From positions 6,040,001 to 6,104,000 of the forward strand of contig NZ_CP070969.1 in the NCBI RefSeq assembly GCF_017086365.1: 64,000 bases of DNA. The letters are read 5' to 3'. The position numbers and the translations under genes are program-made. The stretch comes from Paenibacillus tianjinensis. GTDB taxonomy: Bacteria > Bacillota > Bacilli > Paenibacillales > Paenibacillaceae. A model generated the notes under the pieces. The model saw nothing but the letters and a program-made list of their open reading frames with translations. It was not told the DNA's origin and searched no databases. Below are positions 1-64,000 of the stretch, piece after piece (position 1 is the first letter of the stretch; each line of letters starts with the position of its first letter).

Positions 1-2
1 GT

Positions 3-617
3 AAGGTGCTGCGCCAGACCATTTCCGTGGAGGGACAGCAAATCGTGATTGCCCCGGCCGTAGAACATATGAAGGAGAGCGGCGTCATCACCGCCATCAA
101 CACTGACGGGAAATATCCATCCGTGCAGATTAAAGGTACTGGCACATCCGGCATCGTACTCAATGTAGGCGAAGATACCCTCTTCCAGATGGCTGACGGT
201 ACCAATCTGACACTGGCTGACCTGCAAATCGGTATGACCGTTGAAGCAGAACATGCCATGTTCTCAACTAGAAGCCTTCCGCCGCAGACACCAGTTTATC
301 AGATAACGGTGCAGGACACTGAGAAACCAGCCATGCTGCTCGGTACGGAAGGGACTATTGAGAGTGTAACCACCTCCGAAGACGGCACCCGCATGATCCG
401 CATTAAGGGTACCGGCCTTAGCGAAACGTCACAAAGCGAGATTGTACTCCGCTTATCCGCCGATACTGCGCTGGTTAAGGAAACCGGAGAGGCAGTGGAC
501 GCCGCAGCCATCGTACAGGGTGCGAAGGTGATCGGCTTCTATGGCCCGATGCTGACCAAGAGCCTGCCGGCAATCGGAACAGCCTGGAAAGTGGTTGTTG
601 TAACCACGCAGTCCTAA
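3..617 (+). CDS. C-terminal part of a stalk-type (copper amine oxidase N-domain-like) surface protein, 5' partial
   Basis: The reading frame is open to the left edge, so the real start lies outside the window. The visible 200 or so residues contain two related modules of about 80 residues. Each begins with a GVITAI / GTIESV strand, has a VQIKGTG / IRIKGTG strand, and ends with a SLPPQTP / SLPAIGT segment. Repeats with a SLPPQ signature are common in the C-terminal parts of secreted Paenibacillus and Bacillus stalk-domain proteins, which suggests an extracellular beta-rich protein. No catalytic motif is visible. A strong bidirectional terminator follows. The family assignment is an inference from style and motif. 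Confidence 0.55.
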   Translation, partial: KVLRQTISVEGQQIVIAPAVEHMKESGVITAINTDGKYPSVQIKGTGTSGIVLNVGEDTLFQMADGTNLTLADLQIGMTVEAEHAMFSTRSLPPQTPVYQITVQDTEKPAMLLGTEGTIESVTTSEDGTRMIRIKGTGLSETSQSEIVLRLSADTALVKETGEAVDAAAIVQGAKVIGFYGPMLTKSLPAIGTAWKVVVVTTQS

Positions 618-621
618 GAAT

Positions 622-673
622 AAAAAACGAACCTCTTTCCACACAGTAGGGATGTGGAAAAAGGTTCGTTTTT
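622..673. terminator. Bidirectional rho-independent terminator
   Basis: The arms AAAAACGAACCTCTTTCCAC and GTGGAAAAAGGTTCGTTTTT pair with one mismatch. An A-run on the left and a T-run on the right let it serve both the plus-strand gene ending at 617 and the minus-strand gene ending at 673, which converge here. Confidence 0.9.
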
Positions 674-2244
674 CATTTGCGGGCCTGCATCAGAACCGGC
701 CGCCGTCCCAGCGTAACCCTGTTTTTGCCGGCGGTCTTGGATATATACAGGGCCTCGTCGGCCTCACGGTAAAAATCCTCAAAGGTTGCATCACAGCGCT
801 CCGTGAACGCAATGCCGATGCTGACCGTAAGCCTGATATGAAGTCCGCCGTCCAGCCTGACGATATGTTTCTGCACCTCGGCACGAAAGGTCTCCGCTTC
901 CCTGAGCGCGGCCTCTTCGCTGTCTGCAAAGAAGCATACAGCGAACTCCTCGCCTCCAATCCTGCCGGCGATTCCGTTATTCCCGTATAGCTTAAGTACC
1001 TTTTTGGAGAAATCGACCAGTGCCTGGTCTCCGGCCATATGACCGTATGTATCATTTATTAACTTGAAATCATCAATGTCAAACAGCAGCAGCGCCTTTC
1101 CTGACCCGTCCTGCATGGCATAGTTCTGCACCAGACGCATGAAGTGCCTCCGGTTATAGAGGCCGGTGAGATCATCTACAGTCGCCTGGTACAGCAGCTC
1201 GCGCTCATACCGCTTTTTCTCACTGAGATCACGGATCACGATGAGCATGCCTACAGCCTGCCCGTAATTGTTCTCGGTGGCGATCAGAGACAGCCCGTAA
1301 CAGACGTCGGCCGTGCCGGGAACCTCAATTTCGAACTGCCCTTCAATCTGCTGGTAGTAATACACCGCCACTTCCCCGTACTGCTCCAGCAGCATGAAGA
1401 TATTTTTACCCACCCATGAACTGACCTGCCGCTCTGCCAAGGCCGAGAGCATAAGCTCCCCCGCTTCGTTCACATCAATAATATTGTTGTAGCGGTCTGT
1501 CAGCACGATGCCATCCTTCATTTTCTCGACAATTTGCTTCTTCGCCCGGGGGTATAAGGAGAGCTCGGGATCCCTGAACAAAGAGAAATAGGCTATGATT
1601 ACAGGCGGCAAATAGGTAAATGCGGTAAATCCGACAATGGTAATTTTGAGCAGCGGAAGTAAAAAGATAGAGGCGACTGGAATGAAGAGGCTGGCCAGCA
1701 GCAGCACATTCCATTTGAAATAATATTTCGATGAGCTCTGCAGGGAAACCGCAAGCAGAAAAACAGCGTACACACCAAAAAGCTGGTCATAGGCAATCAA
1801 GGCCATGTTCAGCACGGTCGGGTGCACTACGATTCCGCTCACGCCCACCACTGTATTCATGCCCACGCTGCTACGCATCAGATGATGGTAAGAGTCTGTA
1901 AAGATCAGCAGTATATCCAAAACTACCGGAATGCTAATCACTGCAAGCCGCCTGTTCAGCCCCGCCGAAGAACGCGATATGTAATCTTTGATAACAGCAT
2001 AAGTAAATATGGTGCTGAGCAGCAGCGGGACCTGCTGAATGTTTCTAAACCACAGCTTGGCCTGAAAGGAAGCAGAGAGGATCTCTCCGGCCGTAGCCGC
2101 AAATATTACGCTGACCAGCAGCATTAAGATCCATAAATAGCGTCTTCCTGGTGTGTTATGATGCTTATAAGAGTTGACGCCCATGTAGAGACTTAGAACA
2201 CTGCCCATAATTAAATAATAGGGATAACCCTGCATCCACGGCAT
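673..2244 (-). CDS. Membrane diguanylate cyclase (7TM - PAS - GGDEF)
   Basis: Protein of 523 residues. Roughly residues 5-220 form seven or so hydrophobic segments of the type found at the N-terminus of 7TM histidine kinases. A PAS domain follows (about 235-340, KDGIVLTDRYNNIIDVNEAGEL region), then a GGDEF domain (about 350-515) with an intact GGEEF signature at 430-434. It should make c-di-GMP from two GTP at the membrane. The position of the inhibitory RxxD site reads GNNG, so product inhibition through the I-site is not expected. The ATG at 2244 has AGGAGAAA ten bases upstream. It sits next to a c-di-GMP-dependent polysaccharide operon and is a natural candidate to feed it; that link is inference. 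Confidence 0.9.
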   Translation of the reverse strand: MPWMQGYPYYLIMGSVLSLYMGVNSYKHHNTPGRRYLWILMLLVSVIFAATAGEILSASFQAKLWFRNIQQVPLLLSTIFTYAVIKDYISRSSAGLNRRLAVISIPVVLDILLIFTDSYHHLMRSSVGMNTVVGVSGIVVHPTVLNMALIAYDQLFGVYAVFLLAVSLQSSSKYYFKWNVLLLASLFIPVASIFLLPLLKITIVGFTAFTYLPPVIIAYFSLFRDPELSLYPRAKKQIVEKMKDGIVLTDRYNNIIDVNEAGELMLSALAERQVSSWVGKNIFMLLEQYGEVAVYYYQQIEGQFEIEVPGTADVCYGLSLIATENNYGQAVGMLIVIRDLSEKKRYERELLYQATVDDLTGLYNRRHFMRLVQNYAMQDGSGKALLLFDIDDFKLINDTYGHMAGDQALVDFSKKVLKLYGNNGIAGRIGGEEFAVCFFADSEEAALREAETFRAEVQKHIVRLDGGLHIRLTVSIGIAFTERCDATFEDFYREADEALYISKTAGKNRVTLGRRPVLMQARK

Positions 2245-2616
2245 GTCATATTTCTCCTATTTTTGTGATAGCTCTGCCTTATTATATCCTACTATTTTGC
2301 ACAATTGAACCATTCAGAACAAATGTGTCCTATTTTGGAAGCAGAAATTGTCTATCCTATGCCAGATACACACGAAGACCCTACAGGCAGCCTGTAGAGT
2401 CTTCAAAAAGGTGAGAAGTGTTTATTTAGTTATGCCAGTTTCCAATTGCTAGGGGGCTTTTCCTGAAAACAACCGTCGCCACCCTCGGTTCCTTTTCCAT
2501 TTCAGATAGTACATGGGTGAATCAACTACCTTTCGGAATACACATTACATGCCGTTCCATCCGTTAATTGATAATTTCCACTTCCCACCTGCTTATTATT
2601 ACCCGCAAAATGCACC
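2245..2616. other. Non-coding gap upstream of the cyclase gene
   Basis: No credible gene is visible between the cyclase start and the rpmE2 terminator. The stretch is AT-rich and holds one clear hairpin at 2374-2404. The short plus-strand frame at 2513-2719 runs into the terminator and rpmE2 and has no convincing ribosome binding site. Confidence 0.6.
2374..2404. other. Hairpin in the cyclase upstream region
   Basis: GAAGACCCTACAGG and CCTGTAGAGTCTTC pair over 14 positions with one mismatch around a CAG loop. No T-run follows on the minus strand, so it does not look like a terminator for rpmE2. It lies about 130 bases upstream of the cyclase start and could be a leader element or a protein-binding site. 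Confidence 0.45.
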
Positions 2617-2662
2617 GCTAAAACAAAAAAAGAACACTGCGCCGTCATCACATGACTGCGCA
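2617..2662 (-). terminator. Terminator of rpmE2
   Basis: On the minus strand a hairpin made of TGCGCAGTCAT and ATGACGGCGCA (one mismatch, GTG loop) is followed by a T-rich tract (TTCTTTTTTTG). It begins about 30 bases after the rpmE2 stop. Confidence 0.75.
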
Positions 2663-2690
2663 AGTATCCCTTTTCTGCTGCCCGGATCCC

Positions 2691-2939
2691 TTATTTCTTC
2701 TGGGCCAACCGTTGTTTGAACTTGTCCACACGGCCGCCAGTTTCTGCATCTCTCTGTTTGCCTGTGTAGAAAGGGTGCGATGCGGAGCTTGCGTCCACAC
2801 GGATCACCGGATACGAGTTACCGTCTTCCCATTCCATAGTTTCGCCGGATGACTTCGTGGATGAGCTCAAGAACTTGAAGCCCACGCTGGCATCCAGGAA
2901 AATGACCTGGTTCACTCTCGGATGTATTCCTTCTTTCAT
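2691..2939 (-). CDS. rpmE2: Ribosomal protein L31, type B (zinc-independent)
   Basis: Protein of 82 residues starting [14 protein letters not shown], with the HPFYTGKQ segment and basic C-terminus of bacterial L31. It lacks the CxxC zinc-binding cysteines, which defines the type B paralogue. This form replaces zinc-containing L31 in the large ribosomal subunit during zinc starvation, releasing zinc. The ATG at 2939 has a strong AAGGAGGT site. In B. subtilis the equivalent gene (ytiA) is repressed by Zur, and a Zur-like palindrome is present 90-105 bases upstream here. It is monocistronic, with its own terminator. Confidence 0.95.
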
Positions 2940-3023
2940 CGTGATAACCTCCTTCCCGAAAACATTGTCTATATTGATATGAAGCCATCTCTAGGTCTAT
3001 TGATAACCAAGCTTTAGACGAAG

Positions 3024-3050
3024 GGAAATGCGTAAACCTTACGATTTTCC
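3024..3050 (-). promoter_or_regulatory. Zur-like operator upstream of rpmE2
   Basis: The core at 3030-3044 reads TCGTAAGGTTTACGC on the minus strand. The B. subtilis Zur box is TCGTAATNATTACGA, so 11 of 14 defined positions agree. The flanks extend the symmetry (GGAAA on the left, TTTCC on the right). Its place in front of the type B L31 gene, a known Zur target, makes this assignment likely. The promoter itself I could not fix. Confidence 0.75.
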
Positions 3051-3156
3051 ACACTTCTTCATCATACGCGCTCTCCTCCCGGGAGTCAACCTAAGCCCGA
3101 TTTCAGGGAATTCGTATATTCTTTACCAATTAATCCATTCCTATTCACAGCAACAG

Positions 3157-4011
3157 CTACACATCATACTCCAGCTGCTTTTTAGCTTGAACAATGAAAT
3201 CCAGCGGATTCTCGATTGTCTCGGCCTCATACTGCACAGCCCCAATCTTAAGCCCCAGATTTACCTTATATTTGCCGGTGAATTCATTATCATTCAATTC
3301 CTGGAGCTTGAATTTAATCCGTTCGATCACGATTTTGGCTCCCTCTCGGTCCGTGAAGAGCAGCAGCCCCCAGGTAGCGTCTTCCTTATCCAGCAAGTAT
3401 AACGCATCATTGGTGCGGATGCTGGACTGGCTGAGCTGGGAGACGTCATAGATGGCCTCCGACAGCTGATCCTCTGGAATCAGCCGGCGGATCTCGCTCC
3501 AATATTTCACCTTGACGACAAGCAGCGTGAGCGGAATCCCGTAACGGGTAGAAATCCCCGTAAACAGGCTGGCATCCTTCTGAAAAGCAACACTGTTCCG
3601 CAGGTCGGTGTTCTCATCAACGGTAGCAAGAGTGGCCGTCGTCTTCTTCAGCCGTTCATTCTCGGCCTCCAGCTCCCGGGAGCTGGAGGTGAAGATCCAC
3701 AGCACCACCGTAATCAGCGGAACCATGATCAGCCAGAAATACGTGCTGATGCCGATCGTCTCTCCCCGCGACACGGTCTGATACACGATGAAGAATCCAT
3801 ACCCGAAGATAAAGGCGAGGTTAAGCACCAGGCCGGCAGTCACCGTGGTGAAATAGGTTACAAGCGCCAGAATAAACGCGATATTCAGAATGATAATATT
3901 CTGGATATAATCATTCCCCGAACCGGCGATAAACACAATACAGATGAACACCAGCACAAGAAAGCCAAGGAACCCCAGATCGGAGACCAGACTGCTGCGG
4001 TTACGTCTCAT
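3157..4011 (-). CDS. ydaK: YdaK-like membrane c-di-GMP receptor with degenerate GGDEF domain
   Basis: About 285 residues: four transmembrane segments in the first 110, a short coiled coil (SSSRELEAENERLKK), then a GGDEF-fold domain. The catalytic signature is gone (DKEDA in place of GGDEF), so it should not make c-di-GMP. The inhibitory-site motif is kept as RTND, five residues before that position, as in B. subtilis YdaK, which binds c-di-GMP through this site and is needed for ydaJKLMN-dependent polysaccharide. The ATG at 4011 lies inside the end of the upstream ydaN-like gene, so translation is probably coupled; a GTG at 4023 is an alternative start. It is the last gene of the operon. Confidence 0.88.
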   Translation of the reverse strand: MRRNRSSLVSDLGFLGFLVLVFICIVFIAGSGNDYIQNIIILNIAFILALVTYFTTVTAGLVLNLAFIFGYGFFIVYQTVSRGETIGISTYFWLIMVPLITVVLWIFTSSSRELEAENERLKKTTATLATVDENTDLRNSVAFQKDASLFTGISTRYGIPLTLLVVKVKYWSEIRRLIPEDQLSEAIYDVSQLSQSSIRTNDALYLLDKEDATWGLLLFTDREGAKIVIERIKFKLQELNDNEFTGKYKVNLGLKIGAVQYEAETIENPLDFIVQAKKQLEYDV

Positions 4012-6097
4012 GTTTATCACCACGTTTCTTCATATGTTTGCGGAGCAGCAGAAGCAGCGCTACAATAACCAGGGCAACCACAAGCACCACGGCAATGACA
4101 AAACCAAGCACATCGCTGCGTTCCACGATTTGCGATATTGCGGAGTCAGACTTTGCCCCCGTAACCGTCTTGAACCGGTACGCGCTGACGTTTCCGTCCT
4201 TGTCCGCCACCACACCGTCACCATAGACCTTCCACTTGTCCTTTTCGCTGGCGATCAGCTTGGAAGCCAGGTAATAATCCCCCGAGTTCACCGCTGTTAC
4301 CGCCATAAGCCCGCGGCCGCTTTCGTAGGGGGAATCCACCAGCTGCAAAGTTCCAATCGCTGCACCGTACTGCTCTTCAAGGCTCATTTTCTCATTGGAA
4401 ACCAGCGTTGCTCCGTCCTTGCTGTACCTGAAATACAGCTTGTCATTGCTATCCCGGATGACCTTATTGTTCTTATAGGAACCAATGGCCAGAATATTGT
4501 TGTTCTTCAGGTTGTCCGCACTGACCTCATCCGTGTAATAATGAATGTCTCCGGTATTCCCGCTCGTATATTGACCCAGCAGATTAAAGACATTTGCCAG
4601 ACTCTGATACGTATAGTCATCCATCTCCTGCGGCAGAACTACGGCAACATGGTTGTAGATTCCGTCACGCAGGAACGGATACGGGTAATTGTTAAACAGC
4701 AGGTCCGTACGGTCTTTAGTATTCAGATGCAGCAGTGACTCCTTGCCGATATACGCCCAGGGCATCTGCTCCGTATTCGGCGTGCAGACTGCACTCTGCA
4801 TTTCCAGATCAAAGGCTACCTTCACCGAAAAGTTCCCGGAAATCCCCAGGTTCTGCGGCACCGTCAAGGTCAGCGTGTCGCCATTCGCCAGCTCTTTCGT
4901 CAGCTTTTTGCTGCCGATCGGCGTATCATTGATGCTTACCGTAACAAGTGAGCGGGCAAAATCCAGATTCTCCGCATAGCGGAAATCGAGACTGATTTTC
5001 CCGGAATCGGCAATCGAGCGGTTGGACGGCAAAGAGACAAAATACGTCTGCTCCCGGTGGTTCGGCCCGGATAACTTATCTCCGGTCTCCGTGAGCGTCA
5101 CATCCGAACTGATGACAGAAGCCGGCTCGTTCACCTCTGTAGCATCATCGATCACCTTCAAATCCCTATTCATCTGACTCATCAGCCCGGTGCTCGCAGC
5201 CATTCTTCCAGCCTTGATCAGCAGACTCTCGTCCTTCGAGGTTACTACCAGCGTAGGCCGGGTATCCTTGTTCACCAGCTGGATCAGCGCATGTGTGGTC
5301 AGATCCTCTGTCCCGCTGAGCAGCTGCTTCAGTTCACCCGGCACATGGTCGTACATGGCGACCAGCACCACCGCATTCTTGTCTTGCACGGAATCCTCCC
5401 GGTAAGGCAGCATTCCGATCGTCTTATCCGTCAGGGTATTCCCTTTAGCGAATCCCGACAGGGCATAAGTGGCCGACTCCAGCTCAGCACTGCTGGCATT
5501 CACCGGCACCGTCATAAGACTCTTATTGCTCTTTACGGTATCTATTCCGGAGAACCGTTCGCTGAAATCACGGATGCCCCCGGTCAGTGCTTTGGAAGTA
5601 TAGGTCACAGCAATGCCGGAAGTATTGAAAAAGTGCAGCCAGTTATCGGACGAGTTGTCCACATAACATACCTGATTATCGTCCCCGGCCGTCTTGAGAT
5701 CCCCCTGCAGGGTGAGTGTGTTGCTGTCTTCCTTCAGAAAACCTTTAGGCGCAGGAATACTCAACATCTGCTCCCCGTTATTGTCCGGAGAAGGACGGAA
5801 CGAGTAGAAGGGAGTGCCGTTCAGCGACAGGGTTACACTGGACTGCTGGTCCTTCGTAATTTGCGAAATTTGGAAGTGCAGATTGATCGTCACACTGTCC
5901 ACATTCCAGTAATCCATCACCGAAAAATACTGCTGCTGCGCCTCTCCGCCCGAGAGCGAAGTATCGCTGCCTGTAAAGGAGGTCTCATACGTCAGTTTGC
6001 CAGCTCCGGGAAGTGCAGCGGCGGCAGCGGCTGCCGGAAGCTGAATCAGGACAAGGGAGAGGCAGAGCGCCCATATCATCATCTGTTTTTTTATCAT
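4001..6097 (-). CDS. ydaN: YdaN/BcsB-like membrane-anchored polysaccharide synthesis subunit
   Basis: Protein of 698 residues with a signal peptide (residues 1-27), a long extracytoplasmic beta-rich body and one C-terminal transmembrane helix (about 665-690) followed by basic residues. The arrangement matches the cellulose synthase regulatory subunit BcsB and B. subtilis YdaN. Such proteins sit beside the synthase and guide the growing chain outward. It lies 42 bases after the glycosyltransferase gene and overlaps the c-di-GMP receptor gene, so synthase, partner and receptor are made together. The start at 6097 has AGGAGA upstream. Confidence 0.85.
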   Translation of the reverse strand: MIKKQMMIWALCLSLVLIQLPAAAAAAALPGAGKLTYETSFTGSDTSLSGGEAQQQYFSVMDYWNVDSVTINLHFQISQITKDQQSSVTLSLNGTPFYSFRPSPDNNGEQMLSIPAPKGFLKEDSNTLTLQGDLKTAGDDNQVCYVDNSSDNWLHFFNTSGIAVTYTSKALTGGIRDFSERFSGIDTVKSNKSLMTVPVNASSAELESATYALSGFAKGNTLTDKTIGMLPYREDSVQDKNAVVLVAMYDHVPGELKQLLSGTEDLTTHALIQLVNKDTRPTLVVTSKDESLLIKAGRMAASTGLMSQMNRDLKVIDDATEVNEPASVISSDVTLTETGDKLSGPNHREQTYFVSLPSNRSIADSGKISLDFRYAENLDFARSLVTVSINDTPIGSKKLTKELANGDTLTLTVPQNLGISGNFSVKVAFDLEMQSAVCTPNTEQMPWAYIGKESLLHLNTKDRTDLLFNNYPYPFLRDGIYNHVAVVLPQEMDDYTYQSLANVFNLLGQYTSGNTGDIHYYTDEVSADNLKNNNILAIGSYKNNKVIRDSNDKLYFRYSKDGATLVSNEKMSLEEQYGAAIGTLQLVDSPYESGRGLMAVTAVNSGDYYLASKLIASEKDKWKVYGDGVVADKDGNVSAYRFKTVTGAKSDSAISQIVERSDVLGFVIAVVLVVALVIVALLLLLRKHMKKRGDKHET

Positions 6098-6139
6098 CTT
6101 CTGTATCTCCTGTATGTCTTATTTCTCTTCCTCCGGCCT

Positions 6140-7390
6140 TTAATAGCGCTCGGTTTTATACCATTTCGCTTCCCGTTTGAAGATGACATCCTTAAGGTAG
6201 TTGTACATTCCATAAGCGGCGACAACCATCCACAGCTGGCAGTACGAGACATACATCAGCAGAATGATCCAAAAGTTCGATAGGCTCATCTCGCCCTTCT
6301 CAGTGGTAAGCGTGACGAAGATCCCCACTACAAACAGCACAATGGCCAGCAGCCATAGAAAACTGCTTAGTCCGGCAATCGTCGTATGAACATATCCCAT
6401 CGCATGCAGCACAAGCAGCAGATCGGAAGTGATCAGCGAGATTAGCAGCAGGAAATAGATCGACACGTAATATAGAATATCAAACCGGATTTTGGACGCC
6501 GTCCGGTCGAACAGCAGCGGCAGGTTTTTTACAATGACATAGACATTCCCCTTCGCCCAGCGGGTCCGCTGCTTGAACCAGACCTTCACGGTCTGCGGCT
6601 CCTGCTCCCAGGTCACCGACTTCGGCTGGAACTTGATCCGGTAGCCCATCATATAGATCCGGAAGCTGATTTCGGTATCCTCGGCAATCGCTTTGACGTC
6701 CCAGCCGCCGATGGCTTCAACAATCGACCTGCGCATAATAAAGTTCGTTCCGGGAATCGTGCACAGCTTGAACAGCTTCCACCGCCCTGCCTGCGCCATC
6801 CACTGAAAGGAGAGCGTCTCTATATTAATAAACCGTGTGAGCAGACTGGCATCACGATTGCGGGTTCTGAACTTGCCGATAACGGCGCCGAGGCTTGAAT
6901 CTGACACAATCTCAGCAACCAGATATTTCAGTGCCGTCCGCTCCGGCGTATTATCGGCATCATAAATCGCAATCAGCTCGCCTCTGCTGCGGGCAAATCC
7001 GATGTTGAGCGCATTGGACTTTCCTTTGCCGCCAGTGACAGAATCGGTGTTGATGACCAGCAGGTTACGCTGCGGGTTCCGCTCCTGTATATTTCCCAGC
7101 AGCTGGGCGCTGTTATCCGAAGAGTTATCATTAATGACGATGATCTCATAACGGTCATGCGGGTAATCAAGCGCCAGCAGGGATTCCACGGTTTTGCTGA
7201 TGACCACGCCCTCATTGTGTGCGGGAACCATGATGGTCACGAACGGATACTCGCCCTTAATCTCAGGGACACCCTCACTCTCCGTTTGAATGTAATACAA
7301 ATATCCGGCTATAATCAGGGCCACATTCACCAGCAGCAGCGACCAGATACAGATCACCGCAATCACCATCAGCACGTCTGAGATCGTCAT
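6140..7390 (-). CDS. ydaM: Family 2 processive glycosyltransferase (YdaM-like exopolysaccharide synthase)
   Basis: Protein of 416 residues. One N-terminal membrane helix is followed by a GT-A domain with the expected motifs: ending in a DAD (IYDADNTP), the acceptor-site ED (AEDTEIS) and QRTRW (the QxxRW motif of processive beta-glycosyltransferases). Three or four C-terminal helices would form the translocation channel. It most likely polymerises a beta-linked exopolysaccharide from a nucleotide sugar on the cytoplasmic face. The ATG at 7390 has AAGGAGA. The neighbours match B. subtilis ydaLMN in order. The sugar cannot be told from sequence. Confidence 0.92.
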   Translation of the reverse strand: MTISDVLMVIAVICIWSLLLVNVALIIAGYLYYIQTESEGVPEIKGEYPFVTIMVPAHNEGVVISKTVESLLALDYPHDRYEIIVINDNSSDNSAQLLGNIQERNPQRNLLVINTDSVTGGKGKSNALNIGFARSRGELIAIYDADNTPERTALKYLVAEIVSDSSLGAVIGKFRTRNRDASLLTRFINIETLSFQWMAQAGRWKLFKLCTIPGTNFIMRRSIVEAIGGWDVKAIAEDTEISFRIYMMGYRIKFQPKSVTWEQEPQTVKVWFKQRTRWAKGNVYVIVKNLPLLFDRTASKIRFDILYYVSIYFLLLISLITSDLLLVLHAMGYVHTTIAGLSSFLWLLAIVLFVVGIFVTLTTEKGEMSLSNFWIILLMYVSYCQLWMVVAAYGMYNYLKDVIFKREAKWYKTERY

Positions 7391-7415
7391 GTTGTTCTCC
7401 TTACGTAAAAATTGT

Positions 7416-8993
7416 TCATTTCAGGTATTTCTTCCGGTACAGCCTGTAGCCGACCGTGAGCAGTCCCCCGAAGAGCAGAAGCGCGACGGTAATCACTACG
7501 ATGAAAAATTTGCTTTGCACACTGAACAATGTCTTGAAGCTTTTGAACTGCTCTTCTTTGTATTGATAATCACTGCTGACAATTTCCGGTACATAGTCAA
7601 TATTGAGCGTGCTGCCGTTCACTTTAATAATGCCGTCCGCGGAGCTTACAGTGTTCGTATCCGTAGCTACCGTATGGCCAGCCTGCTTATAATCGGCAAA
7701 GGTAATCCATAAGTCGTCCACAGTCTGCAGCAGCAGCGTAAGTCCGGCCTCATCCTCCGGAAGATTCACTGTAACAGCGGCATCCATCGGCAGCCGCGGC
7801 ATGGCCTTCCCCTCATGCTTCAGGCTCTGCAGGAACTCCGGCGTTATGCTGTACAGCGAGGAGGCAAAGCTTGCGGATACGTTGGTCTCTTCCATATGGA
7901 TCACGTTCTCATCCGGAAACAGCACTACGGAGTCAAAAAAACCCATGCCTGCCGCAGCATATTCCTTGTCATAGGTCCAGAAGGCTTCCGCACCCATGCC
8001 GAGCGGCGCTATGCCGTTCTCGGCCAGCAGATCAATGAATCCGCTCATCTTGCCGCCGAGCGTATGGTCACTGCTGTTAATGGAGGGCATCAGGGCCGGA
8101 GCATTCACCAGAATGCTCCCGTTCTTCGCCTGCACCACCTTGAGCGCCTTCAAATACCGCTGCATGGCCGGAAAGTCCGTGTTGCTGAATACCGGCCGCA
8201 CACTGGCGGTGAACGGTATTCCTGCCTCATACAGCCGGCCGGACAGTTCTTCCAGCAGCGCCAGATCTGAGAACGGATAAATTTCCTTAATCACCAGATA
8301 AGGTCCGGCCGCAGAAGCAGCCCCCAGCCAATCCTTCAGCACAGCAGCTGCCGCCAGCACACTAGCATTGCCTTTCTCCAGGTAAGGGATATAGGTGAAG
8401 GTCCCTGAACTAACAGCATACGGCACCTTGCGGCCGCTGCTCTTCAGGAACAGACTGCCATATTCCCGCTCTGCCTTACTGGAAGTAATATAAGGGACCT
8501 GCAGCAGCTTAAGAGCCTCTGAGCGGAACGCCCCGGCCGTAAGCGTTGCGCGCTCCTCCTCCGCAAGTCCGGTGGACAGCTGTAAGTTCTGCTCCAGCCT
8601 GGCCGGGGGTTGATAGCCAATATGCAAATATTGTCCGTTATACCGGTCTAAGTCTTCCATATACGGCTTATTCTGAGACAGCTTCAGATCAGGCGCATTG
8701 ATAACGGTTATGACGCTTAAGAACGCCGTCATCATCCCCTGCTCATAGCGGTCCAGTGCGGCCACTGTGACCTGTACATGATATGCGGCAAGCTGGCGCT
8801 GCACTTCCCGCACATTGCCTTCCCGCGGGGTTCCCGCTGCCAGGCTGTCATACAGCAGCAGAACCTTGGGCTGCTGCACGGCGGACTGCGCTTCGGCGGC
8901 AGCGTGAACCGGGACAGCCGGCTGGACTAATGCAGCTATAATCAGCAGCAGCGCCATCAGCAGCATGAGCCGGGCAAGCTTATGCCGGCTCAT
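7416..8993 (-). CDS. ydaL: YdaL-like DUF2334 polysaccharide-modifying membrane protein
   Basis: Protein of 525 residues with an N-terminal signal peptide (about 1-31, cut near VHAAAEA) and a single C-terminal transmembrane helix (about 495-515), so the body faces outside. The middle region (IKEIYPFSDLALLEELSGRLYEAGIPFTASVRP type) resembles the DUF2334 polysaccharide-deacetylase-like fold of B. subtilis YdaL. The start ATG at 8993 overlaps the upstream stop as ATGA, showing translational coupling. Probable role: modification or export of the polysaccharide made by the adjacent glycosyltransferase. Catalytic residues were not identified with confidence. Confidence 0.8.
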   Translation of the reverse strand: MSRHKLARLMLLMALLLIIAALVQPAVPVHAAAEAQSAVQQPKVLLLYDSLAAGTPREGNVREVQRQLAAYHVQVTVAALDRYEQGMMTAFLSVITVINAPDLKLSQNKPYMEDLDRYNGQYLHIGYQPPARLEQNLQLSTGLAEEERATLTAGAFRSEALKLLQVPYITSSKAEREYGSLFLKSSGRKVPYAVSSGTFTYIPYLEKGNASVLAAAAVLKDWLGAASAAGPYLVIKEIYPFSDLALLEELSGRLYEAGIPFTASVRPVFSNTDFPAMQRYLKALKVVQAKNGSILVNAPALMPSINSSDHTLGGKMSGFIDLLAENGIAPLGMGAEAFWTYDKEYAAAGMGFFDSVVLFPDENVIHMEETNVSASFASSLYSITPEFLQSLKHEGKAMPRLPMDAAVTVNLPEDEAGLTLLLQTVDDLWITFADYKQAGHTVATDTNTVSSADGIIKVNGSTLNIDYVPEIVSSDYQYKEEQFKSFKTLFSVQSKFFIVVITVALLLFGGLLTVGYRLYRKKYLK

Positions 8994-10525
8994 GCGCTGA
9001 CGCCCTCCTGCACATTCGGAATTTTGCCGGCTCTGTCCGCTGCCGGTTCGCGGCTGCCCGAGACTCTCCGCCCGACCACACCGGATACTGCCAGAAGCGA
9101 GACCAGATCAAACGCCAGGGTGAACAAAAATTCATGCTTCGAGATGTCCGCATCTCCCGCCCCGATGATGGAAACCAGAATCCCGGACAAACCTATCGCC
9201 ATGCTGGCCACAATCAGCATCATCCGCTGCATACCCCTGGGATCCCGTGCCTTCAACGCTTTTACAAAGGAAGGCATATACAAACCGATGACCAGCACCA
9301 TCCAGAGCAGAATGAACCCGAAGGTTTTGGGGGCCAGAATTCCCTTCAACAGACTATAGAGTGTAAAAAAGTGACTCTGGGCCCGAAATGCCTTACCCGC
9401 CGATTCCTCGTAATTGCCCATGGCCGCCGGCTTGATCGAAAAAGCGCTCCGGGCAGCCACATTGAGCATCGAGCTGAGCTGGCTTGGGTTCCTGACATAA
9501 TATTTCAGGATAGAGACAAAACCGTATTTGCTGTAGAAATCCTTCTCCAGAAGCGGCGAATTCACATCGACCGTCCCGTATTGCTCATAGTAAATATTGC
9601 TTTTTAGGATCGCATACTGCCCATAGATCCCGAAGGATTCCAGCGAAGTCTCCGGATTGGCAGAATCCTGCAGTACGCCGCGGGTCATCGCATGATACTG
9701 GTTGATGTTTACGAATTCCTTGGAGATATTGAGATAGGTTCCAATTCCGGCAGCCAGCAGCAGAATCAGCGAGACCACCGTCAGACTGCGGAAAATCCGG
9801 TCTCTCCTTACCCACAAAAGCGAGATACCCAGCACCGATAAAATAATGCCTACAGGAGCATTCTGTTGTTTGGAGGTCGTCAGAATCAGACCGCTGATTA
9901 CAAACAGCACCAGCAAAAAATAATCATTGTACCGCTTGCGGTACAGCAGCAGCCATGCGGCAAAGATGAACAACATCATGATCAGTACAAGGCTCTCACT
10001 GTAAAAAGAATTGAAATAAGCGGTGTATCCCGTATCGCCAAAAACAAAAACCGCCAGCACCGCCACGATCATCCCCTGCTTGCGGGTCATCCGGCACGTG
10101 ATTGCTTCCACCAGCAAATAAATAGCGGCTACATACAGAATCGTATAGACGGCCGCCTGGAACCGGATATCGAACACCGTGCTGCTGAACAGCAGTTTAT
10201 TCAGGCCTATAGCCAGCTTGATGAACAGAGACTGGGAAGAATCAAGGGTCGCCCCATTCTCGTTATAGTATTGATAGATTCCAAAATGCTTTACGAAATA
10301 GCCAAAATACTGGCTGTCATAACCCGGCTTGCTGAAATAGAGCCCATTGCTGTAAATATTGCGAAAAAAGTCGCCGTTATCAGCCATCCCGATATAAGGA
10401 GCCGTAAACAGGGCAACCACCGTAATCATCAGTACTCCGAAGGCCGCTATAAATGCAGGGGATGCTCGGAAACCGGCAAGCATGACGCCCTGCCGCAGGG
10501 TTGTTTTCACAGTGTTGTAGATCAT
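8990..10525 (-). CDS. Polytopic membrane protein, putative GT-C-type glycosyltransferase (WsfD-like)
   Basis: Protein of 511 residues with about eleven hydrophobic helices. Near the N-terminus, after the first helix, an acidic loop (GMADNGDFFR) is placed where lipid-phosphate-sugar-dependent GT-C enzymes keep a catalytic aspartate. A large extracytoplasmic loop follows residue 260. The overall shape recalls hexose transferases of S-layer glycan clusters (WsfD type). It lies between the GH8-like gene (15 bases) and ydaL (ATGA overlap), so it belongs to the exopolysaccharide operon. As I recall, B. subtilis ydaJKLMN has no such member. The function is inference from fold and context. Confidence 0.6.
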   Translation of the reverse strand: MIYNTVKTTLRQGVMLAGFRASPAFIAAFGVLMITVVALFTAPYIGMADNGDFFRNIYSNGLYFSKPGYDSQYFGYFVKHFGIYQYYNENGATLDSSQSLFIKLAIGLNKLLFSSTVFDIRFQAAVYTILYVAAIYLLVEAITCRMTRKQGMIVAVLAVFVFGDTGYTAYFNSFYSESLVLIMMLFIFAAWLLLYRKRYNDYFLLVLFVISGLILTTSKQQNAPVGIILSVLGISLLWVRRDRIFRSLTVVSLILLLAAGIGTYLNISKEFVNINQYHAMTRGVLQDSANPETSLESFGIYGQYAILKSNIYYEQYGTVDVNSPLLEKDFYSKYGFVSILKYYVRNPSQLSSMLNVAARSAFSIKPAAMGNYEESAGKAFRAQSHFFTLYSLLKGILAPKTFGFILLWMVLVIGLYMPSFVKALKARDPRGMQRMMLIVASMAIGLSGILVSIIGAGDADISKHEFLFTLAFDLVSLLAVSGVVGRRVSGSREPAADRAGKIPNVQEGVSA

Positions 10526-10540
10526 GCGGATTCACCTTCG

Positions 10541-11695
10541 TTAATGTTCGTTTTTGGGCGGATAAGAATAGGCTAATAAAGCCATCAGATTGTCAAAAGA
10601 GTACGCCTGGCCGGTATTCGGATCACCAAACCCGCCGTACAGCGGACTTGCGGGATCGGTAATTCTGAACTCGTTCATCCGCTTGATACCTGCCTCATAG
10701 AGGGCATCATCACCGGCCTCCGCACCAATCATCGCCGTCAGCGCATAGATTGCTGTGGAGCGGACATCATTCGCCGGTTTTCCTTCACGGGTATATTGTC
10801 CGTACAGCGTACCTGCCTCGACCTGCTGCTTGATGAAGCGGATGCTCTCCGGACGCTGGCGGCCCACCTCTGCCAAATTCAGAATGCTCAGCAGCGATTC
10901 CACTGTATTGATATGTTCTGATCCGTATGCTCCGGACTTATAATCAAATCTCGTTTCATAGAAAGGAAATGAGTCTGACAGATAGCCCTGCTCAAGAATT
11001 CTGCTCATATTATCCAACAAAATATCTAAAGATTCGCTATCAATCGACAATTTTCGCAACACACTCAGATTAATATAACATAAAGTAATAAACCCGTTAT
11101 TTTGTTGGTGTAAATTGTCATATAGGTCATACATGTTTCCGTCTTTAACATTACTAGAATAGAACCTCCTGGAATATTGCTCAGCTTCCGTTGTATACTG
11201 CTGATTCCCGAAAACCTCTCCCGCAGCAAATAAAGCACCGATCATCCGCAGGTCGTCCACCGCCGCATTAACCGCGTACTGCTTCTGCTGCTTCGGGCTG
11301 TACCGGTAGCTGAATCCGCCTTCCATGTCGAAGGTCTGTTTGCCGAGCACCCATTGCCGGGCAAAAAGCTGTGCATCACCGTTCCGGACAGCACTTAACA
11401 TCATCAGGGAGGCTGACTCGCTTAATACCTCGTGACCTGTGGCGGCTTCTGCTGACTGATCCGTCTCCAGTAAATTGGTGTACACTCCAAAGGGGCCGGT
11501 AAGTTTCGTATTTATGAAAGTATATAGTTCCTGCTTTTCTTTTACATGCTCTTCTGACGGCTGTTCCGGTCCCGCTGATGAGCTGGGCGAGACTACTGCA
11601 CTTGCTGTAGGTACCGGCTGCGCCCCATTACTGCAGGCGGCCAAGAAGGCAAGAGACATCAGACAAGCAAGAACTGTGCTGCGTCCTCTACCCAA
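10541..11695 (-). CDS. ydaJ: GH8-like lipoprotein (YdaJ-like), exopolysaccharide operon
   Basis: Protein of 384 residues with a lipobox (LAAC, about residues 18-21) and a Ser/Pro-rich linker, so it is anchored on the outer face of the membrane. The body is all-helical like an alpha/alpha-six barrel. The segment EVLSESASLMMLSAV matches the catalytic-acid region of glycoside hydrolase family 8, and AAVDDLRMIGAL is placed like the following Asp motif. B. subtilis YdaJ is a comparable protein, probably trimming the polymer. Translation starts at TTG 11695, seven bases after AAAGGAG; the ATG at 11700 is out of frame. It is the first gene of the operon. Confidence 0.78.
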   Translation of the reverse strand: MGRGRSTVLACLMSLAFLAACSNGAQPVPTASAVVSPSSSAGPEQPSEEHVKEKQELYTFINTKLTGPFGVYTNLLETDQSAEAATGHEVLSESASLMMLSAVRNGDAQLFARQWVLGKQTFDMEGGFSYRYSPKQQKQYAVNAAVDDLRMIGALFAAGEVFGNQQYTTEAEQYSRRFYSSNVKDGNMYDLYDNLHQQNNGFITLCYINLSVLRKLSIDSESLDILLDNMSRILEQGYLSDSFPFYETRFDYKSGAYGSEHINTVESLLSILNLAEVGRQRPESIRFIKQQVEAGTLYGQYTREGKPANDVRSTAIYALTAMIGAEAGDDALYEAGIKRMNEFRITDPASPLYGGFGDPNTGQAYSFDNLMALLAYSYPPKNEH

Positions 11696-11735
11696 ATCAT
11701 CACTCCTTTATGAAGGTCATATTTTGTCGATAACT

Positions 11736-11750
11736 ATATTACGGTAATAT
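11736..11750. promoter_or_regulatory. Perfect dyad in front of the exopolysaccharide operon
   Basis: ATATTACGGTAATAT is a perfect 7-1-7 palindrome about 40 bases upstream of the first operon gene, in an AT-rich leader where the promoter must lie. It does not match the Fur, PerR or Zur consensus sequences. A repressor or activator site for the operon is plausible; the regulator is unknown. Confidence 0.45.
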
Positions 11751-11851
11751 TAGTCACAAAGTTGACTGTTTTATCGTTCATTTTGCGTCAAATTAATAAA
11801 ATGATTCATTTTTCCTACTATTTTTTGTAAAAAAGCGGACTTATAACACAA

Positions 11852-11894
11852 ATAGAGCTGCCTTCAGGTCGAAAACAACCCTGGGCAGCTCTAT
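11852..11894 (-). terminator. Terminator-like hairpin after the potassium channel gene
   Basis: ATAGAGCTGCC and GGCAGCTCTAT pair over 11 positions around a 21-base loop. It lies 33 bases beyond the channel stop on the minus strand. The T-rich tail is weak (TTTGTGTT), but the placement between two operons fits termination. Confidence 0.65.
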
Positions 11895-11926
11895 GGGTAT
11901 GAAGAAAAAATTAGATCCTTCCGTTC

Positions 11927-12940
11927 CTATCCTTTGATTCTGCGGTAAGTTTCTTCATCGGTGACAATATACAAACGTGCACCGGCCGGGATCGGCTGGT
12001 CTAGCTTACGGTTAATCCCCATATCGCTATGGTCGGAAATTAGGGTAGCCCCCTGAAGGAGCAGATCCTGAAAAGCATCCCCGTAGGTTCGCCAGACTGG
12101 ATTCCGCGGCACTTCATAGATGTCATCGCCATGCTGACGGCTGAGCAGCTGGCTGATTACCTCAGAATTCCCTTCCTGCAGTGCCGACCTCACGGCCAGC
12201 CTGGAGATGGCATCATGCGAAAGTACAAACTCATTCACATGAACATGCCGGAAATTCTTTATATTTTTCTCCTGCATAATCTCGACTGTAGTATGTACCT
12301 GCGGGGCGATCCGCTCAATGCTGGAGACGATCAGCAGCGATTTGCCGTCAATCAGCGAGGCTTCATCTATGCGGTTGTCGCCAAATACAATGGCCGCTCT
12401 TGCTTCCCTGATACCGGCCTTCAGCAGAATATCGTCGCTCGAGGCATCGCCGCTGATGAAATGCACCTGCTCCATCTGCTCCAGCGGATGCTGGCCTGTC
12501 TCATCAATGATGACAATCTGGCACTTCGGGTCATAACATAGAATCTCATCCACGGCCGCCTGCGTTTTCCGGCTCCAGTTAATCAGCAGCACATGATTTT
12601 CCCCGTGAAAGCTCAAGGTTCCAGCTCCTCTCCTTCTCTGTATCTCCCCCATGGCTTCAACAACTTTGCCGATAACCAAACTCAACAGACCGATGCCAAA
12701 AATGTATAAAAAAATAGTGAACAGCTTGCCGGAGAACGTCTTGGCAAAAAAGTCGCCATACCCGACGGTAGACATCGTAGTCATTACCCAGTAGAAGGCG
12801 TTGAACCAGTTATTAAAGGTACTAGGCTCCAGTGTATACGCAATGGTGGCGCTCAGAACAACAAAACAAAGAATCAGGAGTGCAATGGTCTTTTTTTTGA
12901 GCGCCATCAGCTTCCCTGATATCCTGAGGATAAAATGCAT
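11927..12940 (-). CDS. yugO: Two-TM potassium channel with TrkA-N (RCK) domain, YugO-like
   Basis: About 338 residues from the ATG at 12940. Two transmembrane helices (about 17-40 and 75-95) flank a pore loop with the selectivity filter TVGYGDF. After the second helix comes a Rossmann-type TrkA-N domain (from about residue 110) that would bind nucleotide or ligand and gate the pore. This matches B. subtilis YugO and archaeal MthK. The longest frame begins at 13006, but its first 22 codons run through the hairpin at 12972-12998, so the internal ATG is preferred. It is the last gene of the ATP-grasp/DUF350 operon; channels of this type recur next to YgiC-like ligases and DUF350 proteins. Confidence 0.9.
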   Translation of the reverse strand: MHFILRISGKLMALKKKTIALLILCFVVLSATIAYTLEPSTFNNWFNAFYWVMTTMSTVGYGDFFAKTFSGKLFTIFLYIFGIGLLSLVIGKVVEAMGEIQRRRGAGTLSFHGENHVLLINWSRKTQAAVDEILCYDPKCQIVIIDETGQHPLEQMEQVHFISGDASSDDILLKAGIREARAAIVFGDNRIDEASLIDGKSLLIVSSIERIAPQVHTTVEIMQEKNIKNFRHVHVNEFVLSHDAISRLAVRSALQEGNSEVISQLLSRQHGDDIYEVPRNPVWRTYGDAFQDLLLQGATLISDHSDMGINRKLDQPIPAGARLYIVTDEETYRRIKG

Positions 12941-12971
12941 CCGCCCGCCCCTCTTCCCTAATAAAAGTGGT

Positions 12972-12998
12972 GCCCCGCACCGATGACACGTGCGGGGC
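12972..12998 (-). terminator. Hairpin between DUF350 and channel genes
   Basis: GCCCCGCAC and GTGCGGGGC form a perfect 9-bp stem. On the minus strand it is followed by ACCACTTTTATT, so it may act as a partial terminator that lowers channel expression relative to the upstream genes, or as an mRNA stabiliser. Confidence 0.55.
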
Positions 12999-13010
12999 AG
13001 CCCCAAAAGC

Positions 13011-13403
13011 CTAGATGATCAGACTGCTCACTGCAAAGGATGTTCCGATGAAGACGAGACAGAGCATTGTGCCCACCGCTACATTCCCCTTCTGCAGCTG
13101 TTCGGATATTCTGAAGCCAGGGGTAAACAGCTCAAATATCCAATACGCCGCGATCAGGCAGACATACCCTACAGCGAACCACAGCATCATGTGCCAGATC
13201 GATGTATTCGTATAGGCCGCTACCCCAAGGATAATCGCCGTAGCCAGGAATTTGCCGCCGAGCGCCAGAGCCACCGCCACATTGCCCTTCTTAATCTCGT
13301 CCATATCCTTAAATGGAGTCATCAGGGTAAAGACGACCATACCGAGCACTTGCAGCAGAATGATCGTTAAAACACTTACTACCAGATTAATAACTATCGT
13401 CAT
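13011..13403 (-). CDS. DUF350 membrane protein (YjfL type)
   Basis: About 130 residues with four transmembrane helices arranged as two similar halves. Each half carries a short motif of the DUF350 type (EIKKGNVAVALALGG, then QLQKGNVAVGTMLC), which supports an internal duplication. The preferred start is the ATG at 13403, which overlaps the upstream stop as ATGA; a GTG at 13412 is an alternative. DUF350 proteins have no proven function. They are repeatedly encoded next to glutathionylspermidine-synthase-like ligases (E. coli yjfL beside yjfM and yjfC), as here. Confidence 0.88.
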   Translation of the reverse strand: MTIVINLVVSVLTIILLQVLGMVVFTLMTPFKDMDEIKKGNVAVALALGGKFLATAIILGVAAYTNTSIWHMMLWFAVGYVCLIAAYWIFELFTPGFRISEQLQKGNVAVGTMLCLVFIGTSFAVSSLII

Positions 13404-14065
13404 TTTGCCCACCCCCGAAATTTCGCATAAGCCGAATCATAATCGGCGAAATCATGCACTTCCTCCAGCACTACAGAAGCTGTCTTTGCTTTCTCCAGTG
13501 CCGTGTAGCGCTTATCGTCTATCGGCTGCTTGATCCGGTTGCCGGAGGGCAGCTCAAGCACGGCGAAGTTTCTCGTCTTCTCCTGGTACTTGGTCTTATA
13601 TACCCCGACAAGGTCAACATCGGTGGTAATCGATACTTTCAGATTCTTCAGATCTTCCGCTGCCGCCTCTTGCGTCCCGTACGATTTGATCGTTGTCCAG
13701 GCGGACAGGCGGACCTCATTCTTCTGATCTGCATCTGTAGTCAACTCGGCATCCATAAACTGCAGCGTCCAAATCTTGTCACCCGTAGCATAATTGCCGT
13801 CATTGGGCAGAAGCTCATTATCAGGCAATACAGTCATGTCACTGCCGATCAAATCGCCCACTGTACTCTCCACTACCCGGTAATCCCAGGGTACACGCGA
13901 TACGCTGGCCGTTGTTTCTGCTGAAGTCCCGGTATGAAATACGCTGTCTTCGTTGCTGGAGCATGCACTCAGCAGCACCGCAAGCAGCAGCATACCCAGA
14001 ACAGCACTCAGCCGGATCCTCGCCTTTCCGTGGATCCGCTTCTCTCTCCGTTGGTTCCTATTCAA
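13400..14065 (-). CDS. Lipoprotein of unknown function in the ATP-grasp/DUF350 operon
   Basis: Protein of 221 residues. A strongly basic N-terminus and hydrophobic stretch end in a lipobox (LLSAC at about 31-35), so the mature protein is tethered outside the membrane. The body is mixed alpha/beta with no motif I recognise. It starts at TTG 14065 behind GAGGGAGC, overlapping the ligase gene by 8 bases, and its stop overlaps the DUF350 start. The tight coupling suggests that it works with both neighbours, perhaps as an external subunit of a membrane complex (inference). Confidence 0.75.
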   Translation of the reverse strand: MNRNQRREKRIHGKARIRLSAVLGMLLLAVLLSACSSNEDSVFHTGTSAETTASVSRVPWDYRVVESTVGDLIGSDMTVLPDNELLPNDGNYATGDKIWTLQFMDAELTTDADQKNEVRLSAWTTIKSYGTQEAAAEDLKNLKVSITTDVDLVGVYKTKYQEKTRNFAVLELPSGNRIKQPIDDKRYTALEKAKTASVVLEEVHDFADYDSAYAKFRGWAK

Positions 14066-15269
14066 GCTCCCTCACTCCTAGCGCGATAAAATGACTGGCA
14101 TTGCCTGTAATCGGCCCGCCTGCCCGCCCGAGCAGCCCGCAGGGCTTCCCGTTGATCACGAACATGCCGGTCAGCAGATGAAGCTCACCCTCCGCCGTTT
14201 GAATCCGGGCCAGTTGTGCCCGCTTCTGGTACACGGTCGGGAATAATACACTGCTGTCAAAGCCTTCCTCATCCTGAAGCTCAAGTTCCCCGGTGTCGCC
14301 ATACAGGCGTACGGAACCGCCTTCACGTCCGAACACCGATTTGGACACAAAGCTTCCGGAGAATACAGGCTTATTGTAGGTCGGCAGGATGTAGCTGGAA
14401 ATGGCCCCGCGTTCTTCTTCGGTAAACAGCAGCCCCAGTTCATACATGCCCCATACCGCGGCAATCAGTCCTTTGGACTGCAGCAAAATACTGTGCGGGC
14501 CGTTGAACAGCTGCAGGCGCCCGGTCTCTATGGCATAAGCAAGGGCATCCCCGCCTTCGTCAACCGCCATCCATTCCTTCGGATACAGAGCGAACATCCG
14601 CTCAATTCTCCGGTTCTCCCCGTCATAAACCGTTCCGTTATCAATCCATAAATCCAGACAATCCACACATTTAATGTCCAGGCCGCTGTGGCGGACCAGC
14701 GCCTCAATCGTACCGGAATCCTCCTGATGAGAGCCATAAGCCACACAGGCTGCCGTGTCCGGGCGTTCCTCACCCCAGGCTCGGGCCAGCTGCTCCTTCA
14801 TCCCGGCATTCGGACTGGATATTCCGGCCTGCCCGCAGATCCATGGTGTCGCAATGGAAGCTTCCACATAACCTGTAGGCGTATCCGCATTCAGCTCCAG
14901 CAGCTTAATACTGCCGTCATCCGCCACGGCAAAATCAAACCGGGCATAACGGCTGATCAGGCCCGGTTCCGGCAGCGGCATATCATCCAGCATCTGCCAC
15001 AGTACAGGAGGAACGCCGAGCAGATCATACAGATCATGCCTGCGGTGGACGTACCGTACCGCTTTGTCGAGGATCATCCATAACTTCCCGGAAGCCTCCT
15101 CCAGCTCCCGGTAAAGCTCTCCCGGCATGACTGCTATCGCATCCAGCCAGTACTCTTCCTCCCCAAGATCAGCCCAGGTAAAGCCCAGCTCACGCAGCTG
15201 TTCTACCCGGGGCGCCCGTTCCAGCGCTGACTGATCCAGTAATTGAAAGACACTCTCTACCTTGGTCAT
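14058..15269 (-). CDS. Glutathionylspermidine-synthase-like ATP-grasp amidoligase (YgiC/YjfC family)
   Basis: Protein of 403 residues with the features of the GSP-synthase ATP-grasp family: LLELNADTPTGY (metal/ATP site) at about residue 123, a central domain with a KSVFGREGGSV strand pair, and a C-terminal INGKPCGLLGRAG segment. Family members form amide bonds between a carboxylate and an amine using ATP. The YgiC/YjfC branch has no amidase domain and its substrate is unknown. Comparative work on amidoligases has proposed that this branch adds peptide tags to a membrane-associated partner. The ATG at 15269 overlaps the stop of the Gly/Ser-rich protein gene as ATGA, pointing to that protein as a possible partner. 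Confidence 0.88.
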   Translation of the reverse strand: MTKVESVFQLLDQSALERAPRVEQLRELGFTWADLGEEEYWLDAIAVMPGELYRELEEASGKLWMILDKAVRYVHRRHDLYDLLGVPPVLWQMLDDMPLPEPGLISRYARFDFAVADDGSIKLLELNADTPTGYVEASIATPWICGQAGISSPNAGMKEQLARAWGEERPDTAACVAYGSHQEDSGTIEALVRHSGLDIKCVDCLDLWIDNGTVYDGENRRIERMFALYPKEWMAVDEGGDALAYAIETGRLQLFNGPHSILLQSKGLIAAVWGMYELGLLFTEEERGAISSYILPTYNKPVFSGSFVSKSVFGREGGSVRLYGDTGELELQDEEGFDSSVLFPTVYQKRAQLARIQTAEGELHLLTGMFVINGKPCGLLGRAGGPITGNASHFIALGVRELE

Positions 15270-15967
15270 CCGCCGAAACCGCTCTTGCTGGAGCCGGACC
15301 GGGATGATGAACTGGACTTGCTGGAGCTTGAACTCTTGGAAGAGCCCAGTCCGCTTGATTTGCCTCCGACCCCGCCGGCCTTGGAAGAGCCTCTTCGGGT
15401 GATGGAACCCGTGGAAGAGGTGGATGTCCTCGGCTTAACCACTGACCCGGCGACCGGCTTATTCTGAAAGCTGCCGCTGTTGTAAGACGGCGGTCTATAG
15501 GTAGTCCGTGTACCGCCGTAATAGGTTGGCCGGTCATTGTACCAGCCTCTGGATGAATAGAAGGAACCACTGTTGAACAGCATGTGGTAGAGCAGCAGAT
15601 CGTCCCAGCCAAACCCGGAGCTGTAGCCGCCGTAGTTATTGATGACTGTCGTTCCGCCTGAGGTAACAACTCCCGTCCCCTCCTGCACCGTCTCTCCAGC
15701 GTTCTCCTCCGGATAGGGAATGTTCCAGTCTACATTTTTGTCAAAATAAGCTTTGACCTCTTCGGTCGACCAGGAGACCAGCTGCGGTTCTTCTCCGCTG
15801 CCGCTCCCGGTGGCATGAACGCCTCCCGGAATGAACATCGCATTGGCCAGCAGCGCAATGCCCAGCGAGGTGGATAATACACGCAGCGGTTTGCCTTCCG
15901 CATTAAACAATTTGGACCCGGCTGATTCTCTGTCCGGTCCCTTTGGTTTTTGCTCATCGTTCTCCAA
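15266..15967 (-). CDS. Membrane protein with Gly/Ser/Arg-rich tail, candidate partner of the ATP-grasp ligase
   Basis: About 233 residues from TTG 15967, which has GGGAGG eight bases upstream; the longer GTG frame from 15991 is less well placed. It has a charged N-terminus, one hydrophobic segment (STSLGIALLANAMFIPGG), an acidic and aromatic middle, and a low-complexity C-terminal third of Ser, Gly and Lys that ends in GSSKSGFGG. E. coli YgiB/YjfM proteins (DUF1190), the usual neighbours of YgiC/YjfC, also have a Gly-rich tail. Homology to DUF1190 is not provable by eye. The disordered tail could be the target of ligation. Confidence 0.6.
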   Translation of the reverse strand: MENDEQKPKGPDRESAGSKLFNAEGKPLRVLSTSLGIALLANAMFIPGGVHATGSGSGEEPQLVSWSTEEVKAYFDKNVDWNIPYPEENAGETVQEGTGVVTSGGTTVINNYGGYSSGFGWDDLLLYHMLFNSGSFYSSRGWYNDRPTYYGGTRTTYRPPSYNSGSFQNKPVAGSVVKPRTSTSSTGSITRRGSSKAGGVGGKSSGLGSSKSSSSSKSSSSSRSGSSKSGFGG

Positions 15968-15997
15968 CCTTATTGCCTCCCTTCCTGACACCTACAT

Positions 15998-16216
15998 TTA
16001 GTCTTCGGTCCGCATCGGGACGAGCAGAAGCTCCAGCTTCCCCTGGTCCACATTCAGCCGCCCTTCAACCGTTTCAAACTCCCGGTTGCCGACCACAATG
16101 TAATTGACATGCTCCAGCGCGGTAATCATATTCATGCTCCACGTGCGCTCCTCAATGACGCGAAGGTCGCCCTCCGGCATCTTTTCCAGCAGAATGACAC
16201 CCATTCCATTATCCAC
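15998..16216 (-). CDS. Small hypothetical protein, first gene of the ATP-grasp operon
   Basis: Protein of 72 residues starting at GTG 16216 behind AAGGAAGTG. It is cytosolic, beta-rich and acidic (about NYIVVGNREFETVEGRL), with no signal or membrane segment. I do not recognise the family. It is 30 bases upstream of the Gly/Ser-rich protein gene, on the same strand. YjfI-like small soluble proteins occupy a similar place in E. coli yjf clusters, but I cannot support homology. Confidence 0.6.
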   Translation of the reverse strand: MDNGMGVILLEKMPEGDLRVIEERTWSMNMITALEHVNYIVVGNREFETVEGRLNVDQGKLELLLVPMRTED

Positions 16217-16307
16217 TTATTACACTTCCTTCCTGTTAACTATTACGCTTCTGATACGCAATTATCCTCTTTTCGTTTCATCCTGAACAGAAGGAAGGGA
16301 AAGGGGA

Positions 16308-17432
16308 CTAAAAGACCTTTTGCACCCAGTTATCCATAATGCTGCCGGGATGAATACCTAAATCGCTTTGCAAAAGCGTTTTGTAGTTTTCGTAGTGGTT
16401 TCTGAATCCGAGAAAATCACCCAGATCCGCATAACTGCGCAGTGCCAGCCTGCAAATATCCTCCGAATAGGGATCTACCTCCTGCAGTGCAGTCAGCCGG
16501 GTAAGTGCCTGCTGCGGACGCTGGGAGCCGAGTTCATACTCTGCCGAACGGAGTGCCATCTGGAGATACTTGGCCCGCAGCTCCTTGCGCTTCGTCTCGG
16601 CCCAGTCATAATGATGCTCGCCTAAATAATCCCCGCGGTATAAGGCCAGCACAGCTTCACGGCGCTCCCATTCCTGTTCGTTCTCCACAGGGCCGCCCAG
16701 CCAGCCCTGCACGAATTGCTCCACATCCAGCGTCACATTCCCTAAAACCAGGCGGTAGCGTTCCTGCGAAAATTCCACAACCACGTCCATCCCCCAGGTT
16801 TTCAGGAGCTTGCGGATATGATACACCGTTGTATGCAGATTGGTAACCGCCTTCTCCGGCTGGAAATCCGGCCAGACCAGATCCACGATCATATCCTTCA
16901 GGATCCATTGCCCGTGGTAATGAAGCATTAGCGCAAAAACCTCCTGCGCCTTGCTTGTTCTCCACTGTGTTCTCCGCCCGGGGTCATTCTGATCCATGAA
17001 CTCAAGCCGTTTGAAGCAGCGGATATAGGGATTCTCTACGGCTGCCGGTGATACGGAAGCTTCCTCTGCCGGTTCTTCACGGCCCACCAGCCGCTCCAGC
17101 GTTTTATTCAGCCGTTGTGCTGTAACCGGCTTTAGCAGATAATCCACGGCATTCAGCTCAAAAGCATCAATAGCATAGTCACTGTACGCCGTAATATACA
17201 CAATCCGGATATTTCGGTCCACTCCCATAATATGCTCGGCTGCTTCCAGGCCATTCATCTCCGGCATTCCGATGTCCAGGAAGACGATGTCAGCCTTCTC
17301 CTGCTGCAGATGCTGCAGCCCCATTCTTCCCGAAGTGTATTTGCCGGTAATCTGCAGCCGCCCGTCTCTGGCCAGCAGTCGTTCAAGGTGCTGCAGCGCA
17401 GGTTTTTCATCATCTATTAATATTGCCTTCAT
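16308..17432 (-). CDS. Response regulator with SARP/BTAD-type output domain
   Basis: Protein of 374 residues. A receiver domain (1-120) has the acidic pocket DDE (7-9), the phosphorylation site D53 in FLDIGMPEMNG and the conserved Lys in DYLLKPV. A winged-helix domain (about 140-225, VWPDFQPEKAVTNLHTTVYHIRKLL) is followed by a bacterial transcriptional activation domain of helical repeats (about 230-370). This plan (receiver plus AfsR/SARP-like output) is common in Paenibacillus. It is 27 bases downstream of the hybrid kinase gene, its likely partner. DNA targets are unknown. Confidence 0.93.
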   Translation of the reverse strand: MKAILIDDEKPALQHLERLLARDGRLQITGKYTSGRMGLQHLQQEKADIVFLDIGMPEMNGLEAAEHIMGVDRNIRIVYITAYSDYAIDAFELNAVDYLLKPVTAQRLNKTLERLVGREEPAEEASVSPAAVENPYIRCFKRLEFMDQNDPGRRTQWRTSKAQEVFALMLHYHGQWILKDMIVDLVWPDFQPEKAVTNLHTTVYHIRKLLKTWGMDVVVEFSQERYRLVLGNVTLDVEQFVQGWLGGPVENEQEWERREAVLALYRGDYLGEHHYDWAETKRKELRAKYLQMALRSAEYELGSQRPQQALTRLTALQEVDPYSEDICRLALRSYADLGDFLGFRNHYENYKTLLQSDLGIHPGSIMDNWVQKVF

Positions 17433-17459
17433 AGGCCGGGCTCACCTCTTGTTTGTCAT

Positions 17460-20400
17460 TCATTCTAAAGCTGCGTCTGTTCGAGGAATGGCGAAGGAAA
17501 TCCGGGTTCCCCTGCCGGGCACACTCTCAATCAGCAAACCGGTTCCGTATATTTTGAGCAGCCGCCGCTGAATATTTCTCAGACCAATACCGCCTCCGGT
17601 ACGTTCTTCCGAGAGTACCTCACCAATCCGTTCATGGGACATGCCGATTCCATCATCAGAGACGGCAACCACCAGCTGCCGCGGCAGAAGCCTGATCGAC
17701 AGCAGGACTGTTCCACCGGTTTCCTTCTGCATCAGTCCATGGTTTACGGCGTTTTCAACAATTGGCTGAATGCTGAGCGGAGGGACCAGCTCCCTGATTC
17801 TCTCGGGTACATCGATTTCAATGTTCAGCCGTTCGTCAAACCTCGCCTTCTCCAAGGCCAGATAAGAGCGCACCAGCTCCAGCTCCTTCCCGATCGGCAC
17901 GGTTTGCCCGCGGTTCTGAAAATCAAAGCTACTGCGCAGATATTGGCTGAGATCCAGCAGCAGATCGGTTGCCTTCTCCGGATCATCCGGGCAAACCGAG
18001 ATAATGGCATTAAGCGCATTATATAGAAAATGGGGTTTGATCTGCGCCTGAAGGAAGGCAATTTCCGTCTCTACGGACATGCGGATCGACTTGCGCATAT
18101 CCAGCAGGGTCTGCGCACGCGCCCTGAATTCCCTCAGCTCCACAGGCTGGCTCAAATAATCATTGGCACCTGCCTCAAAAACGGCCTGAATGTCTTCCGG
18201 GCGGTTCCCGGTTGTCAGAACGAGTATAGGCAGCTCTGATAAGATGAATCGCTCACGAATGGCTTGGCATAAGACCAGTCCCGGCATTCCCGGTATAGCC
18301 CAATCCATGATGACCAGATCCAGGTCAGGCTGCCTCTGCATGATCGCGAGCGCCTCAGTACCGCTGACAGCCGTAATCACCTGATGCTTTTCCAGCCGGA
18401 GCGCATTGGAGAGCACCAGCAGATTGACGGGATCATTATCAACAACAAGGATTGTGCAGCATTCCCCTTCCTGGGTCTGCTCCAGCGGAGTTTCTTCCAG
18501 CGCTGCCGCAGCCGCTGTTTCCCAGCCTGTAATCTCCAGATACTCCTGAGCAGGAAATGCCGTCCGGTCTTTCAGGACCGGCAGGGTAAAACGGAACACC
18601 GTCCCTTCTCCCAGGGTGGAATGCACCTCGATCCTTCCACCGTTCAGCTCCACCAGCTTCTGGGTAATGCTGAGGCCCAGACCGTTCTCACGGTACGTTT
18701 TCTGGGCTGCGGCACCTTGCGGATCAAAGGCATCAAAGAGCGTCCGCAGGCGTTCCGGCGAGATTCCTGCCCCGGTATCAGCTACCTGAATAACCACATA
18801 ATCTTCTATAACCTCTGCCGACACAGTTATCACACCCTGATGGGTATAATTTAGGGCATTTGCTAGTAAATTGAACAGAATTTGCGCAAGACGCTGTTCA
18901 TCCGTTTCTAGCAGCGGGAGTTCATCCGGCAGCTCCAGCCTGAAGTTAAGCTTGGGATTGCCCGTCACATGACGGGTAACCTCGATAACAGAAGAAGCTA
19001 CGCTCCGCAGGTCAACAGCCTCCCGCTGCAGGAACAGATCCCCGTGGTTCAGCTTGGCGAAATCCGCCATGTCATTGATCAATGCGGACAGTCTCTTGCC
19101 GGTGGAGACCACCATTGACAGCTGTTCGTTCTGCTTGGCGTTTAACGGGCCTGCCGCCCCTGACGCAAGCGTCTGAGCAATGTTCACAATCCCCTGCAGG
19201 GGTCTGCGCAATTCACGTGAGGTAGCTCCCATAAACTCATCCTTCAGCCCGTCCAGCGTGAGCAGCCTGCGGGAGAGCTGCTCCACTTCCAGGAAGGAAG
19301 CGGCATACTGGCGGGCCATCATAATGGCTTGAAGAAATCCGAACAGAAAAATTTCATAGGATAGCACGTAATAGTGGAACAACAGGTTCCAGACACTGGC
19401 CAGATAATAAATGATGACTACACTCAGACTCTCTATACTGACCATCATCAGGAACATATTCTTCGGATTCTGCCTTGTTCCTACGACCATTGAGTAGAGC
19501 ACAAAGCTGATTGCAACCACACCCCAAGTTAACAGCATCCCCTCCAGATAACTGAAGTACTGTGCCGGAACGAACACTGCGATCAGCAGCAGCACGGAAG
19601 TAATCGCTTTGGAGGCTCTCATAACCGCTTGAGGCATTGGATAGTTGATCGAGTTAGCTACGTATCTGAGCAGATAGTAATAGACAAGTGTGGAGGAGGC
19701 GAGCTGCAGCTTCAGCACAATTTCATAAGGCAGGCCGGGCATTACAGCGGAAATCAATTTCTCACCGTGCGTCAGAATATACACTAGAGCCGCTAAGCTG
19801 AACAATCCCAGGTACAGCGTAATTCCCCGGCTCGCCCTTACCCTGGAGAACATCAGCAGAAACAAGGCAAGCGCAAAAAAACCAAACAGTGTTGCACCGT
19901 CCACAAACAGGGCAAATTCCCGGTGCTTCAGGATCGTTGACTGGTCACCGAGGATGATCGGCTGGACAATCCCGCCGGAAGAATAGTTATAATTCGCCAC
20001 CTGCACAATAACTTCCAATTTATCGCCGTCGACTGCGGCAAATCCCATGTAGGGAATGTTGTTGCTTTTCCCCTGTGACGGGGTTACTGCAGGAAGACCG
20101 CTTCTGCCGATCTCCTGTCCGTTCAGAAATATTCTGCTAGCTGTCCGGATATTAAGCGTCCGCAAGCCGTATATAATATCCTGACCGCCGGAAACCCTCG
20201 CCTGCAGACGGTAGGTGGCGTATCCTTTGGCCTGACTTTTATCTGTATCTGATATGTAGGTATTCCATTTCTCCGGCACATGGATCATCGTGGACACAGA
20301 GGGAGCCGTCCGGTCCGCCCGCGTTGAATGAAAATCCTCCGGTGTCAGCAGCCTGCCACGGTAAAACTCCCATTCCCCGTTCAGCTTCACGGCACCGTCC

Positions 20401-20549
20401 TCTTGAAAATCCCATTCCCGCAGATCGATCACACCCTGCCTAGAAACGGGTATATCCTGCTTAACCATAACATTCTGAAGGATGGAGAACAGCGGCACTA
20501 TGCATACCAGCAGCAGGCTGGCCAGTATGCTCAGCCAATATTTCTTCAT
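17460..20549 (-). CDS. Hybrid sensor: 7TMR-DISM, degenerate HisKA-HATPase, receiver, LytS-type kinase
   Basis: About 1029 residues from ATG 20549 (AAGGGAG upstream; the frame open to 20651 adds 34 codons with no good start). Order: one membrane helix, an extracytoplasmic jelly-roll (7TMR-DISM extracellular, about 50-190), seven helices (about 205-410), HisKA (about 430-500), HATPase (about 535-650), receiver (697-826) and a PF06580-type kinase (827-905) with a second HATPase. The HisKA box reads TSRELRRPL, so the phosphoacceptor His is Arg445. The receiver keeps D749 but its conserved Lys is Gln (YLSQPVE). The C-terminal kinase keeps H840 in IKPHFLYN and looks active. It probably phosphorylates the adjacent response regulator. 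Confidence 0.92.
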   Translation of the reverse strand: MKKYWLSILASLLLVCIVPLFSILQNVMVKQDIPVSRQGVIDLREWDFQEDGAVKLNGEWEFYRGRLLTPEDFHSTRADRTAPSVSTMIHVPEKWNTYISDTDKSQAKGYATYRLQARVSGGQDIIYGLRTLNIRTASRIFLNGQEIGRSGLPAVTPSQGKSNNIPYMGFAAVDGDKLEVIVQVANYNYSSGGIVQPIILGDQSTILKHREFALFVDGATLFGFFALALFLLMFSRVRASRGITLYLGLFSLAALVYILTHGEKLISAVMPGLPYEIVLKLQLASSTLVYYYLLRYVANSINYPMPQAVMRASKAITSVLLLIAVFVPAQYFSYLEGMLLTWGVVAISFVLYSMVVGTRQNPKNMFLMMVSIESLSVVIIYYLASVWNLLFHYYVLSYEIFLFGFLQAIMMARQYAASFLEVEQLSRRLLTLDGLKDEFMGATSRELRRPLQGIVNIAQTLASGAAGPLNAKQNEQLSMVVSTGKRLSALINDMADFAKLNHGDLFLQREAVDLRSVASSVIEVTRHVTGNPKLNFRLELPDELPLLETDEQRLAQILFNLLANALNYTHQGVITVSAEVIEDYVVIQVADTGAGISPERLRTLFDAFDPQGAAAQKTYRENGLGLSITQKLVELNGGRIEVHSTLGEGTVFRFTLPVLKDRTAFPAQEYLEITGWETAAAAALEETPLEQTQEGECCTILVVDNDPVNLLVLSNALRLEKHQVITAVSGTEALAIMQRQPDLDLVIMDWAIPGMPGLVLCQAIRERFILSELPILVLTTGNRPEDIQAVFEAGANDYLSQPVELREFRARAQTLLDMRKSIRMSVETEIAFLQAQIKPHFLYNALNAIISVCPDDPEKATDLLLDLSQYLRSSFDFQNRGQTVPIGKELELVRSYLALEKARFDERLNIEIDVPERIRELVPPLSIQPIVENAVNHGLMQKETGGTVLLSIRLLPRQLVVAVSDDGIGMSHERIGEVLSEERTGGGIGLRNIQRRLLKIYGTGLLIESVPGRGTRISFAIPRTDAALE

Positions 20550-20611
20550 ATTCTCTGCTCCCTTCTGCTTTATGTGAGAAATTATACCTTGTATGACTTG
20601 GGTTAATAAAG

Positions 20612-20644
20612 AAAAAAACCGATTCCCATATACTTCGGAATCGG
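20612..20644 (-). terminator. Terminator of xpt-pbuX
   Basis: CCGATTCC and GGAATCGG pair and are followed on the minus strand by TTTTTTTC, 27 bases after the pbuX stop. Confidence 0.9.
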
Positions 20645-20670
20645 CGGTCATTCTTTTAATAGATTAGATT

Positions 20671-21978
20671 TTATTTGATTTCCGGCGCTGCCGCCGGAGA
20701 TGCTGCCGAAACAGCGTGATCCTGCGTTTTTGACAAGCAGATATTCAGGATAATCGCCGTCAGGGAACCCGAGACAATTCCGTTCTGCAGCAGCATTCTG
20801 GCGAACTCCGGCAGCTGATCGAACATGGACGGCAATACGGCCGACCCGAGACCTACAGCGATACTGCAGGCGGCAATCAGCAGATTGCCGTCTTTGCGCA
20901 GATCCACCTCGGACAGAATGGACATCCCGGAAGCGGCAACGGACCCGAACATCACGATCATTGCACCGCCCAGCACCGCATTCGGTACAACGGTTGTCAG
21001 CGCAGCCAGCTTAGGCAGCAGACCCAGCACAACCATAATTCCGCCTGCCGCGAAGATCACATTGCGTGTCTTGACACGGGTCAGGGACAAGAGGCCGACA
21101 TTCTGGGAGAACGCCGTATACGGAAAAGCGTTGAATAGCCCGCCCAGCATAATCGCCAGCCCTTCAGAGCGCAGGCCGTTCACGATTTGCTTATCCTCCA
21201 CCTTCTGATCCGTAGCCTTGCCGACCGCGAAATACACACCGGTCGATTCGACCATCGAGACGATATTGACAATAATCATCGTGAAAATTGCCGTCACACT
21301 GAACTGCGGCCAGCCGAAATAGAAAGGCTGGGCGATACTGACGTAAGAGGCCGTGCCCACGGCAGCGAAATCGACCAGACCGATAAAATAGCCGATTGCC
21401 GTACCGACAGCGAGGCCTACCAGCACGGAAACGGAACGCAGGAAGCCTGTAGCCAGCCGGTTCACTGCAAGGATAACCAGCAGCGTGATCAAGGCCAGCA
21501 ACAAATTGCGGGGCTGTCCGAAATCGGGGCTGCCCTGACCGCCGGCCACATTGTTCATCGCTACCGGAATGAGCGACAGTCCGATGATCGTCACCACAGA
21601 TCCGGTGACTACCGTAGGGAAGAACTTCAGCAGCTTTCCGTAAACCGGGGCTGCCAGCACAACAAACAATCCGGAAATAATAATCGCACCATAAGCCGTC
21701 GCCAGGTTAGACCCCGAAGCAATCGCAATGATCGGGCTGACCGCAGTAAAGGTACAGCCCAGAACAACCGGAAGGCCGCTGCCGAAGTGTTTGCTGCCGA
21801 TTACCTGCAGTAATGTGGCCAACCCGCAGGTGAATAAATCGGCGGCGATCAGATAAGCCATCTGCGCTGCGCTTAAATTCAGTGCGCCCCCTACAACCAG
21901 CGGTACAATGACCGCCCCCGCGTACATCGCCAGCACATGCTGTAATCCCAGGGCGAATATCTTCTGCTTACTTAACAT
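20671..21978 (-). CDS. pbuX: Xanthine permease
   Basis: Protein of 435 residues with about 14 hydrophobic segments and the nucleobase-ascorbate/uracil-xanthine permease fold. Family motifs are visible: the N-terminal GLQHVLAMYAGAVIVPL, and SMVESTGVYFAVG followed by NAFPYTAFSQNVGL. It should import xanthine with protons for salvage. The start ATG (21978) overlaps the end of xpt by 7 bases, the same xpt-pbuX order as in B. subtilis. Expression is expected to be governed by the riboswitch leader upstream of xpt. Confidence 0.95.
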   Translation of the reverse strand: MLSKQKIFALGLQHVLAMYAGAVIVPLVVGGALNLSAAQMAYLIAADLFTCGLATLLQVIGSKHFGSGLPVVLGCTFTAVSPIIAIASGSNLATAYGAIIISGLFVVLAAPVYGKLLKFFPTVVTGSVVTIIGLSLIPVAMNNVAGGQGSPDFGQPRNLLLALITLLVILAVNRLATGFLRSVSVLVGLAVGTAIGYFIGLVDFAAVGTASYVSIAQPFYFGWPQFSVTAIFTMIIVNIVSMVESTGVYFAVGKATDQKVEDKQIVNGLRSEGLAIMLGGLFNAFPYTAFSQNVGLLSLTRVKTRNVIFAAGGIMVVLGLLPKLAALTTVVPNAVLGGAMIVMFGSVAASGMSILSEVDLRKDGNLLIAACSIAVGLGSAVLPSMFDQLPEFARMLLQNGIVSGSLTAIILNICLSKTQDHAVSAASPAAAPEIK

Positions 21979-22577
21979 CCCGCACTCTCCTTAATCTGTT
22001 CTTCATTAGCGATAAAATGAATTTCTCCCGGAGCCATGGAAGAGATGCGTGCCAGTGCATGCACCGGAATGCCTCTCTTCTCCAGCAGGCTCCGCCCTTC
22101 CTGAAAGCTCTTCTCAATCACACAGCCCACGCCCAGCAGCTGTGCCCCTGATTCCTTAACGATATCGGCCAGTCCGACCAGCGCAGCCCCGGTAGCGAGG
22201 AAATCATCAACGATCAGCACCTTGTCCTCCGGCCCCAGATATTTCTGTGAAATGCTGATCAGATAGTCTTCCTGACGGGTAAACGAATGAACCGGTGCCG
22301 AATAGACCCCTTCTGACAAGGTAACAGCCTTCTTTTTCTTGGCATAAATAAAGGGAACTCCCAGCGCAATCCCCGCTGCCATGGCGAACTGGATTCCGCT
22401 GGCCTCCACGGTTAAGATCTTTGTAATCGGCAAATGTCCAAAAACCGTCTTGAACTCCTGCCCGATCTGCAGGGCAAGCTCTGTATCCACCTGGTGGTTC
22501 AGAAACGAGTCTACCTTCAGTACGGTCTCCGACAGAATCAGGCCTTCTTCTCTAATACGTTCCTCTAATACTCTCAT
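21972..22577 (-). CDS. xpt: Xanthine phosphoribosyltransferase
   Basis: Protein of 201 residues starting MRVLEERIREEGLIL. The PRPP-binding loop is VLIVDDFLATGAALVGL (about 125-141), the signature of type I phosphoribosyltransferases. It converts xanthine and PRPP to XMP, so it links imported xanthine to the nucleotide pool. It is the first gene of a two-gene operon with pbuX. A long structured leader (22628-22861) carries a guanine aptamer, a ykkC-class aptamer and a terminator. Confidence 0.96.
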   Translation of the reverse strand: MRVLEERIREEGLILSETVLKVDSFLNHQVDTELALQIGQEFKTVFGHLPITKILTVEASGIQFAMAAGIALGVPFIYAKKKKAVTLSEGVYSAPVHSFTRQEDYLISISQKYLGPEDKVLIVDDFLATGAALVGLADIVKESGAQLLGVGCVIEKSFQEGRSLLEKRGIPVHALARISSMAPGEIHFIANEEQIKESAGC

Positions 22578-22627
22578 AACAGCAGCTTCTCTCCTTCAAG
22601 GTTCTTCCCGCCCAATCCTTTACTGAA

Positions 22628-22680
22628 ACAAAAAAAGGACAGATTCTCTTGAGCGTTTCTCTCAAGTGAATCTGTCCTTC
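22628..22680 (-). terminator. Regulated terminator of the xpt leader
   Basis: On the minus strand AGGACAGATTCACTTGAG pairs with CTCAAGAGAATCTGTCCT (one mismatch) and is followed by TTTTTTT. Its 5' arm shares the bases GATTCAC with the 3' side of the proposed ykkC-class aptamer P1 helix, so ligand binding there would block termination. It ends about 50 bases before the xpt start. Confidence 0.92.
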
Positions 22681-22793
22681 TGGGTTTTTGTCCCTAAGTG
22701 GTGTAACACATCGCAGTGTCCGCATCGCTTGGACCAGCCCTTCCTATGCCGCCGTACGGCATAAAAAACGGAACCCTAGATGCGCTATTTCAC
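22666..22793 (-). ncRNA. ykkC-class riboswitch aptamer, probably the PRPP type
   Basis: The minus strand shows the ykkC hallmark segments in order: CTAGGGTTCCG (22769-22779), a P2 hairpin ATGCCGTACGGCGGCAT, GCTGGTCCAAGCGATG, and GGGACAAAAACCCAGAAGG near 22675-22695. A short P1 can form between GTGAA (22789-22793) and TTCAC (22666-22670). Guanidine, ppGpp, PRPP and nucleoside-diphosphate subtypes share this core. The guanine aptamer directly upstream and the PRPP-using salvage gene downstream favour PRPP. The ligand is an inference. Confidence 0.82.
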
Positions 22794-22861
22794 TCATAGT
22801 CGGATAATTACGTTGGTTATCCGGTAGAAACTTATGGGCCATATTCCCAAGATTATATGAG
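22793..22861 (-). ncRNA. Purine riboswitch aptamer, guanine-type
   Basis: The minus strand reads CTCATATAATC, then a P2 stem with the loop ATATGGCCC, TTTCTACCGGATAACC and ATTATCCGACTATGAG. These are the conserved core blocks of the purine aptamer. The specificity base before UAUGAG is C, as in guanine/hypoxanthine-binding xpt leaders (adenine switches have U). Its 3' P1 strand abuts the 5' P1 strand of the downstream ykkC-class aptamer. Confidence 0.95.
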
Positions 22862-22896
22862 TTGTTATATGAATAATCGGTTTAAAACCTTTGTAT

Positions 22897-22925
22897 ATCT
22901 TACACGCTCTGTGCGCTCCTTACAA
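22897..22925 (-). promoter_or_regulatory. Probable promoter of the xpt leader
   Basis: On the minus strand TTGTAA (22920-22925) and TAAGAT (22897-22902) are separated by 17 bases and would start transcription about 25-30 bases before the guanine aptamer. Each hexamer matches 4 of 6 consensus positions. Confidence 0.55.
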
Positions 22926-23194
22926 GCTTAATTTCTTGAAAATAATCATTAATAATGACAATTTTTCATGAAATACACCCAGTTTCAACCAACTCCCCTA
23001 GCCTGTACTTGTTCAGGGGTCTTACAACACCAGCAATTAGCACCAAATGGTATATAAACTATACTTTTTTGACACAACTATCTGTTTCCCTGGCTAATTT
23101 CTGGGTAAACTGGCTTTTTACCTGCGCTTCCCCTACCGCCGCCCCTCTATTAAAAGTATAATTAGTAAAACTAGCGAGATAAAGGCGGACGAGC
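22926..23194. other. Intergenic stretch between the xpt leader and the hybrid kinase gene
   Basis: No gene or RNA motif is seen. The only promoter-like sign on the plus strand is TTGACA at 23069-23074 with a poor -10 (GGCTAA) 17 bases later, which I do not rely on. The region is AT-rich. Confidence 0.4.
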
Positions 23195-26100
23195 ATGAAT
23201 ATAAAACAGAAAATCGGGTTTGCAACTGTAACCTCTGTACTGCTCTTAGGCAGTATGATTACTATAGCTATTATTTATCTTGAAGGAGTTCCGCTGTACC
23301 TGTCCACAGGGATGGGAGCGGCAGGCATGCTGCTGGCTCTATACCTGATGACAGATGTTCAGCGGAATTTGAGCCGGGGCATGAACAGGATTATTAGTAT
23401 AACAGAGGATATTGCCCAAGGCACACTTAATGCCTCGGGTATAGCTGCCCAAAGCGATGAATTCGGACAGCTGGCACAGTCCTTTTATAATTTGGGGATT
23501 GATCTGCATCATAAAACAGCCGAGGAACGCAGCCTGCGGCTGAAGGCTGAAGAACAGGCCTGGATCAATACCCAGGTCTCGGAAATTGCGCTGATGCTTC
23601 AGGGCTCCGTGCATTTACAGACCGCCGCACGCATCTTCATCAGCAAGCTGACTTCTGCTGCCGGAGGTCTTTATGGAGCGGTATATATGAGGCAGGGCAA
23701 TCGCCTGCATTTCACGGCCGGCTACGCCTTCGATGAAGAAGCTTCGAACCGCAAGCCCATTGAACTAGGCAGCGGACTGGTCGGCCAATGTGCAGTGGAT
23801 AAGCAACTGATGGTACTGCACAATCTTCCGGAGAATTATATCAGGGTTCATTCGGGACTTGGTGAAGCTCCTCCCTCCACACTGATTGTATTGCCGGTTC
23901 TTTATGAGACTGAGGTTGTCGCCGTTGTTGAGCTGGCTATGATGAACGGGCTTGGCGACAAGGAGCAGCAATTAATTGAAAGGACCGGCCAGAACATGGG
24001 GGTTCTGATCAACACCCTGGCCGATGTCGTCCGTATTGAAGAACTGCTCAGTGAAACTCAACTGCAGAAGGATGAACTGGAGGCCCAGACTGAGGAGCTG
24101 CAAGCCCAGACAGAGGAACTGGAAGCACAGAGGGAAGAATTGCTGGCCCAGACTGAGGAGCTGGCTGTCTCCAACAGCAATCTTCAGCAGCAGATGGAAT
24201 TGACCGCAAGGCAGAAGGAAGAGATTCAGGAGCAGGCCGACGAGCTGCTGGCCCAGACTGAGGAGCTGGCTGCCTCCAACAGCAACCTCCAGCAGCAGAT
24301 GGAACTGACCGCAAGGCAGAAGGAAGAGATTCAGGAGCAGGCCGACGAGCTGCTGGCTCAGACGAATCAGCTGCAGGATCAGAAGGAGGAACTCCAGGCG
24401 CAGGCCCAGGAGCTGCTGGCCCAGACTGAGGAGCTGGCTGTCTCCAACAGCAACCTTCAGCTGCAGATGGAGCTGACCGCAAGGCAGAAGGAAGAGATTC
24501 AGGAGCAGGCCGACGAGCTGCTGGCCCAGACGAATCAGCTGCAGGACCAGAAGGAGGAACTCCAGGCGCAGGCCCAGGAGCTGCTTGCCCAGACTGAGGA
24601 GCTGGCTGCCTCCAACAGCAGCCTCCAGCAGCAGATGGAGCTGACCGAACAGCAGAAGGCCGAAATTAAGGCCCAGGCGGAAGAAATTTTCATGGCCGCC
24701 CAATACAAATCGGAATTTCTCGCCAACGTGTCCCATGAGCTGCGCACACCGCTGAACAGTCTGTTGATCCTGTCACAGATTCTGGCCGAGAACAAGGAAG
24801 GCAATCTGGATGTGAAACAGCTGGAATACGTGCATACCATCTTCTCGGCAGGCAAGGACCTCCTGCAGCTGATTGATGAGATTCTCGACCTGGCCAAGCT
24901 GGAAGTCGGCAAAATGACTCCTGTTCTTGAGCCTGTCCCGCTGAACGATATCAGCAGCCACCTGTTCCGCCGGTTCGAGCAGCAGGCGAAGAAAAAGAAT
25001 CTGCGCTTTGATGTCCACTGTGACAGCAGACTGCCTGAGCACCTGATGACCGACGGGCACAGACTGCAGCAGATTATGAATAACCTGCTCTCCAACGCCT
25101 TAAAGTTCACACCTGAGCAAGGCTCCGTCTCCCTGTCGGTCCGCACGAGCGGCAATGAGATCATCTTCTCGGTCAGCGACACGGGAATCGGCATCGCCGC
25201 TTCCAAACTGGAGAGTATCTTCGAAGCCTTCCAGCAGGCGGACGGAACAACCAGCCGCAAATACGGGGGTACAGGTCTCGGACTAACCATCTGCCGGGAG
25301 CTGGCTACTCTGCTGGGCGGAAGGATCGAGGTTGACTCTGTGGAAGGGAAGGGAAGCACCTTTGCCCTGATTCTTCCTGCGGAGCTGCCGGATGAGCATG
25401 ACCTGATCCAGGCAGCCGCCTCCATTGCCGCTGCAGCCCACCATGTTGACGAGCAAGATATAGCTCCGGTCAATGAGCACTCTGCCTTCCGCGAATCCTT
25501 CGTACCGGATATTTCAATCTCCAATCCCAAGCTGCTCCAGTATGCAGAGATGGATGATGACCGGAATAATCTGGCAAGCGGCGACACACTGCTCCTGATT
25601 ATCGAGGAAGATGCCGAGTTCGCGACTATTCTGCTGAACCTGGCACGCAGCAGAGGCTTTAAGGCTATTGTAGCCTTCCAGGGCGACCAGGGGCTTGCCC
25701 TTGCCCATGCTTACAAGCCGGATGCTATCCTGCTCGATCTGCATCTTCCGGTACTGGACGGCTGGGCGATCATCAGCCGGTTGAAGAGCCGGCCGGAGCT
25801 GCGCCATATTCCGGTTCATGTCATTTCAACTGCCGAAGAGAACCAGCAGAGCCTGGTAATGGGTGCACTTTCCTTCTGGAAAAAACCGAGTGACCAGACT
25901 GAGCTGGAAACAGCCTTCCTGCAGATTGAGACGTACATCCGCCGTCCGGTCAAGAGCCTGCTGATCGTCGAGGATAACCACCTCCTGCGCAGCAGTCTGG
26001 TGGAATTCATCGCACATCCCGATGTGCGGGTTGTCGCTGTAGGTACCGGACGGGAAGCAATGGAACAGCTGGGCAGCCATCATTTTGACTGCATGGTGCT

Positions 26101-26755
26101 TGATCTGGGCTTGTCAGACATCAGCGGCTTCGATCTGCTTGAGCAGATCAAGACCAACCGCAAGCTGCAGACGCTGCCGGTCATTATCTATACGGGCAAG
26201 GATCTCAGCAAAACCGATGAACAGCGCCTGAAGCATTACGCCGAGAGCATCGTAATCAAGAATGTGCGTTCCATGGAACGGCTCTTTGATGAAACCGCAT
26301 TGTACCTGCACCGCAAACACGCCGATCTGCCGCCGGACAAGCAGGAGCTGATCGAGAAGCTGCATAATCCGGAGGCCGCCTTTGCCGGCAAGCAGATCCT
26401 GCTGGTCGATGATGATATGCGCAATATTTTTGCTCTATCGAGTGTGCTTGAAGGGTATAATATGGAGATCAGCTTTGCCCAGAACGGCCGGGAAGCCCTG
26501 GAGCATCTGGAGCAGCATCCGGAAACGCAGCTAGTATTCATGGACATCATGATGCCGGAAATGGATGGCTATGAGACCATGAAGCATATCCGGGCAAATC
26601 CTGCCTATGACCAGCTTGTCATTATTGCCCTAACCGCTCGCGCCTTGGAAGAGGACCGGGTAAAATGCCTGCAGGCAGGTGCCTCAGACTATATCTCTAA
26701 GCCGATCAATACTACACAATTGGTCACAGTACTGAAAGTATGGTTAATCCAATAG
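23195..26755 (+). CDS. Hybrid histidine kinase with HAMP, GAF, repeated coiled coil and three receivers
   Basis: Protein of 1186 residues. Two transmembrane helices (about 8-50) with almost no external loop suggest an internal or membrane signal. A HAMP-like segment (about 50-105) and a GAF domain (about 115-285) follow. A long coiled coil (about 290-500) is built from near-identical DNA and protein repeats. Next come HisKA with SHELRTPLN, HATPase, and three receivers. The first has LLDLHLP, the second MVLDLGLSD and the third LVDDDMRN with [13 protein letters not shown]. All key residues of kinase and receivers look intact. It starts at ATG 23195 and is 49 bases upstream of a second kinase gene, so a phosphorelay between them is likely. 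Confidence 0.92.
24070..24690 (+). repeat. In-frame coding repeats for a coiled coil (35- and 21-residue units)
   Basis: Inside the hybrid kinase gene the 35-codon unit [17 protein letters not shown]...EEIQEQAD occurs four times, the last copy divergent. A 21-codon unit [21 protein letters not shown] separates copies 2 and 3 and copies 3 and 4. Unit lengths are 5 and 3 heptads, so gain or loss of a unit keeps both the reading frame and the coiled-coil register. Confidence 0.9.
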
Positions 26756-26804
26756 CTCTTACACAGCATTTGCCGTAATATTTCAACTCATCATAGGAGG
26801 AACT

Positions 26805-27980
26805 ATGGATTATCCTGTAAATATTCTGCTTGTTGACGACCGTCCCGATGAATTTCTCTCTGTTCAAGCCCTGCTTGCGGATAAGCCATACCGGCTGGTT
26901 TACGCCTCATCAGGGATGGATGCCCTGAAGTACCTGCTGGAGCAGGAGTTTGCCCTGATTATTATGGATGTCCTGATGCCGGATATGAATGGTTTTGAAA
27001 CGGCCAAACGGATTAAAATGCGCAAAAAATCAAAGGATATCCCCATTATTTTCCTGACTTCACTAACCTCCGAGCTGGAGAATTATATGATGGCTTATAC
27101 GGCCGGTGCGATTGATTATTTGACGAAGCCCTTCCATCCCCTTGTCCTGAAGAGCAAGATCGAGGGCTTCGTCCGTATGTACCAGACCCGTAAGGAGCTG
27201 CAGCTCAAAACGCAGGAGCTGGAGTCGGCCAATGTGGTGCTCACCGAGCTGAAGGAAACAGCCGAGGTGGCCCTCCGGATCAAAAGCGGCTTTCTCGCCA
27301 TGATGAGCCATGAAATCCGCACGCCGCTCAATGGTATTATCGCGATGTCAGATATGCTGAGAACCTCGGAGCTGACGCCGGAGGATCTGGAGATGGCCGA
27401 AATCATTCATACCAGCGGTCATGCGCTGCTGTCTGTCATCAACCATATTCTTGATTTCACGAAGATCGAATCCGGTAAAATGGAGCTGGACTACGAGCTC
27501 TTCAACCTGCATTCCTGCCTTAAAGAAACGATCGACCTGTTCAGGGCGCTGGCCATGGAACGCGACCTGCAGCTGGAAATGTTCATCGATCCGAACATTC
27601 CCGCCCTGCTGGTCGGTGATCCAAACCGGCTTAGACAGGTGCTCAACAACCTGATCGGCAACGCAATCAAGTTCACGCCCAGCGGAAGTGTGAAGGTCCA
27701 TGTCGGCCTCAGGCAGGCGCTGGATGGCGTCCTGCAGCTGGAATTCGTCATTGAGGACACTGGCATTGGGATCCCCGCTGACAAAATGAAATATCTGTTC
27801 CAGCCCTTCACCCAGATCGGCGCAACCGTTGACAGCAAGCTCAAGGGAACGGGCCTTGGCCTCTCCATCAGCAAAATGCTGGTGGAGCTAATGGGGGGCA
27901 CCATCTATGCCCGGCCGGATATGGAACAGGGCGCGGCGTTTGTCTTCACGATCCAGGTCACCGAAGGCAGCCCGGATTAA
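26805..27980 (+). CDS. Soluble receiver-histidine kinase hybrid
   Basis: Protein of 391 residues: an N-terminal receiver (1-120) with DD at 11-12, phospho-acceptor D55 in IIMDVLMPD and Lys in DYLTKP, a short coiled-coil linker, then HisKA ([13 protein letters not shown]) and HATPase with [14 protein letters not shown] and GTGLGLSI. No membrane segment is present, so it acts in the cytosol. The order receiver then kinase suggests that its kinase is controlled by phosphorylation, probably from the large kinase encoded 49 bases upstream. AGGAGGAACT precedes the ATG. Confidence 0.92.
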
Positions 27981-28001
27981 TCTTCGCTGCTCCAAAAAAT
28001 T

Positions 28002-28042
28002 AAAACCGCAAGTCTCCGGGACAGGGAGCGCTTGCGGTTTTT
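28002..28042 (+). terminator. Terminator of the kinase operon
   Basis: AAAACCGCAAG and CTTGCGGTTTT pair around an 18-base loop and end in TTTTTC, about 20 bases after the kinase stop. Confidence 0.9.
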
Positions 28043-28124
28043 CTAATTGCCCGGTTCTCTGCAACTGTTTGCAGAGGGCCGGTTTTGCCGTGAGTTCATT
28101 ATTTGTTAGGGCAGCCTAAGCCCT

Positions 28125-28523
28125 TCATAGCTGCTCCGCCCCGGTTGCCTGAACCTCAAGCTTCTTATGGTTCAGCACATTATCCTCCAGCACGGCGAAC
28201 TTGTCTCCGTATTCTCTGATGATATGCTGCTCTCCCCAGTCGCATAAGGAATCGAGAATGGAGCGCAGTGATTGTCCATAATCACTTAGCTCGTATTCTA
28301 CTTTGGGCGGAACCTGATTATAGCTGATCCGGTTAACAATGCCGTCCAGCTCCAGCTCCCGGAGCTGCTGGGTAAGCATTTTCTGCGTAATATTCGGCAT
28401 ATGGCGCTTCAAATCACTGGTCCGCATCTTGCCATGCGTCAGATGGCAGAGGATCACGCACTTCCACTTACCGCCGATAACCTCCAGCGTTGCTTCAACA
28501 GAAATATTATATTTTTTGGACAT
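28125..28523 (-). CDS. ytcD: HxlR-family transcriptional regulator (YtcD-like)
   Basis: Protein of 132 residues with the HxlR winged helix: GGKWKCVILCHLTHGKMRTSDLKRHMPNITQKMLTQQLREL, then the wing IVNRISYNQVPPKVEYEL. It starts at ATG 28523 with AGGAGG. It is divergent from the MFS/aldo-keto reductase genes, the same layout as B. subtilis ytcD/ytbDE, where YtcD is the adjacent HxlR-type regulator. GTAC-rich dyads between the divergent starts are probable binding sites. No conserved Cys of the redox-sensing kind stands out apart from C22 and C25 (KCVILC), which could sense thiol stress. Confidence 0.9.
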   Translation of the reverse strand: MSKKYNISVEATLEVIGGKWKCVILCHLTHGKMRTSDLKRHMPNITQKMLTQQLRELELDGIVNRISYNQVPPKVEYELSDYGQSLRSILDSLCDWGEQHIIREYGDKFAVLEDNVLNHKKLEVQATGAEQL

Positions 28524-28549
28524 AGGATCCTCCTAAAAGTTAGGTTATG

Positions 28550-28581
28550 GGTACTTTTTAGTACCTATATTACTTTAAAGT
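28550..28581. promoter_or_regulatory. HxlR operator candidates between ytcD and ytbD
   Basis: Two adjacent dyads, GGTACTTTTTAGTACC (28550-28565) and ACTTTAAAGT (28572-28581), lie between the divergent start codons. HxlR regulators bind short GTAC/GTNAC-type inverted repeats, so these are likely autoregulatory and target sites. Confidence 0.6.
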
Positions 28582-28660
28582 ACGTACTATCCATTATTGA
28601 CTGAATAATTCATAATAGCATTTACCGGCCGGTGATTACCATACTGTAGGAGTGGAAAAC

Positions 28661-29866
28661 ATGTCCTTAGAACAAAGAAGAAGCACCCTCGCGCTGCTGG
28701 CTCTGGCAGTTAGCGCTTTTGCTATCGGAACAACCGAGTTTATCAGTGTTGGCTTGCTGCCGCTCATTGCTGATGACCTGCATATATCCGTAACTGCGGC
28801 TGGTCTGACTGTCACATTGTACGCCCTGGGCGTCACCTTCGGCGCCCCCGTCCTGACTTCGCTGACTACAGCGGTATCGCGCAAAACGCTGCTGCTGTCA
28901 CTGATGGTGCTGTTCATCATCGGCAACAGCCTGGCAGCCGCTGCTGGCGGCATTACCCTGCTGCTGATTGCCCGGGTGTTCTCCGCCCTGTCGCACGGCC
29001 TGTTCATGTCGATCGCCTCAACGATTGCTGCCGATCTCGTGCCTGAGAACCGTAAGGCCAGCGCGATTTCGATTATGTTCACCGGCTTGACGGTAGCCAC
29101 TGTCACAGGTGTACCGCTTGGTACATTTCTCGGCCAGCAGCTGGGCTGGCGGGCCGCTTTTGTCGCCATTGCTGCCATCGGCGTTATCGCGCTGGTTGCC
29201 AATCTGATTCTCATTCCATCAGGACTGCGAAAAGGCACCCGTACGCCGCTCAGCGAGCAAGTGAAGCTCGTGACGAACGGCCGGCTGCTGCTTGCTTTTG
29301 CCATCACCGCTTTAGGGTACGGCGGAACCTTTGTCGTCTTCACCTACCTGTCTCCGCTGCTGCATGAGATTAGCGGCTTCAAGGAAGAGACTGTCGCGGT
29401 TATTCTGCTTGTCTACGGTGTAGCCATTGCCATCGGCAACATGATCGGCGGCAAGGCAGCCAACCATAAGCCAATGAACGCCTTGTTCTATATGTTTGCC
29501 CTGCAGGCTGCCGTTCTGCTGGTCTTAACCTTTACGGCCCCGTTTAAAGCCGCAGCCTTGATTACGATCTTCTTCATGGGGCTGCTCGCCTTTATGAATG
29601 TGCCCGGGCTGCAGGCTTATGTGGTCATCCTGGCGGACCGGTATGCGCCCAGCGCCAGAGATATCGCCTCAGCTGTTAATATCGCTGCTTTTAATGCAGG
29701 CATTGCCATCGGTGCTTATCTCGGAGGATTGGTTACGGATCACATGGGTCTGATTCATACCGCCTGGGTCGGAGCAGTTATGGTGCTCGGGGCAGTGTTT
29801 CTTACGGCCTGGAGCCGTGCGCTGGAGCGGAAGGACGAACGGACACTGAAGCATAAAGCCGCATAA
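28661..29866 (+). CDS. ytbD: MFS transporter (YtbD-like)
   Basis: About 401 residues from ATG 28661, eight bases after TAGGAG (a GTG at 28652 is too close to that site). Twelve hydrophobic helices and the AFAIGTTEFISVGLLPLIADDL opening are typical of the DHA1 branch (AraJ/YdhP/PbuE-like). It is probably a proton-driven exporter of a small toxic or metabolic compound. It is followed 62 bases later by an aldo/keto reductase and is divergent from its HxlR regulator, as in B. subtilis. The substrate is unknown. Confidence 0.88.
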   Translation: MSLEQRRSTLALLALAVSAFAIGTTEFISVGLLPLIADDLHISVTAAGLTVTLYALGVTFGAPVLTSLTTAVSRKTLLLSLMVLFIIGNSLAAAAGGITLLLIARVFSALSHGLFMSIASTIAADLVPENRKASAISIMFTGLTVATVTGVPLGTFLGQQLGWRAAFVAIAAIGVIALVANLILIPSGLRKGTRTPLSEQVKLVTNGRLLLAFAITALGYGGTFVVFTYLSPLLHEISGFKEETVAVILLVYGVAIAIGNMIGGKAANHKPMNALFYMFALQAAVLLVLTFTAPFKAAALITIFFMGLLAFMNVPGLQAYVVILADRYAPSARDIASAVNIAAFNAGIAIGAYLGGLVTDHMGLIHTAWVGAVMVLGAVFLTAWSRALERKDERTLKHKAA

Positions 29867-29928
29867 TCAAACAAGTATTTAATACAGCTTAATTCAGAGC
29901 ACTAATTACATTACGGAGGTTATTGATA

Positions 29929-30783
29929 ATGACACAGCATACAGCACAGCATCTGCAAGATTGGACAGTATTACAGAACGGGGTGAAGATGCCATGGTTC
30001 GGCCTTGGGGTATTCCAGGTAGCCGACGGCGCCGAACTTGTACAGGCGGTGAAGTCCGCCATTGCCCACGGCTACCGCAGCATCGATACTGCGGCAATCT
30101 ACCAGAATGAGCGGGGAGTGGGACAAGCATTGGCGGAGGCAATGACCGAGAACCAGCTCTCCCGGGAAGATCTCTTTATCACCTCAAAGGTGTGGAATGC
30201 TGACCTCGGCTATGAAGCGACAATTGCCGCCTATGAAGCCAGCCTGGAGAAGCTGGGCCTGGATTATCTTGATCTTTACCTCATTCATTGGCCGGTGGAG
30301 GGCAAGTACAAGGAAGCCTGGAGAGCGCTCGAAACGCTCTATAAAGCTGGCCGCATCAAGGCGATTGGAGTCAGCAATTTTCAGATTCATCATCTGGAAG
30401 ATCTGCTGAAGGATGCCGAAATCCGGCCGATGGTCAACCAGGTCGAGCTGCATCCCTACCTGTCCCAGCAGGCGCTGCGAACCTTCTGCAGGGAGCAGGG
30501 CATTCAGATTGAAGCCTGGTCGCCGCTGATGCAGGGCGGGCTGCTGGATCAGCCTGACCTGAAAGAGATTGCTGCCAGATACGGCAAGTCGGTTGCCCAG
30601 GTCATCCTGCGCTGGGATTTGCAGCACGGCATTGTGACGATTCCGAAGTCGACCAGGGAACAGCGGATTACCGAAAATGCCGCCATCTTTGATTTTGTCC
30701 TGAGCGCTGAGGATATGGCCCGGATTGACAGGCTGAACCGCGATCAGCGGGTCGGTCCGGACCCCGACAATTTCAATTTCTGA
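29929..30783 (+). CDS. ytbE: Aldo/keto reductase (YtbE-like, AKR5 type)
   Basis: About 284 residues from ATG 29929, placed by GGAGG nine bases upstream. It has the (alpha/beta)8 aldo/keto reductase signatures: GYRSIDTAAIYQNERGVG with catalytic Asp and Tyr, the Lys in LFITSKVWN, the His in LYLIHWPV, and the NADPH-binding IPKST near the C-terminus. It should reduce aldehydes such as methylglyoxal-type or other reactive carbonyls with NADPH. Co-expression with an exporter under an HxlR regulator suggests an electrophile defence unit. Confidence 0.92.
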   Translation: MTQHTAQHLQDWTVLQNGVKMPWFGLGVFQVADGAELVQAVKSAIAHGYRSIDTAAIYQNERGVGQALAEAMTENQLSREDLFITSKVWNADLGYEATIAAYEASLEKLGLDYLDLYLIHWPVEGKYKEAWRALETLYKAGRIKAIGVSNFQIHHLEDLLKDAEIRPMVNQVELHPYLSQQALRTFCREQGIQIEAWSPLMQGGLLDQPDLKEIAARYGKSVAQVILRWDLQHGIVTIPKSTREQRITENAAIFDFVLSAEDMARIDRLNRDQRVGPDPDNFNF

Positions 30784-30790
30784 TACGCCG

Positions 30791-30825
30791 AAAGCCCCTC
30801 TTTCTCACGGAGAAGGAGGGGCTTT
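30791..30825. terminator. Terminator between ytbE and the AEC transporter gene
   Basis: AAAGCCCCTCTTTCTC and GAGAAGGAGGGGCTTT pair with one mismatch. It lies between two converging genes and probably stops transcription from both sides, with TTTGTTTG on the plus strand. Confidence 0.85.
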
Positions 30826-30850
30826 GTTTGTCGTCCTGCCTGTAAGCCGG

Positions 30851-31780
30851 TCAGACGCTGCCTACCGCGGCAATCAGTACCGGCAGTACAAGGAAGGAGG
30901 CCAGCGTGGTCCAGACAATACAGCGCGAGACCAGCGAAGGTGAGCTGCCGAAGCGTTCAGCCAGCACGACGGAATTAACGGCGACCGGCATGGAGGCCAG
31001 GATGAGCAGCACCGAGAACAGCGTGCCGGTGATATTCAGCAGGAGCAGAACGAGCAAGGCGATCAGCGGCGCCAGCAGCAGGCGGACGCTCAGACCCGTC
31101 CAGAAGGCAAGCTGCACATTGCGCTCCGTGTGGGCGGCCTTGACCTTGACCATTTGGGCACCGAGGATTGCCAGGACCACCGGCGAATACGCCCCGGCCA
31201 CCATGGACACCCCTGTGGCCAGCTCTTGCGGCAGCTGCAGGCCGAGCGCCCGCAGCAGAAATGCCAGAATCGCCGCGTAGATGGCCGGCAGGGCGAACAC
31301 CGATTTCACGGCGCTGCGGACATTAAACTGCGATCTGGCGGCGAAATACACGCCGATCGTATTGACAATGACCATCTGGGCGATGACATAAACAGATGCC
31401 TTGTCGAGCCCCAGCTGGCCGAAGGCCAGCAGTACAAGCGGCAGCCCGTAATTCACGCTGTTGGTAAAGGTGGAGATTAGGGTCAGTCCGGCTGCTTCCG
31501 GCGGAGCCAGTCTCAGGATCCGGCCGAGCAATACCGCCACGATCCATAAGGACAGCAAGTTCAGCAGCGCAAAGGCGAGCGTCTTATAAATATCATCAAG
31601 GGAAATCTCAGCCTTAGCCAGCGTATCCAGAATGATCGCCGGGCTCAAAAAATACAAATAAAGCGTCAGCAACGGCTTAGTATCTAAATTCCGGTAACGG
31701 CCCAGCAGCGCACCGGCAGTGACGGGAATGGACAGCGGCACAATGACCTCTACTAGAGTCGACAACACAGTCTGAATCAC
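30851..31780 (-). CDS. AEC-family transporter (auxin efflux carrier type)
   Basis: About 310 residues from GTG 31780 (GAGGAG eight bases upstream; the TTG at 31786 is too near). Ten transmembrane helices in two inverted halves, with the family pattern of a broken helix around NSVNYGLPL and a C-terminal MPVAVNSVVLAERF. Bacterial members export or import small organic acids such as malate. There is no gene coupling here that names the substrate. It stands alone, between the ytb module and an HxlR gene. Confidence 0.88.
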   Translation of the reverse strand: MIQTVLSTLVEVIVPLSIPVTAGALLGRYRNLDTKPLLTLYLYFLSPAIILDTLAKAEISLDDIYKTLAFALLNLLSLWIVAVLLGRILRLAPPEAAGLTLISTFTNSVNYGLPLVLLAFGQLGLDKASVYVIAQMVIVNTIGVYFAARSQFNVRSAVKSVFALPAIYAAILAFLLRALGLQLPQELATGVSMVAGAYSPVVLAILGAQMVKVKAAHTERNVQLAFWTGLSVRLLLAPLIALLVLLLLNITGTLFSVLLILASMPVAVNSVVLAERFGSSPSLVSRCIVWTTLASFLVLPVLIAAVGSV

Positions 31781-31952
31781 GGCCAAGACTCCTCTGTTCT
31801 ATAGTTAATCCTTACTATACCTCCGTACACAGGAGCCGTCTAAGATATGGAAACAATATGCTTAATAGACAATGCCTATGGCAGCACATTACTTCCCAAA
31901 AGATAGTATTGTGCTATGATAGACAAAACCATCGTTTCCCCAAGGAGGCTGA

Positions 31953-32297
31953 ATGAATATGAACGGACCCGAGCCGGTCATTCTGACCAAAGGCATACCC
32001 GGCGAGCCCTGCCCCATTGCCAAGACACTCGATGTCATCGGAACCAAGTGGACCTTTCTGATTATCCGCGACCTGCTGATTGAGGGTACTCTGCGGTTCA
32101 GTGATCTGCTGAAATCGCTGGAGGGAATCAGCCCGAAGACCCTTTCGCTGCGGCTGCGGGAGCTGGAGAACCATGACATCGTTGAACGGACGGTATATCC
32201 CGAGGTTCCGCCGCGTGTGGAATACAAGCTGACCCCCAAAGGCAAACAGCTGGAAGGAATTTTTATCGAACTCAAAAGATACGGCCTGGCGCTCTAA
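31953..32297 (+). CDS. HxlR-family transcriptional regulator
   Basis: Protein of 114 residues. CPIAKTLDVIGTKWTFLIIRDLLIEGTLRFSDLLKSLEGISPKTLSLRLRELE is the HxlR helix-turn-helix with the N-terminal Cys (C19 from this start) that senses quinones or electrophiles in many relatives. The wing reads RTVYPEVPPRVEYKLT. AAGGAGG lies 4 bases before ATG 31953 and 10 before ATG 31959, so either could start. It is followed in the same direction by an SDR oxidoreductase with a palindrome in between. Confidence 0.92.
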   Translation: MNMNGPEPVILTKGIPGEPCPIAKTLDVIGTKWTFLIIRDLLIEGTLRFSDLLKSLEGISPKTLSLRLRELENHDIVERTVYPEVPPRVEYKLTPKGKQLEGIFIELKRYGLAL

Positions 32298-32369
32298 AAA
32301 AGTTTTAAGCCGCAGCGCAGCGCCAGCACAAAACTAACCTTTTGGAAACTGCATGTCAAAAAGGTAACT

Positions 32370-32386
32370 ACTTCCCTAAAGGAAGT
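32370..32386. promoter_or_regulatory. Operator-like dyad upstream of the SDR gene
   Basis: ACTTCCCTAAAGGAAGT is a perfect 6-5-6 palindrome 60 bases before the SDR start, with TATACT as a possible -10 just downstream. It probably binds the HxlR protein encoded immediately upstream. Confidence 0.5.
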
Positions 32387-32445
32387 TATGGGAATATACT
32401 CTCCTCAAAGAGCAGCACAAATTTATCTTTAGGGGAGGAATTACC

Positions 32446-33165
32446 ATGTTAACAGGACAAAAGGTGATCATTATCGGCGGGAGCTCGGGGATTGGATTGG
32501 AGACGGCAAAACGTGCGGCATCACAAGGCGCGGAGCTTATCATTGCCAGCCGCTCCGGGAAAAAGCTGGAGCAGGCCAAGGCAGCTATCGGCGATAACGC
32601 GAAGGTCAGCACCTATACGCTGGATGTGACGGATGAGGAGCAGGTGCAGTCTTTTTTTGCGGACACCGGAGCCTTCGATCATCTGGTTGTCAGCGCAGCG
32701 GAAACGGGCGGCGGGGCTTTTCTGACTACGCCTACTGGTGCTGCACGCGGGCTGTTTGAGAACAAATTCTGGGGCCAGTACTATGCTGCCAAGTATGGTG
32801 CGCCCAAGCTGAACCCTCAGGGGTCCATTACCCTGTTCTCAGGCATTGTGGCCTTCAAAACCATGACCGGCTCATCGGTGCTCGGCGCGGTGAACGCCGC
32901 GGTTGCCAATCTGGGGCAGACTTTGGCTCTGGAGCTGGCTCCGCTGCGGGTGAATGTGGTCTCCCCGGGCATTATCGACACCCCTTCCCGGGCAGGAATG
33001 CCGGAAGCAGCCCGCAGTGCGTTCTACAGCACTACAGCCGCCAGGCTGCCGGTGCAGCGCATTGGTACAGCAGAGGACGTCGCGGAGGCGGTCCTTTATT
33101 TGATTCACAACGGATTTGTAACAGGCACGGTACTGCATGTGGATGGCGGACACCGCCTGGTTTAA
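32446..33165 (+). CDS. Short-chain dehydrogenase/reductase
   Basis: Protein of 239 residues. The cofactor motif is GGSSGIGLETAKRA. The usual catalytic YxxxK is not obvious: the expected region reads FSGIVAFKTMTGSSVLGAVNAAVANL, which has the active-site Ser area but Gly-Ala where Tyr normally sits. The C-terminal GTVLHVDGGHRLV is typical of the classical family. It may be an atypical SDR of the YciK/CsgA-like divergent group that lacks the Tyr. AGGGGAGG precedes the ATG. It is likely controlled by the HxlR protein upstream. Confidence 0.85.
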   Translation: MLTGQKVIIIGGSSGIGLETAKRAASQGAELIIASRSGKKLEQAKAAIGDNAKVSTYTLDVTDEEQVQSFFADTGAFDHLVVSAAETGGGAFLTTPTGAARGLFENKFWGQYYAAKYGAPKLNPQGSITLFSGIVAFKTMTGSSVLGAVNAAVANLGQTLALELAPLRVNVVSPGIIDTPSRAGMPEAARSAFYSTTAARLPVQRIGTAEDVAEAVLYLIHNGFVTGTVLHVDGGHRLV

Positions 33166-33180
33166 GGGCTTATATTTAGT

Positions 33181-33226
33181 AAAAATCCCTGTTCCCCGGC
33201 AAGTGGCCCGGAAACAGGGATTTTTA
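33181..33226. terminator. Bidirectional terminator between SDR gene and greA
   Basis: AAAAATCCCTGTT and AAACAGGGATTTTT pair, extended by CCGG pairing in the stem, with A- and T-runs at both ends. It serves the converging SDR and greA genes. Confidence 0.92.
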
Positions 33227-33227
33227 A

Positions 33228-33707
33228 TTACAATGCTTTGATCTCCAGCAGCTCATATTTAATGACGCCCATTGGAGCATTTACGCTGATAATGTCGCCT
33301 ACTTTTTTACCGATAAGCTCTTTACCCAGCGGACTCTCGTACGAAATCTTGTTATCCAGCACATCGGCCTCAGCCGGTCCCACCACTCTATATTCGATTC
33401 TTTCCGAGTATTCCACATCATTCAGAATCACGATAGAGCCTACGCTCACTGCACTCAGATCCATGCTGCTGGCATCAACGATCTGTGCCTTAGTCAGCAT
33501 TTTCTCCAGAATCATGATGCGGGTCTCCATGAATGACTGATCTTCCTTGGCCGAGTGGTATTCGCTGTTCTCCTTCAGGTCCCCATAGCTGATCGCCAGC
33601 TTAAGACGGGCTGCAAGCTCTTTGCGCCCTACTTCCTTGAGCTCCCTAAGCTCTTCCTCGAGCTTGGCCAACCCTTCTTTGGTCAAGAATACTTCTTCAT
33701 TGGACAT
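33228..33707 (-). CDS. greA: Transcription elongation factor GreA
   Basis: About 159 residues from ATG 33707 (GGAG nine bases upstream; TTG 33716 is too close). The N-terminal coiled coil carries LTKEGLAKLEEELRELK and the loop region GDLKENSEYHSAKEDQ with the acidic tip residues. The C-terminal FKBP-like domain has SVGSIVILND and SPLGKELIGKKVGD. It binds RNA polymerase and rescues backtracked complexes by stimulating transcript cleavage. Standard length, nothing unusual. It is flanked by unrelated genes, so it may be a second copy; a housekeeping greA elsewhere cannot be excluded. Confidence 0.95.
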   Translation of the reverse strand: MSNEEVFLTKEGLAKLEEELRELKEVGRKELAARLKLAISYGDLKENSEYHSAKEDQSFMETRIMILEKMLTKAQIVDASSMDLSAVSVGSIVILNDVEYSERIEYRVVGPAEADVLDNKISYESPLGKELIGKKVGDIISVNAPMGVIKYELLEIKAL

Positions 33708-33810
33708 GTTCCACAACTCCTATTTTTGCCTGCTTTATTGTATTCTACCCCATATTTCCTAAACATGCGAAAAAATAAGTGAAGAATACGCTCCGGAGGC
33801 GTCCAATCCC

Positions 33811-35310
33811 TTACACCTTCACTTCCTGCTTGGCGGAAGCAGATTTCTCTGCGGCTGCGGAAGCTCCACCATGACCCCGGCCTGTTCTCAGCAGGAAGGT
33901 CAGCGGAATGGCGAGCAGGCCGACCACTGTGGCAATGAGGAAGATGTCCTGCACACTCATTGTCATTCCCTGCGCTTTCAGCAGGGAGCCGGCAGCAGAA
34001 GCTGAACCACCTCCCAGCTCCTTCAGATGCACAAGGGACCGCGAGGACAGCAGCGAGCTGAACACTGCAATAGATAGTGCGCCCGTCGCCTGGCGGACCC
34101 AGTTCGTCACAGATGAGGCATGCCCGGTAATCGGTTTGGGCACGGCAGACATCCCGGCATTAGTCACGGGCATAAAGGCCAGGGCGATCCCTACATTGCG
34201 CAGCGTCATTAGCAGGGCAATATACGTATGGGTAGCCGCCATTGTAATGTGGCTGAGCTCCCAGGTTGAAAGGCTAAGCAGCAGAATACCGCCGAGAATC
34301 AGCCAGAACGGGCCGACCCTGGAATACAGCTTGCCGACCACGGGCGATAATACCGCCATGGCGATGGAGCCGGGCAGCAGCACCAGAGCTGTCTTCAGCG
34401 GAGTAGACTCCTGGATATCCTGCAGGAAGACCGGAATCAGGAACGTCCCGGAATAGAGGGCGACGGTGATGATGCAATTAATGATCAGACTGTACGTGAA
34501 GCGGTTCTGCCGAAAGACCGTCAGATTCAGCAGCGGCTCCTTCAGCGACAGCTCTCTGCGGATGAAATAAGCCAGGGTGATGCACCCGGTAACCAGCAGC
34601 GAGAGCGTCTTCCAGGAAGTCCAGCCCCACGCGTTCCCTTTATTAAAGGCCAGAATAATGAAGGCACTGCTGAGAATAACCGTTACAAATCCCGGCAGAT
34701 CAAAGCTCTTGGACTCACTGGCGCTCCGCTGGAAGGGCAGGCATTTAAGGGCTACTGCAATGGCAATAATCCCTATAGGCAGATTAATGAGGAATAGCGA
34801 TTCCCAGCCGAAATAGCCGGTCAGCCAGCCGCCCAGCGTGGGTCCGAATGCCGGAGCCAGCATGGAAGACAGACTCCACAGGCTCATGGCAAAGGCTTGC
34901 TTCTCCTTGGCGATGAACTGATAAATCATGGTCATGGTCGTAGGAATAATCAGCCCCCCGAATACCCCTTGGAGAATCCGGAAGGTAATGAGTGAATGAA
35001 TACTCCAGGATACGGTACACAGTCCGGAGAACAGGGTAAAACCCGACAAGGCAAACACGTACACATATTTGTAGCTCCACTTGTCGCCAAAATAGCCGAC
35101 AACCGGAGCCACAACGCCGGTAGCCAGCAGATAACCGGTAATCATCCACTGGACGGTGCTGATTTCCGCATGAAAATCTTTCAGAAATACCGGAAAGGCC
35201 ACATTAATGGTCGTCGTGCTCAAGATCGCCATAAAATTACCGAAAAATATCGCCAGTATAATAAGCCAGAACGATGAAGCATTTGCCTTTTGCTGATTCA
35301 ACGGATTCAC
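33811..35310 (-). CDS. MFS multidrug exporter, DHA2 (EmrB/QacA) type
   Basis: About 500 residues with 14 transmembrane helices and the DHA2 motifs: WMITGYLLATGVVAPVVGYFGDKWSYK after helix 2, and the ILQGVFGGLIIPTTMTMIYQF motif C region. It should export drugs or other amphiphiles with proton influx. The frame is open to 35370, but that would overlap the regulator-binding dyad. GTG 35310 or TTG 35301 is more sensible, though neither has a strong ribosome binding site. It is divergent from a MarR gene that probably represses it. Confidence 0.85.
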   Translation of the reverse strand: MNPLNQQKANASSFWLIILAIFFGNFMAILSTTTINVAFPVFLKDFHAEISTVQWMITGYLLATGVVAPVVGYFGDKWSYKYVYVFALSGFTLFSGLCTVSWSIHSLITFRILQGVFGGLIIPTTMTMIYQFIAKEKQAFAMSLWSLSSMLAPAFGPTLGGWLTGYFGWESLFLINLPIGIIAIAVALKCLPFQRSASESKSFDLPGFVTVILSSAFIILAFNKGNAWGWTSWKTLSLLVTGCITLAYFIRRELSLKEPLLNLTVFRQNRFTYSLIINCIITVALYSGTFLIPVFLQDIQESTPLKTALVLLPGSIAMAVLSPVVGKLYSRVGPFWLILGGILLLSLSTWELSHITMAATHTYIALLMTLRNVGIALAFMPVTNAGMSAVPKPITGHASSVTNWVRQATGALSIAVFSSLLSSRSLVHLKELGGGSASAAGSLLKAQGMTMSVQDIFLIATVVGLLAIPLTFLLRTGRGHGGASAAAEKSASAKQEVKV

Positions 35311-35333
35311 TTCAACTTTCTCTATAAAATAGG

Positions 35334-35369
35334 TGTATAATACAATTAATAATATATGTGTATTATACA
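35334..35369. promoter_or_regulatory. MarR-type inverted repeat between MFS and MarR genes
   Basis: TGTATAATAC (35334-35343) and GTATTATACA (35360-35369) are perfect 10-bp inverted arms 16 bases apart in the intergenic region. The arms contain -10-like TATAAT/TATTAT sequences, so a bound repressor would block both promoters. Confidence 0.6.
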
Positions 35370-35474
35370 ACTATTGATTTGAAAGTCAATGTGACTTGTT
35401 TCATGGTACTTTCAAAACAGCCGGCCATTTTTAACCGTGTGCCTGTATTTTCACTTATACTATGGAGAAGAGTA

Positions 35475-35915
35475 TTGAACAAAGGACTGAATAATCCAAT
35501 GGATGAAAAAAATCTTGATGCCCTTAACAATGAGATGATGACCCTGATACGCCGTTCCACGCTGGACAAGAAACATGGCGGGCTGGACCGCTCGTCCTAT
35601 ACCCTGCTCCATTATCTCTCCAGACACGATAAGACTGGTGTTAAGGCGCTGGCCGAAGAGCTTGGACTGGACACCTCAACCATCAGCAGACAGACCGCTG
35701 TGTTGGAGAGCAAGGAGTATGTCGTGCGGATTCCTGATCCGCAGGATGGAAGATCAAGCTATTTTCAGATTACGGAGCTTGGGACGCAGACCCTGGCCAA
35801 TGCCCGGCGGCTCCGCCTGCAGCGGTATGAGGAGATTTTCGAAGATTGGTCACCTGAGGAATGCCAAACGTTCCGCTCGTTGCTGGCCAAACTTAACCGT
35901 AAGCTGACGGAGTAG
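35475..35915 (+). CDS. MarR-family transcriptional regulator
   Basis: About 147 residues from TTG 35475, which has GGAGAAG seven bases upstream; ATG 35499 is the alternative, and the frame back to 35358 has no good site. The winged helix is visible: KHGGLDRSSYTLLHYLSRHDKTGVKALAEELGLDTSTISRQTAVLESKEYVVRIPDPQDGRSSYFQITELG. It probably represses the divergent MFS exporter and responds to an exported compound. No Cys residues are present in the domain. Confidence 0.9.
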   Translation: MNKGLNNPMDEKNLDALNNEMMTLIRRSTLDKKHGGLDRSSYTLLHYLSRHDKTGVKALAEELGLDTSTISRQTAVLESKEYVVRIPDPQDGRSSYFQITELGTQTLANARRLRLQRYEEIFEDWSPEECQTFRSLLAKLNRKLTE

Positions 35916-36104
35916 CATTCCCCCTTAAAAGGATTGACGAAAGCAGATTCAGCTGGTAGATTAGATTAAATTAATCATACGGTTCGACTCGGAATTACAT
36001 TTTAACCAAAGGGGCTGATCCCTATTAACTTTGTTTTCTTTTCCCCTCATTTCCCTAAGAACAGTGCCGATTTCTGTACCCAGCTGCAGCGCCGGGGGGT
36101 CATC

Positions 36105-37193
36105 GTGCTCGGGATTGGTGATGCCGAATACGCCCATTTAGAGGACAAGCTGCAGCTCGCGCTTACGGAATATTACAAAGTGTCTGATCTGGAGAATTAT
36201 GAGGAGATTCTGCGGGCCGTCGGCTATTTCACCCATAAATACGGCAAAATCGACCGCTTCGAGTCGCTGAACGAATACTGGCTGGAGCAGGACGCGAAGA
36301 TCCGGACAGACTTCAACATTTACGGCACGAAGAATGATTTCGTCGCCAACCTGAAGCAGAAGTCCAAGATGAAGGAGTTTTTCCGCAAAAGTGGGGTAAG
36401 TACCGTCCAGTTTTCTACCGGAACGACCCGCGACAGTGTAGATGATTTCATCCGCAGTGCCGGATTCCCGCTGGTGGTGAAGCCGGACCTCGGTTCCGGA
36501 GCCAGCAATACTTACAAAATCAGCAATGAGGAAGAGCTGCAGCATTTTTTTGATACGAAGCCTGCGGATGTCTCCTTCATTATTGAGGAATTCATTGACG
36601 GGGTGATTCTCACCTATGACGGGCTGGTGGATATTAACGGGGAAGTGCGGTTTGCCGTCAGCCATCTGTTCGAGAACAGCGTCATGGAAGTGGTCAACAC
36701 CGATAACCATCTCTATTATTTCTGCCTGAAGGAGATCAGTCCTGAGGTCGAGGAGGCCGGACGGAGTATCCTGAAGGCTTTTGATATCAGGGAGCGCTTC
36801 TTCCATATTGAGCTGTTCAAGTCGAACAAGGATGGCCGGATCATCGCGCTTGAGGTGAATATGCGTCCGCCCGGTGCCTGGATGACTGATGCCATTAACT
36901 TCTCGTACGATATCGATGTGTATAAGGAATGGGCGGGCATGATCGCAAATAATGAGGTCGGCGGCCCTTATGAAGGCAAATATTATACCGGCTATGCCAG
37001 CCGCAAGAAGCACAAGCATTACACGCACAGCCATGAAGACATTTACCGTACCTACGGCGCGAAAATTGTGAATTACGCCGAGATCGAAGAGGTATTCAGC
37101 AGAGCGATGGGAAACAGCGCCTACCAGTTCCGTTCTCCATCCTTAGAGGATGTTAGGGAAATCGTACGGTATATACAACAAGAAGAGGGATAG
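36105..37193 (+). CDS. ATP-grasp carboxylate-amine ligase, N-terminus uncertain
   Basis: At least 362 residues. The ATP-grasp core is clear: KSKMKEFFRKSGV, FPLVVKPDLGSGASNTYKI (ATP lysine and glycine loop), FIIEEFIDG (hinge) and IIALEVNMRPPGAW (metal ligands). It should join a carboxylate to an amine through an acyl phosphate; substrates are unknown. Relatives begin with a strand like NFVFFSPHFPK about 27 codons before the present GTG. These bases exist at 36028-36060 but, by my count, in another frame, and TAA lies at 36057 in the called frame. So the start is doubtful or a one-base frameshift is present. It is followed 13 bases later by an esterase gene. Confidence 0.8.
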   Translation: MLGIGDAEYAHLEDKLQLALTEYYKVSDLENYEEILRAVGYFTHKYGKIDRFESLNEYWLEQDAKIRTDFNIYGTKNDFVANLKQKSKMKEFFRKSGVSTVQFSTGTTRDSVDDFIRSAGFPLVVKPDLGSGASNTYKISNEEELQHFFDTKPADVSFIIEEFIDGVILTYDGLVDINGEVRFAVSHLFENSVMEVVNTDNHLYYFCLKEISPEVEEAGRSILKAFDIRERFFHIELFKSNKDGRIIALEVNMRPPGAWMTDAINFSYDIDVYKEWAGMIANNEVGGPYEGKYYTGYASRKKHKHYTHSHEDIYRTYGAKIVNYAEIEEVFSRAMGNSAYQFRSPSLEDVREIVRYIQQEEG

Positions 37194-37206
37194 GATGTGT
37201 TAACGG

Positions 37207-37956
37207 ATGAAGACAAGCTACCGCAAGGAATACAGCCGTCACCTGCAGAGGGACATGGAGTATAAAGTATACGGCCACGCCGGCAAACCGATGCTTGTCT
37301 TCCCCACCTCGCTCGGCAGATTCTACCAATACGAGGATTCCGGGATGATCGAAACGCTCTCCGGGTTCATCGAGGCCGGCAAGCTGCAGATCTGGGCCTG
37401 CGACAGCATCGACGAAGAGACCTTCTTCTCCACCCACTGGAACCATGAGGATAAGGCGATCCGGCATGAACAATACGACAAGTACATTACGCAGGAGCTG
37501 ATCCCCGGCATCCTCCAAGAGAGCAAAGGGAACAATGGCGGTGACGACCAGAAAATCCTGATCTCAGGCTGCTCCATGGGCGCGTACTACAGCGCCAGCT
37601 TCTTTTTCCGTTATCCGCACTTTTTCGATACCTTAATTGCCCTGAGCGGCGTATATTCCACCTATTATTTCTTCGGCGACTATATGAGCGAGAACGTCTA
37701 CTTCAATTCTCCGCTCCATTATCTGCCCGGCCTGAATGATGAGCATTATCTGGGTCAATACCGCAGCAGCCAGATCATCCTCTGTGTCGGACAAGGAGCC
37801 TATGAAGACGAGATGCTTCATGAGACCCGTCTGCTTCAGGACCTGCTGCAGCGCAAGGGCATTCCTGCACGGATTGACTATTGGGGCCATGACGTGAACC
37901 ATGACTGGCCTTGGTGGAACAGGCAGATTCATTATTATGTCAGCAGCTGCCTGTAA
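37207..37956 (+). CDS. Alpha/beta-hydrolase esterase, partner of the ATP-grasp ligase
   Basis: Protein of 249 residues of the putative esterase (esterase D/antigen 85-like) family. The nucleophile elbow is ISGCSMGAY (Ser about 121), the acid is likely in CVGQGAYEDEM, and the His in DVNHDWPWW near the C-terminus. No signal peptide, so it acts in the cytosol. It starts 13 bases after the ATP-grasp gene, giving a two-gene unit in which one enzyme makes an amide or ester-type product and the other may hydrolyse a related bond. The substrate is not known. Confidence 0.85.
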   Translation: MKTSYRKEYSRHLQRDMEYKVYGHAGKPMLVFPTSLGRFYQYEDSGMIETLSGFIEAGKLQIWACDSIDEETFFSTHWNHEDKAIRHEQYDKYITQELIPGILQESKGNNGGDDQKILISGCSMGAYYSASFFFRYPHFFDTLIALSGVYSTYYFFGDYMSENVYFNSPLHYLPGLNDEHYLGQYRSSQIILCVGQGAYEDEMLHETRLLQDLLQRKGIPARIDYWGHDVNHDWPWWNRQIHYYVSSCL

Positions 37957-37975
37957 TATCCGCCTATCTATATAG

Positions 37976-38014
37976 CAAAAAGCCCCGGGTTAACGTGCTT
38001 ACCCCGGGGCTTCC
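37976..38014. terminator. Terminator between esterase gene and the small acidic protein gene
   Basis: AAGCCCCGGG and CCCGGGGCTT pair around a short loop, with AAAAA before and TTCCTT after. It lies between converging genes and could end both transcripts. Confidence 0.85.
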
Positions 38015-38024
38015 TTGTGTTCCG

Positions 38025-38312
38025 TTATTCCGGCAGATGCTCTTTGCAGAACTGAGCCAGCTCAGCTTCCTCGTCCTCTTCCAGATCAAACTCCAGCAGC
38101 TTGCCGGTCGTCGTTTCCAGCAGGTCATAAGTAACCAGCGCCGCTTCTCCGGCTTCGGCTTTGACAATTGCGCGGATCGAAACACCGTTCTCTTCGTACA
38201 GTTCGTCCTCTTCCGGCACATCCAGATGAATGACGAATTCATATCGCTTCCCGCTTAGAATGCCAAAAGGGTCTTTAACATCCTCCACGGTGTAACTCGT
38301 AAATGTCAGCAC
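38025..38312 (-). CDS. Small acidic protein of unknown function
   Basis: Protein of 95 residues from GTG 38312 with GAGGAATG upstream. It starts MLTFTSYTVEDVKDPFGILSGKRYEF and ends in an acidic helix rich in Glu and Asp. It is cytosolic with no membrane segment. It resembles a small conserved Bacillales family annotated only as a domain of unknown function (I believe DUF6509, not verified). It stands alone between terminator and rlmN-like gene. Confidence 0.75.
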   Translation of the reverse strand: MLTFTSYTVEDVKDPFGILSGKRYEFVIHLDVPEEDELYEENGVSIRAIVKAEAGEAALVTYDLLETTTGKLLEFDLEEDEEAELAQFCKEHLPE

Positions 38313-38401
38313 TGCGCATTCCTCTTTTCCTAAATCTCTGCCCAGCTATTGTATCACAAAATCAGGAACCGGCAATGATGCCCGGACAGGGCGGCCTCAG
38401 C

Positions 38402-39484
38402 TTACCCCATCACCGCTGTATCCGCTTTGGTCTTTCTGATCTGCTTGCTGCGCAGCTGGCCGCAGGCGGCGTCGATATCCACACCATGCTCCAGCCGGGT
38501 ACTTACGCTGACGCCCTGCTTCTTCAGGGTGTCAAAAAAGGCCCGCACCGTCTCCCGCTCCGTCCGCTGGTATTGGCTGTGCTCATCCACCGGGTTGTAA
38601 GGAATCAGGTTCACATTCACAAGCTGCCGGCGGTCGCCGATCAGTTCGGCCAGCTCCAGGGCATGCTCCTGGCGGTCATTGATATCCTTCAGCAGAATAT
38701 ACTCCAGCGTAATCCGCCGGTTCGTCTTCTCCAGATAGTAATCAATCGCCGGCATTAATTTCTCTATAGGAATCGCGCGGTTGATCTTCATGATCCGGGT
38801 CCGCAGCTCATTATTCGGCGCATGTAAAGAGATCGCCAGGTTCACCTGCATATTGGCATCAGCGAATTCTCTGATTTTGTCGGCCAGACCGCTCGTCGAG
38901 ACGGTGATGCCTTTGCCGGCAATCGCCAACCCTTTATGATCCTTAACGGTGGTCAGGAAGTTCAGCAGGTTCGTAAAATTATCGAACGGCTCACCGATGC
39001 CCATCACCACGACATGGCTGACCCGTTGTCCAAGCCCGGCCTGATCCAGATGCTGCTGGACCTTCATAATCTGCTCCACAATCTCTCCGCTCGACAGGTC
39101 ACGGCTCTTCGCCAAAAGCCCGCTGGCACAGAAGCTGCAGCCGATATTACAGCCGACCTGAGTGGTCACACATACAGACAGGCCATACTTCTGGCGCATC
39201 AGTACGGTTTCAATCAGGTTGCCGTCATTCAGCCGGAACAGGAACTTAATCGTGCCGTCGGCCGATTCCTGCTTCACATGCTCTTCCATCGTTTGAAACA
39301 CAAAATGCTCCGCCAGCAGCCGGACACAGTCTTGATTCATCTCCGACATGTCAGCGAAGTCTGACACCCGCTTGCGGTACACAAAATCCCAGACCTGCGC
39401 AGCGCGTGACTTCTTATGCCCGTGCTCCAGCAGCCATGACGCCAGTTGCTCCAGGGTTAATCCATAAATGGATTGTTTATTCAT
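38402..39484 (-). CDS. rlmN: RlmN-family 23S rRNA (adenine-C2)-methyltransferase, radical SAM
   Basis: Protein of 360 residues. The radical SAM cluster motif is [11 protein letters not shown] (CxxxCxxC, about residues 110-118). [13 protein letters not shown] and TVSTSGL follow, and the catalytic C-terminal Cys is in [13 protein letters not shown]. It methylates A2503 of 23S rRNA (and often A37 of some tRNAs) through a methyl-cysteine intermediate. Cfr resistance enzymes share the fold, but the GIGEPFDN stretch and overall length are RlmN-like. It is isolated from the usual stk/rsgA neighbours, so it may be a second copy. Confidence 0.88.
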
Positions 39485-39614
39485 TGTTATTTATCCTCTT
39501 TTCAAAACATTAAAGTTCGGTCTATAATACTCATTCTCTCAAATTTATTTTATTAAAACAAGGGGAATTCCCGCCTGCAGCCCCGGTATATTACAATTTC
39601 AGGCCAACATACAC

Positions 39615-39643
39615 AAAAAGCGCACCCCTGCCAAGAGTACGCT
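39615..39643 (-). terminator. Terminator of the polysaccharide deacetylase operon
   Basis: On the minus strand AGCGTAC pairs with GTGCGCT (one wobble), followed by TTTTTG, about 14 bases after the deacetylase stop. Confidence 0.75.
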
Positions 39644-39656
39644 CTTCCTGCTGATG

Positions 39657-40955
39657 TTATTTGAAAATGGCGAATTTCAGCCCTTTTTGCTTCAGGTAGG
39701 CAATGATTTCGGGCAGCACTTTAACCGTTATACTCTTCTCATGCAGGAGATATATGCCGCCGGATGGTTCGGTATGATAGAAATAATTCAGAATCTTCTC
39801 CGGACTGTCCGCCTTCCAGTCCTCCGGATCACGATTCCAGAGCAGCACCTTCAGATGCTGTCTGCCGGCCTCTTCCGCCAGCTGCTGATTCACCGCTCCA
39901 TAAGGGGGACGGAATATCGTGACCGGGCCGGCAATCAGCTGCTCCAGCGACTGGCTCGCCCGCGCCAGATTAGTCCGGTTCTCTTCCGCACTGTTAGCGG
40001 TCAGATCACTGTGGTCCCAGGAATGATTGCCGACCGGCATCCCGTGTTCATCCGCATAGCTGACTGCCTCCGGATACTGGCTGACATTCTGCCCGATGAA
40101 CAGAAAATTCGCCGCGACGCCTGCCTTCACGAGAATATCCACGAGCAGTTCCGTGTAACGCGACGGGCCGTCATCAAAGGATAGTGCAACATAGCCTTTC
40201 GGCAGACTGTACTCATAGCTGTCTCCGGTAAGCTCAATCGTCTCATAGGACAGCTTCGACTGCTCAGTGATCTCAGGGATCTCCGCAGGTGCCGGGGTAG
40301 CCCCGGCTGGTTCGCTCTGAAGAGCAGCCAGCTGAATATCAGAAGCATTAGAGACCGGGACAGGAACGGCCTCTTGTGTTCCGGCTCCAGCCGCAGCCAG
40401 GGAGACATCCTGCTTCGCTTCCACACTGTTCGTGAACAGCTCCACCTCGCCATCCATGCGCAGGAGAAACACCGCCAGCACAAGGCTGAACACGAGGCCC
40501 CGCAGGAGGATGGGCCGGCTAAGCAGCGCTGTCCGCTCAAGCTTCTGCTGTGCAGGCGCTGCCGGAGCCGCCGCTTCTTCGGCCACTGGCTGATTGCCTG
40601 GCCCGGAAGAAGCGTCCTCCTTCTGCTGCGCAAGCTGGAGCAGCAGCAATTTATAGCCTTCCGAACAGGCAAAATACAGGGTTTCGCTGAATGTCCGGTT
40701 CATTTTGACCAGGCTGCTGAAATGGGTTCCGCGAAACGGGTCCCACTTCGTGTAAAGCGACAGCCGTACTCTCTGCCCTTCAAAAGGGCCTAATGCAAGG
40801 AGTTGCAGATATGTATATTCATCGATGCTTATCATTTGTCTCTTATGTGATCCGCCGCTGCGGGTAAGACCTACCTCCATCTGCCAGCCATCCGGGCTGT
40901 GCTCTAGCGACAACAGCTCAACCATCAGATTGGCGCTTATGTCATGAACCGGCAT
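39657..40955 (-). CDS. Membrane-anchored polysaccharide deacetylase (NodB domain)
   Basis: Protein of 432 residues. An N-terminal cytosolic domain (about 1-110) of unknown type is followed by a Pro/Ala linker, one transmembrane helix (about 148-165), an external Ala/Pro stretch and a NodB domain (about 245-430). The catalytic motifs are complete: SFDDGP, NHSWDH, RPPYG, WNRDPEDW and LLHE. It should remove N-acetyl groups from peptidoglycan or another cell-wall glycan outside the membrane, using a metal. It starts five bases after the coiled-coil gene. The N-terminal domain could couple the enzyme to an internal signal. Confidence 0.9.
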   Translation of the reverse strand: MPVHDISANLMVELLSLEHSPDGWQMEVGLTRSGGSHKRQMISIDEYTYLQLLALGPFEGQRVRLSLYTKWDPFRGTHFSSLVKMNRTFSETLYFACSEGYKLLLLQLAQQKEDASSGPGNQPVAEEAAAPAAPAQQKLERTALLSRPILLRGLVFSLVLAVFLLRMDGEVELFTNSVEAKQDVSLAAAGAGTQEAVPVPVSNASDIQLAALQSEPAGATPAPAEIPEITEQSKLSYETIELTGDSYEYSLPKGYVALSFDDGPSRYTELLVDILVKAGVAANFLFIGQNVSQYPEAVSYADEHGMPVGNHSWDHSDLTANSAEENRTNLARASQSLEQLIAGPVTIFRPPYGAVNQQLAEEAGRQHLKVLLWNRDPEDWKADSPEKILNYFYHTEPSGGIYLLHEKSITVKVLPEIIAYLKQKGLKFAIFK

Positions 40956-40960
40956 AGGCT

Positions 40961-41683
40961 CTAGGTATCCCCGTTTCCTTCATTACGCTCTGCAGCGGGC
41001 ATGCTGCCGCCAAAAGGAACCGTCATCCGGTTCGTGAAATCGCTGATCATGCTGGAGAGGTAGGCTTTCTCCTGCCGGACCGTTTCGTACTTCTGTCTTA
41101 AATGGCTGTTTTCCGTTTCCAGCCTTCCGATCTTTTCTTCCAGCTCGTTCATCTTTTTCAGCTTTTCCGCATGGGCCTCGTTATGCTTCTGCACCAGATT
41201 GGCGTACTTTTGCTGCTCCAGATCAATCGTGCTCTTCAGTTCATCCATTTCGCCTGACAAGGACGCATGCAGCTCGCGGTAGTCCTCAAGCACCTGGTCG
41301 ACCTTAAGATTCCTCTCCACCAGCTTCTGCTCAAGCTCCATAATGTTCTTTTCCCGGTCCTCAATCACCTTATTCAGGTTCTTCAGATCCTTATTCAGCC
41401 GCTCCACATGTCCGCTGGAATGGATCAGCCGGTCCTGCAGCTCATGATTATTGGACTCGGTATGCGCTCTGGCCTGGATCATTTGCTCCACGGCAAAGAT
41501 CAGATCGAGCGATTTCTTGTCCAGCTGCGCCTTGCCTGTAGAGATCAGGCTGGCCGGACTTTCACTCTTCTCATAGCTGTTCAGGTCTTCCGGAGGGGCC
41601 TCCTCCACTTGCATCTTTGGAACCATGCCCGGCCTCAGCGTTTTATCCACCGCATCTCTTTTCTTGAAAAAAGGAGCAGCCAT
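40961..41683 (-). CDS. Coiled-coil protein encoded with the polysaccharide deacetylase
   Basis: Protein of 240 residues. After a basic N-terminus (MAAPFFKKRD) there is a long coiled coil from about residue 70 to 215 with dense Glu, Lys and Leu heptads. No signal peptide or membrane helix. I do not recognise the family. The stop is five bases before the deacetylase start, so the two are certainly co-transcribed. A cytosolic scaffold that binds the deacetylase's internal N-terminal domain is a reasonable guess. GAGGTGAT precedes the ATG. Confidence 0.75.
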   Translation of the reverse strand: MAAPFFKKRDAVDKTLRPGMVPKMQVEEAPPEDLNSYEKSESPASLISTGKAQLDKKSLDLIFAVEQMIQARAHTESNNHELQDRLIHSSGHVERLNKDLKNLNKVIEDREKNIMELEQKLVERNLKVDQVLEDYRELHASLSGEMDELKSTIDLEQQKYANLVQKHNEAHAEKLKKMNELEEKIGRLETENSHLRQKYETVRQEKAYLSSMISDFTNRMTVPFGGSMPAAERNEGNGDT

Positions 41684-41866
41684 CTATAAATCACCTCATT
41701 ATAATGTCAAAAAATGTCGAGCATATACGAGATTATTATAGTTGATTTGCCCGGTGTATAAGTGAGCCTTAATGTCTAACTTTGTTAAATATATCCTAAG
41801 GCCCAGTTTATCTGTGAAGGAAGGATTACCCAAGTCTTTGGAACGATTTATGAACACAAACACAGC

Positions 41867-41895
41867 AAAAAGCGCAGCCCCAAAGGACTACGCTT
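41867..41895 (-). terminator. Terminator of the small GIY-YIG gene
   Basis: On the minus strand AAGCGTAG pairs with CTGCGCTT (one wobble) and runs into TTTGC, 14 bases after the gene stop. Confidence 0.75.
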
Positions 41896-41908
41896 ATGCA
41901 TCAACAGC

Positions 41909-42265
41909 TTATTTATACAGTACTTTCTCTACATTGTATTTCGCCTTGAGCTTGTTCACGATGTACGTCTCATAAATCTCCCGGTCTACCGGATCTTCGA
42001 CGAGGCAGACTTCGATCTTGGTGACCTCATCGCGGTGCCCCTTCATTACAGATACACTGTCTTCAAAATGCTTCTTAATCCGGGGTCTAAGCTTTCTGGC
42101 TTTGCCCACAAACAGCAGCTCATCCTGATCATTGTAGAACATGAAGATACCGCCGGCTTCCCGTGTGATCAGGTGAAAGTCCGTAAACCCGTAAATATGG
42201 CTTAGTACAGGGTTCTCCTGTTTGAATATGGTTACATCCGGTGCAGGAATTGTAATGCTGATCAT
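41909..42265 (-). CDS. Small stand-alone GIY-YIG domain protein
   Basis: Protein of 118 residues. The GIY-YIG fold is seen as GGIFMFYNDQDELLFVGKARKLRPRIKKHF, with the second Tyr replaced in the LLFVGKA strand, and YETYIVNKLKAKYN as the helix with the metal-binding Glu. Relatives are annotated as nucleotide excision repair endonucleases, but no UvrC partner domains are present. It starts at ATG 42265 behind AGAGGGAAG. It could be a structure-specific nuclease; the altered Tyr positions make activity uncertain. Confidence 0.8.
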   Translation of the reverse strand: MISITIPAPDVTIFKQENPVLSHIYGFTDFHLITREAGGIFMFYNDQDELLFVGKARKLRPRIKKHFEDSVSVMKGHRDEVTKIEVCLVEDPVDREIYETYIVNKLKAKYNVEKVLYK

Positions 42266-42438
42266 TCGTGTTCACTTCCCTCTTATATATAGAAATAAAT
42301 AGTATCACAGATCAAAGAGCCTGACTATTTCTATCTTCCGCCGGAAAGGTTGTTTTTAGTCCTCGGTTCACAAAGATTTCGCCTGCCGGTCCATAATGGA
42401 GCGGTTTTTTTATTGATTAATCACTATTTAAACCATGC

Positions 42439-42459
42439 TTCAGGGCCCTACACCCTGAA
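42439..42459. terminator. Hairpin after the TetR gene
   Basis: TTCAGGG and CCCTGAA pair around a 7-base loop about 40 bases beyond the TetR stop. There is no clear T-run, so termination is uncertain. Confidence 0.4.
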
Positions 42460-42497
42460 ATTCAAGAATAACTGCTTACTCCCCGCTGCGCCGGGAC

Positions 42498-43058
42498 CTA
42501 TTCCAGCTTCAAATGCTTCGGCTTAAGCGAAGGCATTTCCAGCACCATTGCAATATTGCAGAGCATGCCGTTGGCCATAAAGGTGCTTACTTCCACTTCG
42601 GGATTCGTGATTCCGGCTGCTATAAACTTTCCTTCGACCAGACGGGTTACCTCCTGCATTCCTTTCTGCACCGCCTGGCGGATCGCGTCATCGCGGATGC
42701 CGAAGGCCTGCACCTGCAGCACAATCTCGCTCGGATGTGTCTCCATCAGCTGCTCATACACACGGATGGTTTCATTAAGCAGCTCCCCGGCCGGAGCCGT
42801 AACACTCTGAAAGCTGCGGATAATCCGCTCAAAAGCCCGGTCCAGCGCCGCCACAAACAGCTCCTCCTTGTTCTTGAACAGCTTGAAAATATAAGGCTGG
42901 GAAATCCCCACCTTCTCTGCCACCTGCGCCGTGGTCGCCCGGAAATAGCCGTGCTCCGCAAAAACTACAACCGCCGCCTCTAAAATCTGCTCCCGCCGAT
43001 TCACGCTGGTTGCTTCTGCCGTCTTGAGCCGGGTCGTGCCTGACTGTCCGCTTGTCAT
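42498..43058 (-). CDS. TetR-family transcriptional regulator
   Basis: Protein of 186 residues. The N-terminal helix-turn-helix is NRREQILEAAVVVFAEHGYFRATTAQVAEKVGISQPYIFKLFKNKEELF (about 20-70). The C-terminal helical domain would bind a ligand. AGGAGGCAC precedes the ATG. It is divergent from a GH1 beta-glucosidase gene 252 bases away, with no obvious palindrome that I could fix, so its target is uncertain. No efflux gene is adjacent. Confidence 0.92.
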   Translation of the reverse strand: MTSGQSGTTRLKTAEATSVNRREQILEAAVVVFAEHGYFRATTAQVAEKVGISQPYIFKLFKNKEELFVAALDRAFERIIRSFQSVTAPAGELLNETIRVYEQLMETHPSEIVLQVQAFGIRDDAIRQAVQKGMQEVTRLVEGKFIAAGITNPEVEVSTFMANGMLCNIAMVLEMPSLKPKHLKLE

Positions 43059-43310
43059 GTCTGTGCCTCCTGCTCTTGTTATTTCGCTTAGTTATTGATC
43101 AGTCACTTTCTTAATTAGAAGTATACCCTTCTCCATATTAAATAATCAACCTCTTATTTAGTTTGCTCAAATAAGACCTTATCGTTTATTCCAAAAAATA
43201 CTGTGGCGATCAAGGAGAAGGCAGCGCAGCTGTTGAATATAGAACCTTGAGATCTTCCTGCTAAAATGGGAAGAGACCGGATCAGAAGTCCAGTATAGGA
43301 GGAATTAGCA

Positions 43311-44663
43311 GTGAGTACGATTATTCAGTTTCCTGAAGATTTTGTCTGGGGCGTCTCCACCTCTGCCTATCAGATTGAAGGTTCCTTAGACAAGGATGGC
43401 CGCGGGCCAAGCATATGGGACGAGCTTGCCGCCATTCCCGGCCGTATTTATAACGGTGATGATGCCAGTGTGGCCTGCGACAGCTATGAGCGCTACGAGG
43501 AGGATATCCGGCTGATGAAGGAGCTGGGTGTCAAAGCCTACCGCTTCTCCGTCTCCTGGCCGCGCATTTATCCCACCGGCAGCGGTGAAGTGAATCCTAA
43601 AGGGATAGCGTATTACAAAAAACTCGTCGCGGCCCTTCTCGATAACGGCATTGAGCCCTTCTGCACGCTCTACCACTGGGAGCTGCCGCAGGCGCTGCAG
43701 GAGCAGGGCGGCTGGGAGAACCGGAAAACCATCGATGCTTTTGTCCAGTTTGCCGAAACCATGTTCCGGGAATTTGACGGCTTGATCAAGCACTGGATTA
43801 CGTTTAACGAGCCTTGGTGCATCGCCATTAACGGCCATCTGCTGGGCAGACATGCGCCGGGTATCCAGAACTGGCAGTCGGCCATCCAGGTCGCTCACCA
43901 TGTCCTGGTTGCGCACGGGGCTACGGTACGCAAGTTCCGGGAACTCGGGACGGCAGGTGTCATCGGCTATGCGCCGGACATTTACTGGTACGATCCGTTC
44001 TCGCAGAAGCAGGAGGATGTAGATGCGGCCTACCGTGCTTTTTCCATCTATACCTGGTTTGTTACGCCGGTCTTTACCGGCAAATATCCCGAGGCCATGG
44101 CGCAATGGTTCAAGACCAAAGGCGCTGAACCGGTGATTGAAGCAGGGGATATGGAGCTTATTTCGCAGAAGCTTGATTTCCTGGGCCTCAACTTCTACGG
44201 TGGAAACATCGTGCGGCACAAAGCGGGGAATAACTATCTGGACCTCGAGCATGTGGACATCGGCTACGACAAATCCGACAAGGGCTGGTTTATTTTCCCG
44301 GAAGGGCTGTATTTGACCTTAAACTGGCTTAAAGAGCTGTGCGGTCCGCTGCCGATCTATATTACGGAAAATGGCGCCTGTTACAATGACGAAGTGATTG
44401 ACGGACGGGTGCCGGATGAGCGGAGAATCCGCTTTTTGCAGAGCCATATTACCGAGCTTGGCCGGGCCATCGACTCCGGAGTCAACGTTAAAGGGTATCT
44501 GACCTGGTCGCTGATTGACAATTTTGAATGGGCATTCGGCTACTCCTGCCGCTTCGGGCTGGTGCATGTCGATTTCCGTACCCAAAAACGGACACCAAAG
44601 GAAAGCTATTACTGGTACCAGAAGCTGATCCGCAAAAACTGGCTGGAAATCGAGAGCAGATAG
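43311..44663 (+). CDS. Glycoside hydrolase family 1 beta-glucosidase
   Basis: Protein of 450 residues. It has the GH1 N-terminus (FPEDFVWGVSTSAYQIEG), the acid/base Glu167 in TFNEPW and the nucleophile Glu353 in YITENG. There is no signal peptide and no phospho-sugar-binding motif is obvious, so it is a cytosolic beta-glucosidase or related exo-glycosidase acting on cellobiose-like oligosaccharides. The start is GTG 43311 with AGGAGGAATTAGCA upstream. It is followed 11 bases later by a small ABM-fold gene in the same transcript. Confidence 0.95.
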   Translation: MSTIIQFPEDFVWGVSTSAYQIEGSLDKDGRGPSIWDELAAIPGRIYNGDDASVACDSYERYEEDIRLMKELGVKAYRFSVSWPRIYPTGSGEVNPKGIAYYKKLVAALLDNGIEPFCTLYHWELPQALQEQGGWENRKTIDAFVQFAETMFREFDGLIKHWITFNEPWCIAINGHLLGRHAPGIQNWQSAIQVAHHVLVAHGATVRKFRELGTAGVIGYAPDIYWYDPFSQKQEDVDAAYRAFSIYTWFVTPVFTGKYPEAMAQWFKTKGAEPVIEAGDMELISQKLDFLGLNFYGGNIVRHKAGNNYLDLEHVDIGYDKSDKGWFIFPEGLYLTLNWLKELCGPLPIYITENGACYNDEVIDGRVPDERRIRFLQSHITELGRAIDSGVNVKGYLTWSLIDNFEWAFGYSCRFGLVHVDFRTQKRTPKESYYWYQKLIRKNWLEIESR

Positions 44664-44674
44664 GAGCGTGAACC

Positions 44675-44986
44675 ATGAGTAAATTCGGAATGTATGCGAA
44701 ATTCACCGCCAAACCGGGCCAGCGCGATACCCTGGCGGCCATTCTGCTGGAAAGTGCAGCTGCCGCCGAGGCTGTAGAAGAATGTGAACTGTACATTATC
44801 AATATCTCCGATACTGAGCCCGATATTCTCTGGGTAACAGAGGTGTGGAGCAGCCCGGATGCCCATGCAGCCTCACTCACCCTTGAAGACACCCAAGCTG
44901 CGATCCGGCGCGCCATGCCGCTGATTGCCGGTGTCGAGTCTACGAAGATCAAGCCAGTGGGCGGCAAAGGGCTGTTATTCGGTTAA
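44675..44986 (+). CDS. ABM-fold monooxygenase-like protein
   Basis: Protein of 103 residues with the dimeric alpha/beta ferredoxin-like fold of antibiotic biosynthesis monooxygenases: FGMYAKFTAKPGQRDTLAAILLES, CELYIINISDTEPDILWVTEVWSSPDAHAASL. YgiN-like members act on quinols or other aromatic compounds without a cofactor. TAGGAGCG precedes the ATG, and the gene is co-transcribed with the beta-glucosidase. An aromatic aglycone released by the glucosidase could be its substrate, which is only an inference. Confidence 0.85.
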   Translation: MSKFGMYAKFTAKPGQRDTLAAILLESAAAAEAVEECELYIINISDTEPDILWVTEVWSSPDAHAASLTLEDTQAAIRRAMPLIAGVESTKIKPVGGKGLLFG

Positions 44987-45013
44987 ATCCAGGAATACCC
45001 CTGGCTGGCCTGG

Positions 45014-45856
45014 CTATTCGCTGTCTAATTCGGCCAGCCGGGCCATAATTCTCCGTTTACGGTAGAGCATTTGTGCAGCCTCCGCCACATCCTCCAGCGC
45101 CTTGCGGTTGATGAATGCGCCGAAGAACATCCCGGCCACCGGAACGGTCTGCAGCAGCTTCTTCCAGCCCCAGTTGTCACGGTAGACGGTGATAACCTCG
45201 CGCCAGCCCTGGATGGAGGAGACGGCGGCATTTGCCCCGGCTGTTATATCTCCATCGCCTCCGGCCTGCAAATTCAGCTCCCGGAGAATCGTCCGCTTAC
45301 CCACGATGTCCGAAGAGGCAAACTGCATCACCTTCACTGTAAAGATCCGCTCGGCTTTCTCTGTAGGATTATATCCGTAGCATAACCCGATCTCCTGAAT
45401 GACCTTCAGCGACAGGCCCAGAACTGCAGGAATATCAGCTGCGAGCGTGAACACACCGCCGAAGCCGGTCGTTGCTCCCTGCGCCGTTGCCACATTGCGG
45501 CTGCTCTGGCTAAGCTTCTGTGCAGCGGCATCCATAACAGCCAGAGGGAACGGCCCCTTCTCCGGGGCTCCCGCAGCCTTGCTTGCAGCTTCCATCAGCA
45601 GTCCCACCTTGCGCCCGGCCACCAGATAATTGCCCCCGTTCTGAATATAGCTGCCCAGCTCATCCAGCAGCTTGCCCACCTTCTCGTGGATGACCTTCGG
45701 AGTGACCTTATCGAGCAGTTTGAACGGGAGCCGGGTGATCCGGTCCCAGATCATCAGTTTATTCTGTTCCTTTTCCCACTTGGCAATTCCAGCAAGCGCA
45801 GCCTGAAGCTCCTCCCGTGTTTCCAGATGTACGAATGTTTCCGCGGGTTCCAGCAT
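45014..45856 (-). CDS. EcsC-family protein
   Basis: Protein of 280 residues. The middle holds the EcsC-family pattern with long helices and glycine-rich turns (YLVAGRKVGLLMEAASKAAG, ATAQGATTGFGGVFTLAADIPAVLGLSLKVIQEIGLCYGY). This family is named after B. subtilis EcsC, whose biochemical role is not known; amphipathic helices suggest membrane association. GAGGAGGCG precedes the ATG. It is a single gene. Nothing unusual was noticed in its length. Confidence 0.88.
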   Translation of the reverse strand: MLEPAETFVHLETREELQAALAGIAKWEKEQNKLMIWDRITRLPFKLLDKVTPKVIHEKVGKLLDELGSYIQNGGNYLVAGRKVGLLMEAASKAAGAPEKGPFPLAVMDAAAQKLSQSSRNVATAQGATTGFGGVFTLAADIPAVLGLSLKVIQEIGLCYGYNPTEKAERIFTVKVMQFASSDIVGKRTILRELNLQAGGDGDITAGANAAVSSIQGWREVITVYRDNWGWKKLLQTVPVAGMFFGAFINRKALEDVAEAAQMLYRKRRIMARLAELDSE

Positions 45857-45947
45857 ATAATCGCCTCCTCATATCTCTTACTTCTATAACCCGAAACGGG
45901 CGGTTTGAATGCGGTTGTCCGCGTTTAGTTCAGGATTTAACCACAGG

Positions 45948-45980
45948 AAAAAGGCATTCCCGGCCATTGCCGGAAATGCC
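45948..45980 (-). terminator. Terminator of the small helical protein gene
   Basis: On the minus strand GGCATTTCCGG pairs with CCGGGAATGCC (one mismatch), followed by TTTTTCC, about 25 bases after the stop. Confidence 0.9.
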
Positions 45981-46004
45981 GAGACCCTGCTGCCCTATGA
46001 CTGC

Positions 46005-46286
46005 CTAGTCTTCGAGCCGGTATGCTTGGTCTTGCAGACCGGCCAATCTTTCCTTTTCGTCAGCCAGCCGTTCTTCGGTCAGCTCCACACCACGTCTGCC
46101 GACCGAGCCCTCCGGGGCATGCCGTACAGCCTCCTCGGCATGCTCCAGACTATTCTCTGCCTGGGTAAGGGTCTGCTCATTCGGATGGCTCAGCGCCTGG
46201 GATACAGCATTATGCAGCTTCGTTACCGAGTCCTGCGCCTGATCCACTGTACTATTCGTGCGCAGACTGGATTCATAATGTTTCAT
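46005..46286 (-). CDS. Small helical protein of unknown function
   Basis: About 93 residues from ATG 46286 (MKHYESSLRTNSTVDQAQ). A longer frame from 46346 exists but its first residues look unrelated. The protein is all-helical, rich in Glu, Gln and Ala, with two similar segments (AVSQALSHPNEQTLTQAENSLEHAEEAV and ELTEERLADEKERLAGLQ). No signal or membrane segment. I do not recognise it. AAGGGAG lies 12 bases upstream, a little far. Confidence 0.65.
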   Translation of the reverse strand: MKHYESSLRTNSTVDQAQDSVTKLHNAVSQALSHPNEQTLTQAENSLEHAEEAVRHAPEGSVGRRGVELTEERLADEKERLAGLQDQAYRLED

Positions 46287-46379
46287 ACTAAGAACACTCT
46301 CCCTTCTCACGCTTTCGTTCTCCATTAGCATGGATAGGGAGAGCATTTCTTATGCACCGGAGCTTTGGGCAAGGAGCCC

Positions 46380-47795
46380 TTATACCAGGAACATGGCGAC
46401 CACTGTCATCGCCGCGAGACCCAGCAGGACCGGCTTCAGATTGCGCCGGGCCAGTTCGAACGGGCTGACGCCGCAAATGGCGGCAGCCGGAATGAGTGCC
46501 CACGGAATCAGTGTGCCGCCGCCAACCCAGATGGCGGTCACCTGGCCAAGGGCAGTCAGCGTTGCGGCGCCGGAGTGAATCGCCGCCGCAAACATCTGGG
46601 CAATCGAGCCGGCCAGCGAGATGCCCGAGAAGCCGGAGCCGTCGAGACCGGTGATCGCCCCGATCACCGTCAGCGTTACGGCTCCGACCGCGCCGTTAAG
46701 CGGCACATGGTCCGCCAGGGCGACGCCCAGGTCGTTCACGATGCCGTGGGAACCGGCCGGCAGCGTGCTGCCGAACAGTTCGGTAAAGGCGGAATCACCG
46801 AGATAAAAGAAAGCGGCAATCGGAATTACCGGACCGAACACCTTGAAGCCGAACACAAACCCTTCGATCAGGTAAGAGGTAACCTTCTCCAGGCCCTGAT
46901 TCCGGTGGGCCAGCAGTGTAATGACAATAAGAATGAACACAGCTGTTCCGCCGACAAGGGCAGTCGCATCGCCGCCCTGCAGGTTAAGGGCGAACATCCC
47001 TGCCAGATCCAGCAGGAACAGCAGCGGAATGGCGATCGCCAGCCCTTTTCTAAGATTCGCGCTCATGAACACCGGTGCTGTATCTTCCGCCTCAGCTGCT
47101 GTAAGCGGGCCTGCCCCGCCTTTGGAGGATACGAGTCCGTCTCTCCAGGTCCCGTTCTTCTGATCCCTGCGCATCATCCAGAAGGCGGAGACCGTAGTCA
47201 CCAGGCCCATAACAATAACCAGCGGAATGCTCGCCTCCATCACACTGGATACCGGAAGACCGGCGGCATCCGCCGTCAGCTTCGGAGCTCCCTGGATAAT
47301 ATAATCCCCGGATAATGCCATGCCGTGGCCGAACAGGTTCATGGCCATCGCCGCGCCAAGCGCGGGCAGACCGACCCGCAGCGCTACCGGCAGCAGCACG
47401 GCACCGACCAGCGCAACTGCAGGCGAAGGCCAGAAGAAGAGCGACGTCACCATCATAATCAGCCCGATGCCCCAGTAGGCCATCGCCGGGGTGCGCAGGA
47501 AGCGGGTAAGCGGAGCGACCATCGCTTCATTGATGCCTGTGATAATCAGAATCCGGCTCATCGCCACAATGATGGAGATAATCATAATGGTGCCCAGCAG
47601 CTCCTTGGTCGCGTAGACAAAAGAGTTGAAGATCCCCGACACCGAACCGCTAAGCGTTTCTGTAGCCAGCAGCCCCAGGGTGAAGATCCCGGCCACACAG
47701 ATCATGGTCGTGTCACGCCGCCGGATCAGCAGCGCCAGGATGAACACAATAAACACCAGATATACATAGTGGATCGCACCTAAATGGATGTCCAT
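46380..47795 (-). CDS. Ion-transporter-type permease of unknown substrate
   Basis: Protein of 471 residues with about 12 transmembrane helices in two halves. Hairpin-like re-entrant segments are suggested by FFWPSPAVALVGAVLLPVAL and GHGMALSGDYIIQG in the first half and GLDGSGFSGISLAGSIAQMFA with GQVTAIWVGGGTLIPWALIP in the second. This layout resembles the ion transporter superfamily (GntP, DcuC and CitMHS-like), so a carboxylate or sugar acid is a likely substrate. GGAGGCGC lies upstream of the ATG. It is a lone gene. Confidence 0.75.
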   Translation of the reverse strand: MDIHLGAIHYVYLVFIVFILALLIRRRDTTMICVAGIFTLGLLATETLSGSVSGIFNSFVYATKELLGTIMIISIIVAMSRILIITGINEAMVAPLTRFLRTPAMAYWGIGLIMMVTSLFFWPSPAVALVGAVLLPVALRVGLPALGAAMAMNLFGHGMALSGDYIIQGAPKLTADAAGLPVSSVMEASIPLVIVMGLVTTVSAFWMMRRDQKNGTWRDGLVSSKGGAGPLTAAEAEDTAPVFMSANLRKGLAIAIPLLFLLDLAGMFALNLQGGDATALVGGTAVFILIVITLLAHRNQGLEKVTSYLIEGFVFGFKVFGPVIPIAAFFYLGDSAFTELFGSTLPAGSHGIVNDLGVALADHVPLNGAVGAVTLTVIGAITGLDGSGFSGISLAGSIAQMFAAAIHSGAATLTALGQVTAIWVGGGTLIPWALIPAAAICGVSPFELARRNLKPVLLGLAAMTVVAMFLV

Positions 47796-47938
47796 TATAG
47801 ATAGCGCCTCCTTTCCTTTATAGCAAGATGGTGCTATATGCTATGCATCGGGTTAGGCGTTTGTTCGCGGAGTCCGGCGGGAAATGACAGTGTTCGTCAG
47901 CCTCATGAAAAGCGGTATTGGCTGGAGCAGCAGACAGC

Positions 47939-47966
47939 AAAAAACCACCCCGGCAAGCCGGAGTGG
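47939..47966 (-). terminator. Terminator of the methyltransferase gene
   Basis: On the minus strand CCACTCCGGC and GCCGGGGTGG pair (one wobble) around TT and are followed by TTTTTTGC, ten bases after the stop. Confidence 0.88.
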
Positions 47967-47975
47967 CGGTTTCTG

Positions 47976-48767
47976 TTAAGCTTTTATAGCGATGATATAA
48001 AACCTGTGCTCCATACTCCCGATATAACCTGTCTTCGCAAGCTGCTCCTGCAGCAGGCACAGCCGGTCATAACACTTCTCCACCGAGAAGCCGGGGAACT
48101 CCCATTCCATAATCTTTGCAAAGTACACCAGTGCCCCCACATCCTTGAACTTCAGCAAGGGAAAGGCTTCATCCGCCTGAACAATCGTAAATCCGCTGCT
48201 GCGCAGCTCATCGCTGACCTGCTCCACGTTGAAGGCTTCATCGACCGGTGCGGCTTCGTCCCCCAGCAGAAACTCCGATAAGGTGCGGTTGTTCCGTCCG
48301 CCCACCTGCTGGGTAACAAAGACCCCTCCAGGCTTCAATATCCGCTTTACCTCCTGAATGGAGAATGCCTCATGCCGGTTTATAATCAGCTCCATACTGT
48401 GGTCTTCAAACGGAAGGGAATCATCGCTAAACACCTGTCTCAGCTCGATTCCGTGCGGCGGGAACAGCTTCCTGCAGAGCTCCACATTGGGCGGATACGC
48501 CTCTGTAGCGTACGTACGTCCCGGCGGAGGCGAGAGCGACAGGAGAAATTCTCCTCCGCCTGTCCCCATATCCAGCAGGGCGCCCTCATTGTTGTTCATA
48601 TATGTTCTAACTGCTGCTTCATAATCCCATGGCAGGCCGTCGTCCTCCATCCGCCCGGATAATGCAGAGAAATCCCATCCCTTGAAGGAACACCGTTCCT
48701 CCTGCAGCCAGCTTTGCTTCCATTCGCTGCTTCCTGTATCATGTCTTCTTAAATCGTCCGTTCCCAT
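47976..48767 (-). CDS. Class I SAM-dependent methyltransferase
   Basis: About 264 residues from ATG 48767 (AGAGGGG seven bases upstream; the frame to 48833 runs into the leader). The Rossmann methyltransferase motifs are LLDMGTGGGEFLLSL (motif I), an acidic end of strand 2 (TYATEAYPPNVELC), DDSLPFEDHSMELIINRHEAF (motif IV area) and KRILKPGGVFVTQQVG. The substrate is unknown; relatives near this type act on small molecules or RNA bases. It is preceded by a leader with a possible pseudoknot. Confidence 0.88.
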   Translation of the reverse strand: MGTDDLRRHDTGSSEWKQSWLQEERCSFKGWDFSALSGRMEDDGLPWDYEAAVRTYMNNNEGALLDMGTGGGEFLLSLSPPPGRTYATEAYPPNVELCRKLFPPHGIELRQVFSDDSLPFEDHSMELIINRHEAFSIQEVKRILKPGGVFVTQQVGGRNNRTLSEFLLGDEAAPVDEAFNVEQVSDELRSSGFTIVQADEAFPLLKFKDVGALVYFAKIMEWEFPGFSVEKCYDRLCLLQEQLAKTGYIGSMEHRFYIIAIKA

Positions 48768-48833
48768 AACTATACCCCTCTCGCATGTGTATTGTAGTAC
48801 GCTCTGCGGATAAGGTGCAGCTGAGATTTTCAC

Positions 48834-48899
48834 CTGATAACCTGTTTATCGAAACGCCCGGCACTATCCTGTTATCAGATTAGTCTGGCCGCACCGGGC
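48834..48899 (-). ncRNA. Possible pseudoknotted leader element upstream of the methyltransferase gene
   Basis: On the minus strand four segments are interleaved: GCCCGG (48894-48899), CTGATAAC (48871-48878), CCGGGC (48856-48861) and GTTATCAG (48834-48841). The first pairs with the third and the second with the fourth, all perfectly, which gives an H-type pseudoknot or two exclusive hairpins. It begins about 130 bases before the start codon. I could not match it to a known riboswitch. Confidence 0.45.
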
Positions 48900-48981
48900 A
48901 GTTACCTCGCGCCATCACCATATGTATCAGCCTCACTTTTGGAATAGATGTAATACCTCTACATAGTAGCACGGGGACAGA

Positions 48982-49012
48982 GGAAAGAGGAAGCCTAACG
49001 GCTCCCCCTTCC
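48982..49012 (-). terminator. Hairpin after the flavoprotein reductase gene
   Basis: Minus-strand GGAAGGGGGAGCC and GGCTTCCTCTTTCC can pair around GTTA (imperfect), about 30 bases past the reductase stop. A T-rich tail (TCTTTCCTCTGT) is modest. Confidence 0.5.
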
Positions 49013-49040
49013 TACCTGCTTCTGGCAGCAGCATAAAGTA

Positions 49041-51029
49041 TTATTGTGCCATAGCGCCGGCTGCCGCATCCTCTCCGCCGAGACGTCCGGAGGTGAAGGA
49101 GTAGCCGATGCCGACACCGTTGCCGACATAAGTATCATTAAACAATACGCCTTCCGATTCCAGACCGACAGCGTACAAGCCCTTAATTGGCACCCGCTTG
49201 TCGTTCAGCACCTGGAACTTGGTGTTGACGAGTAATCCGCCGACCGAACCGAGATTGTTAATCTCAGCGATTACCGCGTAATAAGGTCCGCTCTCCCCCA
49301 TCGGAAGCAGATATTCCTTGGCTTTGCCAAACTCGGTATCCACACCGGTCTTAGCCGCTTCCTGGTATTTAGTGAAGGCATCGGTAAATACAGCCGCATC
49401 CATGCCGGCATTTTGGGCCAATTCTTCAATGGTATTGCCTTTATAACCGTCCCCGTTAGCAACCATGGACTCGAATACTTTGTCGGCATCCTTCCAAGGG
49501 TTATCCAGCGTGAACTGATCAGCAAATGCTGCATAGAATTCCGGCGGCATTCCCGGCAGGGCAGGTGCTTTTACCCCTTTCATTCCTTTCGCCTGAAGGG
49601 CATCGATTTGCGATTGAGAGACGATAACCAAATGATAAGCCCCGTTAAAAGCACTGGTATTAGCTGCTGCTACAGCTGTAAGTGTCGCCGCTTCATCTCT
49701 GAATCTCGCCCCGGAAGGGCCGACGTTCATGAAATTAGGCAGGTAGGTGGTCATTAGCGGATAGCTGGCCTCAAACGGCTCATACTGGGTTTTCAGCTTC
49801 TCTGTAGATCTGGCCAGGGTCTGGTGCAGCATCTGCCCGCCGAAATTATCCGGAACCTTCGCGCCGGCATCCCATGACATCTTCAGGCCTTCGCCGATAT
49901 TCTGGCCGAGTCCGCCGTTTACACCTTCGAAGCCGAAGGCCTCTTTGACCATCTCTTTGTTGGCGGCGTAACCGCCGGTTGCCATTACAATGCTTTTGCC
50001 GGTAATTTCAAGCGTTGTGCCGTCAGCCTTCTCAGCCACTACTCCGGTTACCTCGCCGTTTGCGCCTGTCATCAGCTTCTTGGCAGTCGTTTCGGTAATG
50101 ACCTGTCCGCCGCCTTTTTCCACCGATTCCGCCAGCATTGCCCGCAGCAGTCCTTGACGCGTATCATAAGCCGGCAGCATATGCAGCTGTTCTCCGGCGA
50201 AATTAATGAAGGTCGTTGGATAGCCCTTTTTGGCCAGCCAGTCATAGGTATCTCCGGATTTCGTCACATACTGGCGTATAGCCGCCGCATCCACCCGCCA
50301 GTGGTTATTGGCGATCCAGTCGGAGATTTCCTTCTCGACGCTGATTTTTAGCCCGCTGCTGATTGCAGCTGAGGAATTATAGAACTTGCCTGCCCAGGAC
50401 AGATTGCTTGCTCCGCCGATCGTAGCGGTTTTCTCTATAATAATAACCTTCGCACCTTTATCCGCAGCCGATACAGCCGCCGACACGCCGGAGGCTCCTG
50501 CCCCCACGACGACAACATCGGCCGAGAGCTGCTCTGTTTTACCCGCGCCTGCCTTGGCCACTTCACGTGATTTGAACGCCTCTACGTTACTGCCAGCCTG
50601 CTTAAGCGCATCTTCTACCGCAGCCAGAATGGCATTGCTGGACTCGGAAGCACCGCTGACCGCATCGACCGCCAGAGTCTGGCCGGCAATAATCTCGTCC
50701 TTAATCTTATTCATGGCCTCCACGCCGATGCCTGCAGTTTCACTCTGGCCCAGGACCTTGATATCCGTAATGGTCTGCGCGGCATCCAGTGTAACCTCTA
50801 CCTGGACTTTGCCGTCTTTGCCGTCGGCTTCCGCCTTGTAGGTTCCCGCTTTGAAAGAAGCCGGTATCCCGCTGCTATCTGCCGTCCCCTGCGTAGCCTC
50901 AGGCGAAGCCGATGGCTGCTCTGAAGCTGCCGGTTCAGCAGAATTGCCGCTGCAGCCGCTGATGACTGCCAGGATCATAACGAGACATAGCAACAAAATG
51001 AACATTCTAGAATTGATTTGCTTGTGCAC
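49041..51029 (-). CDS. Secreted FMN/FAD reductase lipoprotein (fumarate/urocanate reductase-like)
   Basis: Protein of 662 residues from GTG 51029 behind GGGGGGAAATAGAA. A lipobox (VISGC at about 22-26) anchors it outside the membrane. An FMN-binding domain (about 55-140) contains DAVSGASESS, the motif in which a Ser/Thr receives covalent FMN. An FAD-binding flavoprotein domain follows, with GAGASGVSAAVSAADKGAKVIIIEK, RWYF-type substrate loops and the C-terminal GLYAVGLESEGVLFNDTYVGNGVGIGYSFTSGRLGG. Such proteins reduce fumarate, urocanate or related acceptors at the cell surface with electrons from a membrane flavin chain. The substrate cannot be fixed. A MerR-type promoter drives it. Confidence 0.88.
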   Translation of the reverse strand: MHKQINSRMFILLLCLVMILAVISGCSGNSAEPAASEQPSASPEATQGTADSSGIPASFKAGTYKAEADGKDGKVQVEVTLDAAQTITDIKVLGQSETAGIGVEAMNKIKDEIIAGQTLAVDAVSGASESSNAILAAVEDALKQAGSNVEAFKSREVAKAGAGKTEQLSADVVVVGAGASGVSAAVSAADKGAKVIIIEKTATIGGASNLSWAGKFYNSSAAISSGLKISVEKEISDWIANNHWRVDAAAIRQYVTKSGDTYDWLAKKGYPTTFINFAGEQLHMLPAYDTRQGLLRAMLAESVEKGGGQVITETTAKKLMTGANGEVTGVVAEKADGTTLEITGKSIVMATGGYAANKEMVKEAFGFEGVNGGLGQNIGEGLKMSWDAGAKVPDNFGGQMLHQTLARSTEKLKTQYEPFEASYPLMTTYLPNFMNVGPSGARFRDEAATLTAVAAANTSAFNGAYHLVIVSQSQIDALQAKGMKGVKAPALPGMPPEFYAAFADQFTLDNPWKDADKVFESMVANGDGYKGNTIEELAQNAGMDAAVFTDAFTKYQEAAKTGVDTEFGKAKEYLLPMGESGPYYAVIAEINNLGSVGGLLVNTKFQVLNDKRVPIKGLYAVGLESEGVLFNDTYVGNGVGIGYSFTSGRLGGEDAAAGAMAQ

Positions 51030-51094
51030 TTCTATTTCCCCCCATATGGTTTATGGCTAACCGTTTTCTCTGCTATAGGCCGCCTATGCCACCG

Positions 51095-51125
51095 AGTCTA
51101 AACCTTGGTGCAGCACCAAGGTCAA
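51095..51125 (-). promoter_or_regulatory. MerR-controlled promoter of the flavoprotein reductase gene
   Basis: On the minus strand TTGACC (-35, 51120-51125) and TAGACT (-10, 51095-51100) are 19 bases apart, the over-long spacing that MerR activators correct by twisting DNA. The spacer holds CCTTGGTGCTGCACCAAGG, a perfect 9-1-9 dyad (51103-51121). The MerR gene lies immediately upstream. Confidence 0.9.
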
Positions 51126-51182
51126 TGAAATAGTTGTGAATTTTTTCTCAAAGTTTATCTGCCGTATACAGTCCGGGCCGGA

Positions 51183-51983
51183 TTAAATCGGAATGTTGAT
51201 CTCCAGATAGGATTTGTTCTCCCCTTCAACACGTTCCGTGAAAAGAATCTTGCCGTATATATCGCCAGTAACTGTATAACGGTGTTCCCCGGCGTAATCG
51301 AGCATAAACTGGAAGACCTTCTGCTCGATATATTCCTCATCAGAAGCGACGATAACCGCGGAGATACAGGTGCAGGGCGGAAGATACTCCACGCTGTCGT
51401 TCAAGCATACCCCAAGCTGCTCCTGATCCTCTTCAAGCAGCGCCAGGCCCCAGTTGTAATCAAACTCCCCGCTGCAGCTTTCCGAGTTCCGGATGCGGAA
51501 AGAATAGAAGGTGAACGGCAGCAGCTCCATCCAGGCCTGCACCGTTCTTTTGAGACAATCCTTCTGCAGCAGATGATTTTTGTCCGTCTGCCGGATCCGG
51601 TACATACCCGGCATCTGCTTAATCCGGCACTTGTAGAAGGATTCGCCGATGGCTTTAAGCTCCTTATGGATGTCATTAATTTTGCCTAGCAGCATCGTGC
51701 TCCGCCGGATTTCTGCTTCCAGTTGCAGCTGTGCGGCTGCGATAGACTCCACCACCCGCTCCGCCGGCGCTTCATTGATCAGCTCCGCTACTTCCTGCAG
51801 CGGAATCTGCATACTGCGGTACCAGCGGCTCGACAGCAGATTCCGGGCATCCAAATCATCGAAATAACGATAATTGTTATGATGATCCTTCATCGGTCTG
51901 ACAATATCATGTTTCTCATACAGCCGCAGCGTATCCGCTGTGATTCCAAGAATTGACGCGAACTCCCCGATAGAATATTTCAT
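51183..51983 (-). CDS. MerR-family regulator with effector-binding domain
   Basis: Protein of 266 residues. The N-terminal MerR helix-turn-helix and wings are clear (YSIGEFASILGITADTLRLYEKHDIVRPMKDHHNNYRYFDDLDARNLLSSRWYRSMQIPLQEVAELI), followed by the dimer coiled coil (about 85-120) and a C-terminal GyrI-like/effector domain (about 130-266) as in BmrR or TipA. GGGGGG precedes the ATG. It is encoded upstream of, and in the same direction as, the reductase gene, with the 19-bp-spaced promoter between them. It should activate that gene when its ligand is bound. Confidence 0.93.
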   Translation of the reverse strand: MKYSIGEFASILGITADTLRLYEKHDIVRPMKDHHNNYRYFDDLDARNLLSSRWYRSMQIPLQEVAELINEAPAERVVESIAAAQLQLEAEIRRSTMLLGKINDIHKELKAIGESFYKCRIKQMPGMYRIRQTDKNHLLQKDCLKRTVQAWMELLPFTFYSFRIRNSESCSGEFDYNWGLALLEEDQEQLGVCLNDSVEYLPPCTCISAVIVASDEEYIEQKVFQFMLDYAGEHRYTVTGDIYGKILFTERVEGENKSYLEINIPI

Positions 51984-52124
51984 ATCAAAGCCCCCCAGCT
52001 CTGGCGAAACTCATGTATTCATCTTTTTAATGATAAGGGGTTCCGCCCGGTGCTTTTGTGGTCTTTATCACACAGCAGCGGCACTGGGATCTAAACCCGG
52101 CCGCTATTTGCCACCCGGCCAACG

Positions 52125-52150
52125 CAAAAAGCGATCCCGAAGGACCGCTT
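52125..52150 (-). terminator. Terminator of the YdeI-like gene
   Basis: On the minus strand AAGCGGTCC and GGATCGCTT pair around TTCG and run into TTTTGCG. It lies about 40 bases after the gene stop. Confidence 0.85.
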
Positions 52151-52188
52151 CACTAAAGGTTATTATTGGCGATTATTGGAGAATCGTC

Positions 52189-52638
52189 CTATTGGGAGCG
52201 GCCCTCACTCAAATTCAGAACCGCCTTGCCGATGCGCCGCTGCCGCGTTTCGGCAGTCTTAGCCTCTTCAATGGACAGCACGAACTGCTGCTTATTGCTG
52301 TATGATAACCCGTCGAAAAAGCTCCGGGCCGCCGGTTCCCGGTCAAGCGCCTCCGCAAAATCAGGCGGTACGGTCACTTCCCTCGGCTCGTTGTCGAGCA
52401 CTATCTCTACCTCGATTTCCTCTCCGGCGCTAACGCCGGCGCCTTTGCGGTGGTCCGCACTAAGCGGAATCAGAAACTGCCCGCCCATAACAGCCACCGT
52501 GCTGGGATACGTATAGCCGCCAATCGTTACCTTGACCGCCGGCTTCTTGCTTGTGCCAAGGCTGGCTACTACCTCTGCCGGGACCGGTATCCCCGTTGCT
52601 GTCTTGCCGCCAAGTATTACAGTTGTCCGGAATTTCAT
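52189..52638 (-). CDS. DUF1905/YdeI-like (OmdA) small protein
   Basis: Protein of 149 residues. The N-terminal beta domain (about 1-85, KFRTTVILGGKTATGIPVPAEVVASLG ... YPSTVAVMGGQFLIPLSADHRK) is of the DUF1905 type. The C-terminal helical part (DFAEALDREPAARSFFDGLSYSNKQQFVLSIEEAKTAETRQRRIGKAVLNLSEG) matches the YdeI/OmpD-associated family. The biochemical role is not known. AGGGGGT precedes the ATG. It is divergent from the UvrC-like gene. Confidence 0.85.
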   Translation of the reverse strand: MKFRTTVILGGKTATGIPVPAEVVASLGTSKKPAVKVTIGGYTYPSTVAVMGGQFLIPLSADHRKGAGVSAGEEIEVEIVLDNEPREVTVPPDFAEALDREPAARSFFDGLSYSNKQQFVLSIEEAKTAETRQRRIGKAVLNLSEGRSQ

Positions 52639-52786
52639 CGGCCTACCCCCTATCAGGATGCCACTCTACACTCTACTTAGTACTCCCATTGTAGAGCGAA
52701 GCCTTATACTTTGCCAGTCGCCTGCGGGCACAAATCTCGTATATACTTAAATATACCAATGAACGCTATAAGCGGAGGTGACTCCT

Positions 52787-53878
52787 ATGAATCTAACCGA
52801 AAAAGTGCAAAGCCTTCCCTTAACGCCAGGTGTCTATCTGATGAAGGACAGCCTCGGCCACATCATTTATGTCGGCAAGGCTAAGCAACTGCGGAAACGG
52901 GTGCAGTCTTATTTTTATAATAACAAAGGCCACTCTCCCAAGGTGGTGCAGCTCGTCCGCAATATCAGAGACCTTGAATACAGGCTGACCGATACGGAGT
53001 TTGAGGCCTTCATGCTGGAGTGCCAGCTCATTAAAGAAATCAAGCCGATGTACAATAAAAAAATGAAAAATCCGCTGGCCTACAGCTACATCTCCATCCG
53101 TGCGGATAGGACCGGGCGCCGCCAGATTGAAGTGGGCTATGATCCCGGCCCTCCCGGACAGCAGCTGCATTTCGGTCCCTATACGAGCAGGAGCACCGTC
53201 GAGCGGGCGGTACAAGGGATCAAAGAAAGCCAGCGGATTCTCTGCAGCAGCCCGCACACCGGGCATTCGCTCTGCCTCAACCACTCGCTTGGCCTCTGTA
53301 TCGGAATGTGCGGCGGCGGCGAAGCACTTGATGCCTATAATACAATTATGGACCGGATCATCGCTCTCCTGGACGGAAGTGACAGGGGGATACTGAACGA
53401 CCTGGAACAGCGCATGGATGAGGCGGCGGAGCGGTTTGATTTCGAGGCAGCCGCCAAATACCGCGATTATGCAGGAGCGGTTCAGGCGCTGCTTCAAAAG
53501 GAACAGGTCTCCAGGTTCACCGGAGAGAACAAAAACATCGCCGTACTGGAGCCGGTGGACGAGCATACCCTTAAACTGATCCTGATCAAAGGCGCAAAGA
53601 TTCTCTTCCGCACCAAACTCGATGTGGGCGAGCCGGATATGAAACAGCTGCACCGCACGGTACTCGCAGCGGTCAACGGGCATTTCGCTGCTGCATCCTC
53701 TGAGTCGGCCACAGAGATCAGCCGCCATACGATTGATGAAGCCCAGATCATCTACAGCTATTTGAAGAGCAGCTCCGGCAGCTATCTGATTGTTCCGCAG
53801 GAATGGCTTGGCAAGAAGCCGGAGCCCTTGCTGGAGGAAGCTGTTCTCAGGCTTCTGGAGAATTATTTTGATCAATAG
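52787..53878 (+). CDS. Short UvrC-like (Cho-type) GIY-YIG nuclease with UVR domain
   Basis: About 363 residues from ATG 52787 (GGAGG eight bases upstream). The N-terminal GIY-YIG domain is intact: PGVYLMKDSLGHIIYVGKAKQLRKRVQSYF, with the Arg and the Glu in FEAFMLECQLIKEIKP. A central Cys-containing segment (LCSSPHTGHSLCLNHSLGLCIGMC) is followed by a UVR motif (LEQRMDEAAERFDFEAAAKYRD). The RNase H-like nuclease and HhH domains of full UvrC are absent. It should make only the 3' incision, like E. coli Cho, working with UvrAB on DNA damage. A full uvrC is not in this window. Confidence 0.9.
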   Translation: MNLTEKVQSLPLTPGVYLMKDSLGHIIYVGKAKQLRKRVQSYFYNNKGHSPKVVQLVRNIRDLEYRLTDTEFEAFMLECQLIKEIKPMYNKKMKNPLAYSYISIRADRTGRRQIEVGYDPGPPGQQLHFGPYTSRSTVERAVQGIKESQRILCSSPHTGHSLCLNHSLGLCIGMCGGGEALDAYNTIMDRIIALLDGSDRGILNDLEQRMDEAAERFDFEAAAKYRDYAGAVQALLQKEQVSRFTGENKNIAVLEPVDEHTLKLILIKGAKILFRTKLDVGEPDMKQLHRTVLAAVNGHFAAASSESATEISRHTIDEAQIIYSYLKSSSGSYLIVPQEWLGKKPEPLLEEAVLRLLENYFDQ

Positions 53879-53880
53879 GA

Positions 53881-53928
53881 AAAAGAGGCAGCCCTCCGGT
53901 CATCAACCATGAGTGCAGCCTCTTTCGT
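53881..53928. terminator. Terminator between UvrC-like and NmrA-like genes
   Basis: AAAGAGGC and GCCTCTTT pair, with further AGC/GCA contacts, around a 25-base region, three bases after the UvrC-like stop. A- and T-rich flanks allow function in both directions. Confidence 0.75.
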
Positions 53929-53996
53929 GTTGCGGCCGGAGCTGGACGGATATATCCGGCTCTGGCCGCTTTTTATTGATGTGTGGCTGTGATGTC

Positions 53997-54863
53997 TTAC
54001 GCCTTGGCACCATTCAGGATTGCACTTACACCCTCACTAAGCGGCGTAAGCGGACGCTGCAGCAGCTTCTCCAGGTCGCCGCTCTCGATGTCCAGTGCTC
54101 CTTCACGGATTGCGGCCTGGATGGCTACCACAATCGGCAACGCCGCTTCCGGCACACCCGCTCCAGCCATCACACTGGAATAAGTAGCATCATCCACCTG
54201 CTGCACCGGCACTTCCTTACCCAGCACGCTGCCGACAACCGCCGCCAGTTCTCCTTGGGTAGCCGGTTTGCCGGATAATTCGTAGACCGAATTCTGATGG
54301 CCTTCAGCAGAGAGAACAGCGGCCGCTGCCTCTGCATAATCACGGCGGGTTGCCCAGCCAACCTTGCCTTCTCCGGCGGATGTCAGCCAAGGTGCTCCAG
54401 CTGCAGCAGCCTGTATAGAGCCGGCCTCATTCTCCAGATACCAGTTGTTGCGCAGGAAGGAGTACGGAATGCCGGATTCACGAATGAACTGTTCGGTTGC
54501 TCGGTGTACCGGAGCGAGGAACAGGGAGCTGGAATCCGCATGCCCCACGCTGGTATAGACGATGAAGCCTACGCCTGCACGCACGGCAGCGTCTACAGCC
54601 GCCTTATGCTGGCGGATACGTGTATCATTGTCCCCGTCTGCCGAGACAATCAGCAGCCGTTCCACACCGGCAAATGCCGCATCCAAAGTCTCCGGCTGAT
54701 CGAAATCCCCGTGGCGGACGTCAACGCCGCGGGCCCGCAGGCTGTCCGCCTTCTCCGGGTTTCTCACACTGGCGACAAGACTGCCGGCTGGTACAGATTT
54801 CAGCAAATTTTCCGCCACGATAGAACCAAATTGTCCAGTTGCTCCTGTTAATCCGATCTTCAT
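53997..54863 (-). CDS. NmrA/QorB-like NAD(P)-binding oxidoreductase
   Basis: Protein of 288 residues, atypical SDR. The dinucleotide motif is GATGQFG in strand 1 (KIGLTGATGQFGSIVAENLL). VRHGDFDQPETLDAAFAGVERLLIVSA follows, and GFIVYTSVGHAD marks the active-site region of the NmrA/YtfG type, which lacks the Tyr-Lys pair. E. coli YtfG (QorB) reduces quinones with NADPH and is next to an HxlR regulator; here no HxlR gene is adjacent. GGAGGAAT precedes the ATG. A canonical promoter with an overlapping HxlR-like operator lies upstream. Confidence 0.9.
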   Translation of the reverse strand: MKIGLTGATGQFGSIVAENLLKSVPAGSLVASVRNPEKADSLRARGVDVRHGDFDQPETLDAAFAGVERLLIVSADGDNDTRIRQHKAAVDAAVRAGVGFIVYTSVGHADSSSLFLAPVHRATEQFIRESGIPYSFLRNNWYLENEAGSIQAAAAGAPWLTSAGEGKVGWATRRDYAEAAAAVLSAEGHQNSVYELSGKPATQGELAAVVGSVLGKEVPVQQVDDATYSSVMAGAGVPEAALPIVVAIQAAIREGALDIESGDLEKLLQRPLTPLSEGVSAILNGAKA

Positions 54864-54938
54864 CTCAAATTCCTCCGTTTAGAACTATTTATTTGTGCTG
54901 CCATGTATTTCATGATGTATTAAAGGATTCGCGCTTCC

Positions 54939-54974
54939 TGTAACTATTGTAGTTACAAGTGTACTGATTGTCAA
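54939..54974 (-). promoter_or_regulatory. Promoter with overlapping HxlR-like operator, NmrA-type gene
   Basis: On the minus strand TTGACA (54969-54974) and TACAAT (54946-54951) are 17 bases apart, close to consensus. The perfect 8-3-8 palindrome TGTAACTATTGTAGTTACA (54939-54957) covers the -10. The GTAACT/AGTTAC arms resemble HxlR-family sites, so repression by an unlinked HxlR protein is likely. Confidence 0.8.
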
Positions 54975-54982
54975 ATCCTTTG

Positions 54983-55028
54983 TTTCGTAATGCAAAAAGC
55001 GGCCCCGTCCATAGCCTGGAGAGCCCGC
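54983..55028. other. Orphan terminator-like hairpin between divergent genes
   Basis: Minus-strand GCGGGCTC and GGGGCCGC can pair with one mismatch, followed by TTTTTGC. No minus-strand gene ends upstream of it, so its role is unclear. It may be a relic of a lost gene. Confidence 0.35.
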
Positions 55029-55119
55029 CGTCAGTCCATTTATTTGTTAGCCTTCCCGCATAGTGCTATTCTTAACAGCATACGAATACCATTACCGTTA
55101 CTCAGAAAGGTTCTGTATT

Positions 55120-55962
55120 ATGCCTAAACCAAGAGCATCTGTTTATCAGCGTTATCTTCCATCCGTTAATCCAGACCCGGAATACAGCGGATCTGCCTAT
55201 TGGTTCATCACCCATTCCGGCAAGCTGCTGGTAACGGAAACTTCCGGACAGGCAGATATCCCGCAGCTGGAATCGCCGGATCAGCTTGCGGCCGCCCCCA
55301 TCCGGACACTTTATCTTGGCCTGTTCGCCGGCACACCCTGCTTCGCGGCAGAGGTTCCGTCAGATATGCCTGAACCTGCAGGTATGGCCTTCCATCCTCT
55401 GCGCACCTTGTATGATGTGCTCGATGAGGATGTATTCCATCTGGCGGGAAGGGCCCTGCAGCTGCTGGCCTGGGATGAGACCCATCAATTCTGCGGCAAG
55501 TGCGGTACAGCAACCGTCCTCTCCGGAGCAGAGCATGCCAGGGTCTGCCCGGCATGCGGACAGGTCAGTTATCCGCGGATTGCACCTGCGGTCATAACCG
55601 CAATCCTGAAGGACGGCCAGATCCTGCTCGCCCATGCACCGCATTTCCAGAATAATATGTACGGGCTGATTGCCGGCTTCGTCGAGCCGGGCGAGACGCT
55701 TGAGGATTGTGTGCAGCGTGAAATCAGCGAGGAAGTGGGCATCAAGGTCAAGAACATCACTTATTTCGGCAGCCAGCAATGGCCCTTCCCCCATTCGCTG
55801 ATGGTCGGCTTCCTGGCCGAATACGAGAGCGGGGAAATTACCGTAGACGGCCTGGAACTGGACCATGCCGCCTGGTTCACGCCGGACAATCTGCCGAATA
55901 TTCCGCCATCCGTCAGTATTGCCCGCAAAATTATTGACTGGTACGTGGAGCAATATTCCTGA
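55120..55962 (+). CDS. nudC: NADH pyrophosphatase / NAD-cap hydrolase NudC
   Basis: About 281 residues from ATG 55120 (AGAAAGG nine bases upstream; the frame from 55063 has no site). An N-terminal NUDIX-like domain is followed by a zinc ribbon (CGKC at about 146-149, CPAC at about 164-167) and the Nudix box GFVEPGETLEDCVQREISEEVG. The NADH-specific signature SQQWPFPHS comes just after it. It hydrolyses NADH to NMNH and AMP and removes NAD caps from RNA 5' ends. The gene is alone, and the length is close to typical. Confidence 0.93.
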   Translation: MPKPRASVYQRYLPSVNPDPEYSGSAYWFITHSGKLLVTETSGQADIPQLESPDQLAAAPIRTLYLGLFAGTPCFAAEVPSDMPEPAGMAFHPLRTLYDVLDEDVFHLAGRALQLLAWDETHQFCGKCGTATVLSGAEHARVCPACGQVSYPRIAPAVITAILKDGQILLAHAPHFQNNMYGLIAGFVEPGETLEDCVQREISEEVGIKVKNITYFGSQQWPFPHSLMVGFLAEYESGEITVDGLELDHAAWFTPDNLPNIPPSVSIARKIIDWYVEQYS

Positions 55963-56014
55963 CCTTCCGCAGGAGACACCGGCGGCCTGTAACCAACGCT
56001 TCCGCTTCAGCGGC

Positions 56015-56602
56015 TTAGCTTCTTACCGTCTTGAAATAGCGGTATACCTGCTGAAGCTTGCGTTCATGCTTGCCGCGCGGACTCTCCATGCTGCCGAACT
56101 CAAAAAACTTCACCTTGCGGATTCCGACATAGTTGAACAATGCTTTGCGCATCAGGATCTTGTGCGCATTACCCAGCCACAGCAGCGGATAATGCGCCGG
56201 TCCCTTCATGACGGAGATGCACACTACAGACTTCCCCTTCAGCAGCCCCTCCGGCAGTATCCCGCCCTTATCCCTGTAAGCGAAGCCTGAAGCAAACATC
56301 TGATCAATGTACCCCATGAGCATCGCCGGAGGCCGGCCCCACCAGATCGGATAGACCAGTACAATCCGGTCAGCCCAGATCAGCTGCTCCCTGTACTCGG
56401 CCAGCCTCGGATCGCTGTGCATATCTCTGCGGCGTTTCTGTTCATTAAACACCAGCACCGGATCAAAGCCCTCCTCATATAAATCCAGCACTTTAATTTC
56501 TGTAACTTCAGCATTTTCCCGGCTGCCCCGCAGCACTTCCTGTAAAAAAGCATAGCTGAGGCTCTGATGATTCGGATGAGTATAAATAACCAGTGTGTTC
56601 AT
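56015..56602 (-). CDS. Flavodoxin-fold NAD(P)H-dependent quinone reductase (YwrO/KefF-like)
   Basis: Protein of 195 residues. The N-terminus (MNTLVIYTHPNHQSLSYAFL) binds the flavin phosphate. WADRIVLVYPIWWGRPPAMLMGYIDQMFASGFAY is the family signature around the flavin ring. It should reduce quinones or nitro compounds by two electrons with FMN/FAD. AGAGGTG precedes the ATG. It is divergent from a MarR gene, with two palindromes between, so it is probably repressed by that regulator until quinone stress. Confidence 0.92.
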   Translation of the reverse strand: MNTLVIYTHPNHQSLSYAFLQEVLRGSRENAEVTEIKVLDLYEEGFDPVLVFNEQKRRRDMHSDPRLAEYREQLIWADRIVLVYPIWWGRPPAMLMGYIDQMFASGFAYRDKGGILPEGLLKGKSVVCISVMKGPAHYPLLWLGNAHKILMRKALFNYVGIRKVKFFEFGSMESPRGKHERKLQQVYRYFKTVRS

Positions 56603-56618
56603 GTCGACACCTCTTTAC

Positions 56619-56673
56619 TTATCATTTGATAACCAAAGGGTAGCACACCTGGATTTTAGTTGTCAAATGATAA
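56619..56673. promoter_or_regulatory. Pair of MarR-type operators
   Basis: TTATCATTTGATAA (56619-56632, perfect) and TTGTCAAATGATAA (56660-56673, near-perfect) have centres 41 bases apart, about four helical turns. They lie between the divergent quinone reductase and MarR genes and contain the same TCA(N2)TGA core. Confidence 0.7.
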
Positions 56674-56721
56674 TTGTTTTATGATAATTATTTTGCTATG
56701 GTGTCCTCTAGAGGTGATCCT

Positions 56722-57150
56722 ATGGACAACAATACTTTATTTCAGAAATTCGTGACCTTCACCGCCGCCGTCCATCAAATAACCAGCGAACTATCCAAAG
56801 ATGTGAAATCCGAGGCGCTAACGCCTTTGCAGTATAAAATTCTCGAATATATTGCGGTAAGCCAGCCGGTGACACTGAGTGAAATCAGCGATTGTATGCA
56901 TATGTCTATGCCTAATACGAGCCGCGAGCTGAAGAAATTAACGGAGAAGCAGCTGTGCGAGCGGGTGACCGATCCCGGGGACCGGCGCAAGCAGGGCATC
57001 ACGCTGTCCGCTGCAGGCCAACACATGATGAACGAAGCGTTCCGGCACATCGGAATCCGGTTCGCCGAGCGCACCGGGCATCTGAGCGAAGCCGAACGCC
57101 TAGAGATCGGGCGGGCGCTCGAGCTGCTACAGGAGAAAGTATTTTATTGA
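56722..57150 (+). CDS. MarR-family transcriptional regulator
   Basis: About 142 residues from ATG 56722, with GAGGTGATCC upstream; the longer frame from 56674 begins inside an operator. The winged helix reads LTPLQYKILEYIAVSQPVTLSEISDCMHMSMPNTSRELKKLTEKQLCERVTDPGDRRKQGITLSAAG. One Cys at the recognition-helix start and another in the wing helix could sense electrophiles. It probably represses the divergent quinone reductase and itself. Confidence 0.92.
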   Translation: MDNNTLFQKFVTFTAAVHQITSELSKDVKSEALTPLQYKILEYIAVSQPVTLSEISDCMHMSMPNTSRELKKLTEKQLCERVTDPGDRRKQGITLSAAGQHMMNEAFRHIGIRFAERTGHLSEAERLEIGRALELLQEKVFY

Positions 57151-57252
57151 CGGATTTAATCAGGCCGGACTACCATCATTTACCACAAAACCAATTCTCC
57201 TTGCCGGAGTTCAACTGTATAGAACGAATTCTATCAGCAAGGTGATGAACAC

Positions 57253-58299
57253 ATGATGAAACGCAATACCGTAATTCTCTCACTGCTAACCCTATCCCTA
57301 TGCGGCTGTGGAGCTGCCTATGCAGATGCCCTGCCACAGGAGCAGGCAGCATCCGGGGTCATATCCGTCTACCTGGACGGCAAGCTGCTTCACACGGAGG
57401 TCCCGCCTCTGAACGAGGGCGGAACCGTACTCGTGCCGATGCGCGGGTTATTTGAGGCGCAGGGGGCATCTCTGGGCTGGAACAATACGGACAAAACCGT
57501 AACTGTCACCAAAGAAGACACTACGCTTACCTATCAGATGGGAGCCCCAGCCGCCGACCTGAACGGTCAAAGTATTGATGTGGCTGTTCCCGGCCAGCTC
57601 ACGGGCGGTTCCGCGATGATCCCGCTGCGCTTCGTCAGCGAGGCCCTGGGAAATACCGTAGAGTGGGTTCCAAGCACCCAGTCCGTGGAGATCACATCCG
57701 CAGTCATTTATGAGACCTCGATCCTCCGGGGAGTGACACTGCGCAGTCAGCCGGATGCCGAGAGTAAGCCTGTTACTGCGGATTTACTCTCAGCAGGTAC
57801 GAAGGTGCATGTAGTCAGTGTGGCCGATGCCCTCTGGCTGAAAGTAAAGACCGAGGACAATCAGACCGGATATATCTCGGCGAAGCCGAAATTTACCGAC
57901 TACACCAGCGCCTCCCTTGCAGACAAGCAGGCCAAGGCCTTGATTGCCTACGGCAAGACCTTTTACGGTACCCCGTATGAATTTGGAGCCTCTCCTGATC
58001 AGACGGGTACCTTCGACTGTTCCTCATTCGTGAAGCGCGTATTCGGGGACATCCTGTCTATTGAGCTGCCCCGCGTATCCTATGATCAGGCCAAGGAAGG
58101 CAAGGAGGTCGGGCTGGACGAGCTCCTGCCGGGTGACCTGCTGTTCTTCAGCGCGCGCGGGCTGGACATCGGCCATGTAGCCATCTATGCCGGGAACAAT
58201 CAGTTACTGCATACCTATTCCGCTAAGCTGGGCGTTCATATGGAAGCCTTTGACGGCCAGTGGAAGGACCGCTTTGTGACCGCCCGCAGAATTCTATAG
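57253..58299 (+). CDS. NlpC/P60 cell-wall hydrolase with stalk-type and SH3 domains
   Basis: Protein of 348 residues. It has a signal peptide with a possible lipobox (SLCGC). A copper-amine-oxidase-N-like stalk domain (about 35-150) shows GGTVLVPMRGLFEAQGASLGWNN and MIPLRFVSEALGNTVEW. An SH3-type segment follows (about 160-205), then an NlpC/P60 domain (about 225-348). Catalytic residues are Cys in FDCSSFVKRVF, His in DIGHVAIYAG and His in LLHTYS. It should cleave D-gamma-glutamyl-diaminopimelate bonds in peptidoglycan. AAGGTGATGAAC precedes ATG 57253. It is a single gene with its own terminator. Confidence 0.92.
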   Translation: MMKRNTVILSLLTLSLCGCGAAYADALPQEQAASGVISVYLDGKLLHTEVPPLNEGGTVLVPMRGLFEAQGASLGWNNTDKTVTVTKEDTTLTYQMGAPAADLNGQSIDVAVPGQLTGGSAMIPLRFVSEALGNTVEWVPSTQSVEITSAVIYETSILRGVTLRSQPDAESKPVTADLLSAGTKVHVVSVADALWLKVKTEDNQTGYISAKPKFTDYTSASLADKQAKALIAYGKTFYGTPYEFGASPDQTGTFDCSSFVKRVFGDILSIELPRVSYDQAKEGKEVGLDELLPGDLLFFSARGLDIGHVAIYAGNNQLLHTYSAKLGVHMEAFDGQWKDRFVTARRIL

Positions 58300-58314
58300 T
58301 CCTACTGCAAAGAG

Positions 58315-58360
58315 CCCCTCAGAAGGTGCGGCCGGGGAACCGGCATCACGCTCTGAGGGG
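58315..58360 (+). terminator. Terminator of the NlpC/P60 gene
   Basis: CCCCTCAGA and TCTGAGGGG pair perfectly around a structured loop containing a smaller GGCCGGGGAACCGG hairpin, followed by TTATTT. Confidence 0.85.
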
Positions 58361-58379
58361 TTATTTGGGGTAAATTAAA

Positions 58380-58399
58380 GGCGCCCATACACGGGCGCC
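58380..58399 (-). terminator. Terminator of the SLH-GH18 gene
   Basis: GGCGCCC and GGGCGCC pair around a 6-base loop, followed on the minus strand by TTTAATTTA, about 27 bases after the stop. Confidence 0.8.
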
Positions 58400-58425
58400 G
58401 TTATAAGTGCAGTATGCGATTCTTT

Positions 58426-60045
58426 TCAGAAGGAATAGCCGGCGAATTTCTCCGCATTGCTTATGCTGGTCCAAATATCAGGACTCTCCCCGCCTATATG
58501 CCAGTAGGCAATTCCCGCCAGCTTGTGCTTCACTGCGAGATTGTATTTTGCCGTAAGAGACCTTCCGTCCTCCAGCCAGAGAGTATGCTTCAGTGACTGC
58601 TTGGTATAACTGGCCACATATTGCCCCAGTGTGCTGTTCCATACAGGATGCAGTGAATAGCTGCTCAAGAGCTGGTTCTGCTGGGTTAGCGAAAGTTCAG
58701 CGGACGACGGAGTGATGCCATTCTGTTTGAGCGTCCAGTCACGGGTGTATAGAGGCATTGCCAAAATCACCTTTTCGGCGGGTACAGATTTCAGCAGTGT
58801 GCTTACCGCTTGCTGAACATAAGGCAGCGAAGCATTAGAGCCAGGATTCATACTTCCGCTATAATGCTCGTCATACCCCATCATTACCAGATAATCAGCC
58901 TGCCTGCCAAGTGTCGCATAATCAAAAGCCTCCGTCCAGTCTGTCCCGAGATCGGGCGACACATCCATCGACAGCACTGCGCCGAGCGCATGCAGCCTCC
59001 CGGCCAGCTGTGTAATAAAAGCGGTCAGCGAAGCCCGGTCTGCCGCTGCCACATTCTCAAAATCAATATTCAGCCCATCCAGGCCGTATGTACTGACTAA
59101 TCCCGCCAGTTGATTAACCGCCGTATTCCTCGCTGCTGTACTGGACAGCATTTGATGTGTCGCCGCCTGATCAAACCGGTTACCGACCAGCGGCCACACC
59201 TGCTTGCCGTTCTTCTTCGCCCAGGCTACCAGTGAAGCCACCGTGGAATCCGGGACTACACCCGTACTCCCTACAAAATACCAGCGCGGAGATAAGGTGT
59301 TCACATTGGACTGCAGAATATTACTCTCATACTCCGCGGCCGTCTGGCCATACTGCCATCCCAGCACAATGTGAGGGTCCTTCGCAGACGCCAGCTCTGC
59401 CGTCCATTTCTCCTGCTGCAGTACGCGGTACAGAAGCACCGCCGTTTCCTGCCTTGTAATCGGGGCGGCCGGGCGGAAAGCGCCTGTTTCGTCGCCTTTC
59501 ATCAAGCCTAAGCGGTTTACAGCTTCCACGGCACTTTCCGCCCAGACAGCGATGGTGCTTGCGTCGGTGAATACCGTTGCCCCGCCTGCTGTGCTCCCCG
59601 TTTGCTTGAACGCTTTGGTTAACCAGACGGCAGCCTCCTGGCGCGTTACCGGCTTCGCCGGTGCAAAGGTGGAAGCCGAGGTGCCGCCCGCCAGACCCAG
59701 CTGAACCGCTGCCTGTATCCAGCCGTAATACCATGCGCCCTTCCCGGTATCTGTATAGGGAGAGACCGGACTTGCCACAGGCTCAAGCTTCAGCAGCCGG
59801 CCGAGCATCATAATGAACTCCGCTCTCGTCACCTTACCCTCCGGCGAGAAGCTGGTCTCCGAAATGCCGGTTAATATCTTCCGGTTATACAAGTCTATGA
59901 TCTCATTCTTGGCATAGCTGGCTGCTATATCTTCAAAGGGCAGCGTGTCCTCCGCGGAGACAGACCGGCCATACGGAATAAACAGCCCGGCTGCGCACAA
60001 GACGGCGGCTGCACCGGCTGCTAATCTTCCCACCATACTCTTCAT
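58426..60045 (-). CDS. SLH-domain surface glycoside hydrolase family 18
   Basis: About 539 residues from ATG 60045 (AAGGAGG is 13 bases upstream; a TTG at 60075 is the other option). A signal peptide (cut near VSAED) is followed by three SLH repeats (about 35-215) that bind secondary cell-wall polymer, each with a TRAEF/TRQEA motif. The C-terminal GH18 barrel (about 225-535) has the catalytic DGLNIDFE (Glu about 330). The closest style is the spore/cell-wall SleL/YaaH-like branch that cuts N-acetylglucosamine linkages in peptidoglycan or chitin. It is displayed on the cell surface. Confidence 0.93.
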   Translation of the reverse strand: MKSMVGRLAAGAAAVLCAAGLFIPYGRSVSAEDTLPFEDIAASYAKNEIIDLYNRKILTGISETSFSPEGKVTRAEFIMMLGRLLKLEPVASPVSPYTDTGKGAWYYGWIQAAVQLGLAGGTSASTFAPAKPVTRQEAAVWLTKAFKQTGSTAGGATVFTDASTIAVWAESAVEAVNRLGLMKGDETGAFRPAAPITRQETAVLLYRVLQQEKWTAELASAKDPHIVLGWQYGQTAAEYESNILQSNVNTLSPRWYFVGSTGVVPDSTVASLVAWAKKNGKQVWPLVGNRFDQAATHQMLSSTAARNTAVNQLAGLVSTYGLDGLNIDFENVAAADRASLTAFITQLAGRLHALGAVLSMDVSPDLGTDWTEAFDYATLGRQADYLVMMGYDEHYSGSMNPGSNASLPYVQQAVSTLLKSVPAEKVILAMPLYTRDWTLKQNGITPSSAELSLTQQNQLLSSYSLHPVWNSTLGQYVASYTKQSLKHTLWLEDGRSLTAKYNLAVKHKLAGIAYWHIGGESPDIWTSISNAEKFAGYSF

Positions 60046-60208
60046 GATATTAGTGAAGCCTCCTTCGGTGTTCAATTTGCCGAAAGTATACCAGAGACAG
60101 AGTCTATTATCATCGCAAAAATACTGGAAGGAAAAAGCCAGCGTTTAATTAAAAACCCGCGTGGTTATGAATGTGGATAGAGCAAAACTTTTAGGAGGTC
60201 ATTCCATT

Positions 60209-61165
60209 ATGAAGGATTCCGGTTCACCTGGCGGAATTCCCGCTGCTGCGGGCGGTTCCGGCCTCACCGCGCAAGCGGTAGATGCTATTGAGGATCTGTC
60301 CGGCGTCCATCCCGGCTACCGCCGTGCACATGCCAAGGGGATTTGCTGCCGTGCGGTCTTCCGCCCGAACGGACTTGCCGCCCCTTTCACTACTGCCGCA
60401 CATCTTCAGGAACAGGAGGTAGAGGCGGTTGTCCGTTTCTCCGGCAGCTCTACCGATCCGGCACTGGCTGATCTCCTCTCCCCGGCCAAAGGGATGGCTG
60501 TACAGTTCAGCTTGCCGGATGGCAGCATTACGAATTTGGTCGGGGTGACGCTGCCGGTTTTTTTCGCCCGTACCCCTGAATCCTTTGTTGACATCGTACG
60601 TTCCGTACATCGTGCCCGCGCAGGTAATCTGCGCCCACTGGAGCTGGTTAAGGAGATTTCGGCCCACTTCACCGAAAGTAAGGCGAGCTTCCTTGCCCTC
60701 AAAAAGCTGCAGCCGCCGGCCAGCTATGCCGAGTCTCATTATTACTGCATTCATACTTACTTCTTCGTGGATGCTGAGGGGAACAAGCGGCCGGTGAAAT
60801 TCGAATGGACCCCGGTTACCGGAGTCCGTGCCCTGTCCCTGGAGGATGCCTCACAGCAGCCGGACCATTATCTGGAGGATGAGCTGGTGCTGCGCCTGCA
60901 GGATGAGTCCCCCGTGTTTCAGCTGGCCGTTATTTTTGGTGAAGAGGACGACCCAACCGATGATCCGACCCATGCCTGGCCCGACGAGCGGAGGCGGATC
61001 GAAATCGGGAACCTGCACCTTACAGAAATTGTAGACGAGCCGGACGGGCTGCTGATGGACCCGGCCGTAGTTCCTGCCGGCATAGCCTTGTCTGAGGATC
61101 CTATCCTTCATTTCCGCCACAGCGCCTACGGGGAATCCTTCCGCAGGCGGCGTGAAGAACACTAA
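60209..61165 (+). CDS. Catalase-family heme protein (small catalase-related peroxidase)
   Basis: About 318 residues from ATG 60209, with AGGAGGT nine bases upstream. The catalase barrel motifs are reduced but present: the distal-His region GYRRAHAKGICC, VRFSGSST, LVGVTLPVFFARTPESFVD and the proximal heme ligand Tyr in RHSAYGESFRRRRE. It lacks the flavodoxin and long wrapping domains of large catalases and is shorter than the usual 480 or more residues. Members of this short family act as peroxidases more than catalases. It is 27 bases upstream of a lipid kinase gene in the same direction. Confidence 0.85.
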   Translation: MKDSGSPGGIPAAAGGSGLTAQAVDAIEDLSGVHPGYRRAHAKGICCRAVFRPNGLAAPFTTAAHLQEQEVEAVVRFSGSSTDPALADLLSPAKGMAVQFSLPDGSITNLVGVTLPVFFARTPESFVDIVRSVHRARAGNLRPLELVKEISAHFTESKASFLALKKLQPPASYAESHYYCIHTYFFVDAEGNKRPVKFEWTPVTGVRALSLEDASQQPDHYLEDELVLRLQDESPVFQLAVIFGEEDDPTDDPTHAWPDERRRIEIGNLHLTEIVDEPDGLLMDPAVVPAGIALSEDPILHFRHSAYGESFRRRREEH

Positions 61166-61192
61166 TCTGAGCACGAGAGGACGAGGTTACCG

Positions 61193-62080
61193 ATGGAGCA
61201 AGCAATGATTATTATCAATCCTACTTCCGGTAAAGAAGAAGGACCCGCATATATCACCATGGTGGAAGAGATTCTGACTGCGCAGGGGTACGAAATTACC
61301 GTTAATGAGACGCAAAAGGCGGGGGATGCAACGTCATTCTGCATCGCGGCATGTGAAGAGGGCTATGAACTGGTGGTTTCAATAGGCGGAGATGGTACAC
61401 TGCACGAGGTGATCAACGGGCTGGGCGGCCAGCCGCACCGCCCGAAGCTGGGGATTATCCCGCTTGGAACAGTTAATGATTTCGCCCGGGCCATCGGGCT
61501 TCCCCTGGTTCCAGAGGAAGCGATTAAGGCGCTCGCCTCCTCCAGCACCCGTGCAGTGGATGCCGGCCGGTTAAATGACCGCTTATTCATCAATGTGGTG
61601 GCCGCCGGAGCTATTGCTGAATCGGTCTCTTCTGTATCTTCGGAGGATAAGTCGAAGCTGGGGGCACTGGCTTATTTCAAGGAGGGGATTAAGGAGCTGA
61701 CAGGCAATACCGCTCATCGCCTGAGCATCACCCATGACGGTGAAGTCTGGGAAGGGGACTCTCCGCTGTTTATTGCCGCCTTAACGAATTCGGTCGGAGG
61801 CTTCGAACGGCTGGCACCCGGTGCCGCTGTTGACGACGGCCTGATCCACTGCTTCATCCTCAAAGACCTCACGATCCTGAGCACCCTGACCGTCAGCCTC
61901 TCCCTCCTGCTCGGCAACCTTAATCATCATAAGGATGTAATTTACTTTACGGCCCGCAGCGTAACCGTGGAATCGTCTGACATTATGCGGACCAATGTTG
62001 ACGGTGAAGAAGGGCCGGCGCTGCCGATCCGGCTCAGCCTGCTTCCCCGTTATATCGAGGTCATCGTACCAGAGCCCTAA
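61193..62080 (+). CDS. Diacylglycerol-kinase-type lipid kinase
   Basis: Protein of 295 residues. NPTSGKEEG near the N-terminus, the nucleotide motif SIGGDGTLHEVINGL and IPLGTVNDFARAIGLP define the DagK/YegS-like catalytic domain (about 1-130), followed by the beta-sandwich domain. It phosphorylates diacylglycerol or a related lipid with ATP and helps recycle lipids released by lipoteichoic-acid synthesis. GAGGACGAGG precedes the ATG. The P-L-G-T-V-N-D-F-A-R motif is intact, so activity is expected. Several paralogues usually exist, so I leave out a gene symbol. Confidence 0.9.
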   Translation: MEQAMIIINPTSGKEEGPAYITMVEEILTAQGYEITVNETQKAGDATSFCIAACEEGYELVVSIGGDGTLHEVINGLGGQPHRPKLGIIPLGTVNDFARAIGLPLVPEEAIKALASSSTRAVDAGRLNDRLFINVVAAGAIAESVSSVSSEDKSKLGALAYFKEGIKELTGNTAHRLSITHDGEVWEGDSPLFIAALTNSVGGFERLAPGAAVDDGLIHCFILKDLTILSTLTVSLSLLLGNLNHHKDVIYFTARSVTVESSDIMRTNVDGEEGPALPIRLSLLPRYIEVIVPEP

Positions 62081-62100
62081 TCCTCCGGCTTGCCAAGTAT

Positions 62101-62574
62101 TCAGGCTAAGTGTCTCCGCAGCTTGCGGATATAGACGATCTGACCGATATGATAAGCATTATGCGTCGCTGCATTACTGATGATCTCCCACCACCGGGCC
62201 GGCTCAGGGAAGCCGGTCACCTGTGCTTCCAGGCTGTCTTCCGCAAGGATGGCCTGCCATCGCAGCAGCACCTCCAGCAGAGCTGTGCTCAACTCACTGT
62301 AAGAGGAGTTCTCCGGCAGAATAAAGCTGTCGTTGTTGTCTCCGATCGGCGGCACCGCATCCACCCGGCCTTCGGTATACCGGATCTGCCAGGTTTCATT
62401 CCAATACCGTAAATGCTGCGTCAGCTCTGCAATACTGTTACTGTCATCTCCCGGCTTCCAAAAGGCCTCCTCTTCCGTAATCCCCTGAACCGCCTGCATG
62501 AACGGCAGGTGCCAGCTGGGATCATTGGCACCCGCGAGCAATTGATTAGCCAGCACCTCTTTGGCATGAACCAT
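62101..62574 (-). CDS. DinB-family four-helix protein
   Basis: About 158 residues from ATG 62574 (GGAGG ten bases upstream); a GTG at 62583 overlaps the previous stop. The four-helix DinB/YfiT bundle has the three expected His positions: TQHLRYWNETW in helix 2, and NAATHNAYHIGQIVYIRKL with two His in helix 4, which bind a metal. Some members are bacillithiol-dependent transferases (BstA-like); no specific substrate can be given. It is co-transcribed with the upstream papain-fold gene. Confidence 0.9.
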   Translation of the reverse strand: MVHAKEVLANQLLAGANDPSWHLPFMQAVQGITEEEAFWKPGDDSNSIAELTQHLRYWNETWQIRYTEGRVDAVPPIGDNNDSFILPENSSYSELSTALLEVLLRWQAILAEDSLEAQVTGFPEPARWWEIISNAATHNAYHIGQIVYIRKLRRHLA

Positions 62575-62579
62575 GGTTC

Positions 62580-63164
62580 TCACTCCTCCGGCTTATATTC
62601 ACTTAATTTCCCTTGATAGATTAATTCCAGCCTTCCGCTCTGGCGGAAATCATCCGGCGTCACGAGCGCAGGCAGCTTATTCCACAGCTTAATTCCGGAA
62701 CGGTCCAGTATTTCCGCAACGAATTGCGAGCAAAAGTAAGAGTTGCTGAATTCAACCGGCTCTTTCAGCGCGATGCCGATTACACCGAGAATGTTGTACA
62801 GGTACTTCTGCTGGCTGCGGATAAAAATATGCAGGACCCGCTTCATTTTCTCCACTTCACGCTCCGTGACTTGAAGCTTGTAGATGACACAGGTCGTATT
62901 CGGATATTTGCTGTAGGTGCCTGTCTGAATATCCTCCTTCACAAAGCCCCCGTTCAGGGGATTGCTGGGATGCTTTCTCCCGAAGCTGTACATCTCTGAC
63001 AGATCACGGGTAAATGAGATTGAGGCATGGTTATACGGGGCCTTCGTGTAGCCCTGAATGAGCCTGGTAAACAGTGTGCCTGTATTCGTAAGCAAAATAA
63101 AGACCGATTGATCACCTGTCATTTTACAAATTTTCCCCTTATCATGTTCGGAGTTTTCCTCCAT
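62580..63164 (-). CDS. Permuted papain-fold (YiiX/NlpC-P60 superfamily) hydrolase
   Basis: About 194 residues from ATG 63164; ATG 63122 and a TTG/CTG further out are possible, because no ribosome binding site is clearly best. It has the circularly permuted papain-like order: catalytic His in APYNHASISF, then the Cys in SNSYFCSQFVAEIL. No signal peptide, so it is cytosolic. Such proteins (YebB/YiiX) cleave amide or ester bonds in lipids or peptides. Its stop codon overlaps the DinB start region as GTGA. Confidence 0.8.
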   Translation of the reverse strand: MEENSEHDKGKICKMTGDQSVFILLTNTGTLFTRLIQGYTKAPYNHASISFTRDLSEMYSFGRKHPSNPLNGGFVKEDIQTGTYSKYPNTTCVIYKLQVTEREVEKMKRVLHIFIRSQQKYLYNILGVIGIALKEPVEFSNSYFCSQFVAEILDRSGIKLWNKLPALVTPDDFRQSGRLELIYQGKLSEYKPEE

Positions 63165-63220
63165 AATAACATATGATTCCTTTAATGGAATCCTATCCTG
63201 CAACAGGCTGGTGATTGCTG

Positions 63221-64000
63221 GTGAACAGCTCCTTATTCACGCTACTCCTTATTTTTGCCGGCCTATCGGCCGTCCATCTGATTTATCTGGCCGTGAGCAG
63301 ACTTCAGAAGGACAAGGACTATACGGGCATCGGCTTCCGCATCAAAACCTGGTGGGGCATGCTGTTTATTTTCTGCCTGGCAACTCTCTTTAATTCCGTA
63401 GTTTCCCTGCTCTCTCTGATGGTGCTCTGCTTCTTCGCGCTAAAAGAATACTTCTCTATGATCCGCACGCGGAAGGCCGACCGCAGACTGTTCCTGTGGG
63501 CTTATCTGGCTATCCCGCTGCAGTTCTACTGGATTTATATCGAGTGGTACGGGATGTTTATCGTCTTTATTCCGGTCTATGTCTTCCTGCTCCTGCCGCT
63601 TCCCCGGCTCCTTAACAAAGGAACACTCGGCTTTCTGCGCAGCGTCAGCTCCACCCAGTGGGGGATGATGCTGATGGTGTTCGGGCTTAGCCATCTGGCC
63701 TATTTCCAGTTTGCCACCCCGGAATATGGAGCAGGACTGGTACTGTTTCTGGTGGTGCTCACCCAGCTGAATGATGTGGTTCACTATCTGGCGTCGCTCT
63801 ATTTCGGCAAACACAAGGTGGTCCCGACCGCCAATCCAAATCTCACCTGGGAAGGCTTTATCTGCGGGTTTGCAGCAACGACAGCCGTGTCCTATCTCAT
63901 CTATCCCTACCTGACACCACTCACTCCGCTGTTCGGACTGCTGTCCGGGATGCTGATCAGCCTGAGCGGCTACTTCGGCAGCTTAACCGTCTCCGTCCTG
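63221..64000 (+). CDS. CdsA-like phosphatidate cytidylyltransferase, 3' partial
   Basis: A frame from GTG 63221 stays open for 260 codons to the window edge, so it has no stop here. It has about eight hydrophobic helices. NDVVHYLASLYFGKHKVVPTANPNLTWEGFICGF corresponds to the CDP-alcohol-forming signature of CdsA (DxxAYxxGxxFGKxKLxPxxSPxKTWEG), with Asn-Asp and His replacing some common residues. It would make CDP-diacylglycerol from CTP and phosphatidic acid. Relatives of this type are often next to an acyltransferase or CDP-alcohol phosphotransferase, which would lie beyond the window. It is divergent from the papain-fold gene. Confidence 0.82.
   Translation, partial: MNSSLFTLLLIFAGLSAVHLIYLAVSRLQKDKDYTGIGFRIKTWWGMLFIFCLATLFNSVVSLLSLMVLCFFALKEYFSMIRTRKADRRLFLWAYLAIPLQFYWIYIEWYGMFIVFIPVYVFLLLPLPRLLNKGTLGFLRSVSSTQWGMMLMVFGLSHLAYFQFATPEYGAGLVLFLVVLTQLNDVVHYLASLYFGKHKVVPTANPNLTWEGFICGFAATTAVSYLIYPYLTPLTPLFGLLSGMLISLSGYFGSLTVSVL

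Follow-up and report, generated by a model that had tools for sequence, protein, structure and literature searches.

Which ligands does the leader of the xpt-pbuX operon read in Paenibacillus tianjinensis, with what effect on transcription, and how does a purine salvage operon come to stand under such control? The question is raised by a 64,000-nt stretch of contig NZ_CP070969.1 (hereafter the window), in which a purine aptamer stands directly upstream of an aptamer of the ykkC class, with a single terminator overlapping the 3′ end of the latter (Table 1), as is characteristic of tandem guanine–PRPP riboswitches. In our assessment the leader is very probably a guanine–PRPP tandem riboswitch that controls transcription termination before xpt-pbuX.

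Table 1. Features of the xpt-pbuX leader and its target genes in the window (window coordinates)
Feature	Position	Strand	Basis or detail
Putative promoter	22897..22925	-	TTGTAA 22920-22925, 17 nt, TAAGAT 22897-22902
Guanine aptamer	22792..22862	-	RF00167, 75.8 bits
Guanine P1, 5′ strand ACTCATA	22856-22862	-	Sequence
Guanine aptamer J2/3 GTTTCTACC	22823-22831	-	Sequence
Guanine P1, 3′ strand TATGAGT	22792-22798	-	Sequence
PRPP-type ykkC aptamer including P0	22666..22793	-	RF00442 54.1 bits; R1 118.6 bits; map from primers printed in PMC6031431 (open text)
P0 helix, GTGAA with TTCAC	22789-22793 with 22666-22670	-	Sequence; extendable to 8 bp
Extended P0, 5′ strand TGAGTGAA	22789..22796	-	5 nt (22792-22796) in common with guanine P1 3′ strand
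Extended P0, 3′ strand TTCACTTG	22663..22670	-	Within terminator 5′ arm
ykkC P1, CGCATC with GATGCG	22779-22784 with 22721-22726	-	
ykkC key positions	C49 = 22727; G96 = 22680; A103-G104 = 22672-22673	-	
Intrinsic terminator	22630..22679	-	Arms 22661-22679 and 22635-22653; T tract 22630-22636
xpt, xanthine phosphoribosyltransferase	21972..22577	-	NF006671, 255.6 bits (cut-off 177)
pbuX, xanthine permease	20671..21978	-	TIGR03173, 525.1 bits (cut-off 414.15)

When the whole window was compared with Rfam, the purine family RF00167 matched the minus strand at 22777-22880 far above its gathering threshold of 37 bits (E 1.1e-11), a curated-score match to the three-helix purine aptamer. The specificity base in J3/1, read in GACTATG, is a C (22799), and U51, the position whose change to G marks xanthine-II variants (PMC9295807, open text), is retained in GTTTCTACC, so that the aptamer is of the guanine type. 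For the second aptamer, the top Rfam match under permissive settings was RF00442 (Guanidine-I) at 22675-22790 on the same strand, below the gathering threshold of 63 bits (E 6.1e-9), and no separate PRPP or ppGpp family was among the Rfam matches for the window. The conserved ykkC elements CTAGGGTTCCG, CTGGTCC, ACACC, and GGGANAAAA are all present, and a combined guanine and ykkC pattern occurred once in the window and in 0 of 100 shuffles. The terminator hairpin folds at -25.5 kcal/mol and is followed by T7; a consensus terminator scan of the window did not list this hairpin, a stem mismatch being the probable reason. A promoter scan did not list the putative promoter, and its hexamers are identical or similar in many close relatives. 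Two further features of the surroundings were observed. No terminator was listed at 20450-20671, between pbuX and a sensor-kinase open reading frame in the same direction (17460-20651) that may be co-transcribed with it, and the translation of a divergent histidine-kinase open reading frame (23195-26755) includes an array of near-identical coiled-coil repeats at window positions 24080-24670.

A preliminary description made from the letters alone had proposed a guanine-type aptamer with C at the specificity base, a ykkC-class aptamer and one terminator directly behind it, and control of xpt-pbuX; this observation holds, since both aptamers, the terminator, and the two genes, each above its curated cut-off, were recovered, and the Rfam comparison that it had suggested gave the two matches described above. 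Its limits for the element, 22628..22861, did take in the guanine aptamer but stopped one position short of its end at 22862. Two details of its pairing scheme had to be redrawn: the helix TGAA/TTCAC that it had called the ykkC P1 is P0, the true P1 being CGCATC/GATGCG, and the 3′ strand of guanine P1 does not merely abut the ykkC helix but overlaps P0 by 2 nt, and its extended form by 5 nt. The placement of TTCAC inside the 5′ arm of the terminator was correct.

To place the second aptamer among the ykkC subtypes, we numbered the window and its relatives by the primers for the Thermoanaerobacter mathranii PRPP aptamer printed in PMC6031431 (Knappenberger et al. 2018; PDB 6CK5). According to the open text of that paper, P0 sets the PRPP and ppGpp aptamers apart from guanidine-I, positions 49 and 96 part the three classes, and G96, present in >97% of PRPP aptamers, is not found in the ppGpp class. 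Relatives were collected with a single exact pattern for the tandem, run over GTDB species genomes, which gave 59 stretches, or 58 named loci once L029 had been dropped; L002 and L010 were dropped as copies of the window's own locus. In the window, position 49 is a pyrimidine (C), position 96 is a G, and P0 joins the ends, which is the PRPP-type combination. Among the 57 anchored loci (the 58 named loci plus the window, minus L025 and L061, which gave no automatic anchor), all 57 have G96 and all 57 have C or T at position 49. We also built a covariance model of the PRPP-type ykkC aptamer from 39 non-redundant tandem sequences (R1) and a purine aptamer model from 26 tandem loci (R2), the window being included in both. 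The score of the window with R1 (118.6 bits) is partly high by construction, as it is one of the 39 rows, and the guanidine-I riboswitch of its own genome scored 33.9. Eleven leaders outside the model, found through Xpt, scored 109.8-117.4 bits, and all 58 named loci scored 91.6-141.9 bits with R1 and 66.4-100 bits with R2. Based on this homology (C49, G96, P0, and R1 scores), the ligand of the second aptamer is most likely PRPP.

Two other ligands were weighed and rejected on the same four grounds, i.e., positions 49 and 96, P0, and the R1 scores. The top Rfam family, and the fact that some tandem relatives even score slightly above its gathering threshold (maximum 68.0), would be expected if a guanidine-I riboswitch stood behind the guanine aptamer by chance, but we take RF00442 to model the ykkC fold as a whole, all 57 anchored loci have C or T in place of the A typical of guanidine-I, P0 is present, the true guanidine-I riboswitch scores poorly with R1, and the genes are those of purine salvage; we give this reading practically no credence. 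That true guanidine-I riboswitch (L009, 1600071-1600180, 81 bits) was the sole other ykkC aptamer of the genome among the matches listed. In favor of ppGpp sensing, ppGpp and PRPP aptamers have the same fold and a pyrimidine at 49, and one change at position 96 swaps their ligands (PMC6031431, open text). This reading is nevertheless very improbable here, given the invariant G96 and a guanine partner and a PRPP-using enzyme that both suit PRPP. The one ykkC relative with an A at 96 was the dropped L029, which scored 74.4 bits with R1, had no purine aptamer, and lies upstream of ilvE (branched-chain aminotransferase), a ppGpp-type context; it was rejected as a tandem and considered a ppGpp-type locus.

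By the position map, the PRPP-contacting residues A5, G6, G48, C77, C78, A101, A103, and G104 are present in the window, which thus resembles the T. mathranii aptamer in P0, C49, G96, A5-G6, A101, and A103-G104, as far as the open text of PMC6031431 describes it. The window differs from 6CK5 at G105, a residue that touches the PRPP beta-phosphate in the crystal (PMC6031431, open text) and is an A here, and in two extra nucleotides between P0 and A5, so that its affinity or specificity for PRPP may differ. G105 is missing in 20 of the 57 anchored loci, including the window; L018 and L027 lack it, one from Brevibacillus and one from a Paenibacillus without the two-nucleotide insertion of the window's clade.

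How would the two ligands act on one terminator? Three helices (guanine P1, extended P0, and the terminator) would vie for common strands. TATGAGT is the 3′ strand of guanine P1 and at the same time the outer segment of the 5′ strand in extended P0 (TGAGTGAA/TTCACTTG), and the 3′ strand of P0 doubles as part of the terminator 5′ arm. Bound PRPP would stabilize P0, thereby holding the terminator arm, breaking guanine P1, and turning expression on, and bound guanine would stabilize P1, depriving P0 of its 5′ strand, leaving the terminator arm free, and turning expression off. In this scheme the PRPP aptamer would be a removable module nested in the loop of an ordinary guanine-switch antiterminator, and its removal would leave a guanine-only OFF switch. 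The preliminary description had predicted the same logic, i.e., a ykkC ligand that turns expression on through the terminator arm and guanine that opposes it, and this agrees with the sequence, the homologs, and the published systems of Bacillus megaterium and T. mathranii. By analogy with these systems we infer both which ligand the second aptamer binds and which way control runs: the guanine OFF/PRPP ON logic was reported in vitro and in vivo for B. megaterium (PMC5912903, open text), and mutual exclusion of P0 and guanine P1 was already proposed for T. mathranii (PMC6031431, open text). In their open texts, the 2018 discovery paper (PMC5912903) and a 2022 review describe the structural mechanism of the tandem as not yet established.

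Across the relatives, the sequence just 5′ of the P0 core matches the 3′ strand of the same locus (mean 7.0) better than 3′ strands swapped in from other loci (5.75), and 1 of 2000 shuffles scored as high; the comparison comprised 25 unique pairs from 57 loci, used our own scoring scheme, and ignored kinship. Folding was calculated with a program that includes neither ligand nor tertiary contacts, and the ligand-free energies of the window before the terminator are near equal for the guanine P1 state (-57.2) and the extended P0 state (-56.4). The unconstrained fold (-62.2) is neither state, with a pairing between TGAGTG and CACTTA, the latter on the 5′ side of P3, and these energies therefore leave the default state of the window unsettled.

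The window RNA belongs to a known kind, as both guanine–PRPP tandems and the competition between P0 and guanine P1 have been published. In the open text of Sherlock et al. 2018 (eLife 7:e33908, PMC5912903), the tandem resembles the window in a guanine aptamer directly upstream of ykkC subtype 2b, one common terminator, close spacing, and a guanine OFF/PRPP ON response, which for the window is predicted by analogy. The difference lies in the targets. The genes under tandem control are said there to only include those of de novo purine synthesis as far as IMP, codA being mentioned at another point of the paper, and from this gene set it is argued that the gate serves AMP and not GMP. The target in the window, xpt-pbuX, falls outside that set, which is a statement about gene context and not about structure. 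The main text of PMC5912903 contains none of the words xpt, pbuX, xanthine, permease, phosphoribosyltransferase, or Paenibacillus, although the supplementary alignments may hold xpt loci, and in the open papers, taken without their supplements, we found no report of the tandem on xpt-pbuX.

The gene contexts of the 58 named loci suggest that the tandem class often controls salvage genes, against the printed account. While these counts come from a single exact pattern, which would miss divergent tandems, and from a scan in which Paenibacillus is heavily sampled, 36 of the 58 loci precede xpt and 12 precede a purine permease (8 pbuX without xpt, 4 a different member of the xanthine/uracil permease family). 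One locus each precedes a PnrA-like substrate-binding protein (partial) and a relative of MTAP/purine nucleoside phosphorylase. Genes of de novo purine synthesis follow five loci (one purL-like gene, two FGAM synthases, purE, and purC), named by best NCBIfam model, with L025, L041, and L050 under the curated cut-off and the genes of L025 and L041 cut by the end of the stretch, and for the remaining three loci (L016, L030, and L059) the downstream gene lies beyond the stretch. The preliminary description had called salvage unusual relative to the literature; this is right for the accounts printed in the open papers, but salvage or uptake is the majority among the relatives found. The published explanation in terms of AMP and not GMP is incomplete if the usual job of the tandem includes purine salvage. 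Xpt converts xanthine and PRPP to XMP, a precursor of GMP. Two loci have additional aptamers near the first pair: in L039 a second complete guanine and PRPP-type pair (5612-5810), and in L050 a lone second PRPP-type aptamer (5867-5991), which has no guanine aptamer as its partner.

A related paper (PMC9295807) reports in its open text that some Paenibacillus carry guanine-I riboswitches, predicted to be OFF switches, on genes annotated as XPRTase, which is like the window. Unlike in the window, its open text names no PRPP half following that riboswitch, and "PRPP" occurs once in the main text, within a list of ykkC variants. The same paper uses strain DMB5, the organism of L016, for a different riboswitch. 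Three other purine-type riboswitches in the genome of the window (L006, L007, and L008, at 5412628-5412731, 2913372-2913474, and 4998551-4998653) resemble the xanthine-II and guanine-II variants described in PMC9295807 (open text): among them, J2/3 reads TTTCGACC or TCTCGACC where amidohydrolase and Rieske/VanA-like genes follow, and TTTCTACA in the one that precedes a phosphoribosyltransferase.

We then evaluated how constant the tandem is among xpt leaders of the window's own genus. Among 100 genomes, 59 encode a close Xpt (≥75% identity); the other 41 gave no Xpt at ≥75% identity, and among the matches listed the highest for these genomes are <50% identical. The tandem pattern matched 37 of the 59 leaders, and the other 22 were retrieved. 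All 22 have a purine aptamer (20 of the 20 submitted to Rfam, plus L125 and L126 by R2). In half of them (11) the ykkC aptamer is intact and CTGGTCC is changed to CTGGACC or CAGGACC; these are the leaders outside the R1 model whose scores are given above (L105-L108, L110-L112, L114, and L123-L125, which form two separate groups on the Xpt tree). The other 11 of the 22, i.e., 11 of the 59, have a degenerate PRPP half that scores 15.2-68.4 bits with R1, and yet all 11 retain the guanine aptamer, the strands TGAGTGAA and TTCAC, and a hairpin with a T run after it. In five of these leaders (G211, G231, G193, G248, and G249) a short hairpin stands where the PRPP core would be; in L117, L118, and L120, which are related, P2 and P3 remain and P1a/P1b are lost, which may be decay or a changed aptamer; and L121, L122, and L126 are rearranged further. 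Outside the genus, the PRPP core in the xpt leader L167 (G381, another genus of the family) is replaced by an unrelated hairpin sequence (R1 21.1 bits), and the P0 strands, G105, and the terminator are retained.

Explaining the degenerate state on an Xpt tree of 78 rows took 5 changes, at least 4 of them forced by supported branches, and a single clade of the 11 degenerate rows was rejected (p-AU 0.026). These changes are read as losses and not gains because tandems occur in the outgroups (Brevibacillus, Alicyclobacillus, and other Paenibacillaceae) and leftover aptamer sequence persists, which suggests that the PRPP half was lost several times. In the five core-deleted leaders, the ligand-free P0 state is favored over the guanine P1 state by 1.6-2.8 kcal/mol as long as the terminator has not been transcribed, and at full length these leaders fold into guanine P1 plus terminator. 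According to these folding energies, the decayed leaders would respond as expected for a guanine-only OFF switch. Nothing relevant on the loss of tandem riboswitches was found among the open papers listed for this subject.

This decay bears on a further reading, in which the PRPP half of the window's clade, having lost G105, has drifted toward weak PRPP binding, toward a different phosphorylated purine precursor as ligand, or toward loss. The 20 anchored loci without G105, the 11 degenerate leaders within the genus, and the replacement of CTGGTCC in two further groups would all suit such drift. The remaining mappable contact residues are, however, kept in the window, the 11 leaders found through Xpt score well with R1, and 48 of the 59 leaders are intact across a wide Xpt divergence. 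Decay of the PRPP half also does not track the loss of G105 only, as the core replacement in L167 occurred outside the genus in a leader that retains this residue. We thus regard drift as unlikely, and retain PRPP as the second ligand.

Bacillus subtilis has a guanine riboswitch on xpt-pbuX. In the open text of PMC8789054, PurR, a protein with PRPP as inducer, binds upstream of this operon, so that the operon and the two signals are the same as in the window; the difference is that PRPP is read by a protein in B. subtilis and would be read by RNA in the window, upstream of which no PurBox pair was found. The window genome itself encodes PurR (367.2 bits), and in its purE leader (L001, 585835-585936) a guanine aptamer, with no ykkC aptamer beside it, is preceded by a PurBox pair (GCGAACATTTT ... 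AACAATGTTCG) at a spacing of 30. In the 325 nt upstream of the xpt tandem of this genome, neither CGAA nor TTCG was found.

We compared the two routes in a class sample of 111 genomes, of which 32 have an Xpt at E ≤1e-55 and 29 contributed a leader, the window's leader and two of its genus being left out. A guanine aptamer was found in 28 of the 29 leaders (not in L184), and 7 of these 28 are tandem. A strict PurBox pair, with a spacing of 30 or 31 that was set after the loose result below and guided by the 16-17 bp spacer in the open text of PMC8789054 and by the genome's own purE boxes, was present in 7 of the 21 xpt leaders that lack the PRPP aptamer vs 0 of the 7 tandem ones (Fisher p 0.14, kinship ignored). 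None of the 37 tandem xpt leaders of the named set plus the window had the strict pair (vs 7/21, Fisher p 0.0004, kinship ignored). With a loose definition (CGAA and TTCG 26-36 apart), a pair was found at 8 of the 59 tandem loci that the named set and the window make up, namely L011, L012, L017, L040, L053, L059, L060, and L068, with spacings of 33-34, or 30 in L060; seven of these precede permease genes, and the eighth is L059, whose downstream gene lies beyond the stretch. In the class sample the loose pair also occurred in L192 and L194, where it is downstream of the aptamer, and in L175, with a spacing of 28. No PurBox pair was found in 31 further leaders of the genus (L105-L135), including the 11 degenerate ones, which appear to have given up both PRPP routes. 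The contrast between PurBox and PRPP aptamer is a lead and not proof, since kinship among the leaders means that they do not count as independent cases, and since neither a PurBox pair nor a PRPP aptamer is present in 14 of the 21 non-tandem ones.

Overall, as far as the open papers go, the window RNA is a known kind of riboswitch with a target missing from the printed accounts, a changed residue in the binding site, and natural one-input derivatives. We lean somewhat toward a broader view in which PRPP at xpt-pbuX is read either by PurR, as in Bacillus, or by a nested RNA module, as in Paenibacillus, Brevibacillus, and Alicyclobacillus; this module would be excisable and would have decayed several times, turning a two-input IMPLY gate back into a one-input guanine switch, and the usual job of the tandem would include salvage. 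The decay series would provide ready-made one- and two-input versions of one regulator for testing the two-ligand RNA gate, and the split within one genome, with a PurBox pair at purE and RNA at xpt-pbuX, would make a clean case of protein vs RNA sensing. The gene sets found conflict with the printed account of the purpose of the tandem class: PRPP would switch on xanthine import and salvage, a route to GMP, beyond de novo IMP synthesis.
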